From assembly GCF_947493565.1 (NCBI RefSeq), contig NZ_CANLRG010000006.1, positions 186,001 through 250,000 of the forward strand: a DNA stretch of 64,000 nt, in the 5' to 3' direction. The stretch is from an uncultured Lutibacter sp. Lineage in GTDB: Bacteria; Bacteroidota; Bacteroidia; Flavobacteriales; Flavobacteriaceae. Under the pieces are notes generated by a model that had not been told where the DNA came from, ran no database searches, and saw only the letters and a program-made list of their open reading frames with translations. Made by a program: the position numbers and the translations under genes. Positions within the stretch are counted from its first letter, which is position 1, and every line of letters starts with the position of its first letter. Shown piece after piece: positions 1 to 64,000 of this stretch.

Positions 1-80
1 CGTCTTCTGGTATTCCAATTATTTCTTTTTGAGGAGTTCATTATTTCAATTTTTTTTGTTCTTAGTTTTAAAGTATTCAT
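1..80 (-). CDS. Cut-off leftward gene, start end only
   Basis: An open frame reads leftward from an ATG at 80 out of the window and gives 26 residues beginning MNTLKLRTKKIEIMN. A second in-frame ATG lies at codon 14. An exact TAnnTTTG box at 108-115 on the same strand would start transcription about 20 nt before the first ATG, the same layout as confirmed genes in this window. The piece is too short to identify a family, and its residues do not look strongly like a conserved N-terminus, so it could also be a chance frame. Confidence 0.35.
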   Translation of the reverse strand, partial: MNTLKLRTKKIEIMNSSKRNNWNTRR

Positions 81-107
81 AATGTTGATATTGTTAGTTT
101 GCATTGA

Positions 108-115
108 CAAATATA
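108..115 (-). promoter_or_regulatory. TAnnTTTG -7 box for the leftward gene at the window edge
   Basis: On the minus strand the sequence is TATATTTG, an exact match to the Bacteroidota sigma-70 -7 consensus. The predicted start of transcription is near 101, about 20 nt before the ATG at 80. No clear -33 TTTG is visible. Confidence 0.4.
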
Positions 116-282
116 TAATTAAATATAGTACTATGTAAAACAAAGTACTGTTTTAAGTTTTTTTTAACATAATTAGTTGATTATTTTATGATCTTAAACG
201 TGATGCTTACCTTAGCTTCTTAACAGACTCCATATTTTAAATTATGTTACTTTGTTTAACAAACTTTAACTAATTTTAACAA

Positions 283-645
283 ATGATAAAAAAGACTTTG
301 GTTTTAGGAGCTTCAAAAAATGCTAATAGATATTCTAATTTAGCGATACATAAATTAGTTGACAATAATATTGAAACAGTTGCTGTTGGGAAGGAGGAAG
401 GCTACGTTAACGAAGTGAAAATTTACTCAAATGTTAAAAATTTTAAGGGCATTCATACAATTACTTTGTATTTAAACAAAATGCATCAGTTAAGTTATTA
501 TCAATATATAATTAATCTAAAACCGAAAAGGGTTATTTTTAACCCTGGAACAGAAAATATTGAATTGGAAAAATTGTTAACAGAACATAACATCAAATTT
601 GAAAAAGCCTGTACTTTAGTATTGTTAAGTATTGGTGAGTTTTAG
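283..645 (+). CDS. CoA-binding domain protein
   Basis: This 120-residue cytoplasmic protein is a single Rossmann-like CoA-binding domain of the CoA_binding_2 type (YccU family). The N-terminus reads KTLVLGASKNANRYSNLAI, the usual first strand with a glycine turn and an N-R-Y motif. A middle stretch, HTITLYLN, and RVIFNPGTENIELEKLL near the C-terminus match the family's NPG..N..L core. The role of stand-alone members is not established; binding of CoA or a nucleotide is inferred from the fold. A near-match -7 box (TTACTTTG, 247-254) precedes it. Its stop overlaps the stop of the convergent rnz gene by 4 nt, so the two transcripts must overlap at their 3' ends. Confidence 0.8.
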   Translation: MIKKTLVLGASKNANRYSNLAIHKLVDNNIETVAVGKEEGYVNEVKIYSNVKNFKGIHTITLYLNKMHQLSYYQYIINLKPKRVIFNPGTENIELEKLLTEHNIKFEKACTLVLLSIGEF

Positions 646-1559
646 TTTATTTCAAATATTTTTCCTGATTCTGCTAATTGGGTATTCTCATAAATTGTAT
701 CGGCTTCTATTTTGAATTCTTCAATATTTTTATACCTACCGCTATAATGTCCAATAATTAACTGTTTAGCATTAGCTTGTTTTGCTATATTAGCAGCCTG
801 TAATGCTGTAGAGTGTTTTGTTTTTAAAGCTAGCTGCTTTTTACCTTCTAAAAAAGTAGCCTCATGATACAAACAATTTACATTTTGTATTATGGAAACT
901 ATTTTTGGAAAGTAAGCAGTATCGCTACAATAGGCGTAACTTTTAGGTGGTATAGGGTTAAGGGTTAGCTCTTTATTTTTAATAATTGTACCGTTTTGAA
1001 ACCTAAAATCTTTGCCATTTTTTAAATTCTGAAAATCACAAACCTCAATTTCTTTATACTTGGAAATTTGTTCCATATTTAGCTTTCGTTCTCCTAATTT
1101 TTCTTTAAACAAAAAACCATTAGTGTAAACTCTATGATCTAAAGGAATGGTAAAAACTTCAACTTTAGTGTCTTCAAAAATGAGTTCACTGTTTTTGGAT
1201 GTTAATTCATGAAAAAGTAGAGGGTAATTTGTCCAAGAATTTGAGAGTTTTAATTGCAGTGTAATTATTTCTTTAATTCCTTTAGGACCATAAATATGTA
1301 ATTCAGTTATTCGGTTTAATAATCTAAAAGTAGAAATTAAACCCACTAAACCAAAGAAATGATCTCCATGTAAATGGGAAATAAAAATATGTTTAATTTT
1401 TGAAAATTTAACTTTAAATTTTCTTAGTAAAACTTGGGTACCTTCTCCGCAATCAATTAAAAAGTGATGATTTTTAATTTCCAAAAATTGAGAAGTAGGG
1501 TGAGTATTTACACGAGGAGTTGCTGAGTGGCAACCTAAAATGGTGAGTTTTAAACTCAT
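642..1559 (-). CDS. rnz: Ribonuclease Z (tRNA 3' endonuclease)
   Basis: This 305-residue metallo-beta-lactamase-fold nuclease removes 3' trailers from precursor tRNAs. The zinc motif SHLHGDHFFG is at residues 61-70, after the strand FLIDCGEGTQ at 34-42. Further ligands are in SYAYCSDTAYFP, LYHEATF and the C-terminal IIGHYSGRY. The length is normal for the short (RNase Z-S) bacterial form. It is the last gene of the leftward pyrR-pyrB operon, and its ATG overlaps the stop of the preceding T9SS tail gene by 4 nt, which suggests translational coupling. The 3' end collides with the CoA-binding gene without a visible terminator. Confidence 0.95.
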   Translation of the reverse strand: MSLKLTILGCHSATPRVNTHPTSQFLEIKNHHFLIDCGEGTQVLLRKFKVKFSKIKHIFISHLHGDHFFGLVGLISTFRLLNRITELHIYGPKGIKEIITLQLKLSNSWTNYPLLFHELTSKNSELIFEDTKVEVFTIPLDHRVYTNGFLFKEKLGERKLNMEQISKYKEIEVCDFQNLKNGKDFRFQNGTIIKNKELTLNPIPPKSYAYCSDTAYFPKIVSIIQNVNCLYHEATFLEGKKQLALKTKHSTALQAANIAKQANAKQLIIGHYSGRYKNIEEFKIEADTIYENTQLAESGKIFEIN

Positions 1560-1918
1560 CTAATAACTAATCTTTTGGATATAATTTCTGAATCTGTTTG
1601 TAAAGAATAAATATACATTCCTTTCCTTAAATCATCTCTTTCAAATTCAATTGAATTATAGCCTATTTTTGCATTAATTTTCTTAAAGTAAACAGTTTTA
1701 CCTAATAAATTTTTTACAGTAAATTCAATAATTTGAGATTGTGAAGATTTAAAATTGATTCTAGTTCTTACATTAAAAGGATTTGGGTATGCAGAAATTG
1801 ATGAAAGGGTAGTAGGAGGCTCTTTTTGAATAACTGCAGTGTTTTTTTCTCCGTTTTGCTGCGCAAACGAAAAAGAAAAGATACATAAGAAAGTTATTAA
1901 AAGTAGTTTTTTCATCAA
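1556..1918 (-). CDS. Secreted protein consisting almost only of a T9SS type A sorting domain
   Basis: The 120-residue product starts with a Sec signal peptide (MMKKLLLITFLCIFSFSFAQ, with A-Q as the likely cleavage point). After a linker of about 20 residues it goes straight into a type A T9SS C-terminal sorting domain: ISAYPNPF near residue 43, an FTVKNLLGKTVY strand, a LRKGMYIYSL segment and the final ISKRLVIR. Sorting domains of this kind normally sit behind a large cargo and direct it across the outer membrane. Here there is no cargo domain. Start is ATG at 1918 or 1915. It lies between a STAS-like gene and rnz in one operon. The family call is firm; a role as a secretion tail is known for the domain, but its purpose alone is unknown. 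Confidence 0.85.
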   Translation of the reverse strand: MMKKLLLITFLCIFSFSFAQQNGEKNTAVIQKEPPTTLSSISAYPNPFNVRTRINFKSSQSQIIEFTVKNLLGKTVYFKKINAKIGYNSIEFERDDLRKGMYIYSLQTDSEIISKRLVIR

Positions 1919-1932
1919 TAAGCATAAGGTTT

Positions 1933-2265
1933 TTAAAATCCTAAATCTCGTTCAATGGCATCCATTTCTATAATATCAATAGCTTCATTAAATGTTGGAG
2001 CCACACTAATTTCTTCTGGAATTTCATCAATATCAATTCCATTACAAATCATAACAAAACTTGTGCCGTTCTCTTTATGACGTACACTTAAATCCAAAAA
2101 TAATAATAATTCTTCAATTTTTGTGTTAATTTTATCTGAAAAATCTATTATTAAATGTTCTTCAGTAAAATTAGCATACTTATTTTTAAAATTTTCTAGA
2201 AAATTAATTACAGAATTTTCAGATGGTTTGATGAGTGTATATTTTTCAGTTTTTGAAATTTCCAT
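1933..2265 (-). CDS. Small STAS-like protein
   Basis: This 110-residue soluble protein has alternating strand and helix segments typical of the STAS / anti-sigma-factor-antagonist fold: KYTLIKPSENSVINFLENF, then HLIIDFSDK (the buried strand, near residue 40), an ELLLFLDLS helix and SFVMICNGID. The C-terminal helix is acidic (EAIDIIEMDAIERDLGF). No phosphorylatable serine in the usual D-S context is obvious, so regulation by a partner kinase is doubtful. It follows pyrB by 2 nt and precedes the T9SS tail gene. I recognise the fold only loosely and assign no function. Confidence 0.6.
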   Translation of the reverse strand: MEISKTEKYTLIKPSENSVINFLENFKNKYANFTEEHLIIDFSDKINTKIEELLLFLDLSVRHKENGTSFVMICNGIDIDEIPEEISVAPTFNEAIDIIEMDAIERDLGF

Positions 2266-2267
2266 AA

Positions 2268-3200
2268 CTATTTGTGTTGTATTTGTTGAGCTAATAAATA
2301 AATGACTGCCATACGTATAGCTACACCATTTTCAACTTGGTTAAGAATAATAGATTGTTCTGCATCGGCTACATCACTTGTTATTTCTACCCCTCTATTT
2401 ATAGGACCTGGATGCATAATAACTATATTTTTATCAATAGAGTCTAATAATTTTTTATTAATTCCAAATAATTGTGAATATTCTCTTGTTGAAGGGAAAT
2501 AATTGATTGCCATTCGTTCATTTTGAACTCTTAAAACATTAGCTACATCACACCATTCTAAAGCTTTTTTTATGTTGTACTCTACTTGTAGCCCTAAGCT
2601 TTCAATATATTTTGGTATCAATGTTTTTGGACCACAAACTTTTACTTCTGCTCCTTGTAATTTTAAAGCATAAATATTGGAAAGAGCAACTCTAGAATGT
2701 AAAATATCTCCAACAATAACTATTTTTTTACCTGTTACTTCTCCTAACTTTTCTCTAATTGAGTAGGAATCTAACAGTGCCTGTGTTGGATGTTCATGAG
2801 TTCCATCACCGGCATTAACTATACGTGCATTCACATGTTTTGATAAAAAATCACAAGCACCAACATTTGGGTGGCGCATAACAATTAAATCAACTTTCAT
2901 TGATAAAATATTGTTTGCAGTGTCAATTAAAGTTTCCCCTTTTTTTACAGATGATTGACTTGCGGAGAAATTTATAACATCGGCAGATAAACGTTTTTCA
3001 GCTAATTCAAATGAAAGTTTAGTACGAGTACTGTTTTCAAAAAATAAATTGGCAATGGTAATATCTCTTAGTGAGGGAACTTTTTTTATAGGTCTGTTAA
3101 TTACTTCTTTAAAGTGATCAGCAGTTTTAAAAATTAAATCAATATCAGCTTTATTTAAATGTTTTATTCCTAAAAGGTGTTGTACGCTTAACTGACTCAT
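2268..3200 (-). CDS. pyrB: Aspartate carbamoyltransferase catalytic subunit
   Basis: It joins carbamoyl phosphate and aspartate to form carbamoyl aspartate, the committed step of pyrimidine synthesis. The 310 residues are the normal catalytic-chain length. The carbamoyl-phosphate loop FFENSTRTKLSFE carries STRT at residues 57-60, and HPTQALLD begins at 137. The C-terminal VMHPGPINRGVEI loop is also typical. It lies 4 nt after pyrR and shares its promoter. No pyrI regulatory-chain gene is adjacent, which fits the class of catalytic trimers used by many Bacteroidota. Confidence 0.97.
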   Translation of the reverse strand: MSQLSVQHLLGIKHLNKADIDLIFKTADHFKEVINRPIKKVPSLRDITIANLFFENSTRTKLSFELAEKRLSADVINFSASQSSVKKGETLIDTANNILSMKVDLIVMRHPNVGACDFLSKHVNARIVNAGDGTHEHPTQALLDSYSIREKLGEVTGKKIVIVGDILHSRVALSNIYALKLQGAEVKVCGPKTLIPKYIESLGLQVEYNIKKALEWCDVANVLRVQNERMAINYFPSTREYSQLFGINKKLLDSIDKNIVIMHPGPINRGVEITSDVADAEQSIILNQVENGVAIRMAVIYLLAQQIQHK

Positions 3201-3204
3201 GTAT

Positions 3205-3744
3205 TTAGTTATTTATAATGTATACGGCATCTTTACCGTCTTTTTCTTTCCAATTAACAGTAACTTTTTCTTCATTTATAACATCAACCTGCCTTCCTCT
3301 GTAATCAGGTTGAATAGGTAAATGTCTACTAAACCTTCGATCAATTAAAACCAACAGTTCTATATCACTTGGTCTTCCAAAAGATTGTATGGCTGTTAAA
3401 GCTGCTCTAATACTTCTACCCGAAAACAAAACATCATCTATAAAAACAACATTTTTATCTTCTACAATAAAATTAATATTGGTTTTGTTAGCTTCTAAAG
3501 GAGCTTCTCGTCTTCTAAAATCATCTCTGTAAAAAGTAATGTCTAATTGTCCAGATTTTATATTAGAAATGTGATAATCATTTTTTAAAATAGAGACTAA
3601 ACGCTCTGCTAAATAAATGCCTCTTGGCTGAATTCCAATTAGCACTGTGTTTTCAAAATTATTATGATTTTCAATTAACTGACAAGCCAATCGATGTAAA
3701 ATGATATAAATTTCCTTTGAGTTAAGTAGTATTTTTTTACTCAT
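3205..3744 (-). CDS. pyrR: PyrR-type bifunctional regulator / uracil phosphoribosyltransferase
   Basis: This 179-residue type I phosphoribosyltransferase carries the PRPP loop NVVFIDDVLFSGRSI at about residues 98-112 and the PyrR-type IGIQPRGIYLAERL segment at 36-49. In Firmicutes PyrR also attenuates pyr transcripts. I place the start at the second ATG (MSKKILLN, 3744) and not the first (3759), because an exact -7 box at 3771-3778 puts the transcription start near 3764, about 5 nt from the first ATG but 20 nt from the second. That short leader has no room for an attenuator, so the enzyme activity, or control by another route, is more likely here. It heads the pyrR-pyrB-STAS-T9SS tail-rnz operon. 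Confidence 0.93.
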   Translation of the reverse strand: MSKKILLNSKEIYIILHRLACQLIENHNNFENTVLIGIQPRGIYLAERLVSILKNDYHISNIKSGQLDITFYRDDFRRREAPLEANKTNINFIVEDKNVVFIDDVLFSGRSIRAALTAIQSFGRPSDIELLVLIDRRFSRHLPIQPDYRGRQVDVINEEKVTVNWKEKDGKDAVYIINN

Positions 3745-3770
3745 GGTAGTACCAAACATTGTTTGGAATA

Positions 3771-3778
3771 CAAATATA
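3771..3778 (-). promoter_or_regulatory. TAnnTTTG -7 box of the pyrR operon
   Basis: The minus strand reads TATATTTG. The predicted start lies near 3764. This decides the pyrR start codon in favour of 3744. Confidence 0.6.
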
Positions 3779-3883
3779 AAGCATTTTGTTAATTAATTTG
3801 TTAAAAACATTTAGAAGTTGTAATCAATTTTGATGTTTAGTTCTTGTACTTTTATTCCAGTACTAATTTATAGCTACTTCTTT

Positions 3884-5281
3884 ATGTCTTTAACTCCAAA
3901 AGAAAATAATATTCCTTTATCAAAATTTGAATCTATGCTTAAAACCAATAGTGTTTATTTTTTTGATTCAGCAGAGTTTGAAGAGATTATACATTATTAT
4001 TTAGATTCTGGTAAAAATTCCTTGGCTAAAAAAGCAATTGCTTTAGGTTTAAAACAACACCCAAACTCTATTACATTAAAATTATTAAAAGCAGAATTGC
4101 TAATATTTGAAAGTAAAACAAAAGAAGCTACTTTATTGTTAAAGGAATTACAGGCTATTGAACCTACCAATGAAGAAATTTATGTACAACAAGCAAATAT
4201 TTTTTCTAAAAATGATGAACATGAAAAGGCAATAACATCATTAAAAATAGCATTGGCATATACTGATGATGAAGCTGATATTTTAGCGTTGATAGGAATG
4301 GAATATTTATTTTTAAATAATTTTGATGAAGCTAGATTTCACTTTGCTAAATGTTTAGAAGTAGATTTTGAAGATTATTCTTCGCTTTATAATGTAATTT
4401 ATTGTTTTGATATGGAAGGGAAACATACTGAAGCAATAACTTATTTAACTAAGTATATTGATGAAGACCCTTATAGTGAAGTTGCTTGGCATCAATTAGG
4501 ACGTCAATATTTTATACTAGAAAATTATAAAGAAGCACTAAGAGCTTTTGATTATGCAGTTTTAATAGATGAGCATTTTGTTGGAGCTTATTTAGAAAAA
4601 GCTAAAACCTTAGAGCAATTAAATAAGTATGAAGAAGCCATTGAAAATTATAAAGAAACATTAAAATTAGATGATCCAACTTCATTTGTGTTTCTAAGAA
4701 TAGGTGAATGTTACGAAAAAATTGATAATGTAAAGTTTGCCATTGAGTATTATAAAAAAGCAGTTCATGAAGATCCTCTTTTAGATAAAGGATGGATGGC
4801 AGTTACCAATCTAAGTTTAAAGGAAAAAAGATATAGCAAAGCATTATTTTATGTTAAAAAAGCTATTGAAATTGATGACCAAAATCCGTTGTATTGGAGA
4901 AAATATGCAGAAATTAATTTAAAATTAAACTATTTTGAAGAGGCAGTAACCGCTTTTGAAAAATGTATTTTATTGCAAGATTTTGACATTTCAATTTGGG
5001 TTGGGCTAAGTGATGTTTTATGTTTTTTAGGAGAGTTTGAAGATGCTTTAAAAAATTTACTAAAAGCTAAATCTTTTTTCCATGATTTTGCAGAAATTGA
5101 ATACAGGTTAAGTGGTTTGTATTTTAAATTTAACAATTCTCATAAAGGGAAAATTCACCTAATTAATGCTTTAACTATTGATTTTGAATACCACACAGTA
5201 ATAAAAGAGTTATTTCCGGAGGTTTACAAAATGAAAGAAGTCAAGGATATTATAACTCAATACAAAAAAACTTCATTATAA
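3884..5281 (+). CDS. Tetratricopeptide-repeat protein
   Basis: The 465-residue protein is built almost wholly of TPR units, for example EEIYVQQANIFSKNDEHEKA, EVAWHQLGRQYFILENYKEA, VGAYLEKAKTLEQLNKYEEA and FVFLRIGECYEKIDNVKFA, spaced about 34 residues apart from residue 60 to the end. It has no signal peptide if translation starts at the ATG at 3884 (MSLTPKENN); the upstream in-frame TTG at 3830 would add 18 residues of poorly coding sequence. A near-match -7 box (TACTTTTA, 3847-3854) supports the later start. TPR arrays bind other proteins; the partner is unknown. The DUF368 genes follow on the same strand. Confidence 0.85.
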   Translation: MSLTPKENNIPLSKFESMLKTNSVYFFDSAEFEEIIHYYLDSGKNSLAKKAIALGLKQHPNSITLKLLKAELLIFESKTKEATLLLKELQAIEPTNEEIYVQQANIFSKNDEHEKAITSLKIALAYTDDEADILALIGMEYLFLNNFDEARFHFAKCLEVDFEDYSSLYNVIYCFDMEGKHTEAITYLTKYIDEDPYSEVAWHQLGRQYFILENYKEALRAFDYAVLIDEHFVGAYLEKAKTLEQLNKYEEAIENYKETLKLDDPTSFVFLRIGECYEKIDNVKFAIEYYKKAVHEDPLLDKGWMAVTNLSLKEKRYSKALFYVKKAIEIDDQNPLYWRKYAEINLKLNYFEEAVTAFEKCILLQDFDISIWVGLSDVLCFLGEFEDALKNLLKAKSFFHDFAEIEYRLSGLYFKFNNSHKGKIHLINALTIDFEYHTVIKELFPEVYKMKEVKDIITQYKKTSL

Positions 5282-5287
5282 AAATGT

Positions 5288-5295
5288 TACATTTG
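5288..5295 (+). promoter_or_regulatory. TAnnTTTG -7 box before the first DUF368 gene
   Basis: TACATTTG lies just after the TPR stop and puts a transcription start near 5302, 15 nt before the ATG at 5317. The DUF368-DUF368-aroE group can therefore be transcribed without the TPR gene. Confidence 0.55.
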
Positions 5296-5316
5296 CTCAA
5301 TAACTTTTAAGAGCTT

Positions 5317-6249
5317 ATGCAACAAAGAAATCTGTTACAATATTTAATTATTTCATTAAAAGGAATCGCTATGGGTGCTGCTGATGTAGTGCCTGGAGTT
5401 TCTGGTGGAACCATTGCGTTTATTTCAGGTATTTACGAAGAATTATTAACATCAATAAGTTCAGTAAATTTAAAAACATTAAAAGTTCTAAAATTCGAAG
5501 GCTTAAAAGCTGCTTGGAAGACCATAAATGGAAATTTTCTGATTGCTCTATTGATTGGTATTTTTATAAGTATTGCATCTTTAGCCAAATTAATTTCTTG
5601 GTTGTTAGAAAACAAACCAATACTTGTTTGGTCATTCTTTTTTGGTTTAGTATTGGCAAGTATTTTATATATAGGAAAGCAAATTACACGTTGGAATTTG
5701 TTGACTATTTTTTTGTTTATTGTAGGTGCTCTGATTGCTTATTATATAACAACTTTACAACCTTTAGTAACAGAAAACTCTTCTCCACTTTTTATATTTT
5801 TGGCTGGATCAATTGCAATTTGCGCAATGATTTTGCCCGGTATTTCAGGTTCTTTTATTTTGGTTTTACTAGGCGCCTATAAACCAGTTTTAGATGCAAT
5901 CCATAACAAAGATTTCAAATTACTGGCAATTTTAGCCACTGGAGCAATAGTTGGGCTGTTATTTTTTTCCAAAATTTTAAAGTGGCTATTTAATCATTAT
6001 AGAAATTTTACTTTAGCAATGTTAACAGGTTTTATTTTAGGATCCTTAAATAAAATATGGCCTTGGAAGCAAACATTAACATGGCGTTTAAATTCTCATG
6101 GTGTAAAAGTTCCTTTTAATGAGCAAAGTATTTTGCCTTCTTCTTATGAAGGAGAACCTCAAATAGCAATGGCAATAATTTTAGCTGTAATTGGCTTTTT
6201 AGTAATTATTTTATTAGAAAAATTGGCTAAAGTTTCATCAAAAAAGTAG
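5317..6249 (+). CDS. DUF368 membrane protein, candidate undecaprenyl-phosphate translocase (first copy)
   Basis: This 310-residue polytopic inner-membrane protein has the DUF368 signature twice: GAADVVPGVSGGTIAFISGIYE near residues 20-41 and an inverted-half partner MILPGISGSFILVLLGAYK near 172-190. Eight or more hydrophobic spans are visible. DUF368 proteins (PopT) have been shown in other bacteria to carry undecaprenyl phosphate back across the membrane for reuse in cell-wall and surface-glycan synthesis; that role is inferred here. The second copy begins 2 nt after this gene stops. Both halves end in a GFILGSLNKIWPWK-type segment shared with the neighbour. Confidence 0.88.
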   Translation: MQQRNLLQYLIISLKGIAMGAADVVPGVSGGTIAFISGIYEELLTSISSVNLKTLKVLKFEGLKAAWKTINGNFLIALLIGIFISIASLAKLISWLLENKPILVWSFFFGLVLASILYIGKQITRWNLLTIFLFIVGALIAYYITTLQPLVTENSSPLFIFLAGSIAICAMILPGISGSFILVLLGAYKPVLDAIHNKDFKLLAILATGAIVGLLFFSKILKWLFNHYRNFTLAMLTGFILGSLNKIWPWKQTLTWRLNSHGVKVPFNEQSILPSSYEGEPQIAMAIILAVIGFLVIILLEKLAKVSSKK

Positions 6250-6251
6250 TT

Positions 6252-7274
6252 ATGGCTAGGGAACGTAGTTTGTTAGATAAATTTTTCCTTTTTATTAAAG
6301 GATTGTCAATGGGGGCAGCAAATAAAGTTCCTGGCGTGTCAGGAGGTACAGTTTCTTTTGTATTGGGCTTTTATGAAGAAATGATTTATTCATTCAAAAA
6401 AATAAATTATAAGGCTTTATTACTACTAATTAATGGAAGGTTCAAAAGTTTTTATTATTACACAAATGCAACTTTTTTATTGTTAGTTTTTGGAGGCAGT
6501 ATGTTTAGCTACTTTAGCGTATCACTTGTTCTTGATTATTTACTGCAAAGATATGAGCTGTATGTTTGGAGCTCCTTTTTTGGAATGATATTAGGTTCCA
6601 TTTATTACATTTCAAAAGATTTTAATAATTGGAAAACTAGAAATATTGTAGCTATGATTATTGGAATTTCATTAGGAGTAGCTATAAGCTTTATGAACCC
6701 AGCAAAAGAAAACGACAATTTATGGTTTGTATTTGCTTGTGGTATTATTGGTGTTTCGGGGATGACTTTACCAGGTTTATCTGGGTCGTTTATTTTAATT
6801 TTATTAGGAAACTATGTATTGTTATTGGTCGACTCTGTAAATATGTTATTTAAAACCATTACTGAAATTTTTACAGGTGATTTCAGTTTTATGGATAATG
6901 ATGAAAGAATTAGGTATTTAAAAATTATAGCATCATTTACTGGAGGTTCAGCCTTTGGGTTGGTGTTCACCTCACATATTTTAGGTTATGTTTTAAAACG
7001 TTGGCATCAAATAGTAACAGCAGTTATTATTGGGTTTATAGCAGGATCTTTAGGAATTGTTTGGCCTTGGAAAAAAGTGGTTTATAAAGTAGTTGATGGT
7101 AACGTTTTATTTGACGCAAATGGAAACGAAGTAATTGAAAATTATACCAGATACTTTCCTGACTTTACAAACAAAGAAACTTGGATAGCAATTTTATTTG
7201 TAATAATTGGTGCAGGAATTATTTTGTTAATTGATAAATACGGTTCAGAAAGAAAAGAATACATAGATGAATAA
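6252..7274 (+). CDS. DUF368 membrane protein, candidate undecaprenyl-phosphate translocase (second copy)
   Basis: The 340-residue paralogue of the preceding gene repeats its landmarks: GAANKVPGVSGGTVSFVLGFYEE near the N-terminus, MTLPGLSGSFILILLGNYV in the middle, and GFIAGSLGIVWPWK before the last span. One visible difference is that the D of the ADVVPG motif is N here (ANKVPG). A longer loop with charged residues (about 205-220) and a longer C-terminal tail also set it apart. Two adjacent copies suggest a heteromeric pair or two lipid substrates. It overlaps the aroE start by 8 nt, so translation is probably coupled. Confidence 0.87.
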   Translation: MARERSLLDKFFLFIKGLSMGAANKVPGVSGGTVSFVLGFYEEMIYSFKKINYKALLLLINGRFKSFYYYTNATFLLLVFGGSMFSYFSVSLVLDYLLQRYELYVWSSFFGMILGSIYYISKDFNNWKTRNIVAMIIGISLGVAISFMNPAKENDNLWFVFACGIIGVSGMTLPGLSGSFILILLGNYVLLLVDSVNMLFKTITEIFTGDFSFMDNDERIRYLKIIASFTGGSAFGLVFTSHILGYVLKRWHQIVTAVIIGFIAGSLGIVWPWKKVVYKVVDGNVLFDANGNEVIENYTRYFPDFTNKETWIAILFVIIGAGIILLIDKYGSERKEYIDE

Positions 7275-8013
7275 AAGAATTAAATTTGGGCTGTTAGGAA
7301 AAAATATATCCTACTCATTTTCAAGAAAATATTTTACTGAAAAATTTCAAAAATTAGGACTTAAATCTTATAAATACTATAACTTTGATATTCCAGAAGT
7401 AGAAGAATTCCCTTTTATTTTGTACCATAAAGAACATGAGTTTAGAGGGCTAAACGTAACCATACCTTATAAAGAATCAGTAATTAAATACTTAAATAAA
7501 ATTGAATCTAATGCAAAAGAAATTGGAGCAGTAAATACAATAAAAATTACTGATGAAAATAAATTAATAGGTTATAATACAGATTTTTATGGTTTTCAAA
7601 AATCGATAGAACCTCTTTTAAAAACTCATCATAAAAAAGCTCTAATTTTAGGAACCGGAGGGGCGTCTAAAGCTGTTGCTTATGCCTTAAAAATGATGAA
7701 AATACAATATAAATTTGTTTCAAGAAAGCTAGCTGAAAACAGGTTTTTATATACTCAACTTAATGAAAATATTTTAAAGGAATATACAATTATAATTAAT
7801 TGTACACCTATTGGAACTCATCCAAATATAGATGATGCACCCAAAATCCCATATCATTATTTATCCTCAAATCATTTATTATATGATCTAATTTATAACC
7901 CTGCAAAAACTAAATTTTTAAATGAAGGAGAAAAAAAAGGAGCGGTAATAAAAAATGGACTTGAAATGCTCGAATTACAAGCCGAAAAGTCATGGGAAAT
8001 ATGGAATTCATAA
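7267..8013 (+). CDS. aroE: Shikimate dehydrogenase
   Basis: The enzyme reduces 3-dehydroshikimate to shikimate with NADPH in aromatic amino-acid synthesis. Its 248 residues are slightly shorter than the E. coli enzyme. The N-terminus LLGKNISYSFSRKYF is the substrate-site S-x-S motif, NVTIPYK is at 63-69 (with the catalytic lysine), GAVNT at 87-91, and the nucleotide loop GTGGASKA at 129-136. The C-terminal NGLEMLELQAEKSWEIW is typical. It is the last gene of its rightward group. Confidence 0.96.
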   Translation: MNKRIKFGLLGKNISYSFSRKYFTEKFQKLGLKSYKYYNFDIPEVEEFPFILYHKEHEFRGLNVTIPYKESVIKYLNKIESNAKEIGAVNTIKITDENKLIGYNTDFYGFQKSIEPLLKTHHKKALILGTGGASKAVAYALKMMKIQYKFVSRKLAENRFLYTQLNENILKEYTIIINCTPIGTHPNIDDAPKIPYHYLSSNHLLYDLIYNPAKTKFLNEGEKKGAVIKNGLEMLELQAEKSWEIWNS

Positions 8014-8142
8014 AAAGAATTACGTAAATTTACGCAACTGTTAAAGCAACTTAACATCTTAATTAAGAAATAGGATATCATAAGATTTGCTATTTTGAAA
8101 ATTATTATTTAATATAATTAAACGAACCTTAAACATTTTTAT

Positions 8143-10110
8143 ATGTTAGACGAGAACAACAAATTACCGGCAGAAGAAAACAATTCAACTTCAAAAACAA
8201 CTGAAAATTTAAATGATGAAAAAGCAGTAGTAGAACATGCTGAAAACACAAAAAGTAAGCCTATTGCTGTAGAAGACAATGTAACAAAAGAGCCAGAACC
8301 TACCATAAAAGAAGGAGCTGGTACTAACAATAAAGCAGTTGATGAAATTGAGAGTAAAATTGCGGAAAGTTCAGAAAATGATGATGAAACTGCAATTGAG
8401 CATAAAGACTATTCTAAATTAAGTTTAGAAGATTTAGTTGCTGAGTTAGCTGTACTTGTTAAAGAACACAAGGTTCAAAGTATTAGTAGCAACGTAAATA
8501 GTATAAAAAACAGTTTCAATGTTAAGTTTGGAGAACTTTTAAAAAAAGAAAAAGAAAAGTTTTTAGCTGAAGGTGGTAATGTTGTTGATTTTCAATATAA
8601 CAACCCTATAAAATCTACCTATAATAGTATTCTTTACGATTATAAAATTAAACGTAATGAATATTATGCACAACAAGAAAGTAAGTTGAAACAAAACTTA
8701 CAAGCTAAGTTAGATTTAATTGAAGAATTAAAGCACTTAATTGACAATGCTGATGGAGCAACAATGTATAAATTATTTAAAAATATACAGGATAGATGGC
8801 GAGAAATAGGTCCAATTCCAAGAGCAAAATATAACGATACTTGGAGAACCTATCATCATCATGTAGAACGGTTTTATGATTTATTGCATTTAAATAATGA
8901 TTTAAGAGATTTAGATTTTAAACATAACTTTGAAGAAAAATTAAAACTTGTTGAAAAAGCAGAAGAATTAGCAGAATTGGATGATATTAATTTAGCTTTT
9001 AAAGAATTACAAGTATTGCATAAGATGTGGAAAGAAGATATAGGCCCAATTCCACGTGAACATAGAGATGAAGTTTGGGGGCGTTTTAGTGAAGCAACCA
9101 AAAAAGTACATGACAAACGTCATGATTTCTTTAAAGAATTAAAATCTAAGTTTGAACAAAATATAGATAAAAAACTAGAAGTCATATCCGAAATTGAAAA
9201 TTTAGATTTCTTAAGTAATAAAACTCGATCAGATTGGCAAAAGAGTATTAAAGAAATTGAAAAATTACGTAAAAAGTTTTTTGAAATTGGTCAAGTTCCA
9301 AGAGCAAAAAGTGATCAAATTTGGTCTAAATTTAAGCAAGCAACTAGAAAATTTAACAGTGCAAAAAACAAGTATTTTAAAGAAGTAAAAAAAGCTCATT
9401 TAGAAAATTTAAATGCCAAAAAGTTACTTATAGAAAAAGCAGAATCTATTAAAGATAGTGAAGATTGGGACGTTGCCACAGATATCATGAAGAAGATTCA
9501 AGCAGATTGGAAAAAGATTGGTCATGTGCCACAAAAATATTCCGATAAGCTTTGGAGGCAATTTAAAGATGCTTGTAATCATTATTTTGATAGACTGCAC
9601 TCTAAACAAGATGCTGGGAATAAAGAGCAATTAGAAGTTTTTAATAAGAAGAAAGAACTATTAACAGAAATTAAAGAATCTGCAGAATCTAAAGATGAGA
9701 TTACTTTAGACGAACTTAAAGATTATGTGAATGATTGGAGAGAATTAGGTAGAGTTCCCTATGAAATGCGTCATGTTGAGGTTAAATTTAATAAATTGTT
9801 AGATAAAATTGTTGATTCAACTGATATTGATAAGGAAGAGGTAGAGATGATTAAGTTTAAAAACCTAGTGAATGGTTATTTAGAACAAAAAGATTATCGT
9901 AAATTGGATTCAGAACAATTATTTGTTAGAAAAAAGATTGATGAAATTGTAAGAGAAATACAACAGCTTGAAAATAATATTGGTTTTATTTCAAATGTAA
10001 CTGAAGACAATCCTTTAGTTAAAAATGTAAGAGATAATATCAATGTCTTTAAAGAAAAGCTTGAAATTTGGAAAGCCAAATTAGAATATCTAAAAAGAAT
10101 AGATTATTAA
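8143..10110 (+). CDS. DUF349 repeat protein
   Basis: This 655-residue cytoplasmic protein starts with about 90 acidic, low-complexity residues and then has at least five DUF349 units. Each ends in a W-x-x-I/L-G-x-V/I-P motif: WREIGPIPRAKYNDTWRTY (about 223), WKEDIGPIPREHRDEVW (about 301), FFEIGQVPRAKSDQIW (about 381), WKKIGHVPQKYSDKLW (about 455) and WRELGRVPYEM (about 532). The units are largely helical and probably form coiled coils. No biochemical role is known to me for the flavobacterial members. It is a single-gene unit that ends at the palindromic terminator it shares with the convergent yceI gene. Confidence 0.9.
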   Translation: MLDENNKLPAEENNSTSKTTENLNDEKAVVEHAENTKSKPIAVEDNVTKEPEPTIKEGAGTNNKAVDEIESKIAESSENDDETAIEHKDYSKLSLEDLVAELAVLVKEHKVQSISSNVNSIKNSFNVKFGELLKKEKEKFLAEGGNVVDFQYNNPIKSTYNSILYDYKIKRNEYYAQQESKLKQNLQAKLDLIEELKHLIDNADGATMYKLFKNIQDRWREIGPIPRAKYNDTWRTYHHHVERFYDLLHLNNDLRDLDFKHNFEEKLKLVEKAEELAELDDINLAFKELQVLHKMWKEDIGPIPREHRDEVWGRFSEATKKVHDKRHDFFKELKSKFEQNIDKKLEVISEIENLDFLSNKTRSDWQKSIKEIEKLRKKFFEIGQVPRAKSDQIWSKFKQATRKFNSAKNKYFKEVKKAHLENLNAKKLLIEKAESIKDSEDWDVATDIMKKIQADWKKIGHVPQKYSDKLWRQFKDACNHYFDRLHSKQDAGNKEQLEVFNKKKELLTEIKESAESKDEITLDELKDYVNDWRELGRVPYEMRHVEVKFNKLLDKIVDSTDIDKEEVEMIKFKNLVNGYLEQKDYRKLDSEQLFVRKKIDEIVREIQQLENNIGFISNVTEDNPLVKNVRDNINVFKEKLEIWKAKLEYLKRIDY

Positions 10111-10120
10111 AAAAATAGAA

Positions 10121-10162
10121 TTAAAAAGAAAGAGCCTCTAATTAGAGGCTCTTTCTTTTTAA
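10121..10162. terminator. Bidirectional terminator, perfect 42-nt palindrome
   Basis: Two 21-nt arms, 10121-10141 and 10142-10162, are exact reverse complements with no spacer. The core is AGAGCCTCT / AGAGGCTCT, flanked by A runs on the left and T runs on the right, so both strands read as hairpin plus U tract. It serves the DUF349 gene rightward and the yceI end of the long operon leftward, and it includes the yceI stop codon. Confidence 0.93.
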
Positions 10163-10770
10163 TTTTGTATAAAATTGGTGGATACTTCAATTTTTACTTC
10201 GCTCCAAGTTTTTGTAACTCCATCTGGTCCAGTATGTAGATCTTTGCATGCTTCATTTAAACTAATTAAAGCTTCTTGAGCTTGCCAATTATCAACATTC
10301 ATTTCAGCATTAATTACTACGTTATTTTCACTTAAAACAAAAGTAATAGGCAAAGTATGGGTAATCCCATTCATATTTAAATCAACTGTACCAGTGTTTT
10401 GATTTGTAGTATGAACTGTACCTGAAAGAAAGGTGGTATTTTTCATAACACCAAAAAAGAATTTTTTTAATTTTCCATCTCTAATAGTATCTTTTGTAAA
10501 TAGACTGCTTACGGGAATTTTAAATTTGATTCCATCTAAAGCTTCTAGAGGTGTTGAAGCTTTTTTTGAATTTTCAATTGAAAACTCAGTAAACTGGCCT
10601 TTCACAGGTACTTTATCTGTTGTTTTAAATGCAGTCCAATTTATAGTAGATGTTTCAGTTGCTATTGAATAACTTAATTCTTCTTTTTTCACTTCTTTTT
10701 TAGGAGCTTCTTTACAAGAATAAATTAAGGTAATTGCCAATAGCATACTTAGTATTCGTATTTTTTTCAT
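10159..10770 (-). CDS. YceI-family lipoprotein
   Basis: The 203-residue protein starts with a lipoprotein signal, MKKIRILSMLLAITLIYSC, with the lipobox cysteine at residue 19. The rest is a YceI-type lipocalin-like barrel: TSTINWTAFKTTDKVPVKGQF, then FKIPVSSLFTKDTIRDGKLKKFFFG and LNMNGITHTLPITFV. YceI proteins bind isoprenoid-type lipids in the periplasm; a lipid-anchored form here is inferred from the lipobox. It is the last gene of the operon that also makes phosphatidylethanolamine, 22 nt after the acyl-CoA-binding protein gene, which is consistent with a lipid role. Its stop codon is inside the terminator hairpin. Confidence 0.88.
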   Translation of the reverse strand: MKKIRILSMLLAITLIYSCKEAPKKEVKKEELSYSIATETSTINWTAFKTTDKVPVKGQFTEFSIENSKKASTPLEALDGIKFKIPVSSLFTKDTIRDGKLKKFFFGVMKNTTFLSGTVHTTNQNTGTVDLNMNGITHTLPITFVLSENNVVINAEMNVDNWQAQEALISLNEACKDLHTGPDGVTKTWSEVKIEVSTNFIQN

Positions 10771-10792
10771 AATTGTTAATTTTAATTAGTAG

Positions 10793-11053
10793 TTATTTTA
10801 GATGTTTATTTACTAGTTGAATGTATTTTATTTTTGCTTCATCTTCTGTTAGATGGCTAAGTTGAATCCAAGCATTTAGTTTAAACGCATTTCTAAGCTG
10901 AACATTGCCAGATGGTCTTTCATAATTATTCCCTTTTATTGCTTGTTTATAATATGCATAAAATTGAAGCATTACATCTGGTGGTAATTTAATTTTTGTA
11001 GTGGATGCTATTTTGTAAGCTTTTTTAAATTCAATATCTAATTCTTTTCCCAT
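10793..11053 (-). CDS. Acyl-CoA-binding protein (ACBP)
   Basis: This 86-residue protein matches the four-helix ACBP fold along its full length: LDIEFKKAYKIAST at the start, VMLQFYAYYKQAIKG (the conserved Y..YKQA..G acyl-CoA contact) at about 27-41, a K..AW-type segment with LNAWIQL, and a final helix with IKYIQLVNKHL. ACBPs hold long-chain acyl-CoA esters. They are mainly eukaryotic and patchy in bacteria. It sits between psd and the yceI lipoprotein gene in an envelope-lipid operon, so an acyl-CoA buffer for lipid synthesis or turnover is a reasonable inference. Confidence 0.9.
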   Translation of the reverse strand: MGKELDIEFKKAYKIASTTKIKLPPDVMLQFYAYYKQAIKGNNYERPSGNVQLRNAFKLNAWIQLSHLTEDEAKIKYIQLVNKHLK

Positions 11054-11073
11054 TAGCTTGTATTTATAAATAA

Positions 11074-11724
11074 CTATAAAGTAGCAATTATTTGTTCTCC
11101 TCCTTTTACTTTATCATTCAAATTTACATTAATTTTAGTGTTTAAAGGTAAAAAGATATCTACTCTAGATCCAAACTTTATAAATCCTGCATCAGATCCT
11201 TGAAGTACTTCCATAGATGGTTTAGCGTAATTGACTATTCTTTTAGCTAAAGCACCCGCTATTTGTCTGTATAATACTTCACCAAATTTTTTATTTTCTA
11301 CAACAATTGTAGTTCGCTCATTTTCTTCTGAAGCTTTAGGATGCCAAGCTACTAAATATTTTCCTGGGTGATATTTGCTAAACTTTACTTTTCCACTCAT
11401 TGGATACCTTGTTACATGTACATTAAGTGGAGACATAAAAATTGAAATTTGTATACGCTGGTCTTTAAAATATTCTTTTTCAAATACTTCTTCTATTACT
11501 ACTACTTTACCATCAACAGGTGCAACAATAGTAGAATCGTTAATATTAGTGGTTCTTTTAGGATTTCTGAAAAATTGTAAGATAAGTATATAAAATATTA
11601 ACAAAGTAGCTGCCAATAATTTATTTAACCAATTTATGGAAACAACATTTTCAATAGCGATAATACCTATACCAACAATAAATGTTGCAATTAAAATTAT
11701 TTTAAAACCTTCTTTATGAAACAT
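11074..11724 (-). CDS. psd: Phosphatidylserine decarboxylase proenzyme
   Basis: It decarboxylates phosphatidylserine to phosphatidylethanolamine. The 216 residues fit the short (type II) bacterial form. Two N-terminal hydrophobic segments (FKIILIATFIVGIGIIAI and KLLAATLLIFYILIL) anchor it to the inner membrane. PVDGKVV appears near residue 69 and SIFMSPLNVHVTRYP near 93-107. The self-cleavage site that makes the pyruvoyl group is the G-S of GFIKFGSRVD near residue 188. It follows cdsA by 2 nt, so substrate and product steps of the pathway are co-transcribed. Confidence 0.95.
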   Translation of the reverse strand: MFHKEGFKIILIATFIVGIGIIAIENVVSINWLNKLLAATLLIFYILILQFFRNPKRTTNINDSTIVAPVDGKVVVIEEVFEKEYFKDQRIQISIFMSPLNVHVTRYPMSGKVKFSKYHPGKYLVAWHPKASEENERTTIVVENKKFGEVLYRQIAGALAKRIVNYAKPSMEVLQGSDAGFIKFGSRVDIFLPLNTKINVNLNDKVKGGEQIIATL

Positions 11725-11726
11725 AA

Positions 11727-12542
11727 TTATTGAATTACTTGTAAGTATATAAATATGAATGGTGCTGCAAAGATAACACTATCAAACCTATCTAAAAAAC
11801 CACCATGTCCAGGAATAAAGTTACTACTGTCTTTAACACCCGCTTGTCTTTTAAACATAGATTCTATTAAATCTCCTAATACGCCAAAGATACTCACTAT
11901 TCCTGCAATTACTATCCATTGAATAAGTGTATGACTATCAAATTGACTTGCCAAAACAAAGCTAGCTATAAAGGTAAAAACCATTCCTCCTATAAAGCCT
12001 TCAATAGTTTTATTAGGAGAAATACGTTCTAATAATTTTCTTTTCCCAAAATTTTTACCTACCAAAAATGCAAATGTATCATTTGTCCAAATTAGAATAA
12101 AAACGCCTAAAATAGTAGTGTTTACATAGTTAAACCTTGCATTTAAAAAAGGGATTTGAACAATTAATGTAAAAGGTACAACAATATAAATTATGGATAA
12201 GAATATTTTCCCTAAATGACTTATAACTTCTTCTTTTTTAGCAAATAAGATAGATGCAAAAGTTATAAAAATGGTTAAAAATAATGCAACACCAACATAT
12301 TCAAAAATAATTCTTGAAGGTAAGTCATCGACATTTAAAATGTTTCCAAAAATAAATAATAAGGTTCCAATTAAATAAGGAAAAACACTTTTAAGTTGTA
12401 TCATTTTCTTAAACTCATACAAACAAAACATCATCATTATAAAGAAAAGGCCAATAAATGTTATTTTACTGTATAATATGGAAAATATTAAAACACTAAC
12501 AAAAATAAAACCTGAGAGTGCCCGTTTTAAAAGTTTCTTCAT
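11727..12542 (-). CDS. cdsA: Phosphatidate cytidylyltransferase (CDP-diglyceride synthase)
   Basis: It makes CDP-diacylglycerol from CTP and phosphatidic acid, the branch point for phospholipids. This 271-residue membrane protein has about eight hydrophobic spans. The C-terminal CdsA signature HGGFLDRFDSVIFAAP (with the D-R-x-D-S core) is at about 245-260, preceded by a GDLIESMFKR segment. The IWTNDTFAFLVGK segment in the middle is also characteristic. It is placed 3 nt after the LUD gene and 2 nt before psd. Confidence 0.96.
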   Translation of the reverse strand: MKKLLKRALSGFIFVSVLIFSILYSKITFIGLFFIMMMFCLYEFKKMIQLKSVFPYLIGTLLFIFGNILNVDDLPSRIIFEYVGVALFLTIFITFASILFAKKEEVISHLGKIFLSIIYIVVPFTLIVQIPFLNARFNYVNTTILGVFILIWTNDTFAFLVGKNFGKRKLLERISPNKTIEGFIGGMVFTFIASFVLASQFDSHTLIQWIVIAGIVSIFGVLGDLIESMFKRQAGVKDSSNFIPGHGGFLDRFDSVIFAAPFIFIYLQVIQ

Positions 12543-12545
12543 AAA

Positions 12546-13133
12546 CTATAGGTCTTCAAAAAGTAACAAATATAAGTTTTTTGCATTGGTATTTCCATAA
12601 CTCATAAAGTCATCTTCTTTGGAATTAGGATTGTAATTTTTTATTGCGCTAATATTATTGGGAATATTACCTTGATAACGCGTTTTAATTCCTGTTAAAC
12701 TTTCACCTTTGGTATTTACCAATTGGCTGGTTGTTGCATAAACAATAAAATTATCAGATAATTCTGATATTTTAAGCTCTTTTAATTGGTTTGAAGAAAA
12801 TAAAATACTTCCATTTTCGGCAATTAAATGCTCACAACTCACAAAAAATGGCAGTTCTCCATTTAATTTGCTTGTTGTTTTGACGTTTATGGTTTTAATT
12901 AATTTCAGTAAATCACTTTCATTACAAATTATTGTATCCCAAGAATTTTCTTGAATGATATTTTTTAAATTTAAAGAGACTTCTTGTAAGGTAGTACAAT
13001 ACAAAAACTTACCACTATTTTTGATGAAATTTTTGACAAAAATTTGATCAATGGGTAAGTTTTGAAAATCTGAACTATCTTCTTTAGTTTCCTTTGGTTT
13101 AGGAGTATTAAATAACTTTTTAAAAAAACTCAT
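12546..13133 (-). CDS. LUD-domain protein
   Basis: The 195-residue protein matches the LUD domain of LutC/YkgG-type lactate-utilisation proteins: a Rossmann-like core with ESDLLKLIKT, SCEHLIAENGSILFSSNQL (residues about 103-121) and the later FIVYATTSQLV. It is not next to lutA or lutB here but between ftsH and cdsA, so the lactate role should not be transferred. The conserved order suggests some link to the envelope operon, which remains unexplained. No membrane segment is visible. Confidence 0.82.
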   Translation of the reverse strand: MSFFKKLFNTPKPKETKEDSSDFQNLPIDQIFVKNFIKNSGKFLYCTTLQEVSLNLKNIIQENSWDTIICNESDLLKLIKTINVKTTSKLNGELPFFVSCEHLIAENGSILFSSNQLKELKISELSDNFIVYATTSQLVNTKGESLTGIKTRYQGNIPNNISAIKNYNPNSKEDDFMSYGNTNAKNLYLLLFEDL

Positions 13134-13177
13134 TAACTTTTATTGAATAAATTCAAAATTATAAAAAACTAATGAAT

Positions 13178-15145
13178 TTACTCTTCTGTTTCTAATGAAT
13201 TTTCAGAATTGGTTTCAGTGGTCGTTTCTTTAGGTTCTACTTCAAAAGCTCTTTTACCAAAAATAGTTTCTAAATCTTTTTTGAAAATAACTTCTTTTTC
13301 AAGTAAAAGTTCAGCAAGTGTAATTAATTTATCTTTATTATCACTTAAAATTTGAATGGCTCTTTGATATTGAATTTCAATAATTTGAGAAATTTCTTTA
13401 TCAATTACTTGAGCAGTTTCTTCGCTATAAGGTTTTGTGAAATTATAATCAGATTGTCCAGAAGAATCGTAATAAGTTATATTTCCTATTTTATCATTCA
13501 GTCCATATACTGTGACCATTGCTTTTGCTTGTCTAGTAACTTTTTCTAAATCGTTGAGTGCTCCAGTTGAAATTTTATCAAACATTAATTTTTCTGCAGC
13601 TCTACCAGCCAACGTAGCACACATTTCATCTAACATTTGTTCAGCTTGAACAATTTGACGTTCTTCAGGTAAATACCAAGCAGCACCTAATGATTGTCCT
13701 CTAGGTACTATGGTAACTTTTACTAATGGAGCCGCATGTTCTAGCATCCAACTTGCCGTTGCATGACCAGCTTCATGAAATGCAATAGTTTTCTTTTCTT
13801 TAGGTGAAATAATTTTATTTTTCTTTTCTAATCCACCAACAATTCTATCTACAGCATCTAAAAAATCTTGATGATGTACTGCTTTTTTTCCTTTTCTTGC
13901 AGCTATTAAAGCAGCTTCATTACATAAATTAGCAATATCTGCACCAGAAAAACCAGGGGTTTGTTGAGATAAAAATGAGATATCAACATCTTTATGAAGT
14001 TTAATAGGTTTGATATGAACTTTAAAAATTTGTTCACGTTCTTTTAAATCTGGTAAGTCTACATAAATTTGTCTATCAAATCTTCCTGCACGCATTAATG
14101 CCTTATCCAAAACATCAGCTCTGTTTGTTGCAGCTATCACAATAACATTGGTATCGGTACCAAAGCCATCCATTTCAGTTAATAATTGATTGAGTGTATT
14201 TTCTCTTTCATCGTTTCCACCTGTAATATTACTTTTACCACGCGATCTACCAATGGCATCAATTTCATCAATAAAAATAATTGAAGGGGACTTTTGCTGT
14301 GCTTGTTTAAATAAATCACGAACACGAGATGCTCCTACACCTACAAACATCTCAACAAAATCAGACCCAGAAAGTGAGAAAAATGGCACACCTGCTTCAC
14401 CTGCTACTGCTTTAGCTAATAAAGTTTTACCCGTTCCAGGAGGGCCAACTAATAGTGCTCCTTTTGGAATTTTACCTCCTAATGCAGTATATTTATCAGG
14501 GCTTTTTAAAAAGTCAACAATTTCTTGAACTTCTTCTTTTGCTCCTTCTAAACCTGCTACATCTTTAAAAGAAGTTTTTACTTTTTGATCTTGATCAAAT
14601 AATTTAGCTTTAGATTTTCCTATGCTGAAAATTTGGCCACCGCCACCTCCAGCACCACCACCAGACATTCTTCTCATAAAATAAATCCATAAACCAATTA
14701 AAAATATAAATGGTAAATAAATAAATATTTGTTCTAAGAAGTTTGTTTTTTCTTCATATTTAAGATCAAAATCTAAGTTATTTTCACTCTTTTTAATGTT
14801 TAATTCTTTTTCAAAGTTTTGTAAATCACCAAAATTATAATAATACATTGGTGTATTAATTGAGTATAGAGAGGTTTTATTTTTTTTGTGTTTTTCTTTT
14901 TCTAAGGCATCACTTTTAATAAATATATTGGCAATATCTCTATTAACAATTAGTATTTTATCGATATCTCCTTCAGTTAAAATGGTTTCAAACTCATTCT
15001 GACTTAAGTTTTTTGAAGATAAGCTTCCACTATTAAAAAACTGGTATCCTATAAATAATACCAAAACAATTCCGTACACCCAGTAAAAGTTAAACTTTGG
15101 AGGCTTTATATTTTTATTTGTTGTATTTTTTTTATTCTGACTCAT
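13178..15145 (-). CDS. ftsH: ATP-dependent zinc metalloprotease FtsH
   Basis: FtsH is the membrane-anchored AAA+ protease that degrades damaged membrane proteins and short-lived cytoplasmic regulators. Among the 655 residues are two membrane spans ([18 protein letters not shown] at about 19-36 and [18 protein letters not shown] at about 140-157), a glycine-rich linker, Walker A GPPGTGKT near 235, Walker [12 protein letters not shown], the SRH segment [18 protein letters not shown], and the zinc site HEAGH near 457. In E. coli FtsH controls LpxC and so lipid balance; its placement upstream of cdsA, psd and ACBP makes a similar link plausible here. Confidence 0.98.
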
Positions 15146-15175
15146 TTTTTTCTTTAATTACAATAAGTTAAAATT

Positions 15176-15547
15176 TTAGTTGTTTGAAGTTATGGTGGTA
15201 ATTTTAGCATCTCCCCATAAACTTTCAATATCGTAATATTCACGAGTTTGTCTTTGAAAAACGTGTACTACAACATTCACATAATCTAACAAAACCCATT
15301 CACTAGTGTCTTCACCTTCAACGTGCCAAGGTTTTTCTTTTGTTAACTTGCTTACTTGTTTTTGTACGATACCTGAAATGGCATTTACATGTGTATTAGA
15401 AGTACCTGTACAAATTACAAAATAGTCGCAAACCGTATTTTCAATTTCTCTCAAATCTAAAATTTGAATATCTTCACCTTTAATTTCATCTATTGCTTTT
15501 AAAATTGCCGCTATTAAGTCGTCTGTACTTACTTTTCTTTTTGTCAT
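15176..15547 (-). CDS. rsfS: Ribosomal silencing factor RsfS
   Basis: RsfS binds ribosomal protein L14 on the 50S subunit and blocks subunit joining when nutrients are low. The 123 residues carry the DUF143 core: ILDLREIENTVCDYFVICTGTSNTHV (about 44-69) and PWHVEGEDTSEWVLLDYVNVVVHVF (about 78-102, with the W-x-x-L-D-Y-x-x-V-V-H signature). It is the first gene of the ftsH operon, 30 nt upstream of ftsH, and has its own exact -7 box. Confidence 0.95.
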   Translation of the reverse strand: MTKRKVSTDDLIAAILKAIDEIKGEDIQILDLREIENTVCDYFVICTGTSNTHVNAISGIVQKQVSKLTKEKPWHVEGEDTSEWVLLDYVNVVVHVFQRQTREYYDIESLWGDAKITTITSNN

Positions 15548-15568
15548 TAATATTTTTTTTATTCGTTA

Positions 15569-15576
15569 CAAAGTTA
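15569..15576 (-). promoter_or_regulatory. TAnnTTTG -7 box of the rsfS-ftsH-LUD-cdsA-psd-ACBP-yceI operon
   Basis: The minus strand reads TAACTTTG. The predicted start is near 15562, 15 nt before the rsfS ATG. The same octamer occurs in the opposite direction 30 nt away for birA. Confidence 0.6.
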
Positions 15577-15606
15577 TTATTTTTTTATCATAAATTGTTA
15601 TTTAAG

Positions 15607-15614
15607 TAACTTTG
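15607..15614 (+). promoter_or_regulatory. TAnnTTTG -7 box of birA
   Basis: TAACTTTG puts the transcription start near 15621, about 13 nt before the birA ATG. Confidence 0.6.
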
Positions 15615-15633
15615 TTAAAATTATAAATTACAA

Positions 15634-16371
15634 ATGAACATAATCAAACTTAGTGCCATTGATTCTACAAATTCATACTTAAAAAAGTTAGCACAAAAAA
15701 GTGATTTAGATACTTTTACGGTTGTTGTTGCAGAACATCAAACTGAAGGGCGAGGTCAAATGGGAACTAACTGGGTTTCTGACTATGGTAAAAATCTAAC
15801 ATTCAGTATTTTAATAAAATTTAAAGAATTTGAAATTGCTTATCAATTTTATTTAAGTATGGCGGTTTCATTAGGTTTATTAGAGGTGTTAAAAAAACGA
15901 GTTGATGTGTCATTGTTTATTAAGTGGCCAAACGACATATTGGCAGAAAACGACAAAGTAGCTGGAATTTTAATTGAAAATGTGTTAAAGGGAAATTTTA
16001 TTAGGCAATCTATTATTGGTATGGGAATTAATTTAAATCAAGAATCATTTCCAAAAGACATTGAAAATGTGACTTCTTTAAAAAATATTTCTGGAACTCA
16101 TTTTAATGCAGATCAATTATTAAATAAAATTGTAAACTCAATTAGCTATTATGTTCAATTTATTGAGAAAAAGGAGTTTGTATTTTTGAAAAAACGTTAT
16201 ATGAAAGCTCTGTATAAATTTCAAAAACCATCGATGTTTGTGGATGCTAACGATGAGTTATTTTTGGGTAAAATTATAGATGTTGAAGAAAGCGGGATGC
16301 TAATAATTGAATTGGAAAACGAAACAACTCGCAAATTTAGTTTAAAGGAAGTAAAATTTGCGAGCCGTTAA
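15634..16371 (+). CDS. birA: Biotin--[acetyl-CoA-carboxylase] ligase
   Basis: The enzyme activates biotin as biotinyl-AMP and attaches it to carboxylase carrier protein. The 245 residues hold only the catalytic and C-terminal domains, with no N-terminal helix-turn-helix, so it is a class I ligase that cannot act as the biotin-operon repressor. Visible motifs are DSTNSYLKKL at the start, the biotinyl-AMP loop HQTEGRGQMGTNW near residues 36-48, IKWPNDI near 106 and KVAGILIEN near 117. It is divergent from rsfS. Confidence 0.95.
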   Translation: MNIIKLSAIDSTNSYLKKLAQKSDLDTFTVVVAEHQTEGRGQMGTNWVSDYGKNLTFSILIKFKEFEIAYQFYLSMAVSLGLLEVLKKRVDVSLFIKWPNDILAENDKVAGILIENVLKGNFIRQSIIGMGINLNQESFPKDIENVTSLKNISGTHFNADQLLNKIVNSISYYVQFIEKKEFVFLKKRYMKALYKFQKPSMFVDANDELFLGKIIDVEESGMLIIELENETTRKFSLKEVKFASR

Positions 16372-16390
16372 AATTATTTAAAATAAATGC

Positions 16391-16780
16391 TTAAATTTTT
16401 GAAGCATTGTCGGTTAATGTATCAATAAATTTTTGAAGTGGTCCTTTTACCATCATCGCCATCATTGGATTAAAATCACCTTCAAATAATAATTGTGCTT
16501 CACAAGAACTTTCAGTTACTTCGGTAATTGTAGCTGTAAGTGAAAAGTTTAATTTACTACTTGCCGCTCCTAAAACAATTTTGTCAAATTCTTGTTTTTC
16601 TTTGATAACTAGTCTAATTTCCGGCATTCCTTTTAAACCAAAAATAAAGGAATCTCCATCCACTTCAAATTTAGTTTTATTTTCAGGCATTAGCTGTTCA
16701 AAATTTTCAAGATTGGTTAAAAAATTGAAAAAATCTTTTTGAGATCTTGGGATGATAGTTTTTTTAGTTTCTAAGTTCAT
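16391..16780 (-). CDS. SRPBCC-fold protein
   Basis: The 129-residue protein looks like a helix-grip (START/polyketide-cyclase-like) domain: an N-terminal strand, the FFNFLTNLENFEQLMPENKTKFEV helix pair, several beta strands, and a long C-terminal helix PLQKFIDTLTDNAS. Such domains enclose hydrophobic ligands, but the ligand is not evident. It follows pyrE by 9 nt in the same transcript, with no obvious functional tie to pyrimidine synthesis. Confidence 0.75.
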   Translation of the reverse strand: MNLETKKTIIPRSQKDFFNFLTNLENFEQLMPENKTKFEVDGDSFIFGLKGMPEIRLVIKEKQEFDKIVLGAASSKLNFSLTATITEVTESSCEAQLLFEGDFNPMMAMMVKGPLQKFIDTLTDNASKI

Positions 16781-16789
16781 AACGTTATT

Positions 16790-17425
16790 TTATTGATTCC
16801 ATTTGCTTGGATTTTCTCTCCAGTTTTTAAGTGTTTCTAACTCACTAGATGATATGTAATTGCTATCTAAAGCTTGCTCAAGTAAATATTCATAATCACT
16901 TAATGTAGTTAAATTTACGTTGGCATTTTCAAAATTTTCATCAGCAATTTTAAAGCCATAATTAAAAATGGCCACCATTCCTTTTACATTAGCACCTTCT
17001 TCTTTTAATGCTTTTACGGCATTTAAACTGCTTTTACCAGTACTAATTAAATCTTCAATAACAACAACATTTTTACCTTTTTCTAAAAAACCTTCGACTT
17101 GATTTTTTCTACCATGACTTTTAGGTTCAGGTCTAACATATACAAAAGGTAAGTTTAAATGTTGTGCAACTAAAACTCCAATAGCAATAGCACCAGTAGC
17201 AACACCAGCTATTACATCGGGTTTACCATATTCTTTTTCAATAATATTCGCCAAATTTTCTCTTAGATAATTTCTTATTTTAGGAAAAGAAAGCGTTGTT
17301 CTATTATCGCAATATATAGGCGATTTCCATCCAGAAGCCCAAGTAAATGGGTCGTTTGGTTGTAGCTTGATAGCTTTTATTTGTAATAAAAGTTCAGCAG
17401 TTTTTTTTGCAGTATCTTTGCTCAT
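16790..17425 (-). CDS. pyrE: Orotate phosphoribosyltransferase
   Basis: It makes orotidine monophosphate from orotate and PRPP. The PRPP motif VVVIEDLISTGKSSLNAV is near residues 119-136, and the YVRPEPKSHGRKNQVEG flexible loop precedes it. I choose the ATG at 17425 (MSKDTAKKTA, 211 residues) over the one at 17431, because the exact -7 box at 17436-17443 puts the transcription start at about 17429, at or just after the first ATG. The resulting leader is only a few nucleotides. The Nudix gene starts 13 nt away in the other direction. Confidence 0.95.
   Translation of the reverse strand: MSKDTAKKTAELLLQIKAIKLQPNDPFTWASGWKSPIYCDNRTTLSFPKIRNYLRENLANIIEKEYGKPDVIAGVATGAIAIGVLVAQHLNLPFVYVRPEPKSHGRKNQVEGFLEKGKNVVVIEDLISTGKSSLNAVKALKEEGANVKGMVAIFNYGFKIADENFENANVNLTTLSDYEYLLEQALDSNYISSSELETLKNWRENPSKWNQ
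17413..17420 (+). promoter_or_regulatory. TAnnTTTG -7 box of the Nudix gene, inside the pyrE coding start
   Basis: TATCTTTG lies within the first codons of pyrE and puts a rightward start near 17427, 12 nt before the Nudix ATG at 17439. It faces the pyrE box 15 nt away. Confidence 0.5.
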
Positions 17426-17435
17426 AATCATAATG

Positions 17436-17443
17436 CAAATGTA
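17436..17443 (-). promoter_or_regulatory. TAnnTTTG -7 box of pyrE, overlapping the Nudix start codon
   Basis: The minus strand reads TACATTTG. It spans the Nudix ATG at 17439 and gives a leftward start near 17429. Confidence 0.5.
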
Positions 17444-18020
17444 TAAAGTTTTTGTGAATGACTGTCCAATATTTTTGACAGAAAATAATAATATTTCAAC
17501 AAACTATAAGAAGGTAAAGTTTAATCTTACTGAAATTAAATCAATTATAAATGATTTATTTCAAAAGAAATTATCAGGTATTTATTTAATATGTGATCAT
17601 TTAGAAAATGATTGGAAACAGTTTCAATCGTTGTTTAAAATTCAAAAAGCCGCAGGAGGAAAGGTGTTAAACATAGAAAATGAAGTGTTGTTTATTTACA
17701 GATTGAATAAATGGGATTTGCCAAAAGGAAAATTAGAAAAAGGCGAATCTATTGAACAATGCGCTATTAGAGAAGTTGAGGAAGAATGTGGAATTTCTAA
17801 GCTTACAATACAAAATCCATTAGAAACTACTTATCACATTTTTGAACGAAAAAATAAGACAATTTTAAAAATTACGTATTGGTTTTTAATGAGAACCAGT
17901 TTTACAGGAGAACTTACCCCTCAAACTGAAGAAGGAATTAAAAAAGTAATTTTTAAAAATAAAGTAGCAGTTAATGCTGCATTACATAATACTTATGAGA
18001 ATATTAAGTTGTTGTTTTAA
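17439..18020 (+). CDS. Nudix hydrolase
   Basis: The 193-residue protein hydrolyses a nucleoside diphosphate linked to another group; the substrate cannot be read from sequence. The Nudix box is complete at about residues 97-119: GKLEKGESIEQCAIREVEEECGI, given here as G-x5-E-x7-R-E-V-x-E-E-x-G-I in outline. The 80 residues before it form an unrelated N-terminal part. I use the ATG at 17439 (MYKVFVND); the longer frame from 17367 would run antisense through pyrE and is not supported. It is divergent from pyrE and its promoter interlocks with that of pyrE. Confidence 0.88.
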   Translation: MYKVFVNDCPIFLTENNNISTNYKKVKFNLTEIKSIINDLFQKKLSGIYLICDHLENDWKQFQSLFKIQKAAGGKVLNIENEVLFIYRLNKWDLPKGKLEKGESIEQCAIREVEEECGISKLTIQNPLETTYHIFERKNKTILKITYWFLMRTSFTGELTPQTEEGIKKVIFKNKVAVNAALHNTYENIKLLF

Positions 18021-18088
18021 GTTGGTTTAAATTACCTTTTTGATTATTAAGTAATAAATAGTTAAAAACTTAGCTAAATTTAATTCAT

Positions 18089-18096
18089 TACCTTTG
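18089..18096 (+). promoter_or_regulatory. TAnnTTTG -7 box of the SulP gene
   Basis: TACCTTTG puts the start near 18103, 16 nt before the ATG at 18119. This argues against the in-frame ATG at 18104. Confidence 0.6.
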
Positions 18097-18118
18097 CCGC
18101 TTTTTGAAAATTAAAATT

Positions 18119-19741
18119 ATGACTGAATTTATTGAGAAAAGAGTATCAAATGTAAGAAATGATGTTTTATCTGGAATAACAGTAGCTTTGGCTTTGGTTC
18201 CAGAGGCTGTAGCGTTTGCATTTGTTGCAGGAGTTGACCCATTAGTTGGTTTATATGCTGCCTTTATGGTGGGTTTAATTACTTCAATTTTTGGTGGTCG
18301 TCCAGGAATGATTTCAGGTGCTACAGGTGCTTTGGCGGTAGTGATGGTAACTTTAGTTTCAGAAGGAAATGCTCTAGGAGAGCCCGGAGAAAATTTAGGT
18401 TTATATTATCTGTTTGCCACAGTTATATTGATGGGAATAATTCAAATTTTAGCAGGTGTTTTAAAGTTAGGTAAATTTGTCCGTTTAATTCCACATCCAG
18501 TAATGATGGGTTTTGTTAATGGTTTAGCTATTGTAATTTTCATTTCTCAATTGGGGATGTTTCAAAAAACAATTGAAGGCGAAAAGACTTGGTTGCAAGG
18601 AAGTCAACTGTATTTAATGATTGGGCTAGTAGCTTTAACAATGTTTATAATGTGGGGATTGCCAAAAATTAGGCAAGCTAAAAAATTACCTGAAGCATTA
18701 ATAGCAATTTTAGTAGTTAGTACCATAGCTATTCTATTAAAATTTGATGTCGCTACTGTAGGTTCTTTTATAAGAGATGGTGGAGGAACAGGATTAAAAG
18801 GAGGCTTTCCAACATTGAAATTAGAAACCTTTTCTAAAATTCCATTTACTTGGGATTCTATTGTTTTCATTTTTCCTTATGCTTTAATTTTAGCAGCTAT
18901 TGGATTGATTGAATCTCTTATGACTCTAAATTTAATTGATGATTTAACCGAAACAAGAGGAAATGGAAATAAAGAGTGTGTAGCACAAGGAAGTGCAAAT
19001 ATAGTTACTGGATTGTTTGGAGGTATGGGAGGTTGTGCCATGATTGGTCAATCAATTATCAATATTAAAGGTGGTGGAAGAGGAAGGCTTTCAGGGATTG
19101 TAGCTGCCGTGATGTTGCTGTTGTTTATTTTATTTGGAGCTGAATATATTGAGCAAATTCCGATTGCGGCTTTGGTTGGAGTAATGTTTATGGTTGTTAT
19201 TGGCACATTTGCTTGGAGTAGTTTTAGAATTATAAATAAAATTCCTAAAACAGATTTATTTGTTCTTATTTTGGTATCAACATTAACTGTGATTTTTGAT
19301 TTAGCGATTGCTGTAATTGCAGGGGTAATTGTTAGTGCATTGGTTTTCTCTTGGGAAAATGCCACAAGAATTAGGGCGCGAAAAAGAATGAAAGATGATG
19401 GTACAAAAATTTATGAAATATGGGGTCCTTTATTTTTCGGATCAATTTCTGCATTTAATGAAAAGTTTGATGTAAAAAATGACCCAGACGTTGTTGAAAT
19501 AGATTTTATTGAATCTCGTGTAAGTGATCATTCAGCATTAGAAGCTATTTTTAATTTGGTTGAAAAATATGAAACAGCTGGCAAAAAAATTCATTTAAAA
19601 CATTTGAGCGAGGAATGTAAAGAATTGTTGTATAAATCCAATCCAAAATTTCAAGAAGTTATTGAAGAAGCAGTTGACGATCCCCGTTACCATTTAGCAG
19701 CAAATCCAGAAAAATTTACAAAAGGACTATTTGAAAAATAA
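18119..19741 (+). CDS. SulP-family anion transporter with STAS domain
   Basis: The 540-residue inner-membrane protein is a SLC26/SulP carrier for sulfate, bicarbonate or similar anions. The transport domain opens with NVRNDVLSGITVALALVPEAVAFA and holds about 12-14 spans, including the GLYAAF segment and a GGMGGCAMIGQSIIN motif near residue 303. The C-terminal 90 residues form a STAS domain (DPDVVEIDFIESRVSDHSALEA). The ion is not determined; in the absence of cys genes nearby, bicarbonate is as likely as sulfate. Its 3' end is 4 nt from the convergent mobA-like gene, with no terminator between. Confidence 0.9.
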   Translation: MTEFIEKRVSNVRNDVLSGITVALALVPEAVAFAFVAGVDPLVGLYAAFMVGLITSIFGGRPGMISGATGALAVVMVTLVSEGNALGEPGENLGLYYLFATVILMGIIQILAGVLKLGKFVRLIPHPVMMGFVNGLAIVIFISQLGMFQKTIEGEKTWLQGSQLYLMIGLVALTMFIMWGLPKIRQAKKLPEALIAILVVSTIAILLKFDVATVGSFIRDGGGTGLKGGFPTLKLETFSKIPFTWDSIVFIFPYALILAAIGLIESLMTLNLIDDLTETRGNGNKECVAQGSANIVTGLFGGMGGCAMIGQSIINIKGGGRGRLSGIVAAVMLLLFILFGAEYIEQIPIAALVGVMFMVVIGTFAWSSFRIINKIPKTDLFVLILVSTLTVIFDLAIAVIAGVIVSALVFSWENATRIRARKRMKDDGTKIYEIWGPLFFGSISAFNEKFDVKNDPDVVEIDFIESRVSDHSALEAIFNLVEKYETAGKKIHLKHLSEECKELLYKSNPKFQEVIEEAVDDPRYHLAANPEKFTKGLFEK

Positions 19742-19745
19742 GTTA

Positions 19746-20378
19746 TTATTTAAGTGTTTTTAAAAAAGAAACCCATTCTTTTTTTGTATTTAAATTTAAA
19801 ATAATTGCCCTATCAGAAACATTTACAATTGTAATTTTGGTAGGGCTTACTTTTTTTAGTTGAAAATCTAATCTAGCGTTTTTATCTTTAGTATTTATAG
19901 TTAAAAAATTATTCCAAATTCGAGAACTTATTTTTATTGGGTGTCCATTTTTGCCTTCAAAATTTGGAAATACAACCTCATTTTTTTCAGAAATAAGTTT
20001 AGCCAACTCTTCTGAATTTAATAGGGGAGTGTCAATTGGGTTTATTAAAATAGTTGTCTGCTTTGGAATAGCTTTTAAAACGGTTTGAAGCGTAGAAAAT
20101 GAACCTAAATCAGGGTTTTTATTGATTACAGTTTTTACGTTTAATCCTTGAAATTCGAAGGTTTTTTTTTGTGCAATTTTAAGCCAAGGAATGGCTGAGA
20201 AATAGTGGTCATAATAATAACCCAGACCTATATATACTTCTTTTATAGAAATTTTTGAAATTCTGTTTAGTTGTTCTAATATCCAAAAAGTTTGTTGATA
20301 TTTTAGTAATCCTTTTGCAACACCCATTCTTTCAGATTTCCCTCCAGCTAATAAAATAAAAGCCTTCTTATTTTCCAT
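19746..20378 (-). CDS. MobA/MocA-like molybdenum cofactor nucleotidyltransferase
   Basis: The 210-residue protein is a nucleotidyltransferase of the MobA/IspD fold. The nucleotide loop FILLAGGKSERMGVAKGLLKY is at residues 8-28, INPIDTPLL (the metal-binding D-x-P) near 117, and NGHPIKISSRIW near 145. Being co-transcribed with xdhC and a molybdenum hydroxylase, it most likely adds CMP or GMP to molybdopterin (MocA-type, as for xanthine-dehydrogenase family enzymes). The start overlaps the xdhC stop by 11 nt. Confidence 0.85.
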   Translation of the reverse strand: MENKKAFILLAGGKSERMGVAKGLLKYQQTFWILEQLNRISKISIKEVYIGLGYYYDHYFSAIPWLKIAQKKTFEFQGLNVKTVINKNPDLGSFSTLQTVLKAIPKQTTILINPIDTPLLNSEELAKLISEKNEVVFPNFEGKNGHPIKISSRIWNNFLTINTKDKNARLDFQLKKVSPTKITIVNVSDRAIILNLNTKKEWVSFLKTLK

Positions 20379-21132
20379 AATGAATTTTTAACAACTCAGC
20401 AGCAACACTAATTGCAATTTCTTTGGGTGAATTTCCTCCTAAGTCTAAACCAATAGGGCAGTTTACAGGTGAAATTCCCGTTTTGAAACTTAATTCATTT
20501 TTAAGCATATTATTAAATTTGTTCTTTTTGGTTTTACTTCCAATTAAACCAATATATTTGGTTTTGCTATCTAGGGCTAGCGCAGTAATTTCAAAATCTA
20601 ATTTATGATCGTGAGTCATAATAACTATATAACAGTTGTCACCCCAATTAACAGTGTGTTTGTATAAGTCAAAATCCACATTAGAAAATGTAATACTTTG
20701 GTCAAGACTTAAAGTTTCTTGCCAATTTTTGCGAATATCTAAAAGCGTAATATTGAATGGCGTGTCTTTTAGAATTTTACATAATTCCACACCAATATGA
20801 CCTGCTCCAAATAAGTACAACTCAGGTTGTTGATTCATAGGTTCTATAATTAATTCAACTTTTCCACCACAGCACTGTTCAAATTCAGGTCCTAATGTAT
20901 ATGAAAATTCTTTAATTTTATTTTCAGTAATAGCAGTAATAGCTTCATCAATTACTTGAAATTCAAGTTTTCCTCCACCAATAGTTCCAAAAATATCTTT
21001 TTTTTCTGTTACAATCATTTTAGATGCAACTTTACAAGGAGCTGATCCTAAAATTTTTGTTACAGTAACCAGTGCAATAGGTTGTTTTTTATGTTTAAAT
21101 TCAGAAAGTAATTCAATCCAATTGTTATTCAT
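20368..21132 (-). CDS. XdhC-family molybdenum cofactor maturation protein
   Basis: XdhC proteins bind the molybdenum cofactor, promote its sulfuration and hand it to the hydroxylase. The 254 residues show both family domains: the N-terminal XdhC part with TIGGGKLEFQVIDEAI and QCCGGKVELIIEP, and the C-terminal Rossmann part with LFGAGHIGVELCKIL near residue 111, VIMTHDHKLDF and YIGLIGSKTKKNKF. The final NCPIGLDLGGNSPKEIAISVAAEL is the standard family ending. It follows the large hydroxylase subunit in the operon and precedes the nucleotidyltransferase gene. Confidence 0.93.
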   Translation of the reverse strand: MNNNWIELLSEFKHKKQPIALVTVTKILGSAPCKVASKMIVTEKKDIFGTIGGGKLEFQVIDEAITAITENKIKEFSYTLGPEFEQCCGGKVELIIEPMNQQPELYLFGAGHIGVELCKILKDTPFNITLLDIRKNWQETLSLDQSITFSNVDFDLYKHTVNWGDNCYIVIMTHDHKLDFEITALALDSKTKYIGLIGSKTKKNKFNNMLKNELSFKTGISPVNCPIGLDLGGNSPKEIAISVAAELLKIHYGK

Positions 21133-21165
21133 TAAGGTTTTAATTAATGTGTATGTTTTATGTAA

Positions 21166-23358
21166 TTAGACCAAATCATAATCAGCTAAAGGTAAGTTAT
21201 AACAGCGTTTCCCTGTAAGTTTATAAATGGCATTTATAATTGCTGGAGCAATTACAGGCACACCAGGTTCACCAACACCTGTCGGTTTTTCAGAACTATC
21301 TACAATTTCAACATGAACCTTAGGAATTTCATTCATTCGAATCATTTTATAATCGTTATAATTATTTTGCTCGATAGCTCCATTTTTAGCTGTTATTTTA
21401 CCATAATAAGCTAAAGACATTCCAAAAATGGCAGCTCCTTCCATCTGAGAGGTGATAGTATTTTTATTAACTGCAGTTCCGCAATCTATAGCGGTATATA
21501 CATTATGAACTTTAACTTTATTGTTTTTCATTGAAACTTCTACAACGGAAGCAACATACGAATAAAAGCTATAATGTACTGCTAATCCATAAGCATGACC
21601 TTCGGGTAATTCTTTTCCCCATTCAGCATTTTTTGCGGCAATTTTCAAAACATTTTTTAAACGAGCAGTGTCATATTTTATAGGATCTTGAGTGTCTTCA
21701 ATTCGGTTTTTACCAATTAAATTTAATCGAAACTCTAAAGGATCTTTGTTAGCAGCATAAGCTAATTCATCAGCAAATACATTGATTGAAAAACCGTGAG
21801 GAATATTGATAACTGAACGCAGCCATCCAATACGAACATGAGCTGGGGCTTGTCCAATTTCAACTTTTAAATTATCAATTTCAAAAGGAACATTTGCAGC
21901 GCTTGAAATTTCAAAACCAGCAGCATAACCTACTCCAGGTTGAAATGTTGAAACAATAGAAGGCAATGCAAATCGATGTAGCCAGCCAGTTACTTTGCCA
22001 TTTTTATCTAATGAAGCTTTCATATATTGAGCACTGGTGGTATGATAATAACCATGCTTGATATCGTCTTCACGAGTCCAAACAACTTGAACAGGTGCAT
22101 TTAAGGCTTTGGAGGCTATTACTGCTTCAACAATGTAATCTGGTTTAGACTTTCTTCCAAATCCACCTCCTAAAAAGGTAACATTAATGGTTACTTTATC
22201 TTCTGTAGTTTCTAAATAATCTGTGATTTCTTTTCTTGTTGATTGTGGTGCTTGAGTTGGAGCCCAAACTTCACAAGTATCGCCTTGTACCCAAGCAACT
22301 GCATTTGGAACTTCCATTGGAGCATGTGCTAAGTGTGGTAATTGAAAAGTGCTTTCAATGGTTTTGTGAGCATTTTTAAAAGCATTATTTATATTTCCTT
22401 GATTTTTTCCAACTTTACCTTCTTTGTGAACATTTTGGGTAATTTGATTCATGTATTTTTCAGAATCATATTGTTGGTTTTCACCAAAATCCCACTCAAT
22501 TTTTAAAGCTTCTTTACCTTTAAAAGCGGCCCAAGTATTTGTGGCTATTACCGCAACACCTCCAAGGGCACCAAAAGGTTTTTCAATTCGAGGGATTTCA
22601 ATTACATCTTCTACACCAGAAACTTTTAAAGCAGCTGATTTATCAAACGATTTTACTTTTCCAAAAGTAACAGGGCAACGTGCAATAGCAACAAATTTCA
22701 TGTGGGGCAAACGTTTATCAAGCCCAAAAATAGCACTGCCATTTGCGTATGCTTTAACATCAACTCCTTTTAAATGTTTGCCAATATATTTAAAATTTTT
22801 AGGATTCTTATAAGTTAAACTTTCATCTGAAGGAATTTCAAGAGTTTTTGCAATTTCAACTAAATCTCCAAAACCAATTTTTTTTCCACTTGTATGTATT
22901 ATGAAATGATTCTCTGCAGAACATTCAACTTCTGGAACTTGCCATTTTTGTGCAGCAGCACTAATTAACATTGCTTTTGCAATTGCTCCCATTTTTCTCA
23001 TAGGCTCATATAAATAACGAATGCTTCTTGAACCATCGGTATTTTGATCGCCATATTTTTTATCTCCAACGGCTTGTTGAACTTTAATTTTAGACCAATC
23101 AGCTTCCATTTCATCTGCAATTACCGATGGTAATGAAGTTCTAACTCCGTTGCCCATTTCAGAACGAGAGGCAATTAAAACAACACTTCCATCAGAATTT
23201 ATTTGAACAAATAAATTTGGATTAAAATTGATTAAATTTTCTGGAGTTTTTTCTTTGTCAGAAAATACAGAAGTGTTACAAGCTAGTATTAATCCGCCAG
23301 AGGCTAAACCAATACTTTTAACAAAACTTCTTCGACTTACATTTTTTATAGGTTTCAT
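21166..23358 (-). CDS. Molybdenum-binding subunit of an aldehyde / isoquinoline-type oxidoreductase
   Basis: The 730-residue subunit holds the molybdopterin-cytosine-dinucleotide site of a xanthine-dehydrogenase family enzyme, resembling IorB. The N-terminus has a twin-arginine signal, VSRRSFVKSIGLASGG, followed by LILAC, which could also be a lipobox, so the enzyme is probably exported folded. RSEMGNGVRTSLP is near residue 65, NVTFLGGGFGRKSKPD near 392, and the catalytic glutamate lies in TGVGEPGVPVIAPAI near the C-terminus. The substrate is unknown. The 2Fe-2S subunit lies 2 nt upstream, and two maturation genes follow. Confidence 0.9.
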   Translation of the reverse strand: MKPIKNVSRRSFVKSIGLASGGLILACNTSVFSDKEKTPENLINFNPNLFVQINSDGSVVLIASRSEMGNGVRTSLPSVIADEMEADWSKIKVQQAVGDKKYGDQNTDGSRSIRYLYEPMRKMGAIAKAMLISAAAQKWQVPEVECSAENHFIIHTSGKKIGFGDLVEIAKTLEIPSDESLTYKNPKNFKYIGKHLKGVDVKAYANGSAIFGLDKRLPHMKFVAIARCPVTFGKVKSFDKSAALKVSGVEDVIEIPRIEKPFGALGGVAVIATNTWAAFKGKEALKIEWDFGENQQYDSEKYMNQITQNVHKEGKVGKNQGNINNAFKNAHKTIESTFQLPHLAHAPMEVPNAVAWVQGDTCEVWAPTQAPQSTRKEITDYLETTEDKVTINVTFLGGGFGRKSKPDYIVEAVIASKALNAPVQVVWTREDDIKHGYYHTTSAQYMKASLDKNGKVTGWLHRFALPSIVSTFQPGVGYAAGFEISSAANVPFEIDNLKVEIGQAPAHVRIGWLRSVINIPHGFSINVFADELAYAANKDPLEFRLNLIGKNRIEDTQDPIKYDTARLKNVLKIAAKNAEWGKELPEGHAYGLAVHYSFYSYVASVVEVSMKNNKVKVHNVYTAIDCGTAVNKNTITSQMEGAAIFGMSLAYYGKITAKNGAIEQNNYNDYKMIRMNEIPKVHVEIVDSSEKPTGVGEPGVPVIAPAIINAIYKLTGKRCYNLPLADYDLV

Positions 23359-23360
23359 AA

Positions 23361-23819
23361 TTAGTTTTGTTTTTTAAGTTCAACTGTTCTGTGAATTGCT
23401 TTTTTTATGCGTTGATAGGTTCCGCATCTGCAGATATTTCCAATCATCGCTTCATCAATTTCATCATCAGTCGGATTGTCATTTTTATCAAGTAAAGCCG
23501 TTGCAGCTATTAATTGTCCTGGTTGGCAAAATCCACATTGAGGTACGTTTAATTCTCCCCAAGATTCTTGTAGTAATTGTAAGTTTTTTGATTCACCTTC
23601 AATAGTTGTAATATTTTGACCTTCAGCTACTGATACTGGAATCATACAAGATTGTACAGGAGAGTTGTTTAATAAAACTTTGCAAGACCCACAAACTCCA
23701 ATACCACAACCATATTTTGTTCCTGTAAGTCCAATAATATCTCTAATTGCCCATAGTAAAGGCATTTCTGGAGAAACATCGATTTGGTGTTTTTCTCCAT
23801 TTATTTGAAGTGTGATCAT
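23361..23819 (-). CDS. 2Fe-2S subunit of the molybdenum hydroxylase
   Basis: The 152-residue protein resembles IorA and carries two [2Fe-2S] clusters that pass electrons away from the molybdenum site. The plant-type cluster is in KYGCGIGVCGSCKVLL (residues about 36-51) with a further cysteine in PVQSC. The second cluster is in QCGFCQPGQ (about 94-102) and GNICRCGTYQRI (about 126-137). It lacks a signal peptide and would be carried out by the twin-arginine signal of its partner. No gene for a third FAD subunit is present, so a c-type cytochrome or other acceptor is probable. Confidence 0.93.
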   Translation of the reverse strand: MITLQINGEKHQIDVSPEMPLLWAIRDIIGLTGTKYGCGIGVCGSCKVLLNNSPVQSCMIPVSVAEGQNITTIEGESKNLQLLQESWGELNVPQCGFCQPGQLIAATALLDKNDNPTDDEIDEAMIGNICRCGTYQRIKKAIHRTVELKKQN

Positions 23820-23933
23820 TTTATAAATTTAGTAGTTTAGTTTGAAACAACAAGATAAGAATATTTTTTGAAATTTATTAAGGAAGAAGTTGTTTAACAA
23901 GATTTTAACGGGCAATTGTAGGTGTTTATAGCT

Positions 23934-24509
23934 TTAAAGGTTAATCTTTTTTACTTCTCCAGGAATCATATTTTGTAGTTTAATATGTCCTATTCTTACT
24001 CGTACTAATCTCAGTGTTGGGAAACCAACAGCAGCAGTCATTTTTCGTACTTGTCTAAATTTGCCCTCCGTAATTGTAATCGAAATCCAGCTTGTTGGAC
24101 CGTGCCTATCATCTCTAATTTTTTTATTCCTTTTTGGTAAAACAGGGTGTTCATTTAATTTAGAAACTTCACAGGGATTGGTTAAGTATTTTTTGCCTTC
24201 AACACTAATTTCAACTCCTTTTTTTAGCATTTCAATAGCTTTAGAAGTTATGTTGCCATCTACTTGTGCCAAGTATTCTTTTTCTATTTTACGACTCCTA
24301 ATAAATTCACTGGTTTTTCCATTTGTGGTAAGTAGTAGTAACCCTTCTGATGGCTCATCCAATCTGCCAATTGCCATAATATTTTTTGGAAATGTATAAA
24401 ATTCTCCTAACAACTTCTTTTTGTTTTTACTTACATCATTATTTGTAAATTGACTTAAATAGCCGTCAGGTTTATACATTGCAAAATGTTGATGTTTAAA
24501 CTTGTCCAT
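23934..24509 (-). CDS. RsuA/RluE-type pseudouridine synthase
   Basis: The 191-residue enzyme isomerises a uridine in ribosomal RNA. The catalytic aspartate is in AIGRLDEPSEGLLLLTTNG near residue 50, and GPTSWISITITEGKFRQVRKMTAAVGFP is the conserved later block. There is no N-terminal S4 domain, and the length is close to RluE (23S rRNA), though the exact site cannot be read. Its start lies 14 nt inside the end of topB, so the two are translated from one mRNA. Confidence 0.9.
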   Translation of the reverse strand: MDKFKHQHFAMYKPDGYLSQFTNNDVSKNKKKLLGEFYTFPKNIMAIGRLDEPSEGLLLLTTNGKTSEFIRSRKIEKEYLAQVDGNITSKAIEMLKKGVEISVEGKKYLTNPCEVSKLNEHPVLPKRNKKIRDDRHGPTSWISITITEGKFRQVRKMTAAVGFPTLRLVRVRIGHIKLQNMIPGEVKKINL

Positions 24510-26784
24510 TTATAATTTGTAATACTAATTCTTTGGTAATTTTAGAGCCTGCAGCTTTTTTTTTGATGTCTTCAAAGCTAAAAAGAAAGTTGCAACCTTT
24601 TTTGTAATTACTACAACCATAAGCCGATTTTCCTTTCAATATTGTTCCTGTTTGACATTTTGGACAAGTTAGAGTGTCTGTTTTTTTTATCGTTTTCTTT
24701 TGTTCTAATTTAAGATTGAAGTTTTCATCAAAACGAATTAATCCATCAACGTTTCCTTCTTCAGTTTTAAAGCCTTTTAAATTAACAGTACATCCTTTTT
24801 GAATTAATCTAATGTATTGTTTTTCAGATATTTTTTTACCTAAATAATTAAAAGGAAGTTTTAAATTACATCCATTTTTGTAGTTGCTACAACCAAAAGC
24901 TGTAGAACCTTTTAAAATAGTTCCGGTAGTACATTTTGGGCAATTTTCAATAGTGATTCCTTTTTTCTTTTTAAGTTCTTTAGCCGAATTTTTATTATTT
25001 TTAGATGAGGTAGTAGCTGAAATATTTGCTCTAATAGTTTCTGAACGAACTTCATATACTAAATGGTCTACCATTTTTTTCATGTTTTTTATAAAAGTTC
25101 CAGCGTTAAAAGTTCCTTGTTCAATTTCTTTTAATCTTTTTTCCCATCTTCCTGTTAACTCGGCAGATTTTAATAATTCATTTTGAATAATATCAATTAA
25201 TTGAATACCAGTAATTGTAGGTAAAATTTGTTTTTTGTTTCTAATAATGTATTTGCGTTTAAAAAGTGTTTCAATAATGTTTGCTCGGGTAGATGGACGT
25301 CCAATACCATTTTCTTTCATTAGTTCTCTCATTTCATCATCATCCACTTGTTTACCAGCAGTTTCCATAGCTCTTAAAAGAGTTGCTTCAGAAAAATGCT
25401 TAGGTGGCTTTGTTTCTTTTTCTAAAAAAGAAGGTTCATGATGTCCTTTTTCACCTTTGGTGAAAGTAGGAAGAATTCCAGATTCTTTTTTAGTATTTTC
25501 AGCTGTTTCAAAAACAATTCTCCAACCTTTTTTTACAATTTCTTTTCCAGTAGTTTTAAAAGTAACTTCAGCAGCTTGTCCTATTACAGCAGTGTTTGCA
25601 ACTTTACAATCTTCATAAAAAACAGCAATAAAACGTTTGGTAATAATATCATATACTTGTTGTTGATTATATTGTAAATTAATTTGCACTCCAGTTGGGA
25701 TAATTGCGTGATGATCGGTTACTTTTTTATCATCAAAAACTTTCGAAGATTTTCTAATTTTCTGGTTTAATAAAGGTTGAATTAGAGAACTGTAGTTGGT
25801 TAAATTTTTTAAAATTCCTAGAACCTTTGGATACAAATCATTTGGTAAAAAAGTGGTATCTACTCTTGGGTAGGTAACTACTTTTTGTTCGTATAATTTT
25901 TGAACAATTTTTAAGGTTTCATCTGCTGAAAATCCAAATTTATTATTACAATATACTTGTAATCCTGTTAAATCAAATAATTTTGGTGCATATTCTTTTC
26001 CAGCTTTTTTGGTTATTGAAACAATTTCAAAGTCACTTTCTTTTACTTTATTGGCTAAAACTTCTCCATCTCTCTTCTTTAAAAATCGACCCTCTTCACA
26101 GTTAAATAGTGTTTCTCTGTATAAGGTTTGAAGTTCCCAATAAGGCTGCGGCTTAAAATTTTCAATTTCTTTAAATCTATTGACAACCATGGCTAAAGTT
26201 GGGGTTTGTACTCTGCCAACCGACAGCACTTGTTTGTAACCACCATGTTTTACCGTGTATAATCGGGTAGCATTCATTCCTAATAACCAATCTCCAATGG
26301 CTCTAGAAAATCCGGCATAGTATAAATTATCATAATTTTTGGAAGGTTTCAAATTTTCAAACCCTTCTTTAATGGCTTCAGTAGTTAATGATGAAATCCA
26401 TAAGCGTTGAACTTCTCCTTTATAATTAGCCTGATTAATAACCCAACGTTGAATAAGTTCTCCTTCTTGCCCAGCATCACCACAATTTATAATAACTTCA
26501 GCTTTATCAAATAAACTTTTAACAATGTTAAATTGTTTTTTGATACCATCATTTGTAACTACTTTGGTTTCAAACTTTTCAGGGAGCATTGGTAAATTAT
26601 TCAAATCCCAACTTTTCCAATGTGGTTTATAATCATTCGGTTCAAAAAGTGTGCATAAATGCCCAAAAGTATAAGTTACAGCATAACCATTGCCTTCAAA
26701 ATAACCTTCGCGTTTGGTATTGGCTCCTAATACAGAAGCTATTTCTCTTGCTACGCTTGGTTTTTCAGCTATACAAACTTTCAT
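24496..26784 (-). CDS. topB: DNA topoisomerase III (type IA)
   Basis: The 762-residue enzyme relaxes negative supercoils and unlinks DNA strands through a covalent tyrosine bond. The TOPRIM start MKVCIAEKPSVAREIASVLGA and the GDAGQEGELIQRW acidic motif are intact. The active-site tyrosine is in VVTYPRVDTTFLP near residue 306. After the catalytic core come two nearly identical four-cysteine modules, CPKCTTGTILKGSTAFGCSN and CPKCQTGTILKGKSAYGCSN, about 85 residues apart, typical of C-terminal zinc-type domains. Such topB genes are also common on Bacteroidota mobile elements, but nothing around it looks mobile. Confidence 0.95.
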   Translation of the reverse strand: MKVCIAEKPSVAREIASVLGANTKREGYFEGNGYAVTYTFGHLCTLFEPNDYKPHWKSWDLNNLPMLPEKFETKVVTNDGIKKQFNIVKSLFDKAEVIINCGDAGQEGELIQRWVINQANYKGEVQRLWISSLTTEAIKEGFENLKPSKNYDNLYYAGFSRAIGDWLLGMNATRLYTVKHGGYKQVLSVGRVQTPTLAMVVNRFKEIENFKPQPYWELQTLYRETLFNCEEGRFLKKRDGEVLANKVKESDFEIVSITKKAGKEYAPKLFDLTGLQVYCNNKFGFSADETLKIVQKLYEQKVVTYPRVDTTFLPNDLYPKVLGILKNLTNYSSLIQPLLNQKIRKSSKVFDDKKVTDHHAIIPTGVQINLQYNQQQVYDIITKRFIAVFYEDCKVANTAVIGQAAEVTFKTTGKEIVKKGWRIVFETAENTKKESGILPTFTKGEKGHHEPSFLEKETKPPKHFSEATLLRAMETAGKQVDDDEMRELMKENGIGRPSTRANIIETLFKRKYIIRNKKQILPTITGIQLIDIIQNELLKSAELTGRWEKRLKEIEQGTFNAGTFIKNMKKMVDHLVYEVRSETIRANISATTSSKNNKNSAKELKKKKGITIENCPKCTTGTILKGSTAFGCSNYKNGCNLKLPFNYLGKKISEKQYIRLIQKGCTVNLKGFKTEEGNVDGLIRFDENFNLKLEQKKTIKKTDTLTCPKCQTGTILKGKSAYGCSNYKKGCNFLFSFEDIKKKAAGSKITKELVLQIINGQV

Positions 26785-26883
26785 TTATTTTCTTTTTTTG
26801 AAGTGTTCAAATTACGTAATTTTAGGTGAATTTTAAAAGAGAATCAAGTTTTGGTTTTTTATTTTTATTAGCATTTATTAAAG

Positions 26884-26891
26884 TACCTTTG
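26884..26891 (+). promoter_or_regulatory. TAnnTTTG -7 box of the unknown gene at 26912
   Basis: TACCTTTG gives a start near 26898, 14 nt before the ATG at 26912. A second match (26898-26905) is too close to the ATG to be used. Confidence 0.55.
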
Positions 26892-26911
26892 TAAATATAA
26901 ATTTGATAATT

Positions 26912-27391
26912 ATGAGAAATGAAATTAAAGAGATAAAACTTGGTTACGGATTAGGTGTACTTAAATTTGGAATGAGTAGGGCTGAGGTAAAATTGTTGTT
27001 AGGAGAGCCTTCATTTATTGATGCTTTTTCATATTCTGAAAGTTCAAAAGATTTAACGGAATCGTGGGAGTATGAAAATTTAAAAATTTCTTTAGGTTTT
27101 GATGAAGAAGAACAATGGAAATTAACCATGATTTCTGTTGCTTCTAATTTTTATCAATTAGAAGGGAAATCTTTGATTGGTTTACAAGAAAGTGAACTAT
27201 TGAATCAATTAACTGATTTAAATTTTGAAGATGTTGATGTAGAAGATTGCTCTGAAAGTGATGATGAAAATCACCAAGTAATAGAAATAGAAGAAAAATC
27301 GATTAATTTTTGGTTAACTAATGGTGTTTTGGATGAAATACAGTGGTCACCACTTTTTATTGACGATGATACTATTAAATGGCCTGAATAA
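26912..27391 (+). CDS. Unrecognised acidic cytoplasmic protein
   Basis: I do not recognise this 159-residue protein with confidence. It opens with GLGVLKFGMSRAEVKLLLGEPSFI, reminiscent of the G-M-x-R-x-E-V-x-x-L-L-G-x-P motif of BamE/SmpA-type folds, but it has no signal peptide or lipobox. The rest is strongly acidic (FEDVDVEDCSESDDENHQVIEIEE near residue 112) and ends in a tryptophan-containing strand IQWSPLFIDDDTIKWPE. The ATG at 26912 is chosen over one at 26903 by the position of the -7 box. It is a single-gene unit followed by a VOC gene. Confidence 0.7.
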   Translation: MRNEIKEIKLGYGLGVLKFGMSRAEVKLLLGEPSFIDAFSYSESSKDLTESWEYENLKISLGFDEEEQWKLTMISVASNFYQLEGKSLIGLQESELLNQLTDLNFEDVDVEDCSESDDENHQVIEIEEKSINFWLTNGVLDEIQWSPLFIDDDTIKWPE

Positions 27392-27440
27392 AAAATGATT
27401 TTTTATTAATATCGAATTTAATAACTAATATAAGTTGATT

Positions 27441-27851
27441 ATGAGACCTTTTCATTATGCTTTTAAAGTAAAAGATATCGCATCTACCAAAAAATTTTAC
27501 CTAGATATTTTAGGGTGTAAACAAGGTAGATATACAGAAAACTGGATAGATTTTGATTTTTTTGGAAATCAACTATCAGCTCATGTCAATAGGAATATTC
27601 CAAAACTGGATTATTGTGGAACAGTAGATGGAGTTAAAGTGCCAATACCTCATTTTGGATGTATTTTAACATTAGAAGAATTTGAAAATATAAAGCAAAG
27701 TTTAACGACTGCAAATTGTAAATTTATTGTAAAACCACAACTTAGGTATAAAGATTCAAAAGGTGAACAATATACAATGTTTACTGAGGATTTTAGTGGA
27801 AACCCAATAGAATTTAAAGCATTTAAAAACGAAAACGAAATTTTTGATTGA
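27441..27851 (+). CDS. VOC-superfamily protein (extradiol-dioxygenase-like)
   Basis: The 136-residue protein is a single vicinal-oxygen-chelate unit: PFHYAFKVKDIASTKKFYLDILGC at the start, a YCGTVDGVKVPIPHFGCILT middle segment, and SGNPIEFKAFKNE with the conserved metal-type glutamate at the end. Possible metal ligands are the two histidines HYAF (residue 4) and HFG and the final E. The substrate is unknown. Its 3' end is 5 nt from that of the convergent DUF1853 gene. Confidence 0.85.
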   Translation: MRPFHYAFKVKDIASTKKFYLDILGCKQGRYTENWIDFDFFGNQLSAHVNRNIPKLDYCGTVDGVKVPIPHFGCILTLEEFENIKQSLTTANCKFIVKPQLRYKDSKGEQYTMFTEDFSGNPIEFKAFKNENEIFD

Positions 27852-27856
27852 TCTTT

Positions 27857-28672
27857 TTACCACCAAACCACAAAAAACTTTTCAGTGTTGCCATTTGGAT
27901 GTTTTAACCAGCAAAGTGGAGCAGTTTTTTGTTGAATCAATATTTCAATTTTATGTAAAAATGGTTCATAGGTTAACCATCTAATAGGTACTCTAATTTC
28001 TTGTAACCAATTTAATTTTGTTGGAATATAGAACTTACAATCGTTGAATTGTGAAAGTTGATTATAATGAATATAAAAGCCTTTCACGCACTCTTTATTT
28101 AATAAATTAAACTTTGGTTTTTCTTTATTATAGGGGGTAAATAATTGAGCTTTAAAAAGAACTTGTTGATGAATGGTGGCAATATCTATATTTAGTTTTT
28201 TTAATAATGGTTTTGTAAATGAACTAAATAAAATAGGTAATTGTTTTTCTTTTAATTTGTTGAGTTTAGCAACTAAACTATCTTTTCTATTAGGTCCAAT
28301 CCAATGTTCTATTTCGTTTTTACCAACGGTTTTATCATATAAATAAAATTTGTAAATGACTTCTAAATGAACAGGGGTGTTATTTTGCAGCAAAATACAA
28401 TCGAGTTCACCTAAAGTTGTTTTATTGTTTTGTATTTGGGCATTTTCAATTAAAATTTTACAAGAATCAGTTTGATTTAAAACGAAGCTCACAAAACTTT
28501 CAACTCTTTTACCTAAACGTTGATTTTTTAAAATGTTTCCATTAAAGGGTAAGGTGTTTTTCAACTCAAATTTAAATTGTTTTAAGGTGTAAACGCTGGT
28601 AGTTGTCCAAAGTTTAGGAGTATTCAAAAAACCTTCAAATTGTAATTGAATTTCTTTGCTATTCAAACTCAT
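27857..28672 (-). CDS. DUF1853 protein
   Basis: The 271-residue soluble protein belongs to DUF1853. It shows NTTLGELDCILLQNNTPVHLEVIYKFYLYD near residues 108-137, which has the layout of a PD-(D/E)xK nuclease core (E-L-D, then E-x-x-x-K). A HWIGPNRKDSLVAKLNKL segment follows, and a tryptophan-rich end has KHPNGNTEKFFVVWW. Nuclease activity is an inference from this pattern and has not been demonstrated to my knowledge. The ATG at 28672 (MSLNSKEI) is preferred over one two codons earlier. It is the last gene of the ddl-coaD-M14 group. Confidence 0.8.
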   Translation of the reverse strand: MSLNSKEIQLQFEGFLNTPKLWTTTSVYTLKQFKFELKNTLPFNGNILKNQRLGKRVESFVSFVLNQTDSCKILIENAQIQNNKTTLGELDCILLQNNTPVHLEVIYKFYLYDKTVGKNEIEHWIGPNRKDSLVAKLNKLKEKQLPILFSSFTKPLLKKLNIDIATIHQQVLFKAQLFTPYNKEKPKFNLLNKECVKGFYIHYNQLSQFNDCKFYIPTKLNWLQEIRVPIRWLTYEPFLHKIEILIQQKTAPLCWLKHPNGNTEKFFVVWW

Positions 28673-28683
28673 AATCAAATGAA

Positions 28684-30429
28684 TTAAAACACTTTATAAA
28701 TTGGTAATTTTAAATGTGCCGATTCATAATAAGGAGAATGTTTATAGATGAAATCTAATTGAGCTTTTGAATTATTTGCAAAGTTTTCATCAGTTGCTAT
28801 TTTTTTCTCAAGCTCAATTTTTACAGTAGGGTTTTTTAATAAAAATTGTTCTGCAATATCTTCAAAAACATAAGCGGAATAGCCTTCTTTTTGTTGTAAA
28901 ATGCTATCAAAAAAGTTCCAATTAAAAAACGAATCTGTTGCTGAAGCTTCTAATGTTTCTATAATATATCTCGCTCCAAATTGATTTACCGGAATGTAAA
29001 TATCTCCTTTATTAAATTTAACTTCTTTTAAAGTAGTTGTTACTAAGGTGTTGTAGTGTGGATAATGTCCTTCGTATGCATTAGATCTTGTTTTGTAGTC
29101 TTTAATATGTTGCTCTTCAACATTTATAATTGTATCCTTATCAACTATTGTGTATTTAATATTGTTGTCATTTAATCGTTCTAAAACTTTCCACCAACCT
29201 TGTTTTAAAATATATGCTTTAGGAATGTTTATCTCTTTTACAACTTTAAACTGATTGTAATAATTAATATTTTTAGTATAAGGCTTTGTTCGGTCGTAAA
29301 AAAGTCTTTTTCCAGTTGTTACCTTACTGTCAATATAACTTCCTTCATATCCTTTAAATTGAAGAATAGAACAGGTGTCTTTAACTACTTCATAGGCTAT
29401 AGGATATGTGTTGCTTTTTAAAATGTTATCTACAGCATTTTTACGAAGTTGTTTTATTTTTTTGCCATTATTTATAGTGAAATCAATCATACTTTCCAAC
29501 AAACCATATGTTTGCTCAACACGTTGTTTGTAGGGTTTTAGCATATGTGTTTCTATCATCATTCCTAGAGTATTGAATAGTGTTGTGTATCCACTGGAAT
29601 AGCGTGGAGAGTCAAAAAATTGACTAAAACCAATTTCAGGAGTTGCACCCCATACATTTACATAAGGTGTTATAATAATATCTTTTTGAAGTAAATCAGC
29701 TTCAATACTAGGGCGCATTGTGTTTTCAATAAAATCACCTAAATCATTACCTAATTTATTGTGTTGAGTAAATAAATGGGTAATTGTATATTGATAATCG
29801 GCTCCGTTACTTACATGGTTGTCAATAAAAATATCGGGATTTACCAGATGAAATAATTGAGCAAATGTACGTGCATTTTTGGTGTCAGCTTTTATAAAAT
29901 CTCTATTTAAATCAAAATTTCTTGCATTCCCTCTGAATCCATATTCTTTTGGGCCATTTTGATTGGCTCTAGAAGAGCTATTTCTATTAAGCGCTCCACC
30001 AACATTATAAATAGGAATGATTGCTAAAACAATATGTTCTAACTGTTTTATTTTAGTAGGATTTTTAACGATATCTCTTAGCAACATCATAGAAGCGTCC
30101 ACTCCATCAGATTCTCCAGGGTGTATTGCGTTATTAATAAGAATTACATTTTTGTTTCCTTCATTAATTTTTTCAAAGTTAAACTCTTTTGAACTATTAA
30201 ATACAACTAAATGTAATGGTTTTCCACTATCTGTTACTCCTATTTCTTGAATGGAAATTTCAGGGAATTCTTGAGCTAATTTTTTAAAATAAGAAATAGT
30301 TTCTTCATAAGTTGTTGTTTCTAATCCTTCTGATTTTTCAAATTTTGTAGTAAAATCAACTGTAGTTTTGTTGGGTTTACTACAAGAAGTTATAATAATT
30401 ATGAGTACTAAGTAAAAGTGTTTTTTCAT
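28684..30429 (-). CDS. M14-family zinc carboxypeptidase, lipoprotein
   Basis: The 581-residue protein starts with a lipoprotein signal, MKKHFYLVLIIIITSC, and a lipobox cysteine at residue 16, so it is lipid-anchored in the envelope. The M14 zinc motif is NNAIHPGESDGVDASMML (H-P-G-E) near residue 100, the third ligand is the histidine of DIFIDNHVSNGADY near 207, and the catalytic glutamate may be that of GMMIETHML near 290. It probably removes C-terminal residues from peptides. The extra C-terminal half, about 280 residues, has no motif I recognise. Start at 30429 is preferred because the alternative ATG at 30441 overlaps the coaD stop. Confidence 0.88.
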   Translation of the reverse strand: MKKHFYLVLIIIITSCSKPNKTTVDFTTKFEKSEGLETTTYEETISYFKKLAQEFPEISIQEIGVTDSGKPLHLVVFNSSKEFNFEKINEGNKNVILINNAIHPGESDGVDASMMLLRDIVKNPTKIKQLEHIVLAIIPIYNVGGALNRNSSSRANQNGPKEYGFRGNARNFDLNRDFIKADTKNARTFAQLFHLVNPDIFIDNHVSNGADYQYTITHLFTQHNKLGNDLGDFIENTMRPSIEADLLQKDIIITPYVNVWGATPEIGFSQFFDSPRYSSGYTTLFNTLGMMIETHMLKPYKQRVEQTYGLLESMIDFTINNGKKIKQLRKNAVDNILKSNTYPIAYEVVKDTCSILQFKGYEGSYIDSKVTTGKRLFYDRTKPYTKNINYYNQFKVVKEINIPKAYILKQGWWKVLERLNDNNIKYTIVDKDTIINVEEQHIKDYKTRSNAYEGHYPHYNTLVTTTLKEVKFNKGDIYIPVNQFGARYIIETLEASATDSFFNWNFFDSILQQKEGYSAYVFEDIAEQFLLKNPTVKIELEKKIATDENFANNSKAQLDFIYKHSPYYESAHLKLPIYKVF

Positions 30430-30440
30430 AAGAAGTTTCA

Positions 30441-30896
30441 CTATTTTTTGTAAACGCTTTCAGGTACAAAGCCTGTTATGTCTCCACCATGTCTAAATAC
30501 GTCTCTAACAATACTTGAACTAATAAATGCGGTATCTGCGGATGTTAACAAAAATACAGTTTCAATATTAGATAATTTTCTGTTGGTTTGAGCTATGGCT
30601 TTTTCAAATTCAAAATCAGCAGGGTTTCTCAACCCTCTTAAAATAAAATCTACAGCCTTTTTTTTGCAAAAATCGGTGGTTAAACCAGAGTAAGTAAGTA
30701 CTTTAATTTTTGATTCCGTTTTATAATTTTCTTTTATAAAATTTACTCGTTCTTCTAGAGTAAACATATATTTTTTATCTGAATTAATTCCAATAGCAAT
30801 AATAATTTCATCAAATAAAGGCAATGCTCTATTAACAATATCAACGTGACCTAATGTAATTGGATCAAAAGACCCTGGAAAAATTGCTCTTCTCAT
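30441..30896 (-). CDS. coaD: Phosphopantetheine adenylyltransferase
   Basis: It transfers AMP to 4'-phosphopantetheine to make dephospho-CoA, the penultimate step of CoA synthesis. The 151 residues are normal. The nucleotidyltransferase motif FPGSFDPITLGHVDIVNRA starts at residue 6, with the T-x-G-H core. The product-binding RGLRNPADFEFE is near 88, and the ISSSIVRD motif near 127. It follows ddl by 2 nt and precedes the M14 gene. Confidence 0.97.
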   Translation of the reverse strand: MRRAIFPGSFDPITLGHVDIVNRALPLFDEIIIAIGINSDKKYMFTLEERVNFIKENYKTESKIKVLTYSGLTTDFCKKKAVDFILRGLRNPADFEFEKAIAQTNRKLSNIETVFLLTSADTAFISSSIVRDVFRHGGDITGFVPESVYKK

Positions 30897-30898
30897 AA

Positions 30899-31876
30899 TT
30901 AGTTTTTTAAGGCCATTTCAATGGCGTTATCAAAAAGTTCTTGTAAACCAATACCTTCTTCTGCCGCTTGTTGAGGTATGATACTAGCAGCAGTGAGTCC
31001 TGGAACTGTATTCATTTCTAAAAAGTAAGGTTCTTCATTTACAATAATATATTCTGAACGTGAAAAACCACTCATATTTAAAATTTTATAAACTTTTGTA
31101 GCAATTTTTTCTAATTTTTTATGGAGTTCATTTGAAATACGAGCCGGGGTAATTTCTTGAGACTTTCCTAAATACTTTGCTTCATAATCAAAAAAATCAT
31201 TTTCTGAAACTATTTCGGTCATTGGAAGTACTTTTATGGTATTATGATAGTTTAAAACGCCAATAGTAATTTCAGTTCCATCTAAAAATTCTTCAATTAA
31301 AATTTGGGAATCTTCGGTAAAAGCTTTTTCGATTGCTGGGATAACTTCATTTTGATGTTTCACTTTAGAAATTCCAAAGCTTGAACCCGCTTTATTAGGC
31401 TTAACAAAACAAGGTAAGCCTACTTTTTTTATTATTTTACCTACATCAATGGTTTCACCTTTATCTAAGTAATAAGAAGTAGCAGTTTTAACTCCATATT
31501 GTTTAACAACGCTTAAGCAGTCACGTTTGTTAAAGGTTAATGCCATTTGATAAAATGGGGCAGAAGTATGTTTTATTCCAAGTAAGTCAAAGTATGCCAA
31601 AATAGTTCCATCTTCACCTGGGTGTCCATGTATGACATTAAAAACTAAATCAAAATGTATTGTTTTGTTATTGATTATGGTAGAAAAATCATGTTTATTA
31701 ATAGCATACTCTTTTCCATTATCATCAACTACTATCCATTTATTTTTTAAGATATGAACTTTATATGTATTGTATTTTTCTTTAGAAATATGTTGATAAA
31801 CAACAGCTCCGCTTTCTAGTGAAATATTTACTTCAGAGGAGTAACCACCCATAATAATGGCAATATTTTTTTTCAT
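30899..31876 (-). CDS. ddl: D-alanine--D-alanine ligase
   Basis: It makes the D-Ala-D-Ala dipeptide of peptidoglycan. The 325-residue ATP-grasp enzyme has IAIIMGGYSSEVNISLESGAVV at the start, FNVIHGHPGEDGTILAYFDLLG near 79, KPNKAGSSFGISKV near 163 and the EMNTVPGLTAASIIPQQA C-terminal metal and substrate motif near 291. The histidine in the VIHGHPGEDG loop and the final S-I-I-P segment fit the usual ligase family, with no lactate-ligase substitution that I can see. It is divergent from the PASTA gene. Confidence 0.96.
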   Translation of the reverse strand: MKKNIAIIMGGYSSEVNISLESGAVVYQHISKEKYNTYKVHILKNKWIVVDDNGKEYAINKHDFSTIINNKTIHFDLVFNVIHGHPGEDGTILAYFDLLGIKHTSAPFYQMALTFNKRDCLSVVKQYGVKTATSYYLDKGETIDVGKIIKKVGLPCFVKPNKAGSSFGISKVKHQNEVIPAIEKAFTEDSQILIEEFLDGTEITIGVLNYHNTIKVLPMTEIVSENDFFDYEAKYLGKSQEITPARISNELHKKLEKIATKVYKILNMSGFSRSEYIIVNEEPYFLEMNTVPGLTAASIIPQQAAEEGIGLQELFDNAIEMALKN

Positions 31877-31903
31877 TTTAAGTTTATTATTTGAGTATAG
31901 TTA

Positions 31904-31911
31904 CAAACTTA
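31904..31911 (-). promoter_or_regulatory. TAnnTTTG -7 box of the ddl-coaD group
   Basis: The minus strand reads TAAGTTTG, predicting a start near 31897, about 20 nt before the ddl ATG. Confidence 0.55.
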
Positions 31912-32042
31912 CATAAATATAGTTAATAGTTTAAGTGCAAAAATTAAGAAAATTTAAGTGTTAGAAATAAAAAATAAGTTGGTTGTTAAAACAGATTTAT
32001 TTTTTAAGGTTTAAAGAAATAAACAATTCAACTCAAAAAAAG

Positions 32043-32050
32043 TATCTTTG
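32043..32050 (+). promoter_or_regulatory. TAnnTTTG -7 box of the PASTA-rluD operon
   Basis: TATCTTTG predicts a start near 32057, 13 nt before the ATG at 32070. The sequence AGTATCTTTGCAAAA is the most canonical promoter in the window. Confidence 0.65.
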
Positions 32051-32069
32051 CAAAATTAAAATATAAAAA

Positions 32070-32660
32070 ATGAGTCTTATTCAATTTATAAAATCAAAAA
32101 CGTTTTTAAAACAGTTAGTAATAGCTGTAATTGGTTTGGTAGTTTTTATTTTCCTCGTAATGAAATGGTTAAATATATCTACGAACCATAATCAAAAAAT
32201 TGAGGTTCCTAATTTGGAAAGAATGAGTTTAGCTAATGTAGAAAAAGCCTTAGAAGAATTAGACTTAAATTTTGTAGTTATAGATTCAGCAAGCTACAAC
32301 CCGGACTATCCAAAACAATCAGTAATAGAGCAAACACCTATAGCTGGAGATTATGTGAAAGAAAATAGAAAAATTTATTTAACACTAAATCCTTCTGGTT
32401 ACGCAGATGTTGAAATACCAAATTTATATGGTAAAACTAAACGGCAAGCAGTTTCTCAGCTTACTGCTATTGGTTTTAAAATTGGAGCCAATCCAATTTA
32501 CGTTTCTGATATTGCGAAAGATGTGGTTAGAGGGATGAAATTTAAAGGAAAAGATGTAAAAGCAGGAGATAAAATACCTAAAAATTCTATAATTACCTTA
32601 AAATTAGGTGATGGAAAAGGCAGTGGTAGTTATTCACCAAATTTAGGAGGAACACAGTAA
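32070..32660 (+). CDS. Membrane-anchored PASTA-domain protein
   Basis: This 196-residue protein has an N-terminal membrane span (LVIAVIGLVVFIFLVMKWL, residues about 17-35) and an external part with PASTA units: VPNLERMSLANVEKALEELDLNFVVI with VIEQTPIAGDYVKENRKIYLTL, then IPNLYGKTKRQAVSQLTAIGFKIG and the final PKNSIITLKLGDG. PASTA domains bind peptidoglycan in kinases and penicillin-binding proteins. There is no kinase or transpeptidase domain here. Facing ddl on the other strand is consistent with a cell-wall role. The stop overlaps the rluD-type start as TAATG. Confidence 0.9.
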   Translation: MSLIQFIKSKTFLKQLVIAVIGLVVFIFLVMKWLNISTNHNQKIEVPNLERMSLANVEKALEELDLNFVVIDSASYNPDYPKQSVIEQTPIAGDYVKENRKIYLTLNPSGYADVEIPNLYGKTKRQAVSQLTAIGFKIGANPIYVSDIAKDVVRGMKFKGKDVKAGDKIPKNSIITLKLGDGKGSGSYSPNLGGTQ

Positions 32661-33685
32661 TGAGTATTGAAGAAATAGGGCAAGAACAAGAAGAGTTCTA
32701 CGAACATTTTAGGTATGTGGCTCATGAAGGACAAGTTCCTTTACGTGTTGATAAATTTTTAATGAATTTTATTGAAAATGCGACTCGTAATAAAATTCAA
32801 CAAGCAGCAAAGGCAGGAAATGTATTGGTAAATGAAATTCCAGTAAAATCTAATTACAAAGTAAAACCAAAAGATGTGGTTAGGGTAGTATTAGCACATC
32901 CGCCTCATGAAAACTTATTAGTTGCTGAAGACATTCCTCTAGAAATTTTATTTGAAGATGACCAAGTTATTGTTGTAAACAAACCTGCTGGAATGGTGGT
33001 GCACCCAGGACATGGAAATTATTCAGGAACTCTGGTTAATGGATTGATTCATCATATTGAAAATTTACCAACTAATTCTAATGAACGACCAGGTTTAGTA
33101 CATAGAATAGATAAAGATACTAGCGGTTTATTAGTAGTTGCCAAAACAGAGTTTGCAATGGCACATTTATCCAAACAATTTTTTGATAGAACAACTGAAC
33201 GCTTATATTATGCGCTAGTTTGGGGCAATATTGAAGAAGATGAAGGAACTATTGAAGGGAATATTGGTAGAAGTTTAAAAAATAGACTACAAATGAGTGT
33301 TTTTCCTGAAGGTGATTTTGGAAAACACGCCGTAACACATTATAAAGTAATTGAAAGATTTAGCTATGTTACCTTGGTGCAGTGCAAATTGGAAACAGGG
33401 AGAACTCACCAAATAAGAGCTCATTTTAAATATATAGGACATACACTTTTTAATGATGAACGTTATGGAGGTGATACCATCTTAAAAGGAACCACATTTA
33501 CAAAGTATAAGCAGTTTGTAGAAAATTGTTTTACGGTTTTACCTCGGCAAGCTTTACATGCAAAAACATTAGGTTTTGAACACCCTACCACTAAAGAGTT
33601 TTTAAGATTCAATTCTGAGATACCTCAAGATATGTCGGACTGTCTTGAAAAATGGAGGACCTATACCATTCATCAAAAAGAATAA
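32660..33685 (+). CDS. RluD-type 23S rRNA pseudouridine synthase
   Basis: The 341-residue enzyme makes pseudouridines in 23S rRNA. An S4 RNA-binding domain (VDKFLMNFIENATRNKIQQAAKAGNVLVN) lies at about 30-60. The catalytic aspartate is in LVHRIDKDTSGLLVVAK near residue 153, and the LETGRTHQIRAHF motif is near 250. The length agrees with RluD (U1911/1915/1917), but RluC-type members cannot be excluded. Its ATG overlaps the PASTA stop by one base, so the two are translationally coupled. Confidence 0.93.
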   Translation: MSIEEIGQEQEEFYEHFRYVAHEGQVPLRVDKFLMNFIENATRNKIQQAAKAGNVLVNEIPVKSNYKVKPKDVVRVVLAHPPHENLLVAEDIPLEILFEDDQVIVVNKPAGMVVHPGHGNYSGTLVNGLIHHIENLPTNSNERPGLVHRIDKDTSGLLVVAKTEFAMAHLSKQFFDRTTERLYYALVWGNIEEDEGTIEGNIGRSLKNRLQMSVFPEGDFGKHAVTHYKVIERFSYVTLVQCKLETGRTHQIRAHFKYIGHTLFNDERYGGDTILKGTTFTKYKQFVENCFTVLPRQALHAKTLGFEHPTTKEFLRFNSEIPQDMSDCLEKWRTYTIHQKE

Positions 33686-33687
33686 AA

Positions 33688-34324
33688 ATGAAAGAGTTTG
33701 ATGTAAATAATTGGAATAAGAAAATCTCAATATAAATTTTTTAAATCTTATAAAGATCCTTTTTTCAATATTACAGCAAACTTAGAAGTAACAAAACTTT
33801 ACACGTATTGTAAAAAGCATGATTTATTATTTTCATTAGCTTGTATTTATGTGGCCATAAAAAGTATAAATGAAATTCCAGAATTTAAATTAAGAATCAA
33901 AAATGAAAAAGTTTATGCTTTTGATTCTGTTAATGTTGGTTCTACCATTTTAAATGAGGATCATACTTTTTCATTTTGCGATTTTATATTTACACCTACA
34001 TCTTCAATTTTTGAATTTAATGCCAGTGGAAAAAAAGCAATTTTAAAACTTAAAAGAGGTGAAGTATTTAATACAAATGAAGATGAATTAGCAATTGTAC
34101 ATTGTTCTACAATTCCTTGGGTTTCGTTTACAGGATTTAAACACGCAAGAAAAGGTGATGAATATAGTAAAGGAATACCAAAGATAGTTTTTGGAGGCTT
34201 GTTTAATGACAATGAATTGAAAAAAATACCTTTTTCAGTTGAAGTTCATCATGCCTTGTTAGATGGTTATCACGTTTCATTATTATTTTCTAAAATGCAA
34301 CAGTTTATTAATACACTAACATAA
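33688..34324 (+). pseudogene. Chloramphenicol-acetyltransferase-like gene with one frameshift
   Basis: An ATG at 33688, directly after rluD, opens the frame MKEFDVNNWNKK, then meets TAA at 33733. The +1 frame, open from 33707, carries on as KSQYKFFKSYKDPFFNITANLEV and reaches a normal end at 34324. Joined at the A-run 33721-33724 the product would be about 211 residues, the usual CAT length. The catalytic motif VEVHHALLDGYHVSLLF (H-H-x-x-x-D-G) is intact near the end. Removing one A from the run restores the frame, so this is either a recent inactivation or a sequencing error in a homopolymer. A GTG at 33848-33853 could give only the last 157 residues. CAT-like members in this lineage need not confer resistance. 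Confidence 0.8.
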
Positions 34325-34403
34325 GTTTAACTTATTCTTTCATAATTTTATTGTATTATTTTTTAACGATAATTATTGTTTGTTGTATTACATTTACACT
34401 ATA

Positions 34404-35057
34404 ATGAAAATTAAAGAACTGATAATATTTACAAATAAGTTAGAATTTCAAATAGATTTTTACGCTACAATTTTAGAACTTCCAATAGTAATTTCTACAC
34501 CAGAATTTACAAGTTTTAGAGTGGGTAAGTCGCTATTAACATTTAAGTATAAAAAACATATAACTCCATATCATTTTGCTTTTAACATTCCTTCAAATAA
34601 AGAGAAAGAAGCATTAGAGTGGTTAAAAGAACGTGTAGATGTTTTATGTTTTGAAGACAATGAAATTCAAGATTTTTATAGTTGGAATTCTAAAGCAATT
34701 TATTTTTATGATATTGATAAAAATATTGTAGAATTTATTTCAAGAAAGAATATGAATTTAATTTCTGAAACAAAATTTTCTTCAAAACAACTATATAGCA
34801 TTAGTGAAATAGGAATATCTTCGAATAATATAGAGCGTACAGTAAACAAATTAAATACTTTTGAAGCAATAAAAATTTATAGTGGAGATATGGAACAGTT
34901 TTGTGCATTAGGTGATGAAGATGGATTGTTTATTATTGCGAATAATAAGTTGAGAAAATGGTTTCCTACTGGAGATAAAATTTATCAATCAGACTTTATT
35001 GTTAAAGGGGATTTTAATTTTGAATTTAAAAAAGGAGAAATAATTGAAATCATGTAA
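34404..35057 (+). CDS. Two-unit VOC-superfamily protein
   Basis: This 217-residue protein seems to hold two vicinal-oxygen-chelate halves. The first is clear: IKELIIFTNKLEFQIDFYATILELPIV, YHFAFNIPSNKEKEALEWLKE and IYFYDIDKNIVEFISR (H, H/Y and E metal-type positions). The second half starts at SISEIGISSNNIERTVNKLNTF and is more divergent, lacking the final glutamate ligand in a usual setting. The substrate is unknown. The start is ATG 34404; the longer frame from 34380 adds eight residues with no promoter support. A near-match -7 box TACATTTA is at 34389-34396. Confidence 0.75.
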   Translation: MKIKELIIFTNKLEFQIDFYATILELPIVISTPEFTSFRVGKSLLTFKYKKHITPYHFAFNIPSNKEKEALEWLKERVDVLCFEDNEIQDFYSWNSKAIYFYDIDKNIVEFISRKNMNLISETKFSSKQLYSISEIGISSNNIERTVNKLNTFEAIKIYSGDMEQFCALGDEDGLFIIANNKLRKWFPTGDKIYQSDFIVKGDFNFEFKKGEIIEIM

Positions 35058-35062
35058 ATTTG
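35055..35062 (+). promoter_or_regulatory. TAnnTTTG -7 box of yaaA
   Basis: TAAATTTG starts within the stop codon of the VOC gene and puts the transcription start near 35069, 14 nt before the yaaA ATG. Confidence 0.5.
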
Positions 35063-35082
35063 TTTCAGACTAAAAATAGAAT

Positions 35083-35841
35083 ATGAAAATAGTTATATCA
35101 CCCGCAAAATCATTAGATTTCGAAAGCAACATACCAACTTCAAACTATACACAAGGTATTTTTTTAAGTGATGCTGAAAAATTAAATAAAGTTTTAAAAA
35201 AGAAATCTCCTAAAAAACTATCAGAATTAATGAATATTTCCTCCAAGTTAGGAGAACTAAACTGGAAGAGAAATCAAGAATGGGAATTGCCATTTTCATT
35301 ACAAAATGCTCGTCAGGCTGTATATGCTTTTAAAGGAGATGTTTATATTGGTTTAGATGCCTATACAATTCCAGCAAATAAGTTAGAAGAACTTCAACAA
35401 AAGCTAAGAATTTTATCGGGTCAATACGGTTTGTTAAAACCGTTAGATTTAATGCAAGCTTATCGTTTAGAAATGGGAACAAAGTTAAAAGTTGGTCGTA
35501 AAGAAAACTTATATCAATATTGGGGGAAAAGAATTACTGAAGCTTTAAATGAAGAATTAGATGAGGATGAGTTATTTTTAAATCTTGCTAGTAATGAATA
35601 TTTTAAAGTAATTAAACCAACTTTACTTAAAGTTCCAGTTATTACACCTGTTTTTAAAGATTATAAAAATGGAAAACTAAAAATGATTAGTTTTTTTGCT
35701 AAAAAAGCTCGAGGATTAATGGTTCGTTATATAATTGATCATAATATTGAAACCTTAGAAGGCTTAAAGGGGTTTAATTATGAAGGGTATGCATTAGATT
35801 CTAATTTATCTTCTACTACCGAATTGGTATTTACACGATAA
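35083..35841 (+). CDS. yaaA: YaaA-family peroxide-stress protein
   Basis: YaaA proteins bind DNA and lower free iron under hydrogen-peroxide stress in E. coli. The 252 residues match along their length: MKIVISPAKSLDFES, ARQAVYAFKGDVYIGLDAYT near 86-105, LRILSGQYGLLKPLDLMQAYRLEMGT near 108-134, and FFAKKARGLMVRYIIDH near 205. The function is carried over from the family. It has its own promoter and no OxyR-like site that I can see. Confidence 0.93.
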   Translation: MKIVISPAKSLDFESNIPTSNYTQGIFLSDAEKLNKVLKKKSPKKLSELMNISSKLGELNWKRNQEWELPFSLQNARQAVYAFKGDVYIGLDAYTIPANKLEELQQKLRILSGQYGLLKPLDLMQAYRLEMGTKLKVGRKENLYQYWGKRITEALNEELDEDELFLNLASNEYFKVIKPTLLKVPVITPVFKDYKNGKLKMISFFAKKARGLMVRYIIDHNIETLEGLKGFNYEGYALDSNLSSTTELVFTR

Positions 35842-35880
35842 ATTTTTATATTTTTTTTAAAATTATATTTATTTTTTATA

Positions 35881-35888
35881 TATGTTTG
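35881..35888 (+). promoter_or_regulatory. TAnnTTTG -7 box in the yaaA-speA gap
   Basis: TATGTTTG predicts a transcript from about 35895. The first ATG is at 35910, 15 nt downstream, the same leader length as at confirmed genes. Confidence 0.4.
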
Positions 35889-35909
35889 TCACGTTATTTT
35901 TTATTAACG

Positions 35910-36092
35910 ATGAAAGATATGTCTTTTTTCGGTTGTAACCTATTTGTAAAGAGGTTTTTAGGTTACAATATACTTAGGAAGTATAACGGAAAATATAAAA
36001 AAATAAGAACTTCTTTTAACCGTATTTTTATTAATTACAACTTTCTTTTTGTTGTAAATAATCAGCACATATATTCAGTTTTAAGAGTATGA
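35910..36092 (+). CDS. Possible small basic protein, 60 residues
   Basis: The frame begins MKDMSFFGCNLFVKRFLG and ends at TGA in 36090-36092. The product is rich in lysine, arginine, asparagine and aromatic residues, with a short hydrophobic stretch INYNFLFVV. Support comes only from the -7 box 15 nt upstream of the ATG. Against it, no family is recognised, and the inverted repeats inside it suggest the stretch may function as RNA instead. Confidence 0.25.
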   Translation: MKDMSFFGCNLFVKRFLGYNILRKYNGKYKKIRTSFNRIFINYNFLFVVNNQHIYSVLRV

Positions 36093-36163
36093 TTTAGTAT
36101 TAGTTACTGTAAAATCTTATAGCTTTATGCTATTTTTTATCAAAAAAATTAATATAATACTAA

Positions 36164-37561
36164 ATGAATAATAAATATATTGATCTAATCAATCAAACAT
36201 TTGATTTTCCACAAGAAGAATTTAAAGTGGATAACAGCAAAAATTTACACTTCCACGATATTGATATGATGAAATTAGTGGAAGAATACGGAACGCCTTT
36301 AAAATTTACATATTTGCCAAAAATTAGCGAGAACATTCAAAAAGCTAAAGAAATGTTTAAACGCACTATGCGTAAACATAAATACAAAGGCAAATATCAC
36401 TATTGTTATTGCACAAAAAGTTCTCACTTTAAACATGTGCTTGATGAAGCATTAACCAACGATATACATATTGAAACTTCTTCGGCTTTTGATATTAACA
36501 TTGTAGAGAACCTAAAAAAAGAAGGTAAAATTACCGATAAAACCTACATTTTATGTAATGGTTTTAAACGGGATGAGTATATTTCAAATATTCAAAAATT
36601 AATTAATAACGGACATAAAAACTGTATCCCAATAATAGACAATTATGAAGAAATTGGACTGTTAACAAATGGAGTTCGTAGAAAAATGAATATTGGAATT
36701 AGAATAGCATCTGAAGAAGAGCCAAAATTCGAATTTTATACTTCAAGATTAGGGATAGGATATAAAAATATTGTAGATTTTTATCGAAGAGAAATCAAAG
36801 AAAATAATAAGGTAAATTTAAAAATGTTACATTTCTTTATCAATACAGGTATTAAAGACAATGCTTATTATTGGAATGAATTGAATAAATGTTTAAAAGT
36901 TTACATTAACCTAAAACGAATTTGTCCTTCTTTAGATAGTTTGAATATTGGTGGCGGTTTCCCTATAAAAAATTCATTAGCATTTGATTATGACTACGAG
37001 TATATGATTGATGAAATTATTTCTCAAATTCAAAATGCTTGTGAAGAAGCTGAGGTGCAAACACCACATATTTTTACAGAATTTGGCAGTTATACTGTTG
37101 GCGAAAGCGGAGGAGCTATTTACAAAGTTCTTTATCAGAAAAAACAAAATGATAGAGAAAATTGGAATATGATTAACTCATCATTTATTACTACATTACC
37201 TGATAGTTGGGCTATAAATAAAAGATTTATTTTATTACCTTTAAACAGATGGAATGATGTTTATGAACGTGTTTTATTAGGTGGACTTACTTGTGATAGT
37301 GATGATTATTACAATTCAGAACAGCATATAAACGCCGTTTATTTACCAACATATAAAGAAGATAAACCATTGTATTTAGGGTTTTTTAATACAGGTGCTT
37401 ATCAAGAATCAATAGGAGGTTATGGAGGGTTACAACACTGTTTAATTCCACAACCAAAACATATAATTATATCAAAAAACAACGAACAAAAATTAGAATT
37501 TAAAGTTTTTAAAGAAAAACAAACAGCAAAAGATTTTTTAAAAATATTGGGTTATGAATAA
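36164..37561 (+). CDS. speA: Arginine decarboxylase (Bacteroidota short form)
   Basis: This 465-residue PLP enzyme of the alanine-racemase fold converts arginine to agmatine. YGTPLKFTYLPKISENI near residue 42 and YCYCTKSSHFKHVLDEAL near 80-97 hold the PLP-lysine region (K in CTKSSHF). HIETSSAFDINIV follows, then SLNIGGGFPIKNS near 263 and the C-terminal LGGLTCDSDDYY with the cysteine-aspartate active-site pair. It is shorter than the 630-residue E. coli SpeA. The next gene, agmatinase, overlaps by 8 nt and uses its product. Confidence 0.92.
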   Translation: MNNKYIDLINQTFDFPQEEFKVDNSKNLHFHDIDMMKLVEEYGTPLKFTYLPKISENIQKAKEMFKRTMRKHKYKGKYHYCYCTKSSHFKHVLDEALTNDIHIETSSAFDINIVENLKKEGKITDKTYILCNGFKRDEYISNIQKLINNGHKNCIPIIDNYEEIGLLTNGVRRKMNIGIRIASEEEPKFEFYTSRLGIGYKNIVDFYRREIKENNKVNLKMLHFFINTGIKDNAYYWNELNKCLKVYINLKRICPSLDSLNIGGGFPIKNSLAFDYDYEYMIDEIISQIQNACEEAEVQTPHIFTEFGSYTVGESGGAIYKVLYQKKQNDRENWNMINSSFITTLPDSWAINKRFILLPLNRWNDVYERVLLGGLTCDSDDYYNSEQHINAVYLPTYKEDKPLYLGFFNTGAYQESIGGYGGLQHCLIPQPKHIIISKNNEQKLEFKVFKEKQTAKDFLKILGYE

Positions 37562-38492
37562 AAGAACATACGCAGGAATTCCTGAGCAGTATTCAAAAAT
37601 TGAAACTTCAAAAGTAGTTTTAATCCCTGTTCCTTATGATGGAACAAGTACTTGGCAAAAAGGAGCAGACAAAGGTCCAGAAGCTTTTTTAGAAGCATCT
37701 GAAAATATGGAATTATATGATATTGAAACAGATTCTGAAGTTTACAAAAACGGTGTGTTTTTAGCTGATCCTGTTACTGAAAACTCATCTCCAGAAACAA
37801 TGGTGGCAGAGGTTCATAATATTACAAAATCCTATATTCAAAAAAATAAATTTGTAACCTTATTTGGAGGCGAACATTCAATTTCAATTGGTTCAATTAG
37901 AGCATTTAACGAGTGTTTTGATAATTTAACAGTAGTGCAAATTGATGCTCATGCCGATTTGAGAAAGGAATATGAAGGCTCTAAATGTAATCATGCTTGT
38001 GCTGTTTATGAAGCAAGTCAAAATACCAACCTAATTCAAGTAGGGATTCGTAGTATGGATGCTATTGAAAAAACAGTTATGGATGAAGATAAAGTGTTTT
38101 TTGCACATGAAATGGCTCAAGATGATTATTGGATGGATAATGCAATAGATTTAATGACTAATAACGTTTTTTTAACTATTGATTTAGATGCTTTTGATCC
38201 GTCAATTATGCCTTCAACTGGTACGCCAGAACCAGGAGGGTTGTTGTGGTATGAAACATTGGAGTTTCTTCAAAAAGTTTTTAAAGAAAAAAATGTAGTA
38301 GGGTTTGATATTGTTGAACTTTGCCCAAATAAAGATGAAAAATCATCAGATTTCTTAGCTGCAAAATTGTACTATAAAATGCTTAGTTACAAGTTTGCAA
38401 ACACTGAAATAGATGAATATGATAATATAGATGGTTATAAAGAACCTAACCATAAATCAACTAAATTCGAAGACGAAGATTATGACTACTAA
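37554..38492 (+). CDS. speB: Agmatinase
   Basis: It hydrolyses agmatine to putrescine and urea with two manganese ions. The 312-residue ureohydrolase shows the metal motifs FGGEHSISIG near residue 103, QIDAHADLRKEY near 130 and TIDLDAFDPSIMPSTGTPEPGG near 207. The C-terminus has a short acidic tail (DEYDNIDGYKEP...DEDYDY). It overlaps the upstream decarboxylase gene by 8 nt and the next gene by 11 nt. The gene context makes agmatine a better substrate than guanidinobutyrate or arginine. Confidence 0.93.
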   Translation: MNKRTYAGIPEQYSKIETSKVVLIPVPYDGTSTWQKGADKGPEAFLEASENMELYDIETDSEVYKNGVFLADPVTENSSPETMVAEVHNITKSYIQKNKFVTLFGGEHSISIGSIRAFNECFDNLTVVQIDAHADLRKEYEGSKCNHACAVYEASQNTNLIQVGIRSMDAIEKTVMDEDKVFFAHEMAQDDYWMDNAIDLMTNNVFLTIDLDAFDPSIMPSTGTPEPGGLLWYETLEFLQKVFKEKNVVGFDIVELCPNKDEKSSDFLAAKLYYKMLSYKFANTEIDEYDNIDGYKEPNHKSTKFEDEDYDY

Positions 38493-39456
38493 AGGAGCTA
38501 TTTCAAATTTTATTGAAAAATATTATTTACATTTTAACGCAGCCTCAGTTGTGGATGCTGCTAAAGAATATGAAAACCAATTAGCAAAAGGTTCAAAAAT
38601 GTTAGTTTCTCTTGCAGGTGCAATGAGTACTGCTGAATTAGGAAAAATATTTGCAGAAGTAATTAGACAAAACAAAGTACAAATTATTTCTTGTACAGGT
38701 GCTAATTTAGAAGAAGATATCATGAATTTGGTAGCGCATTCTCATTATAAAAGAGTTCCTAATTATAGAGATTTGACACCTCAAGATGAATGGGATTTAT
38801 TAGAAAAAGGGTTGAACAGAGTTACAGATACTTGTATCCCAGAAGAAGAAGCATTTAGACGTTTACAAGAGCATATTTTTAAAATTTGGAAAGATGCTGA
38901 AAATGCTGGTGAACGCTATTTTCCTCATGAATTTATGTATAAGTTGGTGCTTTCTGGAGTTTTGGAACAGTATTATGAAATTGATCCTAAAAATAGTTGG
39001 ATGTTGGCTGCAGCTGAAGCTAATTTGCCAATGGTAGTTCCTGGTTGGGAAGATAGTACTATGGGTAATATTTTTGCCTCTTATGTTTTAAAAGGTGAAT
39101 TGAAAGCAAGCACTATGAAGTCTGGAATCGAATATATGACGTTTTTGGCAGATTGGTATACAGAAAATTCAAAAGAAGGTATAGGATTCTTTCAAATTGG
39201 AGGAGGTATAGCTGGAGATTTTCCAATATGTGTTGTACCTATGTTATATCAAGATATGGAACGTACCGATACACCGTTTTGGAGTTATTTTTGTCAAATT
39301 TCAGACTCAACAACAAGTTATGGTTCTTATTCAGGAGCTGTTCCTAATGAAAAAATCACTTGGGGTAAATTAGATATTCATACACCAAAATATATTATTG
39401 AATCAGATGCCACAATTGTAGCGCCTTTGATTTTCGCTTATTTGTTAAATATGTAA
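38482..39456 (+). CDS. Deoxyhypusine-synthase-like protein
   Basis: This 324-residue NAD-dependent protein is homologous along its length to deoxyhypusine synthase. Bacteria have no eIF5A, so the acceptor must differ; some bacterial relatives make homospermidine. KMLVSLAGAMSTAELGKIF is at about 39-57. The reactive lysine of the family is present in ITWGKL (K296, with W294 and E290 also kept). Two positions expected in the spermidine pocket differ: the family G-G-G-V-x-K-H is GGGIAGD here (240-246), and the family S-D-S-G-A is SYSGA (282-286). The ATG at 38482 overlaps speB; an earlier frame start at 38431 lies wholly inside speB. It closes the speA-speB polyamine pathway. Confidence 0.88.
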   Translation: MTTKGAISNFIEKYYLHFNAASVVDAAKEYENQLAKGSKMLVSLAGAMSTAELGKIFAEVIRQNKVQIISCTGANLEEDIMNLVAHSHYKRVPNYRDLTPQDEWDLLEKGLNRVTDTCIPEEEAFRRLQEHIFKIWKDAENAGERYFPHEFMYKLVLSGVLEQYYEIDPKNSWMLAAAEANLPMVVPGWEDSTMGNIFASYVLKGELKASTMKSGIEYMTFLADWYTENSKEGIGFFQIGGGIAGDFPICVVPMLYQDMERTDTPFWSYFCQISDSTTSYGSYSGAVPNEKITWGKLDIHTPKYIIESDATIVAPLIFAYLLNM

Positions 39457-39468
39457 TTGTAGAAATTA

Positions 39469-39756
39469 ATGAAAAGAGTAATTGTAGATTATAGCAAACT
39501 AACAAGTGATATTTTAGATTTATTAGTTGAAAAATTTCCAAATGGATATGGATATAGAGATATTATAACTTTTAAAAATGCGAAAGATGAAACAGTGAGA
39601 GCTGTAGAAGTAAAAACTGAAGACACTATTTATTTAGTTAAAATTAGTTTGAAGTTGGAAGAGACGATGGAAGACTATGATGCTGACGAAGATAACTTTG
39701 ATGAAGTTTATGATAATGATGTAGAAGATTTACCAGATGAAATGGACGAAGATTAA
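39469..39756 (+). CDS. Small protein with acidic tail, unknown function
   Basis: The 95-residue product has a folded-looking first part (VIVDYSKLTSDILDLLVEKFPNGYGYRDIITF, then VRAVEVKTEDTIYLVKISL) and a tail of about 30 residues that is almost all D and E. Similar genes in relatives are sometimes labelled as DNA primase, for which I see no support. It lies 12 nt after the deoxyhypusine-synthase-like gene and ends in the shared terminator, so it is part of the polyamine operon. The acidic tail might bind polyamines or basic partners, but this is a guess. Confidence 0.75.
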   Translation: MKRVIVDYSKLTSDILDLLVEKFPNGYGYRDIITFKNAKDETVRAVEVKTEDTIYLVKISLKLEETMEDYDADEDNFDEVYDNDVEDLPDEMDED

Positions 39757-39770
39757 AATTTCTAGCCCTT

Positions 39771-39812
39771 AAAAAATAAAAAGACCTGCTCATGCAGGTC
39801 TTTTTATTTTTT
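39771..39812. terminator. Bidirectional terminator between the polyamine operon and DUF2853
   Basis: Two perfect 19-nt arms (39771-39789 and 39794-39812) flank a TCAT loop. The GC core is GACCTGC/GCAGGTC. A-rich left and T-rich right flanks make it work in both directions. Confidence 0.93.
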
Positions 39813-39827
39813 GAAATAAGTATGCAA

Positions 39828-40163
39828 TTAATACTTAGATTCTTGACCTAATTCTTTTACTAATAAATAATAAACAATAGCTCTATATTTATTTCTGTTA
39901 GATTTTCCTACTTTTTCAATTACAGATTCTAAGGCACTATCTAATTTTGGACCATCAGATAAACCTAATTTTTTAATTAAAAAATTATTTTTTACAGTTT
40001 CAAGTTCTTTTTCATCAGATCCAGAAACAGTTTCAGCATCAGCTTTGTAGATTGAAGGACCTAATCCTTTAGTAACTTTTGTTAGTAAATCAGCGTCAAA
40101 ACTAAGACCTAATTTTTTCATTTCACTTTGATAAAGTGTTATTTTTTCATCAAATTTACTCAT
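39828..40163 (-). CDS. DUF2853 protein
   Basis: The 111-residue helical protein matches DUF2853: MSKFDEKITLYQSEMKKLGLS at the start, then LLTKVTKGLGPSIYKADAETVS, FLIKKLGL and SVIEKVGKSNRNKYRAIVYYLLVKELG at the end. No function is known to me. It is a single-gene unit between the palindromic terminator and its own -7 box. Confidence 0.85.
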   Translation of the reverse strand: MSKFDEKITLYQSEMKKLGLSFDADLLTKVTKGLGPSIYKADAETVSGSDEKELETVKNNFLIKKLGLSDGPKLDSALESVIEKVGKSNRNKYRAIVYYLLVKELGQESKY

Positions 40164-40203
40164 GAGTAACGAATTTTTTTATTATTAATTAAAAATAGAT
40201 ACT

Positions 40204-40211
40204 CAAATATA
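40204..40211 (-). promoter_or_regulatory. TAnnTTTG -7 box of the DUF2853 gene
   Basis: The minus strand reads TATATTTG, predicting a start near 40197 and a leader of about 34 nt. Confidence 0.5.
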
Positions 40212-40241
40212 AAAAAATAAAATTGGTATTTCGTAATTATT

Positions 40242-41666
40242 TTAACAATCTGAAATATTTACACTAACGGCTAAACCACCTTCTGAGGTTTCTTTATACT
40301 TAACATTCATGTCTTTTGCAGTTTCCCACATACTCGAAATTACTTTATCTAAAGGAACCTTTGCATTTAAGTAATCGCTTTCTAAAGCCAGTTCAGCAGC
40401 ATTTATGGCTTTGATAGCTCCCATAGCATTTCGTTCAATACAAGGTATTTGTACCAAACCACCAATAGGATCACAGGTTAAACCTAAATGGTGTTCCATA
40501 GCTATTTCACTTGCCATTAAAACTTGTTCAGGGGTTCCGCCTAACAACTCAGTTAAGGCTCCGGCTGCCATCGCTGATGAAACCCCTATTTCTGCTTGAC
40601 ATCCTCCCATAGCTGCAGATATGGTTGCTCCTTTTTTAAATAAACTTCCAATTTCTCCAGCCACTAATAAAAATTGTTTAATCTGCTTAAAATCTGCATC
40701 ATGATTTTCAATTACCATATAATACATTAAAACAGCAGGAATTACTCCAGAACTACCATTTGTTGGTGCTGTTACAACTCGTCCTAATGAAGCGTTAACT
40801 TCATTAACACTTAAAGCAAAACAACTTACCCATTTTAATATTTGACGAAATTTAACTTCGGTATTTCTAATAGCAACTAGCCATTCTTCGGGAGAATTAT
40901 ATTTTTTTTCTTCTTTTAATTTTTCATGTAAATCAAAAGCTCTTCTTCTAACATTTAAACCTCCAGGTAATTTTCCTTCAGTATGACATCCAATATACAT
41001 ACATTCAAGCATGGTATTCCAAACTCTTTTTATTTCAAAGTCAATTTCTTCATCACTTCTTAAAGAACGTTCATTTTCTAATACAATTTCAGAAATTTTT
41101 AATTGGGTTTGTTTACAGTATTCTTCTAACTCTTTTGCTTTTTGAATTGGATAAGGAAATGTTTTGTGGATTTCAATATTTTCTTTGGCATGTATTAGTT
41201 CTTCTCTAACAATGAAACCTCCTCCAATTGAATAATAGGTGTCTGTTGAAATTTCTTTATCATGGCTAAAGCCAGTAAATTTGATTCCATTTGCATGAAA
41301 TGGTAAAAATTCTTTATTAAAAACAATGTTAGAAGCTGCTTCAAAATGAATATTGAAACTGTTGCCAAATTTTAATTTTTGTTCCTCCTTAATTTTAGAA
41401 ATTAAAGGTTGTATTTCATCAGTAGGAATATACTCAGGATCGCAACCAGATAAACCTAAAATCACAGCTAAATCTGTAGCATGCCCTTTTCCTGTTAAAG
41501 ATAAAGATCCGTACAAATCAACTTTAACAGCAGTTATGCTATCAAATAAATTAACTTTTTTTAGATGATTTATCCACCTTTCAGCAGCTCTCCATGGACC
41601 TAAAGTATGTGAACTTGAGGGACCAATTCCAATTTTAAGCATATCAAAAATAGAAATACACTCCAT
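40242..41666 (-). CDS. sdaA: L-serine ammonia-lyase (iron-sulfur type)
   Basis: It deaminates L-serine to pyruvate. The 474-residue single-chain enzyme carries both the N-terminal beta domain ([17 protein letters not shown] near residue 13) and the C-terminal alpha domain. The cluster cysteines are probably in [33 protein letters not shown] (two) and the last residues NISDC, where the C-terminal cysteine occupies the usual position. It is a single-gene unit; a near-match -7 box TATATTTA lies at 41692-41699 on the minus strand. Confidence 0.95.
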
Positions 41667-41761
41667 TTAATTTTTCGTTTTAAAAATTGTGTAAATATAA
41701 GGCTTTGTTAAATGCATTTTTGAAAATATTTTGAAATTATTCTAAAGAATGCTAAGATTTA

Positions 41762-41807
41762 ATGTCAATTTTTTTGGTTATGACTTTAAATTATGACAAC
41801 TTGACAT
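41762..41807 (+). promoter_or_regulatory. Possible activator site upstream of dnaK
   Basis: Arms ATGTCAA (41762-41768) and TTGACAT (41801-41807) form a perfect inverted repeat. Between them are two direct copies of TTATGAC (41778-41784 and 41791-41797). The block ends 11 nt before the sigma-54-like element. TGTC/GACA pairs of this kind are typical of enhancer-protein sites. Confidence 0.4.
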
Positions 41808-41818
41808 ATTTGTTTTAA

Positions 41819-41834
41819 TGGCACAGTCATTGTC
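41819..41834 (+). promoter_or_regulatory. Sigma-54-like -24/-12 promoter of dnaK
   Basis: TGGCAC, five bases, then TTG matches the -24 element exactly and the -12 element except that the expected GC dinucleotide is GT (41832-41833). The predicted start is near 41845, giving a leader of about 43 nt to the dnaK ATG. An alternative is the near-match sigma-70 box CATATTTG (41805-41812). Confidence 0.5.
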
Positions 41835-41887
41835 TATTGCTTATTGTAAGTTTAAAAAAATTAAAACAATTATTTAAAAATATAATT

Positions 41888-43798
41888 ATGAGTAAAATTA
41901 TAGGAATAGATTTAGGAACTACCAACTCTTGTGTTTCTGTAATGGAAGGAAATGAGCCTGTTGTAATTCCTAATGCCGAAGGAAAAAGAACTACCCCTTC
42001 TATTGTGGCATTTATTGAAGGAGGAGAACGTAAAGTAGGAGATCCTGCTAAAAGACAAGCAGTTACAAACCCACTAAAAACCATTTATTCAATTAAACGT
42101 TTTATGGGTAATAAATATTCTGAATCTCAAATGGAGGCAGAACGTGTACCATATAAAGTAGTTAAAGGAGATAATGATACACCTCGTGTAGATATTGATG
42201 GAAGATTATATACACCGCAAGAAATATCAGCAATGGTTCTTCAAAAAATGAAGAAAACTGCTGAAGATTATTTAGGTACAGAAGTAAAAGAAGCAGTGGT
42301 TACTGTTCCAGCATATTTTAACGATGCACAACGTCAAGCAACAAAAGAAGCTGGTGAAATTGCAGGTTTAAAAGTAAGTCGTATTATAAATGAACCAACT
42401 GCTGCAGCTTTAGCTTATGGTTTAGATAAAAAAGGACAAGACCAAAAAATTGTAGTTTTTGATTTTGGTGGTGGTACACATGATGTATCTATCTTAGAAT
42501 TAGGAGATGGTGTTTTTGAAGTATTATCAACAGATGGAGATACGCATTTAGGAGGAGATGATGTTGATCAAAAAATCATTGATTGGTTGGCTGAAGAGTT
42601 TAAAGCTGATGAAAATATGGATTTACGTCAAGACCCAATGGCTTTACAACGTTTAAAAGAAGCTGCTGAAAAAGCGAAGATAGAATTATCATCTTCAGCA
42701 TCAACAGAAATTAATTTACCATATGTAACGGCTACTGCTACAGGTCCAAAACACTTGGTTAGAACTTTATCTAAATCTAAATTTGAACAATTAATTGATG
42801 ATTTAGTTCGTAGAACAATTGAGCCTTGTAAAAAAGCATTGGATAGCGCAGGTTTAACAACAGGTGATATTGATGAAATTATATTAGTTGGTGGATCAAC
42901 TCGTATTCCAGCAGTACAAGAAGCTGTTCAAAAATTCTTTGGAAAAGCGCCATCAAAAGGAGTAAATCCAGATGAAGTTGTAGCTATTGGAGCAGCTATT
43001 CAAGGAGGAGTTTTAACTGGAGATGTAAAAGATGTATTGCTGTTAGACGTTACACCACTTTCTTTAGGTATTGAAACTATGGGAAATGTAATGACAAAGT
43101 TAATTGAAGCTAATACAACTATTCCAACTAAAAAATCACAAGTATTCTCAACAGCTGCAGACAACCAACCATCAGTTGAAATCCATGTGCTTCAAGGAGA
43201 GCGTGCTATGGCTGCAGATAATAAAACGATTGGTCGTTTCCATTTAGATGGAATTCCACCAGCACAAAGAGGAGTTCCTCAAATTGAAGTTACTTTTGAT
43301 ATTGATGCTAATGGAATTATTCATGTAACTGCTACAGACAAAGCAACCAACAAAACGCAAGACATTAGAATTGAAGCTTCTTCTGGTTTAACTGAGGAGG
43401 AAATCAAGAAAATGAAAGCTGATGCAGAAGCAAATGCTGACGCTGATAAAAAAGCAAAAGAAGTTGCTGAAAAAATTAATGGCGCAGATTCGATGATTTT
43501 CCAAACAGAAAAACAATTAAAAGAATTTGGTGATAAATTATCAGCAGATAAAAAAGAACCTATTGAAGCTGCTTTAATTGAATTAAAGAAAGCTCATGAA
43601 ACTAAAGACCTTGCACAAATTGATGCTGCAATGGAAAAAATTAATGAAGCTTGGAAAGTAGCAAGTGAAGAAATGTATAAAGCTCAACAAGAGGCGCAAG
43701 CACAAGGCGCACCAACTGGTGATGCAGGTAATGCACAACCAAAAAATGAGGGAGATAATGTAGAAGATGTTGACTTTGAAGAAGTAAAAGAAGACTAA
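41888..43798 (+). CDS. dnaK: Molecular chaperone DnaK (Hsp70)
   Basis: DnaK folds and rescues proteins in an ATP-driven cycle with DnaJ and GrpE. Of the 636 residues, the first eight are MSKIIGID, followed by [10 protein letters not shown] (phosphate 1). [20 protein letters not shown] is the second phosphate loop near residue 190, [17 protein letters not shown] the adenosine motif near 331, and the substrate domain starts after [16 protein letters not shown]. The lid ends in the acidic [16 protein letters not shown]. One small oddity is FGGGTHDVS, where many DnaKs have F-D-V-S; this H is common in Bacteroidota. The ATG at 41888 is certain from the family start; no grpE or dnaJ is adjacent. 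Confidence 0.99.
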
Positions 43799-43823
43799 TT
43801 AGTTATTCGTTAACATACTTAAG

Positions 43824-43857
43824 AAAACGCTTTCGATTTTTGAAAGCGTTTTTTTGT
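43824..43857 (+). terminator. Terminator of dnaK
   Basis: The arms AAAACGCTTTC (43824-43834) and GAAAGCGTTTT (43842-43852) surround a 7-nt loop and are followed by a T run to 43855. Confidence 0.92.
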
Positions 43858-43877
43858 TTAGTGTAATTCATAATTTG

Positions 43878-43885
43878 TAAATTTG
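43878..43885 (+). promoter_or_regulatory. TAnnTTTG -7 box of the NDH-2 gene
   Basis: TAAATTTG predicts a start near 43892, 14 nt before the ATG. TTTG at 43853-43856, 21 bp upstream, can serve as the -33 element and overlaps the dnaK terminator tail. Confidence 0.6.
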
Positions 43886-43905
43886 ATAACTACGAACTAA
43901 AAGTT

Positions 43906-45183
43906 ATGAATATACCTAAAACTAGTTTCCCCAGAGTTGTAATTGTTGGAGGAGGTTTTGCAGGAATTATGCTTGCAAAAAATTTAAAAAACCAAGAACT
44001 TCAAGTCGTTTTAATCGATAAAAATAATTACCATACATTTCAACCTTTATTATATCAAGTTGCCACTGGAGGCTTAGAACCTGATTCTATTGCTTTTCCA
44101 ATACGTAAAGTAATTAAAGATATCCCTAATTTTTATTTTAGATTAGCTGAAGTTTCAGAGATAGATACTAATAAAAGAAAAATAATAACCAACATTGGTA
44201 AATTAAAATACGATTACTTAGTAATAGCAACAGGTTCTAAAACAAATTATTTTGGAAATACTAAAATTGAGAAATTTAGTATGGCTATGAAAAGTGTCCC
44301 ACAATCTTTAAATTTAAGAAGTTTAATACTCGAAAATTTTGAAGACGCCTTACTCACCTCAAATCTTGAAGAACGTAATGCTTTAATGAATTTTGTAATT
44401 GTTGGAGGAGGCCCTACTGGAGTTGAGTTAGCTGGTGCTTTAGCAGAAATGAAGAAAGGAATTTTACCTAAAGATTACCCAGATTTAGATATCAGACAAA
44501 TGCAAATTAATATTGTACAAGGAGGGAATCGCTTGTTAAATACTATGAGTGAAATTGCTTCGGAAAAAGCCGAAGACTTTTTAATTCATTTAGGGGTAAA
44601 TATTTATAAAAATGTTCATGTAGTAGATTATGATGGTTATAAAGTTGATACAAATACTGATTTAAATTTTGAAGCAGCGACGGTTATTTGGGCTGCTGGA
44701 GTTAAAGGAGCAACTGTAAATGGTTTACAAAATGAATGTATTATTGAAAGAGCAGAGCGTATTAAAGTAGATGAATTTAATAAAGTAAAAGGGTATAAGA
44801 ATGTTTTTGCTATTGGCGATGTTGCATGTATGAGTACTAATCAGTATCCAAAAGGGCATCCAATGATGGCACAACCAGCCATACAACAAGGAAAACATTT
44901 AGCATATAATATGATAGCAGAAATAACTAATAAACCTTTAAAACCCTTTATATATAAAGACAAAGGAGCTATGGCAACCATTGGAAGAAATAAAGCCGTA
45001 GTTGATTTAAAAAAAATAAGGTTTCAAGGAGTTTTTGCCTGGTTTGTGTGGATGTTTGTGCACTTGTTTTCACTCATTGGTTTTAGAAATAGAGCTGTTG
45101 TTTTTTTAAACTGGGTATATAATTACATTCGGTTTGATAGAGAAACTAGATTGATAATTAGACCTTTTAAAAAGAAACCCTAA
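43906..45183 (+). CDS. ndh: Type II NADH dehydrogenase
   Basis: The 425-residue flavoprotein oxidises NADH and reduces menaquinone without pumping protons. The FAD loop VVIVGGGFAGIMLAKNL is at residues 10-26 and the NADH loop FVIVGGGPTGVELAGAL at about 163-179. YHTFQPLLYQVATGGLEP and VFAIGDVACM are family motifs. The C-terminal AWFVWMFVHLFSLIGF and following amphipathic helix attach it to the inner membrane. It is a single-gene unit with its own promoter. Confidence 0.94.
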   Translation: MNIPKTSFPRVVIVGGGFAGIMLAKNLKNQELQVVLIDKNNYHTFQPLLYQVATGGLEPDSIAFPIRKVIKDIPNFYFRLAEVSEIDTNKRKIITNIGKLKYDYLVIATGSKTNYFGNTKIEKFSMAMKSVPQSLNLRSLILENFEDALLTSNLEERNALMNFVIVGGGPTGVELAGALAEMKKGILPKDYPDLDIRQMQINIVQGGNRLLNTMSEIASEKAEDFLIHLGVNIYKNVHVVDYDGYKVDTNTDLNFEAATVIWAAGVKGATVNGLQNECIIERAERIKVDEFNKVKGYKNVFAIGDVACMSTNQYPKGHPMMAQPAIQQGKHLAYNMIAEITNKPLKPFIYKDKGAMATIGRNKAVVDLKKIRFQGVFAWFVWMFVHLFSLIGFRNRAVVFLNWVYNYIRFDRETRLIIRPFKKKP

Positions 45184-45245
45184 AATATATATTATATATC
45201 ATTTAATTTTTTTAGTGAAATTATTATGCATACATAGTAATTTTC

Positions 45246-45253
45246 TATATTTG
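45246..45253 (+). promoter_or_regulatory. TAnnTTTG -7 box of the nitronate monooxygenase gene
   Basis: TATATTTG predicts a start near 45260, only 8 nt before the ATG. Confidence 0.5.
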
Positions 45254-45267
45254 GCTAAAACTCTATT

Positions 45268-46218
45268 ATGGCAGTAACTAAATTAACTCAGCTTTTAAAT
45301 ATTAAGCATCCAATTATTCAAGCGCCTATGTTTTTGGTGTCTAATACTGCAATGGTTATTGAAGCTATGAAAAATGGTATAGCTGGCTGTATCCCTGCTT
45401 TAAATTATAGAACTTTAGATGAATTACGCGCAGCCATTAAAGAATTAAAGGCGGCTAAAATTGAAGGTGGTGCCTTTGGATTTAATTTAATTGTTAACAA
45501 ATCCAATATAAAATACAAAGACCAGTTGCAAATTATTTGTGAAGAAGGGGTAGATTTTATTATCACCTCATTAGGAAGTCCAGAAGAGAGCATTAAAAGA
45601 GCTCACAAAAAAAATATCAAAGTGTTTTGTGATGTAACTGATTTAAATTTTGCTAAAAAGGTTGAAGGTTTAGGAGCAGATGCTTTAATTGCTGTAAATA
45701 ATTTGGCTGGAGGGCATAGAGGAAATCATTCTCCTGAAGTTTTGATTTCTGAATTAGTTAAAAACTGTGCCATTCCTGTTATTTCTGCTGGAGGAGTTGG
45801 ATGTAAAAAAGATATAGATAAAATGCTAATTTTAGGAGCGGAAGGAGTTTCGGTAGGAAGTCCATTTATAGCTTCTGAAGAGGCTAATGTAACTGAAGAA
45901 TATAAACAAGCTTGTGTAAAGTATGGAGCAAATGATATAGTAATGACTGAACGTATTTCAGGAACGCCTTGCACCGTAATTAACACACCTTATGTTCAAA
46001 AAATTGGAACGAAACAAACTTGGATTGAACGCATTTTAAATAAAAATAAAAAATTGAAAAAATGGGTTAAAATGATTCGTTTTTCAATTGGAATGAAGGC
46101 AACAGAAAAAGCAGCTAAAAAAGCTACTTATAAAACGGTGTGGGTAGCAGGACCTAGTATTGAGCATACCAAAGAAATTTTGCCTGTTTCAAAAATCATA
46201 CAACAGCTTATTGAATAG
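45268..46218 (+). CDS. Nitronate monooxygenase family protein
   Basis: This 316-residue FMN protein has the 2-nitropropane-dioxygenase barrel: LNIKHPIIQAPMFLVSNTAMV at the start, GFNLIVNKSN near 71, ALIAVNNLAGGHRGNHSP near 138 and PVISAGGVGCKKDIDKMLILGAEGVSVGSPF near 168-198, the FMN phosphate site. The histidine in AGGHRGN fits class I-type enzymes. In this family the true substrate is often unclear, with enoyl reductases as relatives. It converges on the TIGR01777 gene, 10 nt apart. Confidence 0.88.
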   Translation: MAVTKLTQLLNIKHPIIQAPMFLVSNTAMVIEAMKNGIAGCIPALNYRTLDELRAAIKELKAAKIEGGAFGFNLIVNKSNIKYKDQLQIICEEGVDFIITSLGSPEESIKRAHKKNIKVFCDVTDLNFAKKVEGLGADALIAVNNLAGGHRGNHSPEVLISELVKNCAIPVISAGGVGCKKDIDKMLILGAEGVSVGSPFIASEEANVTEEYKQACVKYGANDIVMTERISGTPCTVINTPYVQKIGTKQTWIERILNKNKKLKKWVKMIRFSIGMKATEKAAKKATYKTVWVAGPSIEHTKEILPVSKIIQQLIE

Positions 46219-46228
46219 CTCTAGTATG

Positions 46229-47131
46229 CTATTTTTTTAATAAATCATTCAGTGCATTTTCTAAAGAAGGAAAACTAAATTTAAATCCTATATCTGTTAT
46301 TTTTTGAGAGGAAACTCTACTTCCTTCTAAAATAATAACAGCCATTTTTCCTAAAATTATTTTTAAAAATAGCTTTGGTATATTTGGTAACCATAATGGT
46401 TTTTGAAAAATTAAAGCAATTTGTTTGGTTAAGTTTTGATGCGTAGTATGTTCAGGAGTAACTGCGTTATAAATTCCTTGATATTTTTCGTTTTCAATAG
46501 CAGCTATATACATATTACATAAATCAGTAATATGAATCCAAGGAACGTATTGTTTGCCATTTCCTAGTATAGCACCAAAACCCATTTTAATTGGTTTAAC
46601 AATTTTTTCTAGAGCTCCTTTTTTTTTGCTTAAAACAATTCCTGTTCTAAAAATTACAGTTCTAATGTTGAGAGAATTAAAATGTAAAGAAGATTCTTCC
46701 CAAAGAGAACAAGTTTTACTTAAAAAATCATTTCCAGCGACGTCATTTTCAGTATAAATATTAGTTGAAGTGGTTGCACCATAAAACCCCACACCAGATG
46801 CTGCAATAAAACCTTTTAGGTTTGGATTTAACTCTTTAACTTTTTGAAATAATAAATGAGTTGAAAAAACTCGACTATTAATGATAATTTCTTTTCTTTT
46901 CTTCGTCCATCGTTTGTCTGCGATACCTGCACCAGCTAAATGAACAATATAATCAGCATTTTTAATTGCTTCCTCATCTATATATTTTTCTTCAATATTC
47001 CACTGAAATATGTTTTCTTCGTTAGAATTATTTCTGCTTAAAATGGATACATGATGTCCTTTTTTCTTTAATAAAGTTATGAGGTGTTTTCCAATTAATC
47101 CAGTTCCACCTGTTACCAATATTGAGGCCAT
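46229..47131 (-). CDS. TIGR01777-family NAD-dependent epimerase (YfcH-like)
   Basis: The 300-residue protein is an extended short-chain dehydrogenase: ILVTGGTGLIGKHLITLLKKKGH at residues 4-26, YIVHLAGAGIADKRWTKKRK near 61, and RTVIFRTGIVLSKKKGALEKIV near 157. The C-terminal GSRVSSQKITDIGFKFSFPSLENAL is the DUF1731 end. The usual Y-x-x-x-K is not clear, as in other YfcH proteins. The start codon sits at the foot of a 17-bp hairpin (47135-47179) and no -7 box follows that hairpin, so expression may depend on read-through from the vor operon. Confidence 0.88.
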   Translation of the reverse strand: MASILVTGGTGLIGKHLITLLKKKGHHVSILSRNNSNEENIFQWNIEEKYIDEEAIKNADYIVHLAGAGIADKRWTKKRKEIIINSRVFSTHLLFQKVKELNPNLKGFIAASGVGFYGATTSTNIYTENDVAGNDFLSKTCSLWEESSLHFNSLNIRTVIFRTGIVLSKKKGALEKIVKPIKMGFGAILGNGKQYVPWIHITDLCNMYIAAIENEKYQGIYNAVTPEHTTHQNLTKQIALIFQKPLWLPNIPKLFLKIILGKMAVIILEGSRVSSQKITDIGFKFSFPSLENALNDLLKK

Positions 47132-47134
47132 AAA

Positions 47135-47179
47135 AATTCGGTTATTTTGTAGTTGAATATATTACAAAATAACCGAATT
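47135..47179 (-). terminator. Long hairpin between the oxidoreductase operon and the epimerase start
   Basis: Arms of 17 nt at 47135-47151 and 47163-47179 are exact complements around an 11-nt loop. On the minus strand the hairpin is followed by a short T run and, within 4 nt, by the epimerase ATG. It may end the vorDBAC-type transcript, hide the epimerase start, or both. Confidence 0.75.
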
Positions 47180-47209
47180 CAAAAAAAAATTGAACAACTA
47201 AAAACTAAT

Positions 47210-47776
47210 TTATGAAAAAACTTGTTTTTCAACTTTAAATGGGGTGATCTTATTCATTCCTGTCGATATAGCCTCTGTATTTAAAGGAATTAAGTGATGG
47301 TAGCGTTCAGATAATGATTTTTTTAAACCTTCAATTACATTTTCTAATTGAACAATAGGTTTTACTTTTAAAAATCCACCTAAAATTACCATGTTGAATA
47401 TTTTTTTATTTCCCATTTCGGCAGCTAACTTGGTACCTTCAATTTGGTAAATATTAATGTCTGTTCTGGTTGGATGATGAGAAATTCCATTAGGGTCGTA
47501 AATTAAAACTCCACCAGGTTTTACACTCTCTTCAAATTTATCCATAGATTGTTGGTTTAAAATAATAGCCGTATCAAAAATCTTTAAATATGGAGAGCTA
47601 ATTCTATCGTCACTTAATATCACTGTAACGTTTGCAGTTCCTCCACGCATTTCTGGTCCATATGATGGCATCCAGCTAACTTCTTGATTTTGCATTATGC
47701 CAGAGTATGCTAAAATTTTTCCCATAGAAAGGACTCCTTGCCCTCCAAAACCTGCTATAATAATTTCTTCTGTCAT
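47210..47776 (-). CDS. 2-oxoacid:ferredoxin oxidoreductase gamma subunit
   Basis: The 188-residue gamma chain opens with IIIAGFGGQGVLSMGKILAYSGI (residues 5-27) and has SWMPSYGPEMRGGTANVTVILSD near 34-56, both diagnostic. It helps bind CoA in the KGOR/VOR/PFOR family. It lies 6 nt after the beta gene and is last of four subunit genes; the hairpin at 47135-47179 follows. Confidence 0.94.
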   Translation of the reverse strand: MTEEIIIAGFGGQGVLSMGKILAYSGIMQNQEVSWMPSYGPEMRGGTANVTVILSDDRISSPYLKIFDTAIILNQQSMDKFEESVKPGGVLIYDPNGISHHPTRTDINIYQIEGTKLAAEMGNKKIFNMVILGGFLKVKPIVQLENVIEGLKKSLSERYHHLIPLNTEAISTGMNKITPFKVEKQVFS

Positions 47777-47782
47777 AATTTG

Positions 47783-48556
47783 TTATTTTAATTTTCCATT
47801 AACTTTAATATCTCCTAATGGGAAGTAAGGGAACATATTTTCTTCCATCCAAATATTAGATTCATTTGGAGTCATTTTCCATCCTGAATTACAATTTGAA
47901 ACTATTTCAATAAAAGATAGTCCTTTTTTTAATCTAGTATTTTCAAAAGCATTTTTAATAGCTTTTTTAGCTTTACGTGCGTGTTTGTGAGTATGAACTG
48001 ATTGGCGAGTAACATAATATACACCAGGCAAATTAGCAACTAATTCAGTCATTTTTAAAGGAGATCCCATAGAGGCAATTTCTCTACCATAAGGAGAAGT
48101 TGATGATTTCATGCCTTCTAATGTAGTTGGAGCCATTTGTCCTCCAGTCATTCCATAAATACCATTATTTACAAAAATGATTACTATATTTTCGCCTCTA
48201 TTACACGCATGAATAGTTTCTGCGGTACCAATAGCTGCTAAATCTCCATCACCTTGGTATGTAAAAACATACTTTTCTGGCCAAGTTCTAGCAATAGCTG
48301 TGGCTACAGCTGGTGCTCTTCCGTGAGCGGCTTGTGTCATGTCAATATTCATAAAATCATAAGCCAAAACAGAACAACCAACAGGTGCAACACCAATAGT
48401 ATCTTCAGAAATTCCCATTTCATCAATAACTTCCATGGTTAAATTATGAGCGGTTCCATGACCACATCCTGGACAATACGAAAGGGTAGTGTCCGTCATT
48501 AATTTTGTTTTACAGAATACTTGATTCTCTGGTTTTACTATATCTAATACGTTCAT
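47783..48556 (-). CDS. 2-oxoacid:ferredoxin oxidoreductase beta subunit (TPP-binding)
   Basis: The 257-residue subunit binds thiamine pyrophosphate and a 4Fe-4S cluster. Cluster cysteines begin in SYCPGCGHGTAHNL near residue 27. The TPP motif is YQGDGDLAAIGTAETIHA to FVNNGIYGMTGGQMAPTT at about 96-140. A further cysteine is in IVSNCNSGW. The first 19 residues (MNVLDIVKPENQVF...) are typical of the family, so I keep the ATG at 48556, although it lies 47 nt inside the alpha gene in another frame. Confidence 0.94.
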   Translation of the reverse strand: MNVLDIVKPENQVFCKTKLMTDTTLSYCPGCGHGTAHNLTMEVIDEMGISEDTIGVAPVGCSVLAYDFMNIDMTQAAHGRAPAVATAIARTWPEKYVFTYQGDGDLAAIGTAETIHACNRGENIVIIFVNNGIYGMTGGQMAPTTLEGMKSSTSPYGREIASMGSPLKMTELVANLPGVYYVTRQSVHTHKHARKAKKAIKNAFENTRLKKGLSFIEIVSNCNSGWKMTPNESNIWMEENMFPYFPLGDIKVNGKLK

Positions 48557-49634
48557 GGTTTATAATTTTTTGTTCTAAGGCTTCTAAAATTTCTTCTGGT
48601 GTATGGATAATACCGCCAGTTCTTCCAAAGTGTTCAACAGGTACTTTATGTTCTACTGAAAGTTTAACATCTTCCACCATTTGCCCTGCATTTAGTTCTA
48701 CACTTAAAATTCCTTTTACTTGGTCAGCTAATTTAAATAGTTCTTGTTTTGGGTATGGAAATAAAGTAATTGGTCTAAGTAAACCAGCTTTTATTCCTTT
48801 TTCTCTTGCTAATTCAACTGCTTTTTGTGCAATACGTGCACTTGATCCATAAGCGACAATTAAGTATTCTGCATCATCACAGTTGATTTTTTCAAATCGA
48901 AGATCTTCTTTTTCCATTTGTTCATATTTTTTCATTAACCTATGAACTCTAGCTTCCATTTTTTCAGATTGAAGATCAAGAGATGTAATAATATTTCGTT
49001 CTCTGTTAGTTTTACCTGTTACCGCCCAGCTATCATGTCTTTTGATTAACTCTTCGTTGCTAATTCTTTCTTTTTGGTCTTTTAACTGAACTTTTTCCAT
49101 CATTTGGCCAATTAACCCATCTGAAAGAATTAATACAGGAGCTCTATATTTAAATGCTATATCAAAAGCATCTTCTATAAAATCTGACATTTCTTGAACA
49201 GATGCAGGAGCTAAAACATAAAGCTTATAATCTCCATGACCACCACCTTTTACAGATTGAAAATAGTCTGCTTGTGAGGGTTGAATGGTTCCTAAGCCAG
49301 GCCCACCTCTAACAACATTTACAATAACTGCTGGTAATTCAGCTCCAGCTAAGTAGGAGATACCTTCTAATTTTAGTGAAATACCTGGGCTTGATGATGA
49401 GGTCATTACTTTTTTTCCAGTACTTGCAGCACCATATACCATATTTATTGCAGCAATTTCACTTTCTGCTTGTAACACAACCATTCCTGTTCTTTCTTCA
49501 GGACGTTCCGTCATTAAATACTCAATTACTTCTGATTGTGGTGTAATAGGATAACCGAAGTAAGCATCAACACCTGCTCTAATAGCAGCCTCAGCTAACG
49601 CTTCGTTTCCTTTCATTAATTTTAATTCTGACAT
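48510..49634 (-). CDS. vorB: 2-oxoacid:ferredoxin oxidoreductase alpha subunit (VorB/KorA type)
   Basis: The 374-residue alpha chain contains the pyrimidine-binding part of the TPP enzyme: GNEALAEAAIRAGVDAYFGYPITPQSEVIEYL at the N-terminus, VMTSSSSPGISLKLEGISYLAGAELP near 75-100 and GGPGLGTIQPSQADYFQSVKGGGHGDY near 110-136. The C-terminal half has LRPITLFPYPKQEL. It best resembles the subunit called VorB (2-oxoisovalerate), but 2-oxoglutarate (KorA) is possible. Gene order is ferredoxin, alpha, beta, gamma. Its end overlaps the beta gene by 47 nt. Confidence 0.9.
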   Translation of the reverse strand: MSELKLMKGNEALAEAAIRAGVDAYFGYPITPQSEVIEYLMTERPEERTGMVVLQAESEIAAINMVYGAASTGKKVMTSSSSPGISLKLEGISYLAGAELPAVIVNVVRGGPGLGTIQPSQADYFQSVKGGGHGDYKLYVLAPASVQEMSDFIEDAFDIAFKYRAPVLILSDGLIGQMMEKVQLKDQKERISNEELIKRHDSWAVTGKTNRERNIITSLDLQSEKMEARVHRLMKKYEQMEKEDLRFEKINCDDAEYLIVAYGSSARIAQKAVELAREKGIKAGLLRPITLFPYPKQELFKLADQVKGILSVELNAGQMVEDVKLSVEHKVPVEHFGRTGGIIHTPEEILEALEQKIINHERIRYSKTRESSIL

Positions 49635-49652
49635 TTTAATAGATTTATTAAA

Positions 49653-49883
49653 TTATGCTGAAACTTTTACTCTATACACTGAAATAGCTCTATCAGGGCA
49701 TACTATACCACAGTTTGTACATCCAGTACAAGCTTCTGGGTTTTTCATATATGCGTAATGATAGCCTTTTCTGTTAACGTCTGTAGTCATTCCAATAACG
49801 TCTTCAGGACAAACAGGGACGCAAACTTCACAGCCCTTGCATGCTTGAGTGTCAACTACAATTGCACCTTTAACTTTTGCCAT
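49653..49883 (-). CDS. 2-oxoacid:ferredoxin oxidoreductase delta (8Fe ferredoxin) subunit
   Basis: The 76-residue protein has two 4Fe-4S motifs: CKGCEVCVPVCPEDV near residues 14-28 and CTGCTNCGIVCPDRAI near 52-67. It passes electrons from the TPP subunits to ferredoxin. It is the first gene of the operon, 40 nt after the predicted transcription start. Confidence 0.95.
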   Translation of the reverse strand: MAKVKGAIVVDTQACKGCEVCVPVCPEDVIGMTTDVNRKGYHYAYMKNPEACTGCTNCGIVCPDRAISVYRVKVSA

Positions 49884-49929
49884 TTTAATAATTTTATTAG
49901 TGATTAGTAACTTCTTATTTGGGTATTCT

Positions 49930-49937
49930 CAAAGATA
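49930..49937 (-). promoter_or_regulatory. TAnnTTTG -7 box of the oxidoreductase operon
   Basis: The minus strand reads TATCTTTG, predicting a start near 49923, about 40 nt before the ferredoxin-subunit ATG. Confidence 0.6.
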
Positions 49938-50037
49938 TAGCTATTTTATTGTATAAAGTATGATAAATGTCAATCTGTGATAATTGTCATCTTTTTTTGA
50001 AAATTATTTTGTATTAATTTCAATGTTTTTTCAATAA

Positions 50038-50062
50038 AAAAAGCACCTACAAGGTGCTTTTT
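50038..50062 (-). terminator. Terminator of the fused E1 gene
   Basis: Arms AAAAAGCACCT (50038-50048) and AGGTGCTTTTT (50052-50062) surround a 3-nt loop. It lies 33 nt beyond the E1 stop and isolates that gene from the oxidoreductase operon further on. Confidence 0.9.
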
Positions 50063-50095
50063 AAAATTTTAAGTTTTTATGTAACAAATATTACA

Positions 50096-52546
50096 TTAAT
50101 AAAGTTTGTTATATTTTGAAGGGTTAGCTTCGTGCATTATTTGGTAAATAGCTTCAAAAATATCTTCAGCATTTGGTTTAGAAAAATAATCCCCATCTGT
50201 ACCATACGCTGCTCTGTGTTCTTTAGCGCTTAAAGTTACTGGCTTGCTATCTAAATATTTATACGCATCTTGTTTTTCTAAAATTTCGTTAAGTAAATAG
50301 GCTGAAGCTCCACCAGGAACATCTTCATCTATAATTATAATTCTATTGGTTTTTTGGATGCTTTTTACAACATCTTGTTTAATGTCAAAAGGTAGTAAAC
50401 TTTGTGCATCAATTATTTCGATATCAATATCAACCTGATTTAATTTACTTACTACATCTTCCACAATTTTTAAAGTTGAACCATAAGAAAGTACGGTAAT
50501 ATCTTTTCCTTCTTTAATGGTTTCAACAATGCCGATAGGAGTTTTAAACTCTCCAAAGTTGTTTGGTAATTTTTCTTTTAAACGGTATCCATTTAGGTTT
50601 TCAACAATAAGAGCAGGTTCGTCACATTCTAATAAGGTGTTGTAAAAACCAGCAGCTTTAGTCATATTTCTTGGAACTAAAATATTCATTCCTCTTAATA
50701 AATGTACAATAGCGCCCATTGGAGATCCAGAGTGCCAAATACCTTCTAGTCTATGCCCTCTAGTTCTAACAATTAAAGGAGCTTTTTGTTTACCTGCTGT
50801 TCTATAGTGTAGGGTAGCCAAATCATCACTCATAATTTGTAAGCCATAAAGTAGATAATCTAAATATTGAATTTCGGCAATTGGTCGAAGACCTCTCATT
50901 GCCATTCCAATTCCTTGTCCAATAATTGTAGCTTCTCTAATTCCAGTGTCTGAAACTCTTAATTTTCCATATTTTTCTTGAAGTCCAACCAAACCTTGAT
51001 TTACATCACCAATATTACCTGAATCTTCACCAAAAATAAACACATCATTATATTTAGAAAAAATACAATCAAAATTATCTTTTATAATAATTCTTCCATC
51101 AACTAATTCAGGGTTCTCATTATAAGTAGGTAATACTTCTTTTACATGAAATACATTTTTATCGGTAGTGCTATTTAAATGAGAACTAAATCTTGGTTGC
51201 TCTGTTTCAAAATAATTAGTAATCCAGTTTTGCAGTTGTTTTTTTTCAGAAGAGCTTTCATTTCTAACGTAAATAATAGCATTTCTTGCCGTTGATAAAA
51301 GATCTTTTCTTGAAGGATCACTGATAGCAGTTAAGTCGTTTTTAAGTTTTGAAATAAAGGATTTATTATTACTTTTTGAGGCTAGATTTTCTAATAGCTG
51401 AGCTAAAATACTTCGTTGTTGTTTTATTGGGTTTAAGAAGTTATTCCACGCTTCTCTTTTAGCTTGATTAACTTCTTTTTTTGCATCTTTTTCAATTCGA
51501 ATTAAAGCTTCCTCAGAATCTACAAATTTTAATACGTTATCATTTTCATCAGTAAGTTCAAATTCAATAATCCAGTCACGCATTTTAGAAATACAATCAT
51601 GTTGTTTTTCCCAAATCAATCGTTCTTTAGATTTATAACGTTCATGTGACCCAGAGGTAGAATGTCCTTGTGGTTGTGTTAAATCTTTTACATGAATTAA
51701 TACTGGAACGTGCTCTTCACGAGCAATTTTAGATGCTTTTGAATAAGCCTCTACTAATTGTGGATATTCCCAGCCTTTCACTACAATAATTTCATATCCA
51801 TCAGTATTTTCATCTCTTTGAAACCCTTTTAAGATTTCAGAGATACTTTCTTTGGTGGTTTGAAATTTTGCAGGCACAGAAATTCCATAATCGTCATCCC
51901 AAACACTAATAATCATAGGAACTTGTATAACACCTGCTGCATTAATGGTTTCAAAAAACACACCTTCAGAAGTACTTGCATTACCAATAGTTCCCCAAGA
52001 AACTTCATTTCCATTATTGGAGAATTTTGAATTTTTTAATTCAGGAAGGTTACGGAACATTTTTGAAGCCTGAGCAATTCCTAACATTCTAGGCATTTGA
52101 CCTGCTGTTGGTGAAATATCACTACTCGAATTGTATTGTTCTGTTAAATTTTTAAATTGTCCTTGTTCATCTAAGCTATGAGTTGCAAAATGTCCTCCCA
52201 TTTGGCGTCCACCCGACATAGGATCTTCATTAATACTTGGATTTGCATATAACCCTGCAAAAAATTGTTGAGGTGTTAATTCGCCAATAGCCATCATAAA
52301 TGTTTGATCTCTGTAATATCCCGATCTAAAATCACCTTTTTTAAAAGCTTTTGCCATAGCTAATTGAGGAACTTCTTTACCATCACCAAAAATCCCAAAT
52401 TTTGCCTTTCCAGTTAAAACTTCTCTACGTCCTAAATAACTACATTCTCTGCTTATTACTGCTATTTTGTAGTCTTGAAGTACTTCTTTTTTAAATTCTG
52501 AAAAAGATAATTGTTGATGGCTTGTAGATGAAGATTTTACAGTCAT
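50096..52546 (-). CDS. Fused alpha/beta 2-oxoacid dehydrogenase E1 component
   Basis: The 816-residue protein joins both E1 chains of a branched-chain or related 2-oxoacid dehydrogenase. The alpha half shows GDGKEVPQLAMAKAFKKGDFRSGYYRDQTFMM near 54-85, SPTAGQMPRMLGIAQ, and the TPP segment GNASTSEGVFFETINAAGV near 190. The beta half begins near residue 490 with VFIFGEDSGNIGDVNQGL and includes DTGIREATIIGQGIGMAMRGLRPIAEIQYLDYL and VPGGASAYLLNE. E2 and E3 genes are not in the window. It faces the same metabolic step as the neighbouring ferredoxin enzyme but with NAD as acceptor. It has its own promoter and terminator. Confidence 0.92.
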   Translation of the reverse strand: MTVKSSSTSHQQLSFSEFKKEVLQDYKIAVISRECSYLGRREVLTGKAKFGIFGDGKEVPQLAMAKAFKKGDFRSGYYRDQTFMMAIGELTPQQFFAGLYANPSINEDPMSGGRQMGGHFATHSLDEQGQFKNLTEQYNSSSDISPTAGQMPRMLGIAQASKMFRNLPELKNSKFSNNGNEVSWGTIGNASTSEGVFFETINAAGVIQVPMIISVWDDDYGISVPAKFQTTKESISEILKGFQRDENTDGYEIIVVKGWEYPQLVEAYSKASKIAREEHVPVLIHVKDLTQPQGHSTSGSHERYKSKERLIWEKQHDCISKMRDWIIEFELTDENDNVLKFVDSEEALIRIEKDAKKEVNQAKREAWNNFLNPIKQQRSILAQLLENLASKSNNKSFISKLKNDLTAISDPSRKDLLSTARNAIIYVRNESSSEKKQLQNWITNYFETEQPRFSSHLNSTTDKNVFHVKEVLPTYNENPELVDGRIIIKDNFDCIFSKYNDVFIFGEDSGNIGDVNQGLVGLQEKYGKLRVSDTGIREATIIGQGIGMAMRGLRPIAEIQYLDYLLYGLQIMSDDLATLHYRTAGKQKAPLIVRTRGHRLEGIWHSGSPMGAIVHLLRGMNILVPRNMTKAAGFYNTLLECDEPALIVENLNGYRLKEKLPNNFGEFKTPIGIVETIKEGKDITVLSYGSTLKIVEDVVSKLNQVDIDIEIIDAQSLLPFDIKQDVVKSIQKTNRIIIIDEDVPGGASAYLLNEILEKQDAYKYLDSKPVTLSAKEHRAAYGTDGDYFSKPNAEDIFEAIYQIMHEANPSKYNKLY

Positions 52547-52569
52547 ATATTATGATTTTTTTAGTTTTG

Positions 52570-52577
52570 CAAAGTTA
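52570..52577 (-). promoter_or_regulatory. TAnnTTTG -7 box of the E1 gene
   Basis: The minus strand reads TAACTTTG, predicting a start near 52563, 17 nt before the ATG. Confidence 0.6.
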
Positions 52578-52703
52578 ATGATTTTAAATGATATTTAAAA
52601 ATAACTTCAATCAGTTGAAATATCTTAAAAAATATTGAGAATATATCATAAAAATTAAGATATGTTTAATGACTTTTAAAAAAATAAAAGATTATTTTAA
52701 AAG

Positions 52704-55508
52704 TTAGTAGAAACCTCTTCTAATAAAATTGTATATTTTTTTAGGTTTAATTACTAAAACAAATCTAATTTTAGAGCTATAGCTAGGGTCGGTAATTTCC
52801 CACCCTAAATTGGAATAGAAAGGAAAATAAACTTCTAAAATATCAGGTACAAAATTAAGACGTATTCCATTCTCATAAGCAAAATAAGCACTTTTCCCTT
52901 TGTTTTTTACAAAACCTATATCGTTATAAACCTCAAGCCATCTCCATAATCCTACGCTAGTGTTTATAGTGCTTAACCATTGGTTTGCATATGCAACTGG
53001 GAGTTTAGATTTAAATCCTCCTTCATTAATAATTATTTGCTGACTAAGAATACCTGTGGTTTCAGATCTACCTAAATAATCGTATTGAAATAAATAATCT
53101 GTTGGTCTATCTAAAGCAAAATCAAAAAAGTTAGTTTCGGTTTTATTAGTTAAAAATGCGCCAGCAAAAAATCTGAAATCAAACTGTCTATTAGCATCCG
53201 TCAAGACTCTATATTGACCTGTAAGTGATACTTTGCTAAATTTATTAGCTACTTGCATATTTGTTGAAAAGCGAACATCATTTATAATACCTGGTTTGGA
53301 ATATCCAAAACCAAAATTAAATACATTGTATTTATTGGTTTCGGGATGTTGATCTAAAGTAGGTGTTTTTTCCCTGTCTATAACTGTATATGAAGCTCCT
53401 AAAACTTTGCTTTCAACATCTCTTAAATTTTTTCTTTTAAACTCTAATAATGCATAGTTTGTTAAAGTATTATAGGTTAAATTTTCAGCGTAGTGATAGC
53501 TAACTCCAGTTATACCTGCAGAAAATTTTTCAATTTTTTTATTTTCTGGCAAGTATTCATATTGAAAAGCAAAGGAGCCTGAAAATGAATTACTTTTGGT
53601 ACTATATGAAGGGGTTACTTTGTAATTAAAACTTTTTCGTAAAAGTGTTTTATTAGATATGGCAAGCCCTAATACTAATCCGTCATAATAATTATACCTT
53701 GCAACTGGGGTGTAAAAAAACTGATTATAATAAGGGTTTTCAATATCTTTTAAAAATTTTAATTGAAGAGGTCTGTTAAATATTTTTTTGTCAATATTTT
53801 TCCAGTTATTTCTTAAATTATATTCAGGTAAAAGTGATTCATAATTTAATGAAATACGATTAAAACCATCTTTTGGAATGGTTATTTTTTTTATTGAGTC
53901 AATATCAATTAACCATTTTTTATACTTTATTTCATCATCTTTAATCCCATAAAGCTGAATAGGTGTGGTAAAATTTCGTTTGTTAAAAATAGTAATTTCA
54001 AGCGAATCGTTTTTCTCTTTCACTTTTTGAATAGTATAGTCAACTTTTTTATTGGTTTTTATATAATCATTTTTAAACCAGTCAATATTTTTTTCGGTAT
54101 TAATTTCGTTAAAAAACAATAGACTTGTTGTCATTTTTCCAGTATATTTTTTGGAGTAATTTTTTATGGCATTTGTAATTATTGAATCTCCAACAAAATT
54201 TTCTAAATATTGTAAGCCTAGTCCAGCTTTATATTTATTTACTATTTTTCTGTTAAAGTTTGATAATGAATCTGCTTGAGTTGTTAATGCTTGATCTAAG
54301 TTTTTTCGAGCAGCAAATTGATAAACAAAAGGGTATTTTTGATTAAATGAAATTTTAGCTAAGTTAAAATTTCTTATGCCCCAAATTTTAGAAACAGTTC
54401 CTATAGCTTTTATTTCTGGGTAATATTTTTCAACATATTTGAGCATTAAATAAGTTTGTAGTCCATCAGCTAACCAGGCATCTTCTCTCATGTTAAATAA
54501 AAAAAGTTGATCAATGTATTTTTTAGATATTACTTTGAAGAGTTTGATGTCCCACTCAAAATTATCTGCATAAGGAGCTAAAAAGGAAGGTAATTGGTTA
54601 AATCCATACACAGGGTTTTTATCGTATTCAATTTTATTGACAAGCAATTTTTGATGCGGAAACTTACCTAAATAAGATTCGATAAAAGCGAGTTCTCTAT
54701 TTAATATATCTGTTTGAACAGTATTGTTTAATTTTTCAGAATTTAAATTTGTAATAATTGAAACAGGACTGGTATTGAACTGAATAAAGTCATTTTGAGA
54801 ACTGATATTTAATTCCATATCTAACTTGTGTTTTCCAGTTAATTTATAAACATTAATATTTTTTTTAACGCTTAGTGTGGTTTCTAAATCAGTATTAACT
54901 ACATAATCAAAAGGAGTTAATAAATCAATTTCGTAATTGGAATAATCAATATACAAATCGTCCATATCCAAATTACTGTAAGTTTTCCATCCATTGTTAT
55001 AAATTGCAGGTGCTAAATACCAGTAGCGCAAATTATAAGTATATATATCTACACCATAATTTGTAAATTTATCTTTGGGTATTTTTACCGTGTAAGTTGC
55101 GTTAATTTTTACCGATCCGTTTAAATGAAGAGGTTCTTTTAAGCTAATTTTAATAATATCAGGTTGATTTTCTGATGTTTCCCAATTGCTCAATTCATAA
55201 TCAACAGAAATACTTTTAATATTGGTATGCCCTCGATGTTTTTCATTAGCGAAATGAAATGATTTAGAATAGTTTTCAATAAATCGTTTTGCTAAGGGTG
55301 TATTTTTATCTTTATAAGCATTTGGCCAATTATGAAGATATATTTCATTTAAAATTTCACCAGAGTTATTGTAATACGTTATGCTTTGTTGAATTCTAAG
55401 TTCTTTATCATAAGGGTTGAAAATGGCATTTATTTTTATAGTATTAGTTTGAGAATACAAAGTATTCAAACAAACCAAACATAAAATTAAAAATAATTGC
55501 TTTTTCAA
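52704..55508 (-). CDS. Degenerate M1-peptidase domain fused to an outer-membrane beta-barrel
   Basis: The 934-residue protein has a signal peptide (MKKQLFLILCLVCLNTLYSQ). Residues about 25-480 resemble an M1 aminopeptidase: an N-terminal beta domain with WYLAPAIYNNGW, then VYGFNQLPSFLAPYADN. Where M1 enzymes carry H-E-x-x-H this protein reads ISKKYIDQLF, followed by NMREDAWLADGLQTYLMLKYVE, in which the usual E-G of the third zinc ligand is D-G. The zinc site is therefore missing. From about residue 600 to the end there are repeated amphipathic strands (FNYKVTPSYS, FSGSFAFQYEYLP) like an outer-membrane barrel. It follows the LOG gene by 13 nt. The catalytic loss is seen directly; function is unknown. 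Confidence 0.82.
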   Translation of the reverse strand: MKKQLFLILCLVCLNTLYSQTNTIKINAIFNPYDKELRIQQSITYYNNSGEILNEIYLHNWPNAYKDKNTPLAKRFIENYSKSFHFANEKHRGHTNIKSISVDYELSNWETSENQPDIIKISLKEPLHLNGSVKINATYTVKIPKDKFTNYGVDIYTYNLRYWYLAPAIYNNGWKTYSNLDMDDLYIDYSNYEIDLLTPFDYVVNTDLETTLSVKKNINVYKLTGKHKLDMELNISSQNDFIQFNTSPVSIITNLNSEKLNNTVQTDILNRELAFIESYLGKFPHQKLLVNKIEYDKNPVYGFNQLPSFLAPYADNFEWDIKLFKVISKKYIDQLFLFNMREDAWLADGLQTYLMLKYVEKYYPEIKAIGTVSKIWGIRNFNLAKISFNQKYPFVYQFAARKNLDQALTTQADSLSNFNRKIVNKYKAGLGLQYLENFVGDSIITNAIKNYSKKYTGKMTTSLLFFNEINTEKNIDWFKNDYIKTNKKVDYTIQKVKEKNDSLEITIFNKRNFTTPIQLYGIKDDEIKYKKWLIDIDSIKKITIPKDGFNRISLNYESLLPEYNLRNNWKNIDKKIFNRPLQLKFLKDIENPYYNQFFYTPVARYNYYDGLVLGLAISNKTLLRKSFNYKVTPSYSTKSNSFSGSFAFQYEYLPENKKIEKFSAGITGVSYHYAENLTYNTLTNYALLEFKRKNLRDVESKVLGASYTVIDREKTPTLDQHPETNKYNVFNFGFGYSKPGIINDVRFSTNMQVANKFSKVSLTGQYRVLTDANRQFDFRFFAGAFLTNKTETNFFDFALDRPTDYLFQYDYLGRSETTGILSQQIIINEGGFKSKLPVAYANQWLSTINTSVGLWRWLEVYNDIGFVKNKGKSAYFAYENGIRLNFVPDILEVYFPFYSNLGWEITDPSYSSKIRFVLVIKPKKIYNFIRRGFY

Positions 55509-55521
55509 AAGAGGGAGGTTT

Positions 55522-56232
55522 TTAAAAGTTAGGACTTAAACTATATTTTTTATAGAATGTATCAATAACTTCTAATACTTCTTCTTCAGTATCTACAAGT
55601 GAAATTAAATCTAAATCTTTAGGGCTAATATTCCCTTCATCAATTAAAGTGTTTTTTATCCAATCAAATAAACCAGCCCAAAACTTTCTTCCAACTAAAA
55701 TTATTGGAAATTTTCCTATTTTTTTGGTTTGAATAAGTGTGATTGCCTCAAATAATTCGTCCATAGTTCCAAAGCCACCAGGCATAACTACAAACCCTTG
55801 TGAGTATTTTACAAACATTACTTTTCTAACAAAAAAGTAATCAAAATCTAAACTTTTATCAGCATCAATATAGGGGTTGTCATGTTGTTCAAAAGGGAGT
55901 TCAATATTTAATCCAACAGAGGTTCCTTTTCCTCTGTTTGCCCCTCTGTTACCAGCTTCCATAATTCCAGGCCCTCCACCAGTAACTACTCCATAACCGT
56001 GCTTTGTTAATTTGTAAGCTATATTTTCTGCTAGTTTATAATAATGATGATCTTGTTTGGTTCTTGCTGAACCAAAAATACTTACACAAGGTCCAATTTT
56101 ACTTAAACGTTCAAAACCTTCAACAAATTCTGCCATAATTTTAAAAATAGCCCAAGAATCGTTGGTTTTAATTTCATTCCAAGTTTTTTGTTTAAATTTT
56201 TCTCGTATTTTTCTATCTTCGTTAGGAGTCAT
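55522..56232 (-). CDS. LOG-family protein (TIGR00730)
   Basis: The 236-residue protein belongs to the lysine-decarboxylase-like LOG family, whose tested members are nucleoside 5'-monophosphate phosphoribohydrolases. The motif GVVTGGGPGIMEAGNRGANRG is near residues 82-102, and FVVMPGGFGTMDELFEAITLIQ (P-G-G-x-G-T-x-x-E) near 149-170. It is not a decarboxylase. It lies 60 nt after uvrA and 13 nt before the M1-like gene on one strand. Confidence 0.92.
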   Translation of the reverse strand: MTPNEDRKIREKFKQKTWNEIKTNDSWAIFKIMAEFVEGFERLSKIGPCVSIFGSARTKQDHHYYKLAENIAYKLTKHGYGVVTGGGPGIMEAGNRGANRGKGTSVGLNIELPFEQHDNPYIDADKSLDFDYFFVRKVMFVKYSQGFVVMPGGFGTMDELFEAITLIQTKKIGKFPIILVGRKFWAGLFDWIKNTLIDEGNISPKDLDLISLVDTEEEVLEVIDTFYKKYSLSPNF

Positions 56233-56292
56233 ATTCTCTTAATTTTCTTTATAAATAAAATGATTTTTGGAATTATAAAAAAGTATTGGCGA

Positions 56293-59118
56293 CTAATTTA
56301 ATTCTTTTTTTAAGAATTTGGCGGTATAACTAAATTTATTCAAACTAACTTCTTCTGGTGTTCCAAAACAAATTAACTCGCCACCTTTTTTTCCACCTTC
56401 CATTCCAATGTCAATAATATGGTCGGCAAGTTTTATCACATCTAAATTATGCTCAATTACTAAAATGGTATTTCCTTTATTTGCTAATTTATTTAAAACT
56501 TCCATTAATACTCTAATGTCTTCAAAATGCAGGCCAGTAGTTGGTTCATCAAGGATGTAAAAAGTATTTCCAGTATCTCTTTTAGATAATTCTGCAGCTA
56601 ATTTTATACGTTGAGCTTCTCCACCAGAAAGGGTAGTTGATTGCTGTCCTAAAGTTATATAACCTAAACCAACGTTGTTTATTGTTTTTAGTTTTCTGTA
56701 AATTTTAGGGATGTGTTGGAAAAAATCAACTGCTTCTTCAATAGTCATGTTTAAAACGTCTGAAATTGATTTTCCTTTGTAGCGAATTTCAAGGGTTTCT
56801 CTATTAAATCTTTTTCCTTGACAGGTTTCACATTCTACATGAACATCAGGTAAAAAATTCATTTCAATAACTCTTACGCCTCCACCTTGACATGTTTCAC
56901 ACCTTCCTCCTTTAACATTGAATGAAAACCTTCCAGGCTTATAACCTCTTATGGTAGCCTCATTAGTTTTTGCATATAAATTTCGTATTTCACTAAAAAC
57001 TCCTGTATAAGTTGCTGGATTTGATCGAGGTGTTCTACCAATAGGAGATTGGTCTATATCAATTACTTTATCAACATGTTCCAAACCTTTGATTGATTGG
57101 TAAGGCATTGGTTTTTTTACACCTCTATAAATATGATGGTTTAAGATAGGGTATAAGGTTTCATTAATTAAAGTAGATTTTCCACTTCCTGAAACCCCCG
57201 TAACACAAATAAGTTTTCCTAAAGGAAATTCTACGGTAATATTTTTTAAATTATTGCCTGTAGCCCCGCTAAGTTTAATTGTTTTCCCATTTCCTTTTCT
57301 TCTTTTTTTAGGGATTTCAATTTTTTTGCTTCCATTCAAATAATCTGATGTAAGCGTGTGATGTGTTTTTAATTCTTCAAAACTTCCTTCGCTAACAATT
57401 TCACCTCCGTGTTTTCCAGCTCCTGGACCAATATCAAGTACAAAATCAGCATGTTCAATCATATCTTTATCGTGTTCAACAACAATAACAGAGTTTCCAA
57501 CATCTCTAAGATTTAATAGCGATTTTATTAATTTTTCATTATCTCTTTGATGTAAACCAATACTAGGCTCATCTAAAATATAAAGTACTCCTACTAATTG
57601 AGAGCCTATTTGAGTGGCCAATCTAATTCGTTGAGCTTCTCCTCCAGAAAGCGATTTTGAACTTCTGTCCAACGTTAAATAATCTAAACCAACATCTAAT
57701 AAAAATTGAATTCGGGTGCTAATTTCTTTAATAATTTCTGAAGCTATTTTAAGTTGTTTTTTAGATAGTTTTTCTTCAATTTTAGAAAACCAATTAGCGA
57801 GTTCTGTAATATCAAACTGAGCAAGTTCAGAAATATTTTTTTTATTGATTTTAAAATATAGAGCTTCTTTTTTTAAACGATTTCCATAACAAGTGTCGCA
57901 AACAACATCATCCATAAAATCATTCGCCCATCTTTTTATTGAAGTAGATTCGCTATTTGAATATTGATTTTGAATAAAATTTGTAATACCTTCAAAATCA
58001 ATTTCATAAGTGCGAGTTATCCCCATAGTTTTTGAAGCAATTTCAAATTTTTCGTTTCCGCCATTTAAAATAATAGCCAAAGCTTCTTTAGGTATTTTTG
58101 AAATAGGATCTGTTAATTGAAATTTATAGCGTTCTGCAATTAAGTGTAATTGTTTAAAAATCCAACTATTTTTTTGTTCACCAAGAGGAGCAATTCCTCC
58201 TTTTCTAATTGAAATTTCAGGATTAGGAATTATTTTTTTAATATTAACTTTATGAATTCTACCTAATCCATTACAGGTTGTACAAGCTCCTTTAGGTGAA
58301 TTAAAAGAAAATGAATTTGGTTCAGGGTTTGGGTAAGATATACCGGTATCTGGACACATTAATTCTCTACTAAAATATCGAGGCGTATTGGTGTTATGCT
58401 CCAAAACCATTAAAACATTTTCGCCAGAGTATAGGGCGGTGGTAATAGTTTCTTCCAGTCTTTTTAAGGAAGATGAATTTACTAATAATCGGTCTATTAC
58501 AATTTCAATATCATGAGTTTTATAACGGTCAAGACGCATTCCTTTTTCAATTTCTTTTATCTCACCATCAACTCTCACACGTAAAAAACCTTGTTTGGCA
58601 ATTTGTTCAAAAAGCTCTCTGTAATGACCTTTCCTAGATTTTATAATGGGAGCTAGAATTACAATTTTTTTACCATCAAACTCTTTTAAAATAAGTTCTT
58701 TTATCTGTTCATTGCTATAGCTTACCATTTTTTTATTGGTGTTGTAAGAATAGGCATCAGCTGCACGAGCGTATAACAATCTTAAGAAATCATATATTTC
58801 TGTTATGGTTCCAACTGTTGAACGTGGACTTTTATTGGTGGTTTTTTGCTCAATAGAAATCACTGGAGAAAGTCCATCAATTTTATCAACATCAGGTCGT
58901 TCTAAGCCTCCTAAAAATTGTCGAGCATATGCTGAAAATGTTTCAATATATCTTCGCTGTCCTTCTGCATAAATAGTATCAAAGGCTAATGAAGATTTTC
59001 CGCTACCACTTAAACCAGTAATAACAACTAGTTTTTCTCTAGGAATACGAACGTCAATATTTTTTAAATTATGAACTCTTGCTCCTAGAATTTCAATATA
59101 CTCATCGTTTTTTTTCAT
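56293..59118 (-). CDS. uvrA: Excinuclease ABC subunit A
   Basis: UvrA finds bulky DNA lesions and loads UvrB in nucleotide-excision repair. The 941-residue protein has two ABC modules: Walker A GLSGSGKSSLAFDTI near residue 33 and GVSGSGKSTLINETL near 643, and two signature motifs SLSGGEAQRIRLA and TLSGGEAQRIKLA. Zinc cysteines are in CTTCNGLG and CETCQGGG/CETCQGKR. The length is the family norm. The promoter shows no LexA-type site that I recognise. Confidence 0.98.
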   Translation of the reverse strand: MKKNDEYIEILGARVHNLKNIDVRIPREKLVVITGLSGSGKSSLAFDTIYAEGQRRYIETFSAYARQFLGGLERPDVDKIDGLSPVISIEQKTTNKSPRSTVGTITEIYDFLRLLYARAADAYSYNTNKKMVSYSNEQIKELILKEFDGKKIVILAPIIKSRKGHYRELFEQIAKQGFLRVRVDGEIKEIEKGMRLDRYKTHDIEIVIDRLLVNSSSLKRLEETITTALYSGENVLMVLEHNTNTPRYFSRELMCPDTGISYPNPEPNSFSFNSPKGACTTCNGLGRIHKVNIKKIIPNPEISIRKGGIAPLGEQKNSWIFKQLHLIAERYKFQLTDPISKIPKEALAIILNGGNEKFEIASKTMGITRTYEIDFEGITNFIQNQYSNSESTSIKRWANDFMDDVVCDTCYGNRLKKEALYFKINKKNISELAQFDITELANWFSKIEEKLSKKQLKIASEIIKEISTRIQFLLDVGLDYLTLDRSSKSLSGGEAQRIRLATQIGSQLVGVLYILDEPSIGLHQRDNEKLIKSLLNLRDVGNSVIVVEHDKDMIEHADFVLDIGPGAGKHGGEIVSEGSFEELKTHHTLTSDYLNGSKKIEIPKKRRKGNGKTIKLSGATGNNLKNITVEFPLGKLICVTGVSGSGKSTLINETLYPILNHHIYRGVKKPMPYQSIKGLEHVDKVIDIDQSPIGRTPRSNPATYTGVFSEIRNLYAKTNEATIRGYKPGRFSFNVKGGRCETCQGGGVRVIEMNFLPDVHVECETCQGKRFNRETLEIRYKGKSISDVLNMTIEEAVDFFQHIPKIYRKLKTINNVGLGYITLGQQSTTLSGGEAQRIKLAAELSKRDTGNTFYILDEPTTGLHFEDIRVLMEVLNKLANKGNTILVIEHNLDVIKLADHIIDIGMEGGKKGGELICFGTPEEVSLNKFSYTAKFLKKELN

Positions 59119-59135
59119 AATTTTTTGGAAAGTTG

Positions 59136-59143
59136 CAAAGGTA
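59136..59143 (-). promoter_or_regulatory. TAnnTTTG -7 box of uvrA
   Basis: The minus strand reads TACCTTTG, predicting a start near 59129, 11 nt before the uvrA ATG. Confidence 0.6.
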
Positions 59144-59221
59144 GAAAAAATGAAGCTAAAATTTAGTTAACACTCATTTCTTATTTTGAAAATTAGTATA
59201 TTGCGTTCAAATTTGTAGCCT

Positions 59222-59449
59222 TTGAAGTGGATTGATTCTATAAGACATTTTTTTGAAAAACATGGATTCGCAGTTTCTTCGAGATTTGCGGATAGATTGG
59301 GTATTAATGTTTCTTATGTGCGCTTGTTTTTTATTTATATTTCTTTTGTTACCCTTGGATTTTCTTTCGGAATTTATTTAACACTAGCGTTTTTATTACG
59401 CTTAAAAGATATGATTTATACTAAGCGAAAATCTGTTTTTGATTTGTAA
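59222..59449 (+). CDS. PspC-domain membrane protein, TTG start
   Basis: The 75-residue protein is a PspC-type unit: HFFEKHGFAVSSRFADRLGINVSYVRLFFIYISFV, then one hydrophobic span FVTLGFSFGIYLTLAFLL and a short tail. PspC senses membrane stress in enteric bacteria; a similar role is only inferred. No ATG exists in frame: a stop (59216-59218) lies just upstream, so the first usable codon is TTG at 59222. The next gene, a potassium channel, begins 3 nt after its stop, which suggests a two-gene membrane-stress operon. Confidence 0.85.
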   Translation: MKWIDSIRHFFEKHGFAVSSRFADRLGINVSYVRLFFIYISFVTLGFSFGIYLTLAFLLRLKDMIYTKRKSVFDL

Positions 59450-59452
59450 TAT

Positions 59453-60448
59453 ATGTTGAAAAAAACAAAACTATACATTTCAATATCATTGTTACTAATT
59501 GTAATGTCAATTGGGGTGTTAGGCTATATGTTAATTTCAAACGATACTTTTATCAACTCGTTGTATATGACCATAATTACAATGACAACGGTAGGTTTTG
59601 GTGAAGTACATCCTTTAAATAATACAGAAAAAATATTTACTATATTTTTAATTTTAATTAGTATTGTTGTTTATGGATATGCGGTTTCGGCTTTGACTGA
59701 ATATTTAGCGAATGGAAAAATTCTTCAACGTTTAAAATATAAAAAAGTGCAACAAAAAATTGATAATTTAAAAAATCATACCGTTGTATGTGGTTATGGT
59801 AGAAATGGGAAGCAAGCAACCATAAAATTGAAAAATTTTAAAATGCCTTGCGTTGTTATTGAAAAAGATAAAGAACTTATAGAAGAGTTAGAACGTGATA
59901 ATATATTATTTATTGAAGGTGATGCGACCGATGATGAAGCTTTACAGAAAGCTTCAATTCAAAACGCTAAAAGTTTAATAACAGCCTTGCCATCTGATGC
60001 TGATAATTTGTTTGTAGTTTTATCAGCAAGGCAATTAAGCAAAGATTTAACCATAATAAGTAGAGCTTCAAACGAATCATCTTATAAAAAACTATTAATT
60101 GCAGGTGCAACAAATATTATTATGCCAGATAAAATTGGGGGCATGCATATGGCCTCTTTGGTGGTTACTCCAGATTTAGTTGAATTTGTGGATCGTTTAA
60201 CACTTTTAGATGATGAGTCTGCTAATTTAGAAGAAATATCAATAAATGACTTGCCATCAAAATATTTGAATAAAACTATTTTAGATTTAGATTTAAGAAA
60301 AAAAACAGGTTGTAACGTAATAGGTTTTAAAACAGCTGATAATGAATACATTATAAATCCTGAAGCTGAAACTATATTAAAACAAAATTCTAACCTGATT
60401 GTTTTAGGCAGGCCAAATCAAATTCAGAAACTTCGTCAAATTTTATAA
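59453..60448 (+). CDS. Potassium channel with RCK (TrkA-N) domain
   Basis: The 331-residue protein has two membrane spans (about 5-27 and 60-82) around a pore loop. The selectivity filter is in TMTTVGFGEVHP near residues 42-53. It is TVGFG rather than the more common TVGYG, still a potassium filter. The cytoplasmic RCK domain opens with HTVVCGYGRNGKQATIKL near 108 and has an acidic E-K-D of the nucleotide fold; a C-terminal RCK_C part follows from about 245. The gating ligand is unknown. It is co-transcribed with pspC. Confidence 0.93.
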   Translation: MLKKTKLYISISLLLIVMSIGVLGYMLISNDTFINSLYMTIITMTTVGFGEVHPLNNTEKIFTIFLILISIVVYGYAVSALTEYLANGKILQRLKYKKVQQKIDNLKNHTVVCGYGRNGKQATIKLKNFKMPCVVIEKDKELIEELERDNILFIEGDATDDEALQKASIQNAKSLITALPSDADNLFVVLSARQLSKDLTIISRASNESSYKKLLIAGATNIIMPDKIGGMHMASLVVTPDLVEFVDRLTLLDDESANLEEISINDLPSKYLNKTILDLDLRKKTGCNVIGFKTADNEYIINPEAETILKQNSNLIVLGRPNQIQKLRQIL

Positions 60449-60557
60449 TTTTCATGATTATTAGTTAATGATAACTTTACAAGTTTATTGTTAAAAATTT
60501 GTAGTAAGCTCATTTTTTTGCCATATTGCATCCACTTTTATAAACTAACCAGTAATT

Positions 60558-62162
60558 ATGAACAAAAAACTTCTATCACTACTACTCTTAGTAGTGCCAT
60601 TTATTACTAAAGCTCAAGAAAAAGGTATTGATGAAAAAATTAACGATTGGTTTGAACCAATAACTGCTAAATGGGAAGGAATAGTGTTTTGGGTAGTTCC
60701 TGGTACTGGAGTTCCTTTAGTTGTTATTTTACTTGTTGTAGGAGCTTTGTTTTTTACCATTTATTTTAGATTTATCAATCTTAGAAGATTTCCTTTAGCT
60801 ATTAATGTAGTTAGGGGCAAATATGATGAAGTTGAGGGTCATGGTGTAGAAAAAGCTGAAATTAATATTGTAGATGGTGATATTCCAGATACAATAAGAG
60901 ATGAAAGTAAGGAAGGTGAAGTGAGTCATTTTCAAGCTTTGGCTACAGCTGTTTCGGGTACAGTAGGGTTAGGTAATATTGCTGGGGTAGCTTTAGCAAT
61001 TTCAATTGGAGGTCCTGGAGCTACATTCTGGATGATTGTTGCCGGCTTATTAAGTATGTCAACCAAATTTGTTGAATGTACTTTAGGTGTGAAATATAGA
61101 GATGTTGGTCCAGATGGAACAGTTTATGGTGGGCCAATGTACTATCTTTCAAAAGGAATGAGTGAGAGAGGGTTTAAAAATTTTGGAAAAGTATTGGCTG
61201 TTTTATTTGCTATATTATGTGTGGGAGCTTCGTTTGGTGGAGGAAATGCTGTACAAGCCAACCAAGCTGCAGAACAATTATCTGCAATGTTAGGAATGCA
61301 AGGTGGGTACACAGGAACTTTAATTGGTGTGTTGATTGCTATTGTTGTTGGATTTGTGATTATTGGAGGAATCAAAAGAATAGCTTCTGTTACAGAAAAA
61401 ATTGTACCTTTCATGGCGGTAATTTATATTTTAGCTTGCTTAATAGTAATGTTTGCTCACGCAAGTTATATTGATGATGCCATAGCTCTAATTTTTAGAG
61501 AAGCTTTTAGTCCAAGTGCTGGTTTAGGTGGCTTTTTTGGAGTGTTAATCACAGGTTTTAGAAGAGCTGTATTTTCTAATGAAGCTGGTGCTGGATCTGC
61601 AGCAATTGCACATTCAGCTGTAAAAACTAAATATCCAGCATCTGAAGGGATTGTTTCCTTATTAGAACCATTTATTGATACAGTTGTAATTTGTACTATG
61701 ACAGCCTTAGTTATTATTTTTTATAATAGTGATGGCTTATTTGTATATGGAGGTGATGGAACAGGGAATGTTATTATTGATGGAGTTTCTGTTGGAGGTG
61801 TTAATTTAACATCTATGGCATTTAAATCGGTAATCCCATGGTTTCCATATGTGTTAACTTTAGCAGTTGTTCTTTTCGCTATTTCAACAATGATTTCTTG
61901 GTCATATTACGGCTTGCAATCATGGAAATTTTTATTTGGAAAAAGTAAAACAGCAGATATGACCTATAAATTGTTATTTATTGCCTTTATTATTATAGGT
62001 GCTGCTGCATCTATGCAAGCGGTATTTGCTTTTTCCGATGCAATGATTTTAGCGTTGGTGTTTCCAAATATGATAGGATTGCTATTCTTATTCCCAATAG
62101 TTAGAAAAGAATTAATCAAATATTTAAAGGCGCTTAAAATAAAATTAACCTTTATTAAATAA
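60558..62162 (+). CDS. Sodium:alanine symporter family protein
   Basis: The 534-residue carrier belongs to the alanine/glycine:sodium symporter (AGCS) family. The N-terminus (MNKKLLSLLLLVVPFITKAQ) looks like a signal segment, unusual but common in this lineage. HFQALATAVSGTVGLGNIAGVALA is near 121, KFVECTLGVKYRDVGPDGTVYGGPMYYL near 170, and the signature FSNEAGAGSAAIAHSAVKTKYP near 339. Uptake of alanine or glycine with sodium is inferred. An insert of about 40 charged residues lies after the first span (residues about 80-118). Confidence 0.94.
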   Translation: MNKKLLSLLLLVVPFITKAQEKGIDEKINDWFEPITAKWEGIVFWVVPGTGVPLVVILLVVGALFFTIYFRFINLRRFPLAINVVRGKYDEVEGHGVEKAEINIVDGDIPDTIRDESKEGEVSHFQALATAVSGTVGLGNIAGVALAISIGGPGATFWMIVAGLLSMSTKFVECTLGVKYRDVGPDGTVYGGPMYYLSKGMSERGFKNFGKVLAVLFAILCVGASFGGGNAVQANQAAEQLSAMLGMQGGYTGTLIGVLIAIVVGFVIIGGIKRIASVTEKIVPFMAVIYILACLIVMFAHASYIDDAIALIFREAFSPSAGLGGFFGVLITGFRRAVFSNEAGAGSAAIAHSAVKTKYPASEGIVSLLEPFIDTVVICTMTALVIIFYNSDGLFVYGGDGTGNVIIDGVSVGGVNLTSMAFKSVIPWFPYVLTLAVVLFAISTMISWSYYGLQSWKFLFGKSKTADMTYKLLFIAFIIIGAAASMQAVFAFSDAMILALVFPNMIGLLFLFPIVRKELIKYLKALKIKLTFIK

Positions 62163-62168
62163 GCTTTT

Positions 62169-63032
62169 ATGAAAATATTTAAATCCCATTTCTGGTATAA
62201 TAAACGCCAAAGAAATGGGGTTTTCTTTTTATTAACTATGATCGTTTTATTGCAACTCATTTATTTTTTTGTTGATTTTTCTTCAACAGATAAAATAGAT
62301 TTTAAAGAATATAAAGTTCAAAACTTTCAAAAAGAATTAGATTCTTTAAAATTAATTCAATTAAAAAAGAAAGAACCTAAAATATATCCATTCAATCCCA
62401 ATTATATAACTGATTTTAAAGGCTATCAGTTAGGGATGAGTGTTGAAGAAATTGATAAGCTGCTCAAATTTAGGGCTGAAGGGAAGTTTGTAAATTCAGC
62501 TGGTGAGTTTCAAAAAGTAACAGGAGTTTCAGATAGTTTGCTTAAAAATATAAGTCCATTTTTTAAATTTCCAAGTTGGGTAACAACTAATCAACAAACA
62601 AATTCAACTAAAGTAACATCAAAGCCAATTCAAAAGCAAAATATCAATACAGCAAGTGTATCTGATTTTAAAATAATTTATGGAGTTGGCGATAAAATTG
62701 CAAATCGAATAGTTAGTTATAGGACTAAATTAAAAGGTTTTTCAATGAATGAACAAGTATATGAAGTGTGGAATTTAGATTCGTTATTGGTTGGTAAAAT
62801 TTTTGATTATTTTGAAATTAGAGAAAAACCAATCATTCAAAAAATTAACATCAATCAAGCCACGTTTAAAGAAGTTTTAGCAATTGTATACTTAGATTAT
62901 GAGCTTACTAAAAAGATTTTTAATTATAGAGATGAAGTTGCTGAAATACAGTCTATTGAAGAGTTGAAAAAAATAGATGGTTTTCCTTTAGAAAAATTTA
63001 GTAGAATAGCCTTATATTTGGACGCTAAATAA
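62169..63032 (+). CDS. ComEA-like helix-hairpin-helix protein with membrane anchor
   Basis: The 287-residue protein has one N-terminal span (VFFLLTMIVLLQLIYFFV, about 18-35) and an external part. Two helix-hairpin-helix units are seen: INTASVSDFKIIYGVGDKIANRIVSYR near 161-187 and ININQATFKEVLAIVYLDYELTKKIFNYR near 225-253. ComEA proteins bind incoming DNA in competence. The second unit lacks the G-x-G turn (VYLDYE), so its DNA contact may be weak. It follows the symporter gene by 6 nt. Confidence 0.88.
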   Translation: MKIFKSHFWYNKRQRNGVFFLLTMIVLLQLIYFFVDFSSTDKIDFKEYKVQNFQKELDSLKLIQLKKKEPKIYPFNPNYITDFKGYQLGMSVEEIDKLLKFRAEGKFVNSAGEFQKVTGVSDSLLKNISPFFKFPSWVTTNQQTNSTKVTSKPIQKQNINTASVSDFKIIYGVGDKIANRIVSYRTKLKGFSMNEQVYEVWNLDSLLVGKIFDYFEIREKPIIQKININQATFKEVLAIVYLDYELTKKIFNYRDEVAEIQSIEELKKIDGFPLEKFSRIALYLDAK

Positions 63033-63069
63033 ATTTTTATAATAATTCGGTAAGCCTGAAACTCAAAAT

Positions 63070-64000
63070 ATGTATTTTACAGAAGAACACGAAGTATTTC
63101 GACAAAGTTTTCGAGATTTTTTACAAAAAGAAGTAGTACCAAATGTTGATAGATGGGAAAAAGACGGTTTTATAGATAAAACGGTTTTTAAAAAATTTGG
63201 TGAAATGGGGTATTTTGGGTTGAGTTATCCTGAAGAATTTGGAGGACTAAATCTAGATCTATTTTATATGGTAGTTTTTTTAGAAGAATTACAAAAAGTA
63301 AATTCAGGAGGGGTTGCTGCTGCTATGTGGGCGCATGTTTATTTGGCAATGACGCATTTAAATGCTGAAGGAAGTCAAAAAATAAAAGAAAAATATTTAG
63401 CACCTAGTATACAAGGCGATAAAGTAGGTTGTTTGTGTATTTCTGAACCTTTTGGAGGTTCAGATGTAGCAGCTATGAGAACTACAGCGACTAAAAAAGG
63501 AGATACTTATATTTTAAATGGATCAAAAACATTTATTACCAATGGGGTTTATTCAGATTATTTAGTTGTTGCTGCAAAAACAAGTCCTAAACTAGGAAAT
63601 AAAGGCATGAGTATTTTTGTAGTTGATCGCCAATCTATTGGTCTTTCGGCTACTCCGCTAGTCAAATTAGGGTGGAAAGCATCTGATACAGCAGAAATAG
63701 CTTTTGATAATGTAAAAGTCCCTAAAGAAAATATGTTGGGTGAAGAAGGGAAAGGGTTTGGATATATTATGCAGCACTTTGCTTCTGAAAGAGTTATTAT
63801 GGGAGTAAATGCACATGCAAGAGCAGAATACGCATTAAATTATGCGCTAAATTATATGTCTGAAAGAATGGCGTTTGGAAAAACAATTGATAAATTTCAA
63901 GCGTTACGACATAAAGTGGCAGATATGGCTAGTGAAATTGAAATGTGTAAAGAGTTTAATTATTCTGTTGTTAGAAGGTTAAATAAGGGACAATATGTTG
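63070..64000 (+). CDS. Acyl-CoA dehydrogenase, cut off by the window end
   Basis: An ATG at 63070 opens a frame of 310 codons that runs off the window. It begins MYFTEEHEVFRQSFRDFLQKEV, has CLCISEPFGGSDVAAM (FAD/substrate motif) near residue 117, a TFITNGVYSDYLVV strand, and ends in MSERMAFGKTIDKFQALRHKVADMASEIE, the R-x-x-F-G-x-x-I-x-x-F-Q motif. The catalytic glutamate lies beyond the window. It probably oxidises a short- or medium-chain acyl-CoA. No exact -7 box is seen upstream. Confidence 0.95.
   Translation, partial: MYFTEEHEVFRQSFRDFLQKEVVPNVDRWEKDGFIDKTVFKKFGEMGYFGLSYPEEFGGLNLDLFYMVVFLEELQKVNSGGVAAAMWAHVYLAMTHLNAEGSQKIKEKYLAPSIQGDKVGCLCISEPFGGSDVAAMRTTATKKGDTYILNGSKTFITNGVYSDYLVVAAKTSPKLGNKGMSIFVVDRQSIGLSATPLVKLGWKASDTAEIAFDNVKVPKENMLGEEGKGFGYIMQHFASERVIMGVNAHARAEYALNYALNYMSERMAFGKTIDKFQALRHKVADMASEIEMCKEFNYSVVRRLNKGQYV

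Follow-up and report, generated by a model that had tools for sequence, protein, structure and literature searches.

An M1-peptidase fold without its zinc site, joined to an apparently Omp85-like outer-membrane barrel and conserved in Flavobacteriaceae

The window analysed here, a 64,000-nucleotide stretch of DNA from an uncultured Lutibacter sp., encodes a protein of 934 residues in which an M1-peptidase fold that has lost its zinc site is joined to an outer-membrane-type barrel. We read it as the dead form of a fusion found in Bacteroidota between an M1 peptidase and an Omp85-like barrel, in which cutting would have been lost while client binding and hand-over were kept, and we give this reading a probability of about 0.55.

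The gene (P0001) occupies positions 52704..55508 of the minus strand, as do all features given below, in an open reading frame of 934 codons that begins with a TTG start codon; the plus strand across the same interval is crowded with stops. Residues 1-20 (MKKQLFLILCLVCLNTLYSQ; 55449..55508) resemble a signal peptide, with a helix at residues 2-16 that has low pLDDT in the predicted structure. Thirteen bp upstream lies a conserved neighbour, which we take to be a LOG-like gene (55522..56232) and which itself sits downstream of a presumed uvrA; this gene and the pseudo-M1/barrel gene possibly form an operon. Downstream is a gene that presumably encodes a 2-oxoacid dehydrogenase-like protein (50096..52546). 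Identity to named Lutibacter strains is 64 to 70%. No match to the window protein was obtained in NCBIfam, and PDB sequence searches returned no usable match.

A preliminary description, made from the letters alone, had proposed an M1-peptidase domain with neither histidine nor glutamate at the ligand positions of its HExxH helix, with aspartate for the third-ligand glutamate and with the surrounding fold landmarks kept, followed by a C-terminal outer-membrane barrel, and each of these points was borne out. It had further suggested that the dead domain may have become a binding or assembly module, a role with which the present results are consistent. Pfam Peptidase_M1 scores the protein at 16.3 bits, under its 27.7 cut-off. 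A full-length AlphaFold2 model, built from 27 sequences (mean pLDDT 72.1, with 202 residues below 50), has an M1 fold: VIA-align superimposes its residues 20-593 on the M1 aminopeptidase 3q7j with a Z of 21.4 and an rmsd of 3.3 over 420 residues, at 12% identity. From this superposition and the alignment to active relatives, the fold spans residues 21-560 (53829..55448) and comprises N-terminal beta, helical catalytic-like and beta-sandwich domains. The HExxH helix aligns to that of the active relatives without gaps, and HEVGH stands opposite K325-V-I-S-K329 (KVISK, residues 325-329; 54522..54536), with both zinc ligands and catalytic residues replaced. The third zinc-ligand Glu is opposite D348 (54465..54467), and the GGMEYP of the active relatives is opposite P299-VYGFN (residues 299-304; 54597..54614), which takes the place of the GxMEYP substrate-binding motif. 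The landmarks retained around the site are NMR..W, aligned with SNER..W of the active enzymes, and ADG, aligned with DEG within the region where DEGxN has become DGLQTY.

A zinc site elsewhere in the chain was sought and rejected, as HExxH, HxxEH and HxxxH are all absent from the entire protein; also, across 61 Flavobacteriaceae rows the M1 part has no histidine conserved to 90% or more. That the gene is a local pseudogene, or an artefact of sequencing, was rejected likewise, since the frame is open and the loss of the site is conserved family-wide. Alignment and model together confirm that the M1 fold is present in the window protein and that the zinc site is absent.

Orthologues were matched at E <= 2e-76 in 242 of the 249 Flavobacteriaceae genomes sampled (235 genera; family label judged from named relatives), some of these matches being partial at contig ends, as in G161 and G079. 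The other seven comprise four genomes with weak matches only and three with none, and a renewed search of five of the seven yielded nothing at 1e-30. The loci were mostly the top-scoring matches of each search, a deliberately diverged set being the exception. HExxH occurs in none of the 30 close loci that cover the site (31 close loci in all), and D348 is kept in 24 of the 31 close rows, window counted. The motif is equally missing from all 93 family rows inspected, which are made up of 61 rows of the first set (f1), 29 rows from the most diverged set (30 loci, one of which does not cover the site) and the three loci L157, L160 and L161. L019 and L035 are identical in sequence, leaving 60 distinct f1 rows and 92 distinct rows in total; L021, whose frame as used contains 49 stops, and the partial L022 were excluded. 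The degeneration of the site is old and common to whole families.

The barrel takes up residues 581-934 (52707..53768). The C-terminal 350 residues form 15 clear strands, joined by a short 16th in a barrel-only model of mean pLDDT 68, and the strand order in the models runs from 1 to 11, through a long low-confidence loop between strands 11 and 12 (residues 789-841, DYLFQYDYLGRSE...EGGFKS; 52986..53144), to strands 12 to 15 (and 16). This loop, which we place at the position of Omp85 loop 6, is conserved as DY..DY..GRSE..G..SQQ....GGFK; the literal Omp85 loop-6 motif (V/I)RG(F/Y) is absent from it. G783, G881 and P896 are identical across 74 of 74 rows. D863 is present in all 39 site-less rows and in 18 of 31 active rows, 10 others having E, and R814, within the GRSE...GGFK loop, in 36 of 39 site-less and all 31 active rows, the four f87 rows, from another class of the phylum, lacking it at that column. 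Past the last strand the protein ends in RRGFY (52707..52721). An end of the form [RK]RG[FWY][YF] was counted in 17 of 61 f1 rows, 15 of 16 f77 rows, 5 of 7 f2 rows and 1 of 33 active rows, and many of the remaining f1 rows end in another basic-aromatic tail; as a mark of the site-less clade the tail was rejected, given its presence in only 17 of 61 f1 rows.

By fold and by profile the barrel appears to be Omp85-like. Foldseek with the barrel model gave 571 matches at E <= 10, and all 50 of those listed are BAM, TamA or SAM entries (best E 2.3e-6), counting 5ayw, which we take to belong with them. Profile comparisons used an Omp85 alignment of 30 PF01103 proteins from the class, headed by one from the window's own genome (L238), and a set of 25 TonB receptors. 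Compared directly, the active barrel against Omp85 (0.6%, E 0.1) was not significant, and all rows pooled reached 16% (E 0.0015), with the loop and the last strands lining up in register. The connection runs through the f87 barrel, whose profile rests on four sequences: hhalign joins it to the active barrel at 97% (E 6e-11; reversed control 0.1%) and to the site-less barrel at 96% (E 8.6e-9; reversed control 2.7%), and joins it in turn to Omp85 at 95% (E 2.3e-8; reversed control 0.1%). Direct matches being weak, the proposed assignment of the barrel to Omp85 rests on this chain through f87 and on the fold. None of 28 barrel rows matched any Pfam family, and three f87 proteins scanned against Pfam showed no Omp85 domain; the Pfam model of Omp85 hits two places in the window's own genome, neither of them the pseudo-M1/barrel gene. 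Also, Pfam detects no POTRA domain in the window protein, whose N-terminal part is the M1 fold.

The same comparisons bear on a different account, which gives the protein no part in assembly or secretion. Its barrel would serve for transport or anchoring in the ordinary way, and the dead M1 domain would act from the periplasm in the uptake of peptides or other nutrients, whether as a plug, as a gate or as a module that binds the ligand. M1 folds do bind peptides; in VIA-align the TonB receptors and porins lie close behind, at Z 14 to 15 against a best Z of 16.4 for a SAM entry, with one TonB receptor at 15.2, about 1 Z below; and the direct profile match of the site-less barrel is as weak to Omp85 (1.7%, E 0.029, not significant) as to the TonB receptors (2.1%). 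Such an uptake role is nonetheless rather doubtful, considering that the listed Foldseek matches are of BAM, TamA or SAM type and that the f87 barrel profile matches Omp85 and not the TonB receptors (0.7%).

Codon substitution patterns show purifying selection on the dead M1 domain. Over 47 pairs with dS < 1.2, drawn from 19 sequences, the median dN/dS stands at 0.075 in the barrel and, within the peptidase part, at 0.114 (N-terminal domain), 0.092 (M1 core) and 0.095 (remainder); values for the M1 core range from 0.051 to 0.583, with one pair at 0.58. Mean entropy in 33 active rows is 1.29 in the N-terminal domain, 1.20 in the catalytic core and 2.26 in the barrel, against 2.00, 1.69 and 1.56, respectively, in the 61 Flavobacteriaceae rows, so that the peptidase is the most conserved part of the active proteins and the barrel that of the f1 proteins; as the two sets are unequal in breadth (61 rows of one family versus 33 of many), only the order of the values is informative. 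The N-terminal domain is, in this order, the least conserved part in Flavobacteriaceae, as would be expected if the M1 part were in decay and survived solely to space the barrel or to target it to the membrane. Decay of this kind is improbable in view of the dN/dS of about 0.1, of the open frames of more than 900 aa that the fetched copies mostly keep, and of the 92 to 98% conservation, in 61 rows, of PxYGxN, the very motif that replaced the substrate-binding one.

A still-active enzyme of changed mechanism, for instance one that uses the lysine standing in for the first histidine, would fit the presence of K325 in 61 of 61 f1 rows and 22 of the 29 most diverged rows and of D or E at 348 in 59 of 61 f1 rows, but is very improbable, as K325 is missing in 7 of the 29 diverged members and in f2, f74, f77 and f83, the other site-less families bear different residues at the site, and the GxMEYP motif is lost too. 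A salt bridge between K325 and D348 as the general substitute for zinc was also considered and rejected: in diverged rows K325 occurs together with any of six other residues at 348 (G, S, A, N, Y or H), and D348 occurs in only 24 of 31 close rows. As a separate observation, an alternative pairing of E329 with R348 is found in 6 of 16 f77 rows.

The same M1/barrel fusion, with the site intact, was found in some neighbouring families and elsewhere among the Bacteroidia. A search of the class gave a match in 264 of 295 genomes. HExxH is present in all 19 of the best-scoring loci from outside Flavobacteriales (L072-L090), which also keep HEVGHNWF...WMDEG and GGMEYP, and in all 33 rows of the active set, which includes those 19 and was defined by having it. 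The intact fusions are mostly about 960 to 1040 aa long, with Peptidase_M1 as their sole significant Pfam match. The two-part architecture is shared throughout the barrel-fused M1 group, in which profile searches match and the barrels align by hhalign with an E of 1.8e-86.

Within the order, the fetched loci with an intact site belong to families f75 (1), f76 (2), f81 (4), f84 (2) and f85 (2 of 3), and those without it to f2 (7), f73 (2), f74 (1), f82 (1), f83 (1) and f77 (sixteen). Both versions of the fusion, one with the site and one without it, coexist in three of the 16 f77 genomes (G624, G690 and G699). The lone site-less f85 locus (L117, in G586) nests in Flavobacteriaceae in the tree and may represent contamination or transfer.

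Phylogenies were obtained by quick IQ-TREE searches, with SH-aLRT as the only support measure. The rooted tree, computed from 74 rows after removal of the catalytic columns, has as its root the four HExxH-bearing f87 fusions and took in 39 of the site-less rows available at that stage; L155 (f83), which forms a long branch, was not among them. These 39 rows form one clade (SH-aLRT 99) nested among the active ones; its sister is the intact f75 protein L127, followed by f84. In the unrooted tree of 76 rows one change suffices as well. Within the sampled sequences, the trees show one loss of the site.

Gene order offers a further line of comparison. In the region of the intact f75 protein (L180), the downstream gene of the window lies about 90 bp 3' of the fusion gene, with 65% identity. 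It is found likewise in 10 of 11 sampled regions of distant Flavobacteriaceae (L156-L166), the exception being the second copy of G049, and in f82 (L170) and one f77 region (L172), and lies about 2 kb off in another (L175). It was not found beside the fusion in f2 (L168, L169), f73 (L194), f74 (L167, a region that has the LOG-like gene), f83 (L195) or the f77 regions L171, L173, L174, L192 and L193, nor beside the active fusions of f76, f81 and f84 (L176-L179, L191) or in ten regions from outside Flavobacteriales (L181-L190). Conserved order with an active gene hence rests on one region, L180. Taken together, the tree and the neighbour shared with this intact relative indicate that the site-less form arose by catalytic loss in an orthologue and was inherited vertically. 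The possibility that the gene is a paralogue, with an active barrel fusion retained alongside it in its genome, was rejected. Five M1 matches exceed the Pfam cut-off in the genome that contains the window; they lie in frames 546 to 814 aa long, and the window gene is not among them. When the active profile was run against 100 family genomes, the second matches listed end near profile position 630, short of a barrel, except in G049, which has two barrel-fused copies, both site-less. Sequence comparison and modelling show an M1 fold without zinc site, common descent with active relatives, constraint on the dead domain and an Omp85-like fold of the barrel, which sequence links to Omp85 only indirectly.

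In Omp85 proteins, periplasmic POTRA domains receive the clients of the barrel; they are present in most members of the superfamily, not in all (PlpD is not known to carry them). M1 domains, for their part, bind peptide N-termini in a groove. Omp85 topology leads us to expect the N-terminal domain of the window protein in the periplasm rather than at the cell surface, so that, by analogy, the barrel would span the outer membrane and the M1-like domain would lie beneath it, in the position that POTRA domains occupy in other Omp85 proteins. The ancestral enzyme would then have taken hold of polypeptides on their way to the barrel and may have trimmed them. Where the site is intact, orthologues may trim such clients; in the site-less lineage the protein would have lost the cutting step and kept the binding of clients and their hand-over, and may do no more than hold them. 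The M1-like domain would thus serve the barrel as a receptor, or as a platform for assembly; client binding and a link to assembly or secretion are suggested here by the analogy with Omp85 proteins. As a more tentative extension, which we consider possible without expecting it, the fusion may constitute an undescribed Omp85 branch of Bacteroidota in which an M1 peptidase replaces POTRA. In most lineages such a protein would work in outer-membrane assembly or in secretion, trimming its clients as it does so; in Flavobacteriaceae and neighbouring groups it would have become a client receptor that does not cut, one of a near-universal envelope-building set.

A pseudo-peptidase kept family-wide, with intact-site relatives close by, provides a clean natural experiment in the conversion of an enzyme domain into a binding module. 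If the Omp85 assignment is true, the protein is also an unrecognised Omp85-type member in a phylum whose outer-membrane assembly is now being worked out.

Among known systems, the M1 (gluzincin) aminopeptidases (tricorn factor F3, ERAP/IRAP, LTA4H, PepN) share domain order and fold with residues 20-593, at a Z of about 21; the window protein differs from them in the replacement of the zinc ligands, the catalytic Glu and the GxMEN-type motif, and in its fused barrel. The intact barrel-fused M1 peptidases of Bacteroidia are orthologous fusions that align over the full length and have the same conserved barrel loop; unlike the window protein, they keep HEVGHNWF...WMDEG and GGMEYP and are predicted to be active. 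TAF2/TAF150 of TFIID is M1-like without known peptidase activity, and offers a precedent for an M1 fold that has taken on a structural or binding role, but is eukaryotic, nuclear and without a barrel. The Omp85/TpsB superfamily (BamA, TamA, Sam50, FhaC, PlpD) resembles the window protein in barrel fold by Foldseek, in the large loop between strands 11 and 12 and in having an N-terminal domain; it differs in that the window protein carries an M1 fold instead of POTRA and falls under Pfam detection as Omp85.

In the literature searched, which left subscription papers mostly outside, no account was found of an M1 peptidase on an Omp85-type barrel, or of this pseudo-peptidase. Two cryo-EM studies of Bacteroidota BAM complexes published in 2025 name BamG-K, BamM and BamP, and neither main text contains the word 'peptidase' (PMC12611786, PMC12578637); if the protein acts in assembly, it is therefore probably a separate or transient device. 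In its available text, a survey of the Omp85 family distinguishes ten subfamilies (Heinz and Lithgow 2014, PMC4104836), and the word peptidase does not occur in that text. One of them, 'Metallo', joins the barrel to what its authors call a metalloprotease domain (PF00149), is reported as conserved only at genus level, and is discussed there as a periplasmic quality-control device, or as a virulence factor if the domain is translocated (PMC4104836). As far as the available text of the survey goes, this subfamily is the nearest published idea to the protein described here, which differs in carrying an M1 (PF01433) fold in place of the PF00149 domain.

Intact and site-less copies of the barrel-fused M1 protein, the former retaining the HExxH zinc site and the latter having lost it, coexist in three genomes of a single genus within another Flavobacteriales family (f77). 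The respective intact and site-less loci are L139 and L138 in genome G624, L133 and L132 in G690, and L135 and L134 in G699, and in the tree the three intact copies branch apart from the remaining Flavobacteriales. An additional intact-like copy, fragmented, occurs on contig C203 of G624.

The Flavobacteriaceae genome G049 carries two proteins that are both barrel-fused and site-less (L160 and L161), one within the conserved neighbourhood and the other located elsewhere. In family f85, L117 (genome G586) is site-less and is placed by the tree within Flavobacteriaceae, while the two other loci fetched from this family keep an intact site; its occurrence in G586 may reflect contamination or transfer. 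The gene of Lutibacter sp. UBA8495 (L021) contains 49 stops in the frame used, its relatives having otherwise intact reading frames, and is a frameshifted or misassembled copy.

Two places in the Lutibacter genome were matched by the Pfam Omp85 model (PF01103), and the barrel of the window protein (52707-53768, minus strand) is likely a further Omp85-like protein missed by this model. Beyond the last barrel strand (residues 930-934 in the window protein), the tails are of two types: one is [RK]RG[FWY][YF], and the other, also basic-aromatic, resembles R[RKQ]W[FY]. The first ends 17 of the 61 Flavobacteriaceae proteins, 15/16 of those from f77, 5/7 from family f2 and a single active one (1/33), L127, the intact f75 protein that is the nearest active relative; the second ends many of the remaining Flavobacteriaceae proteins.

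Where the zinc ligands once stood, 6 of the 16 f77 proteins combine E329 with R348, a charge pair that differs from the K325-D348 pair of the Flavobacteriaceae.
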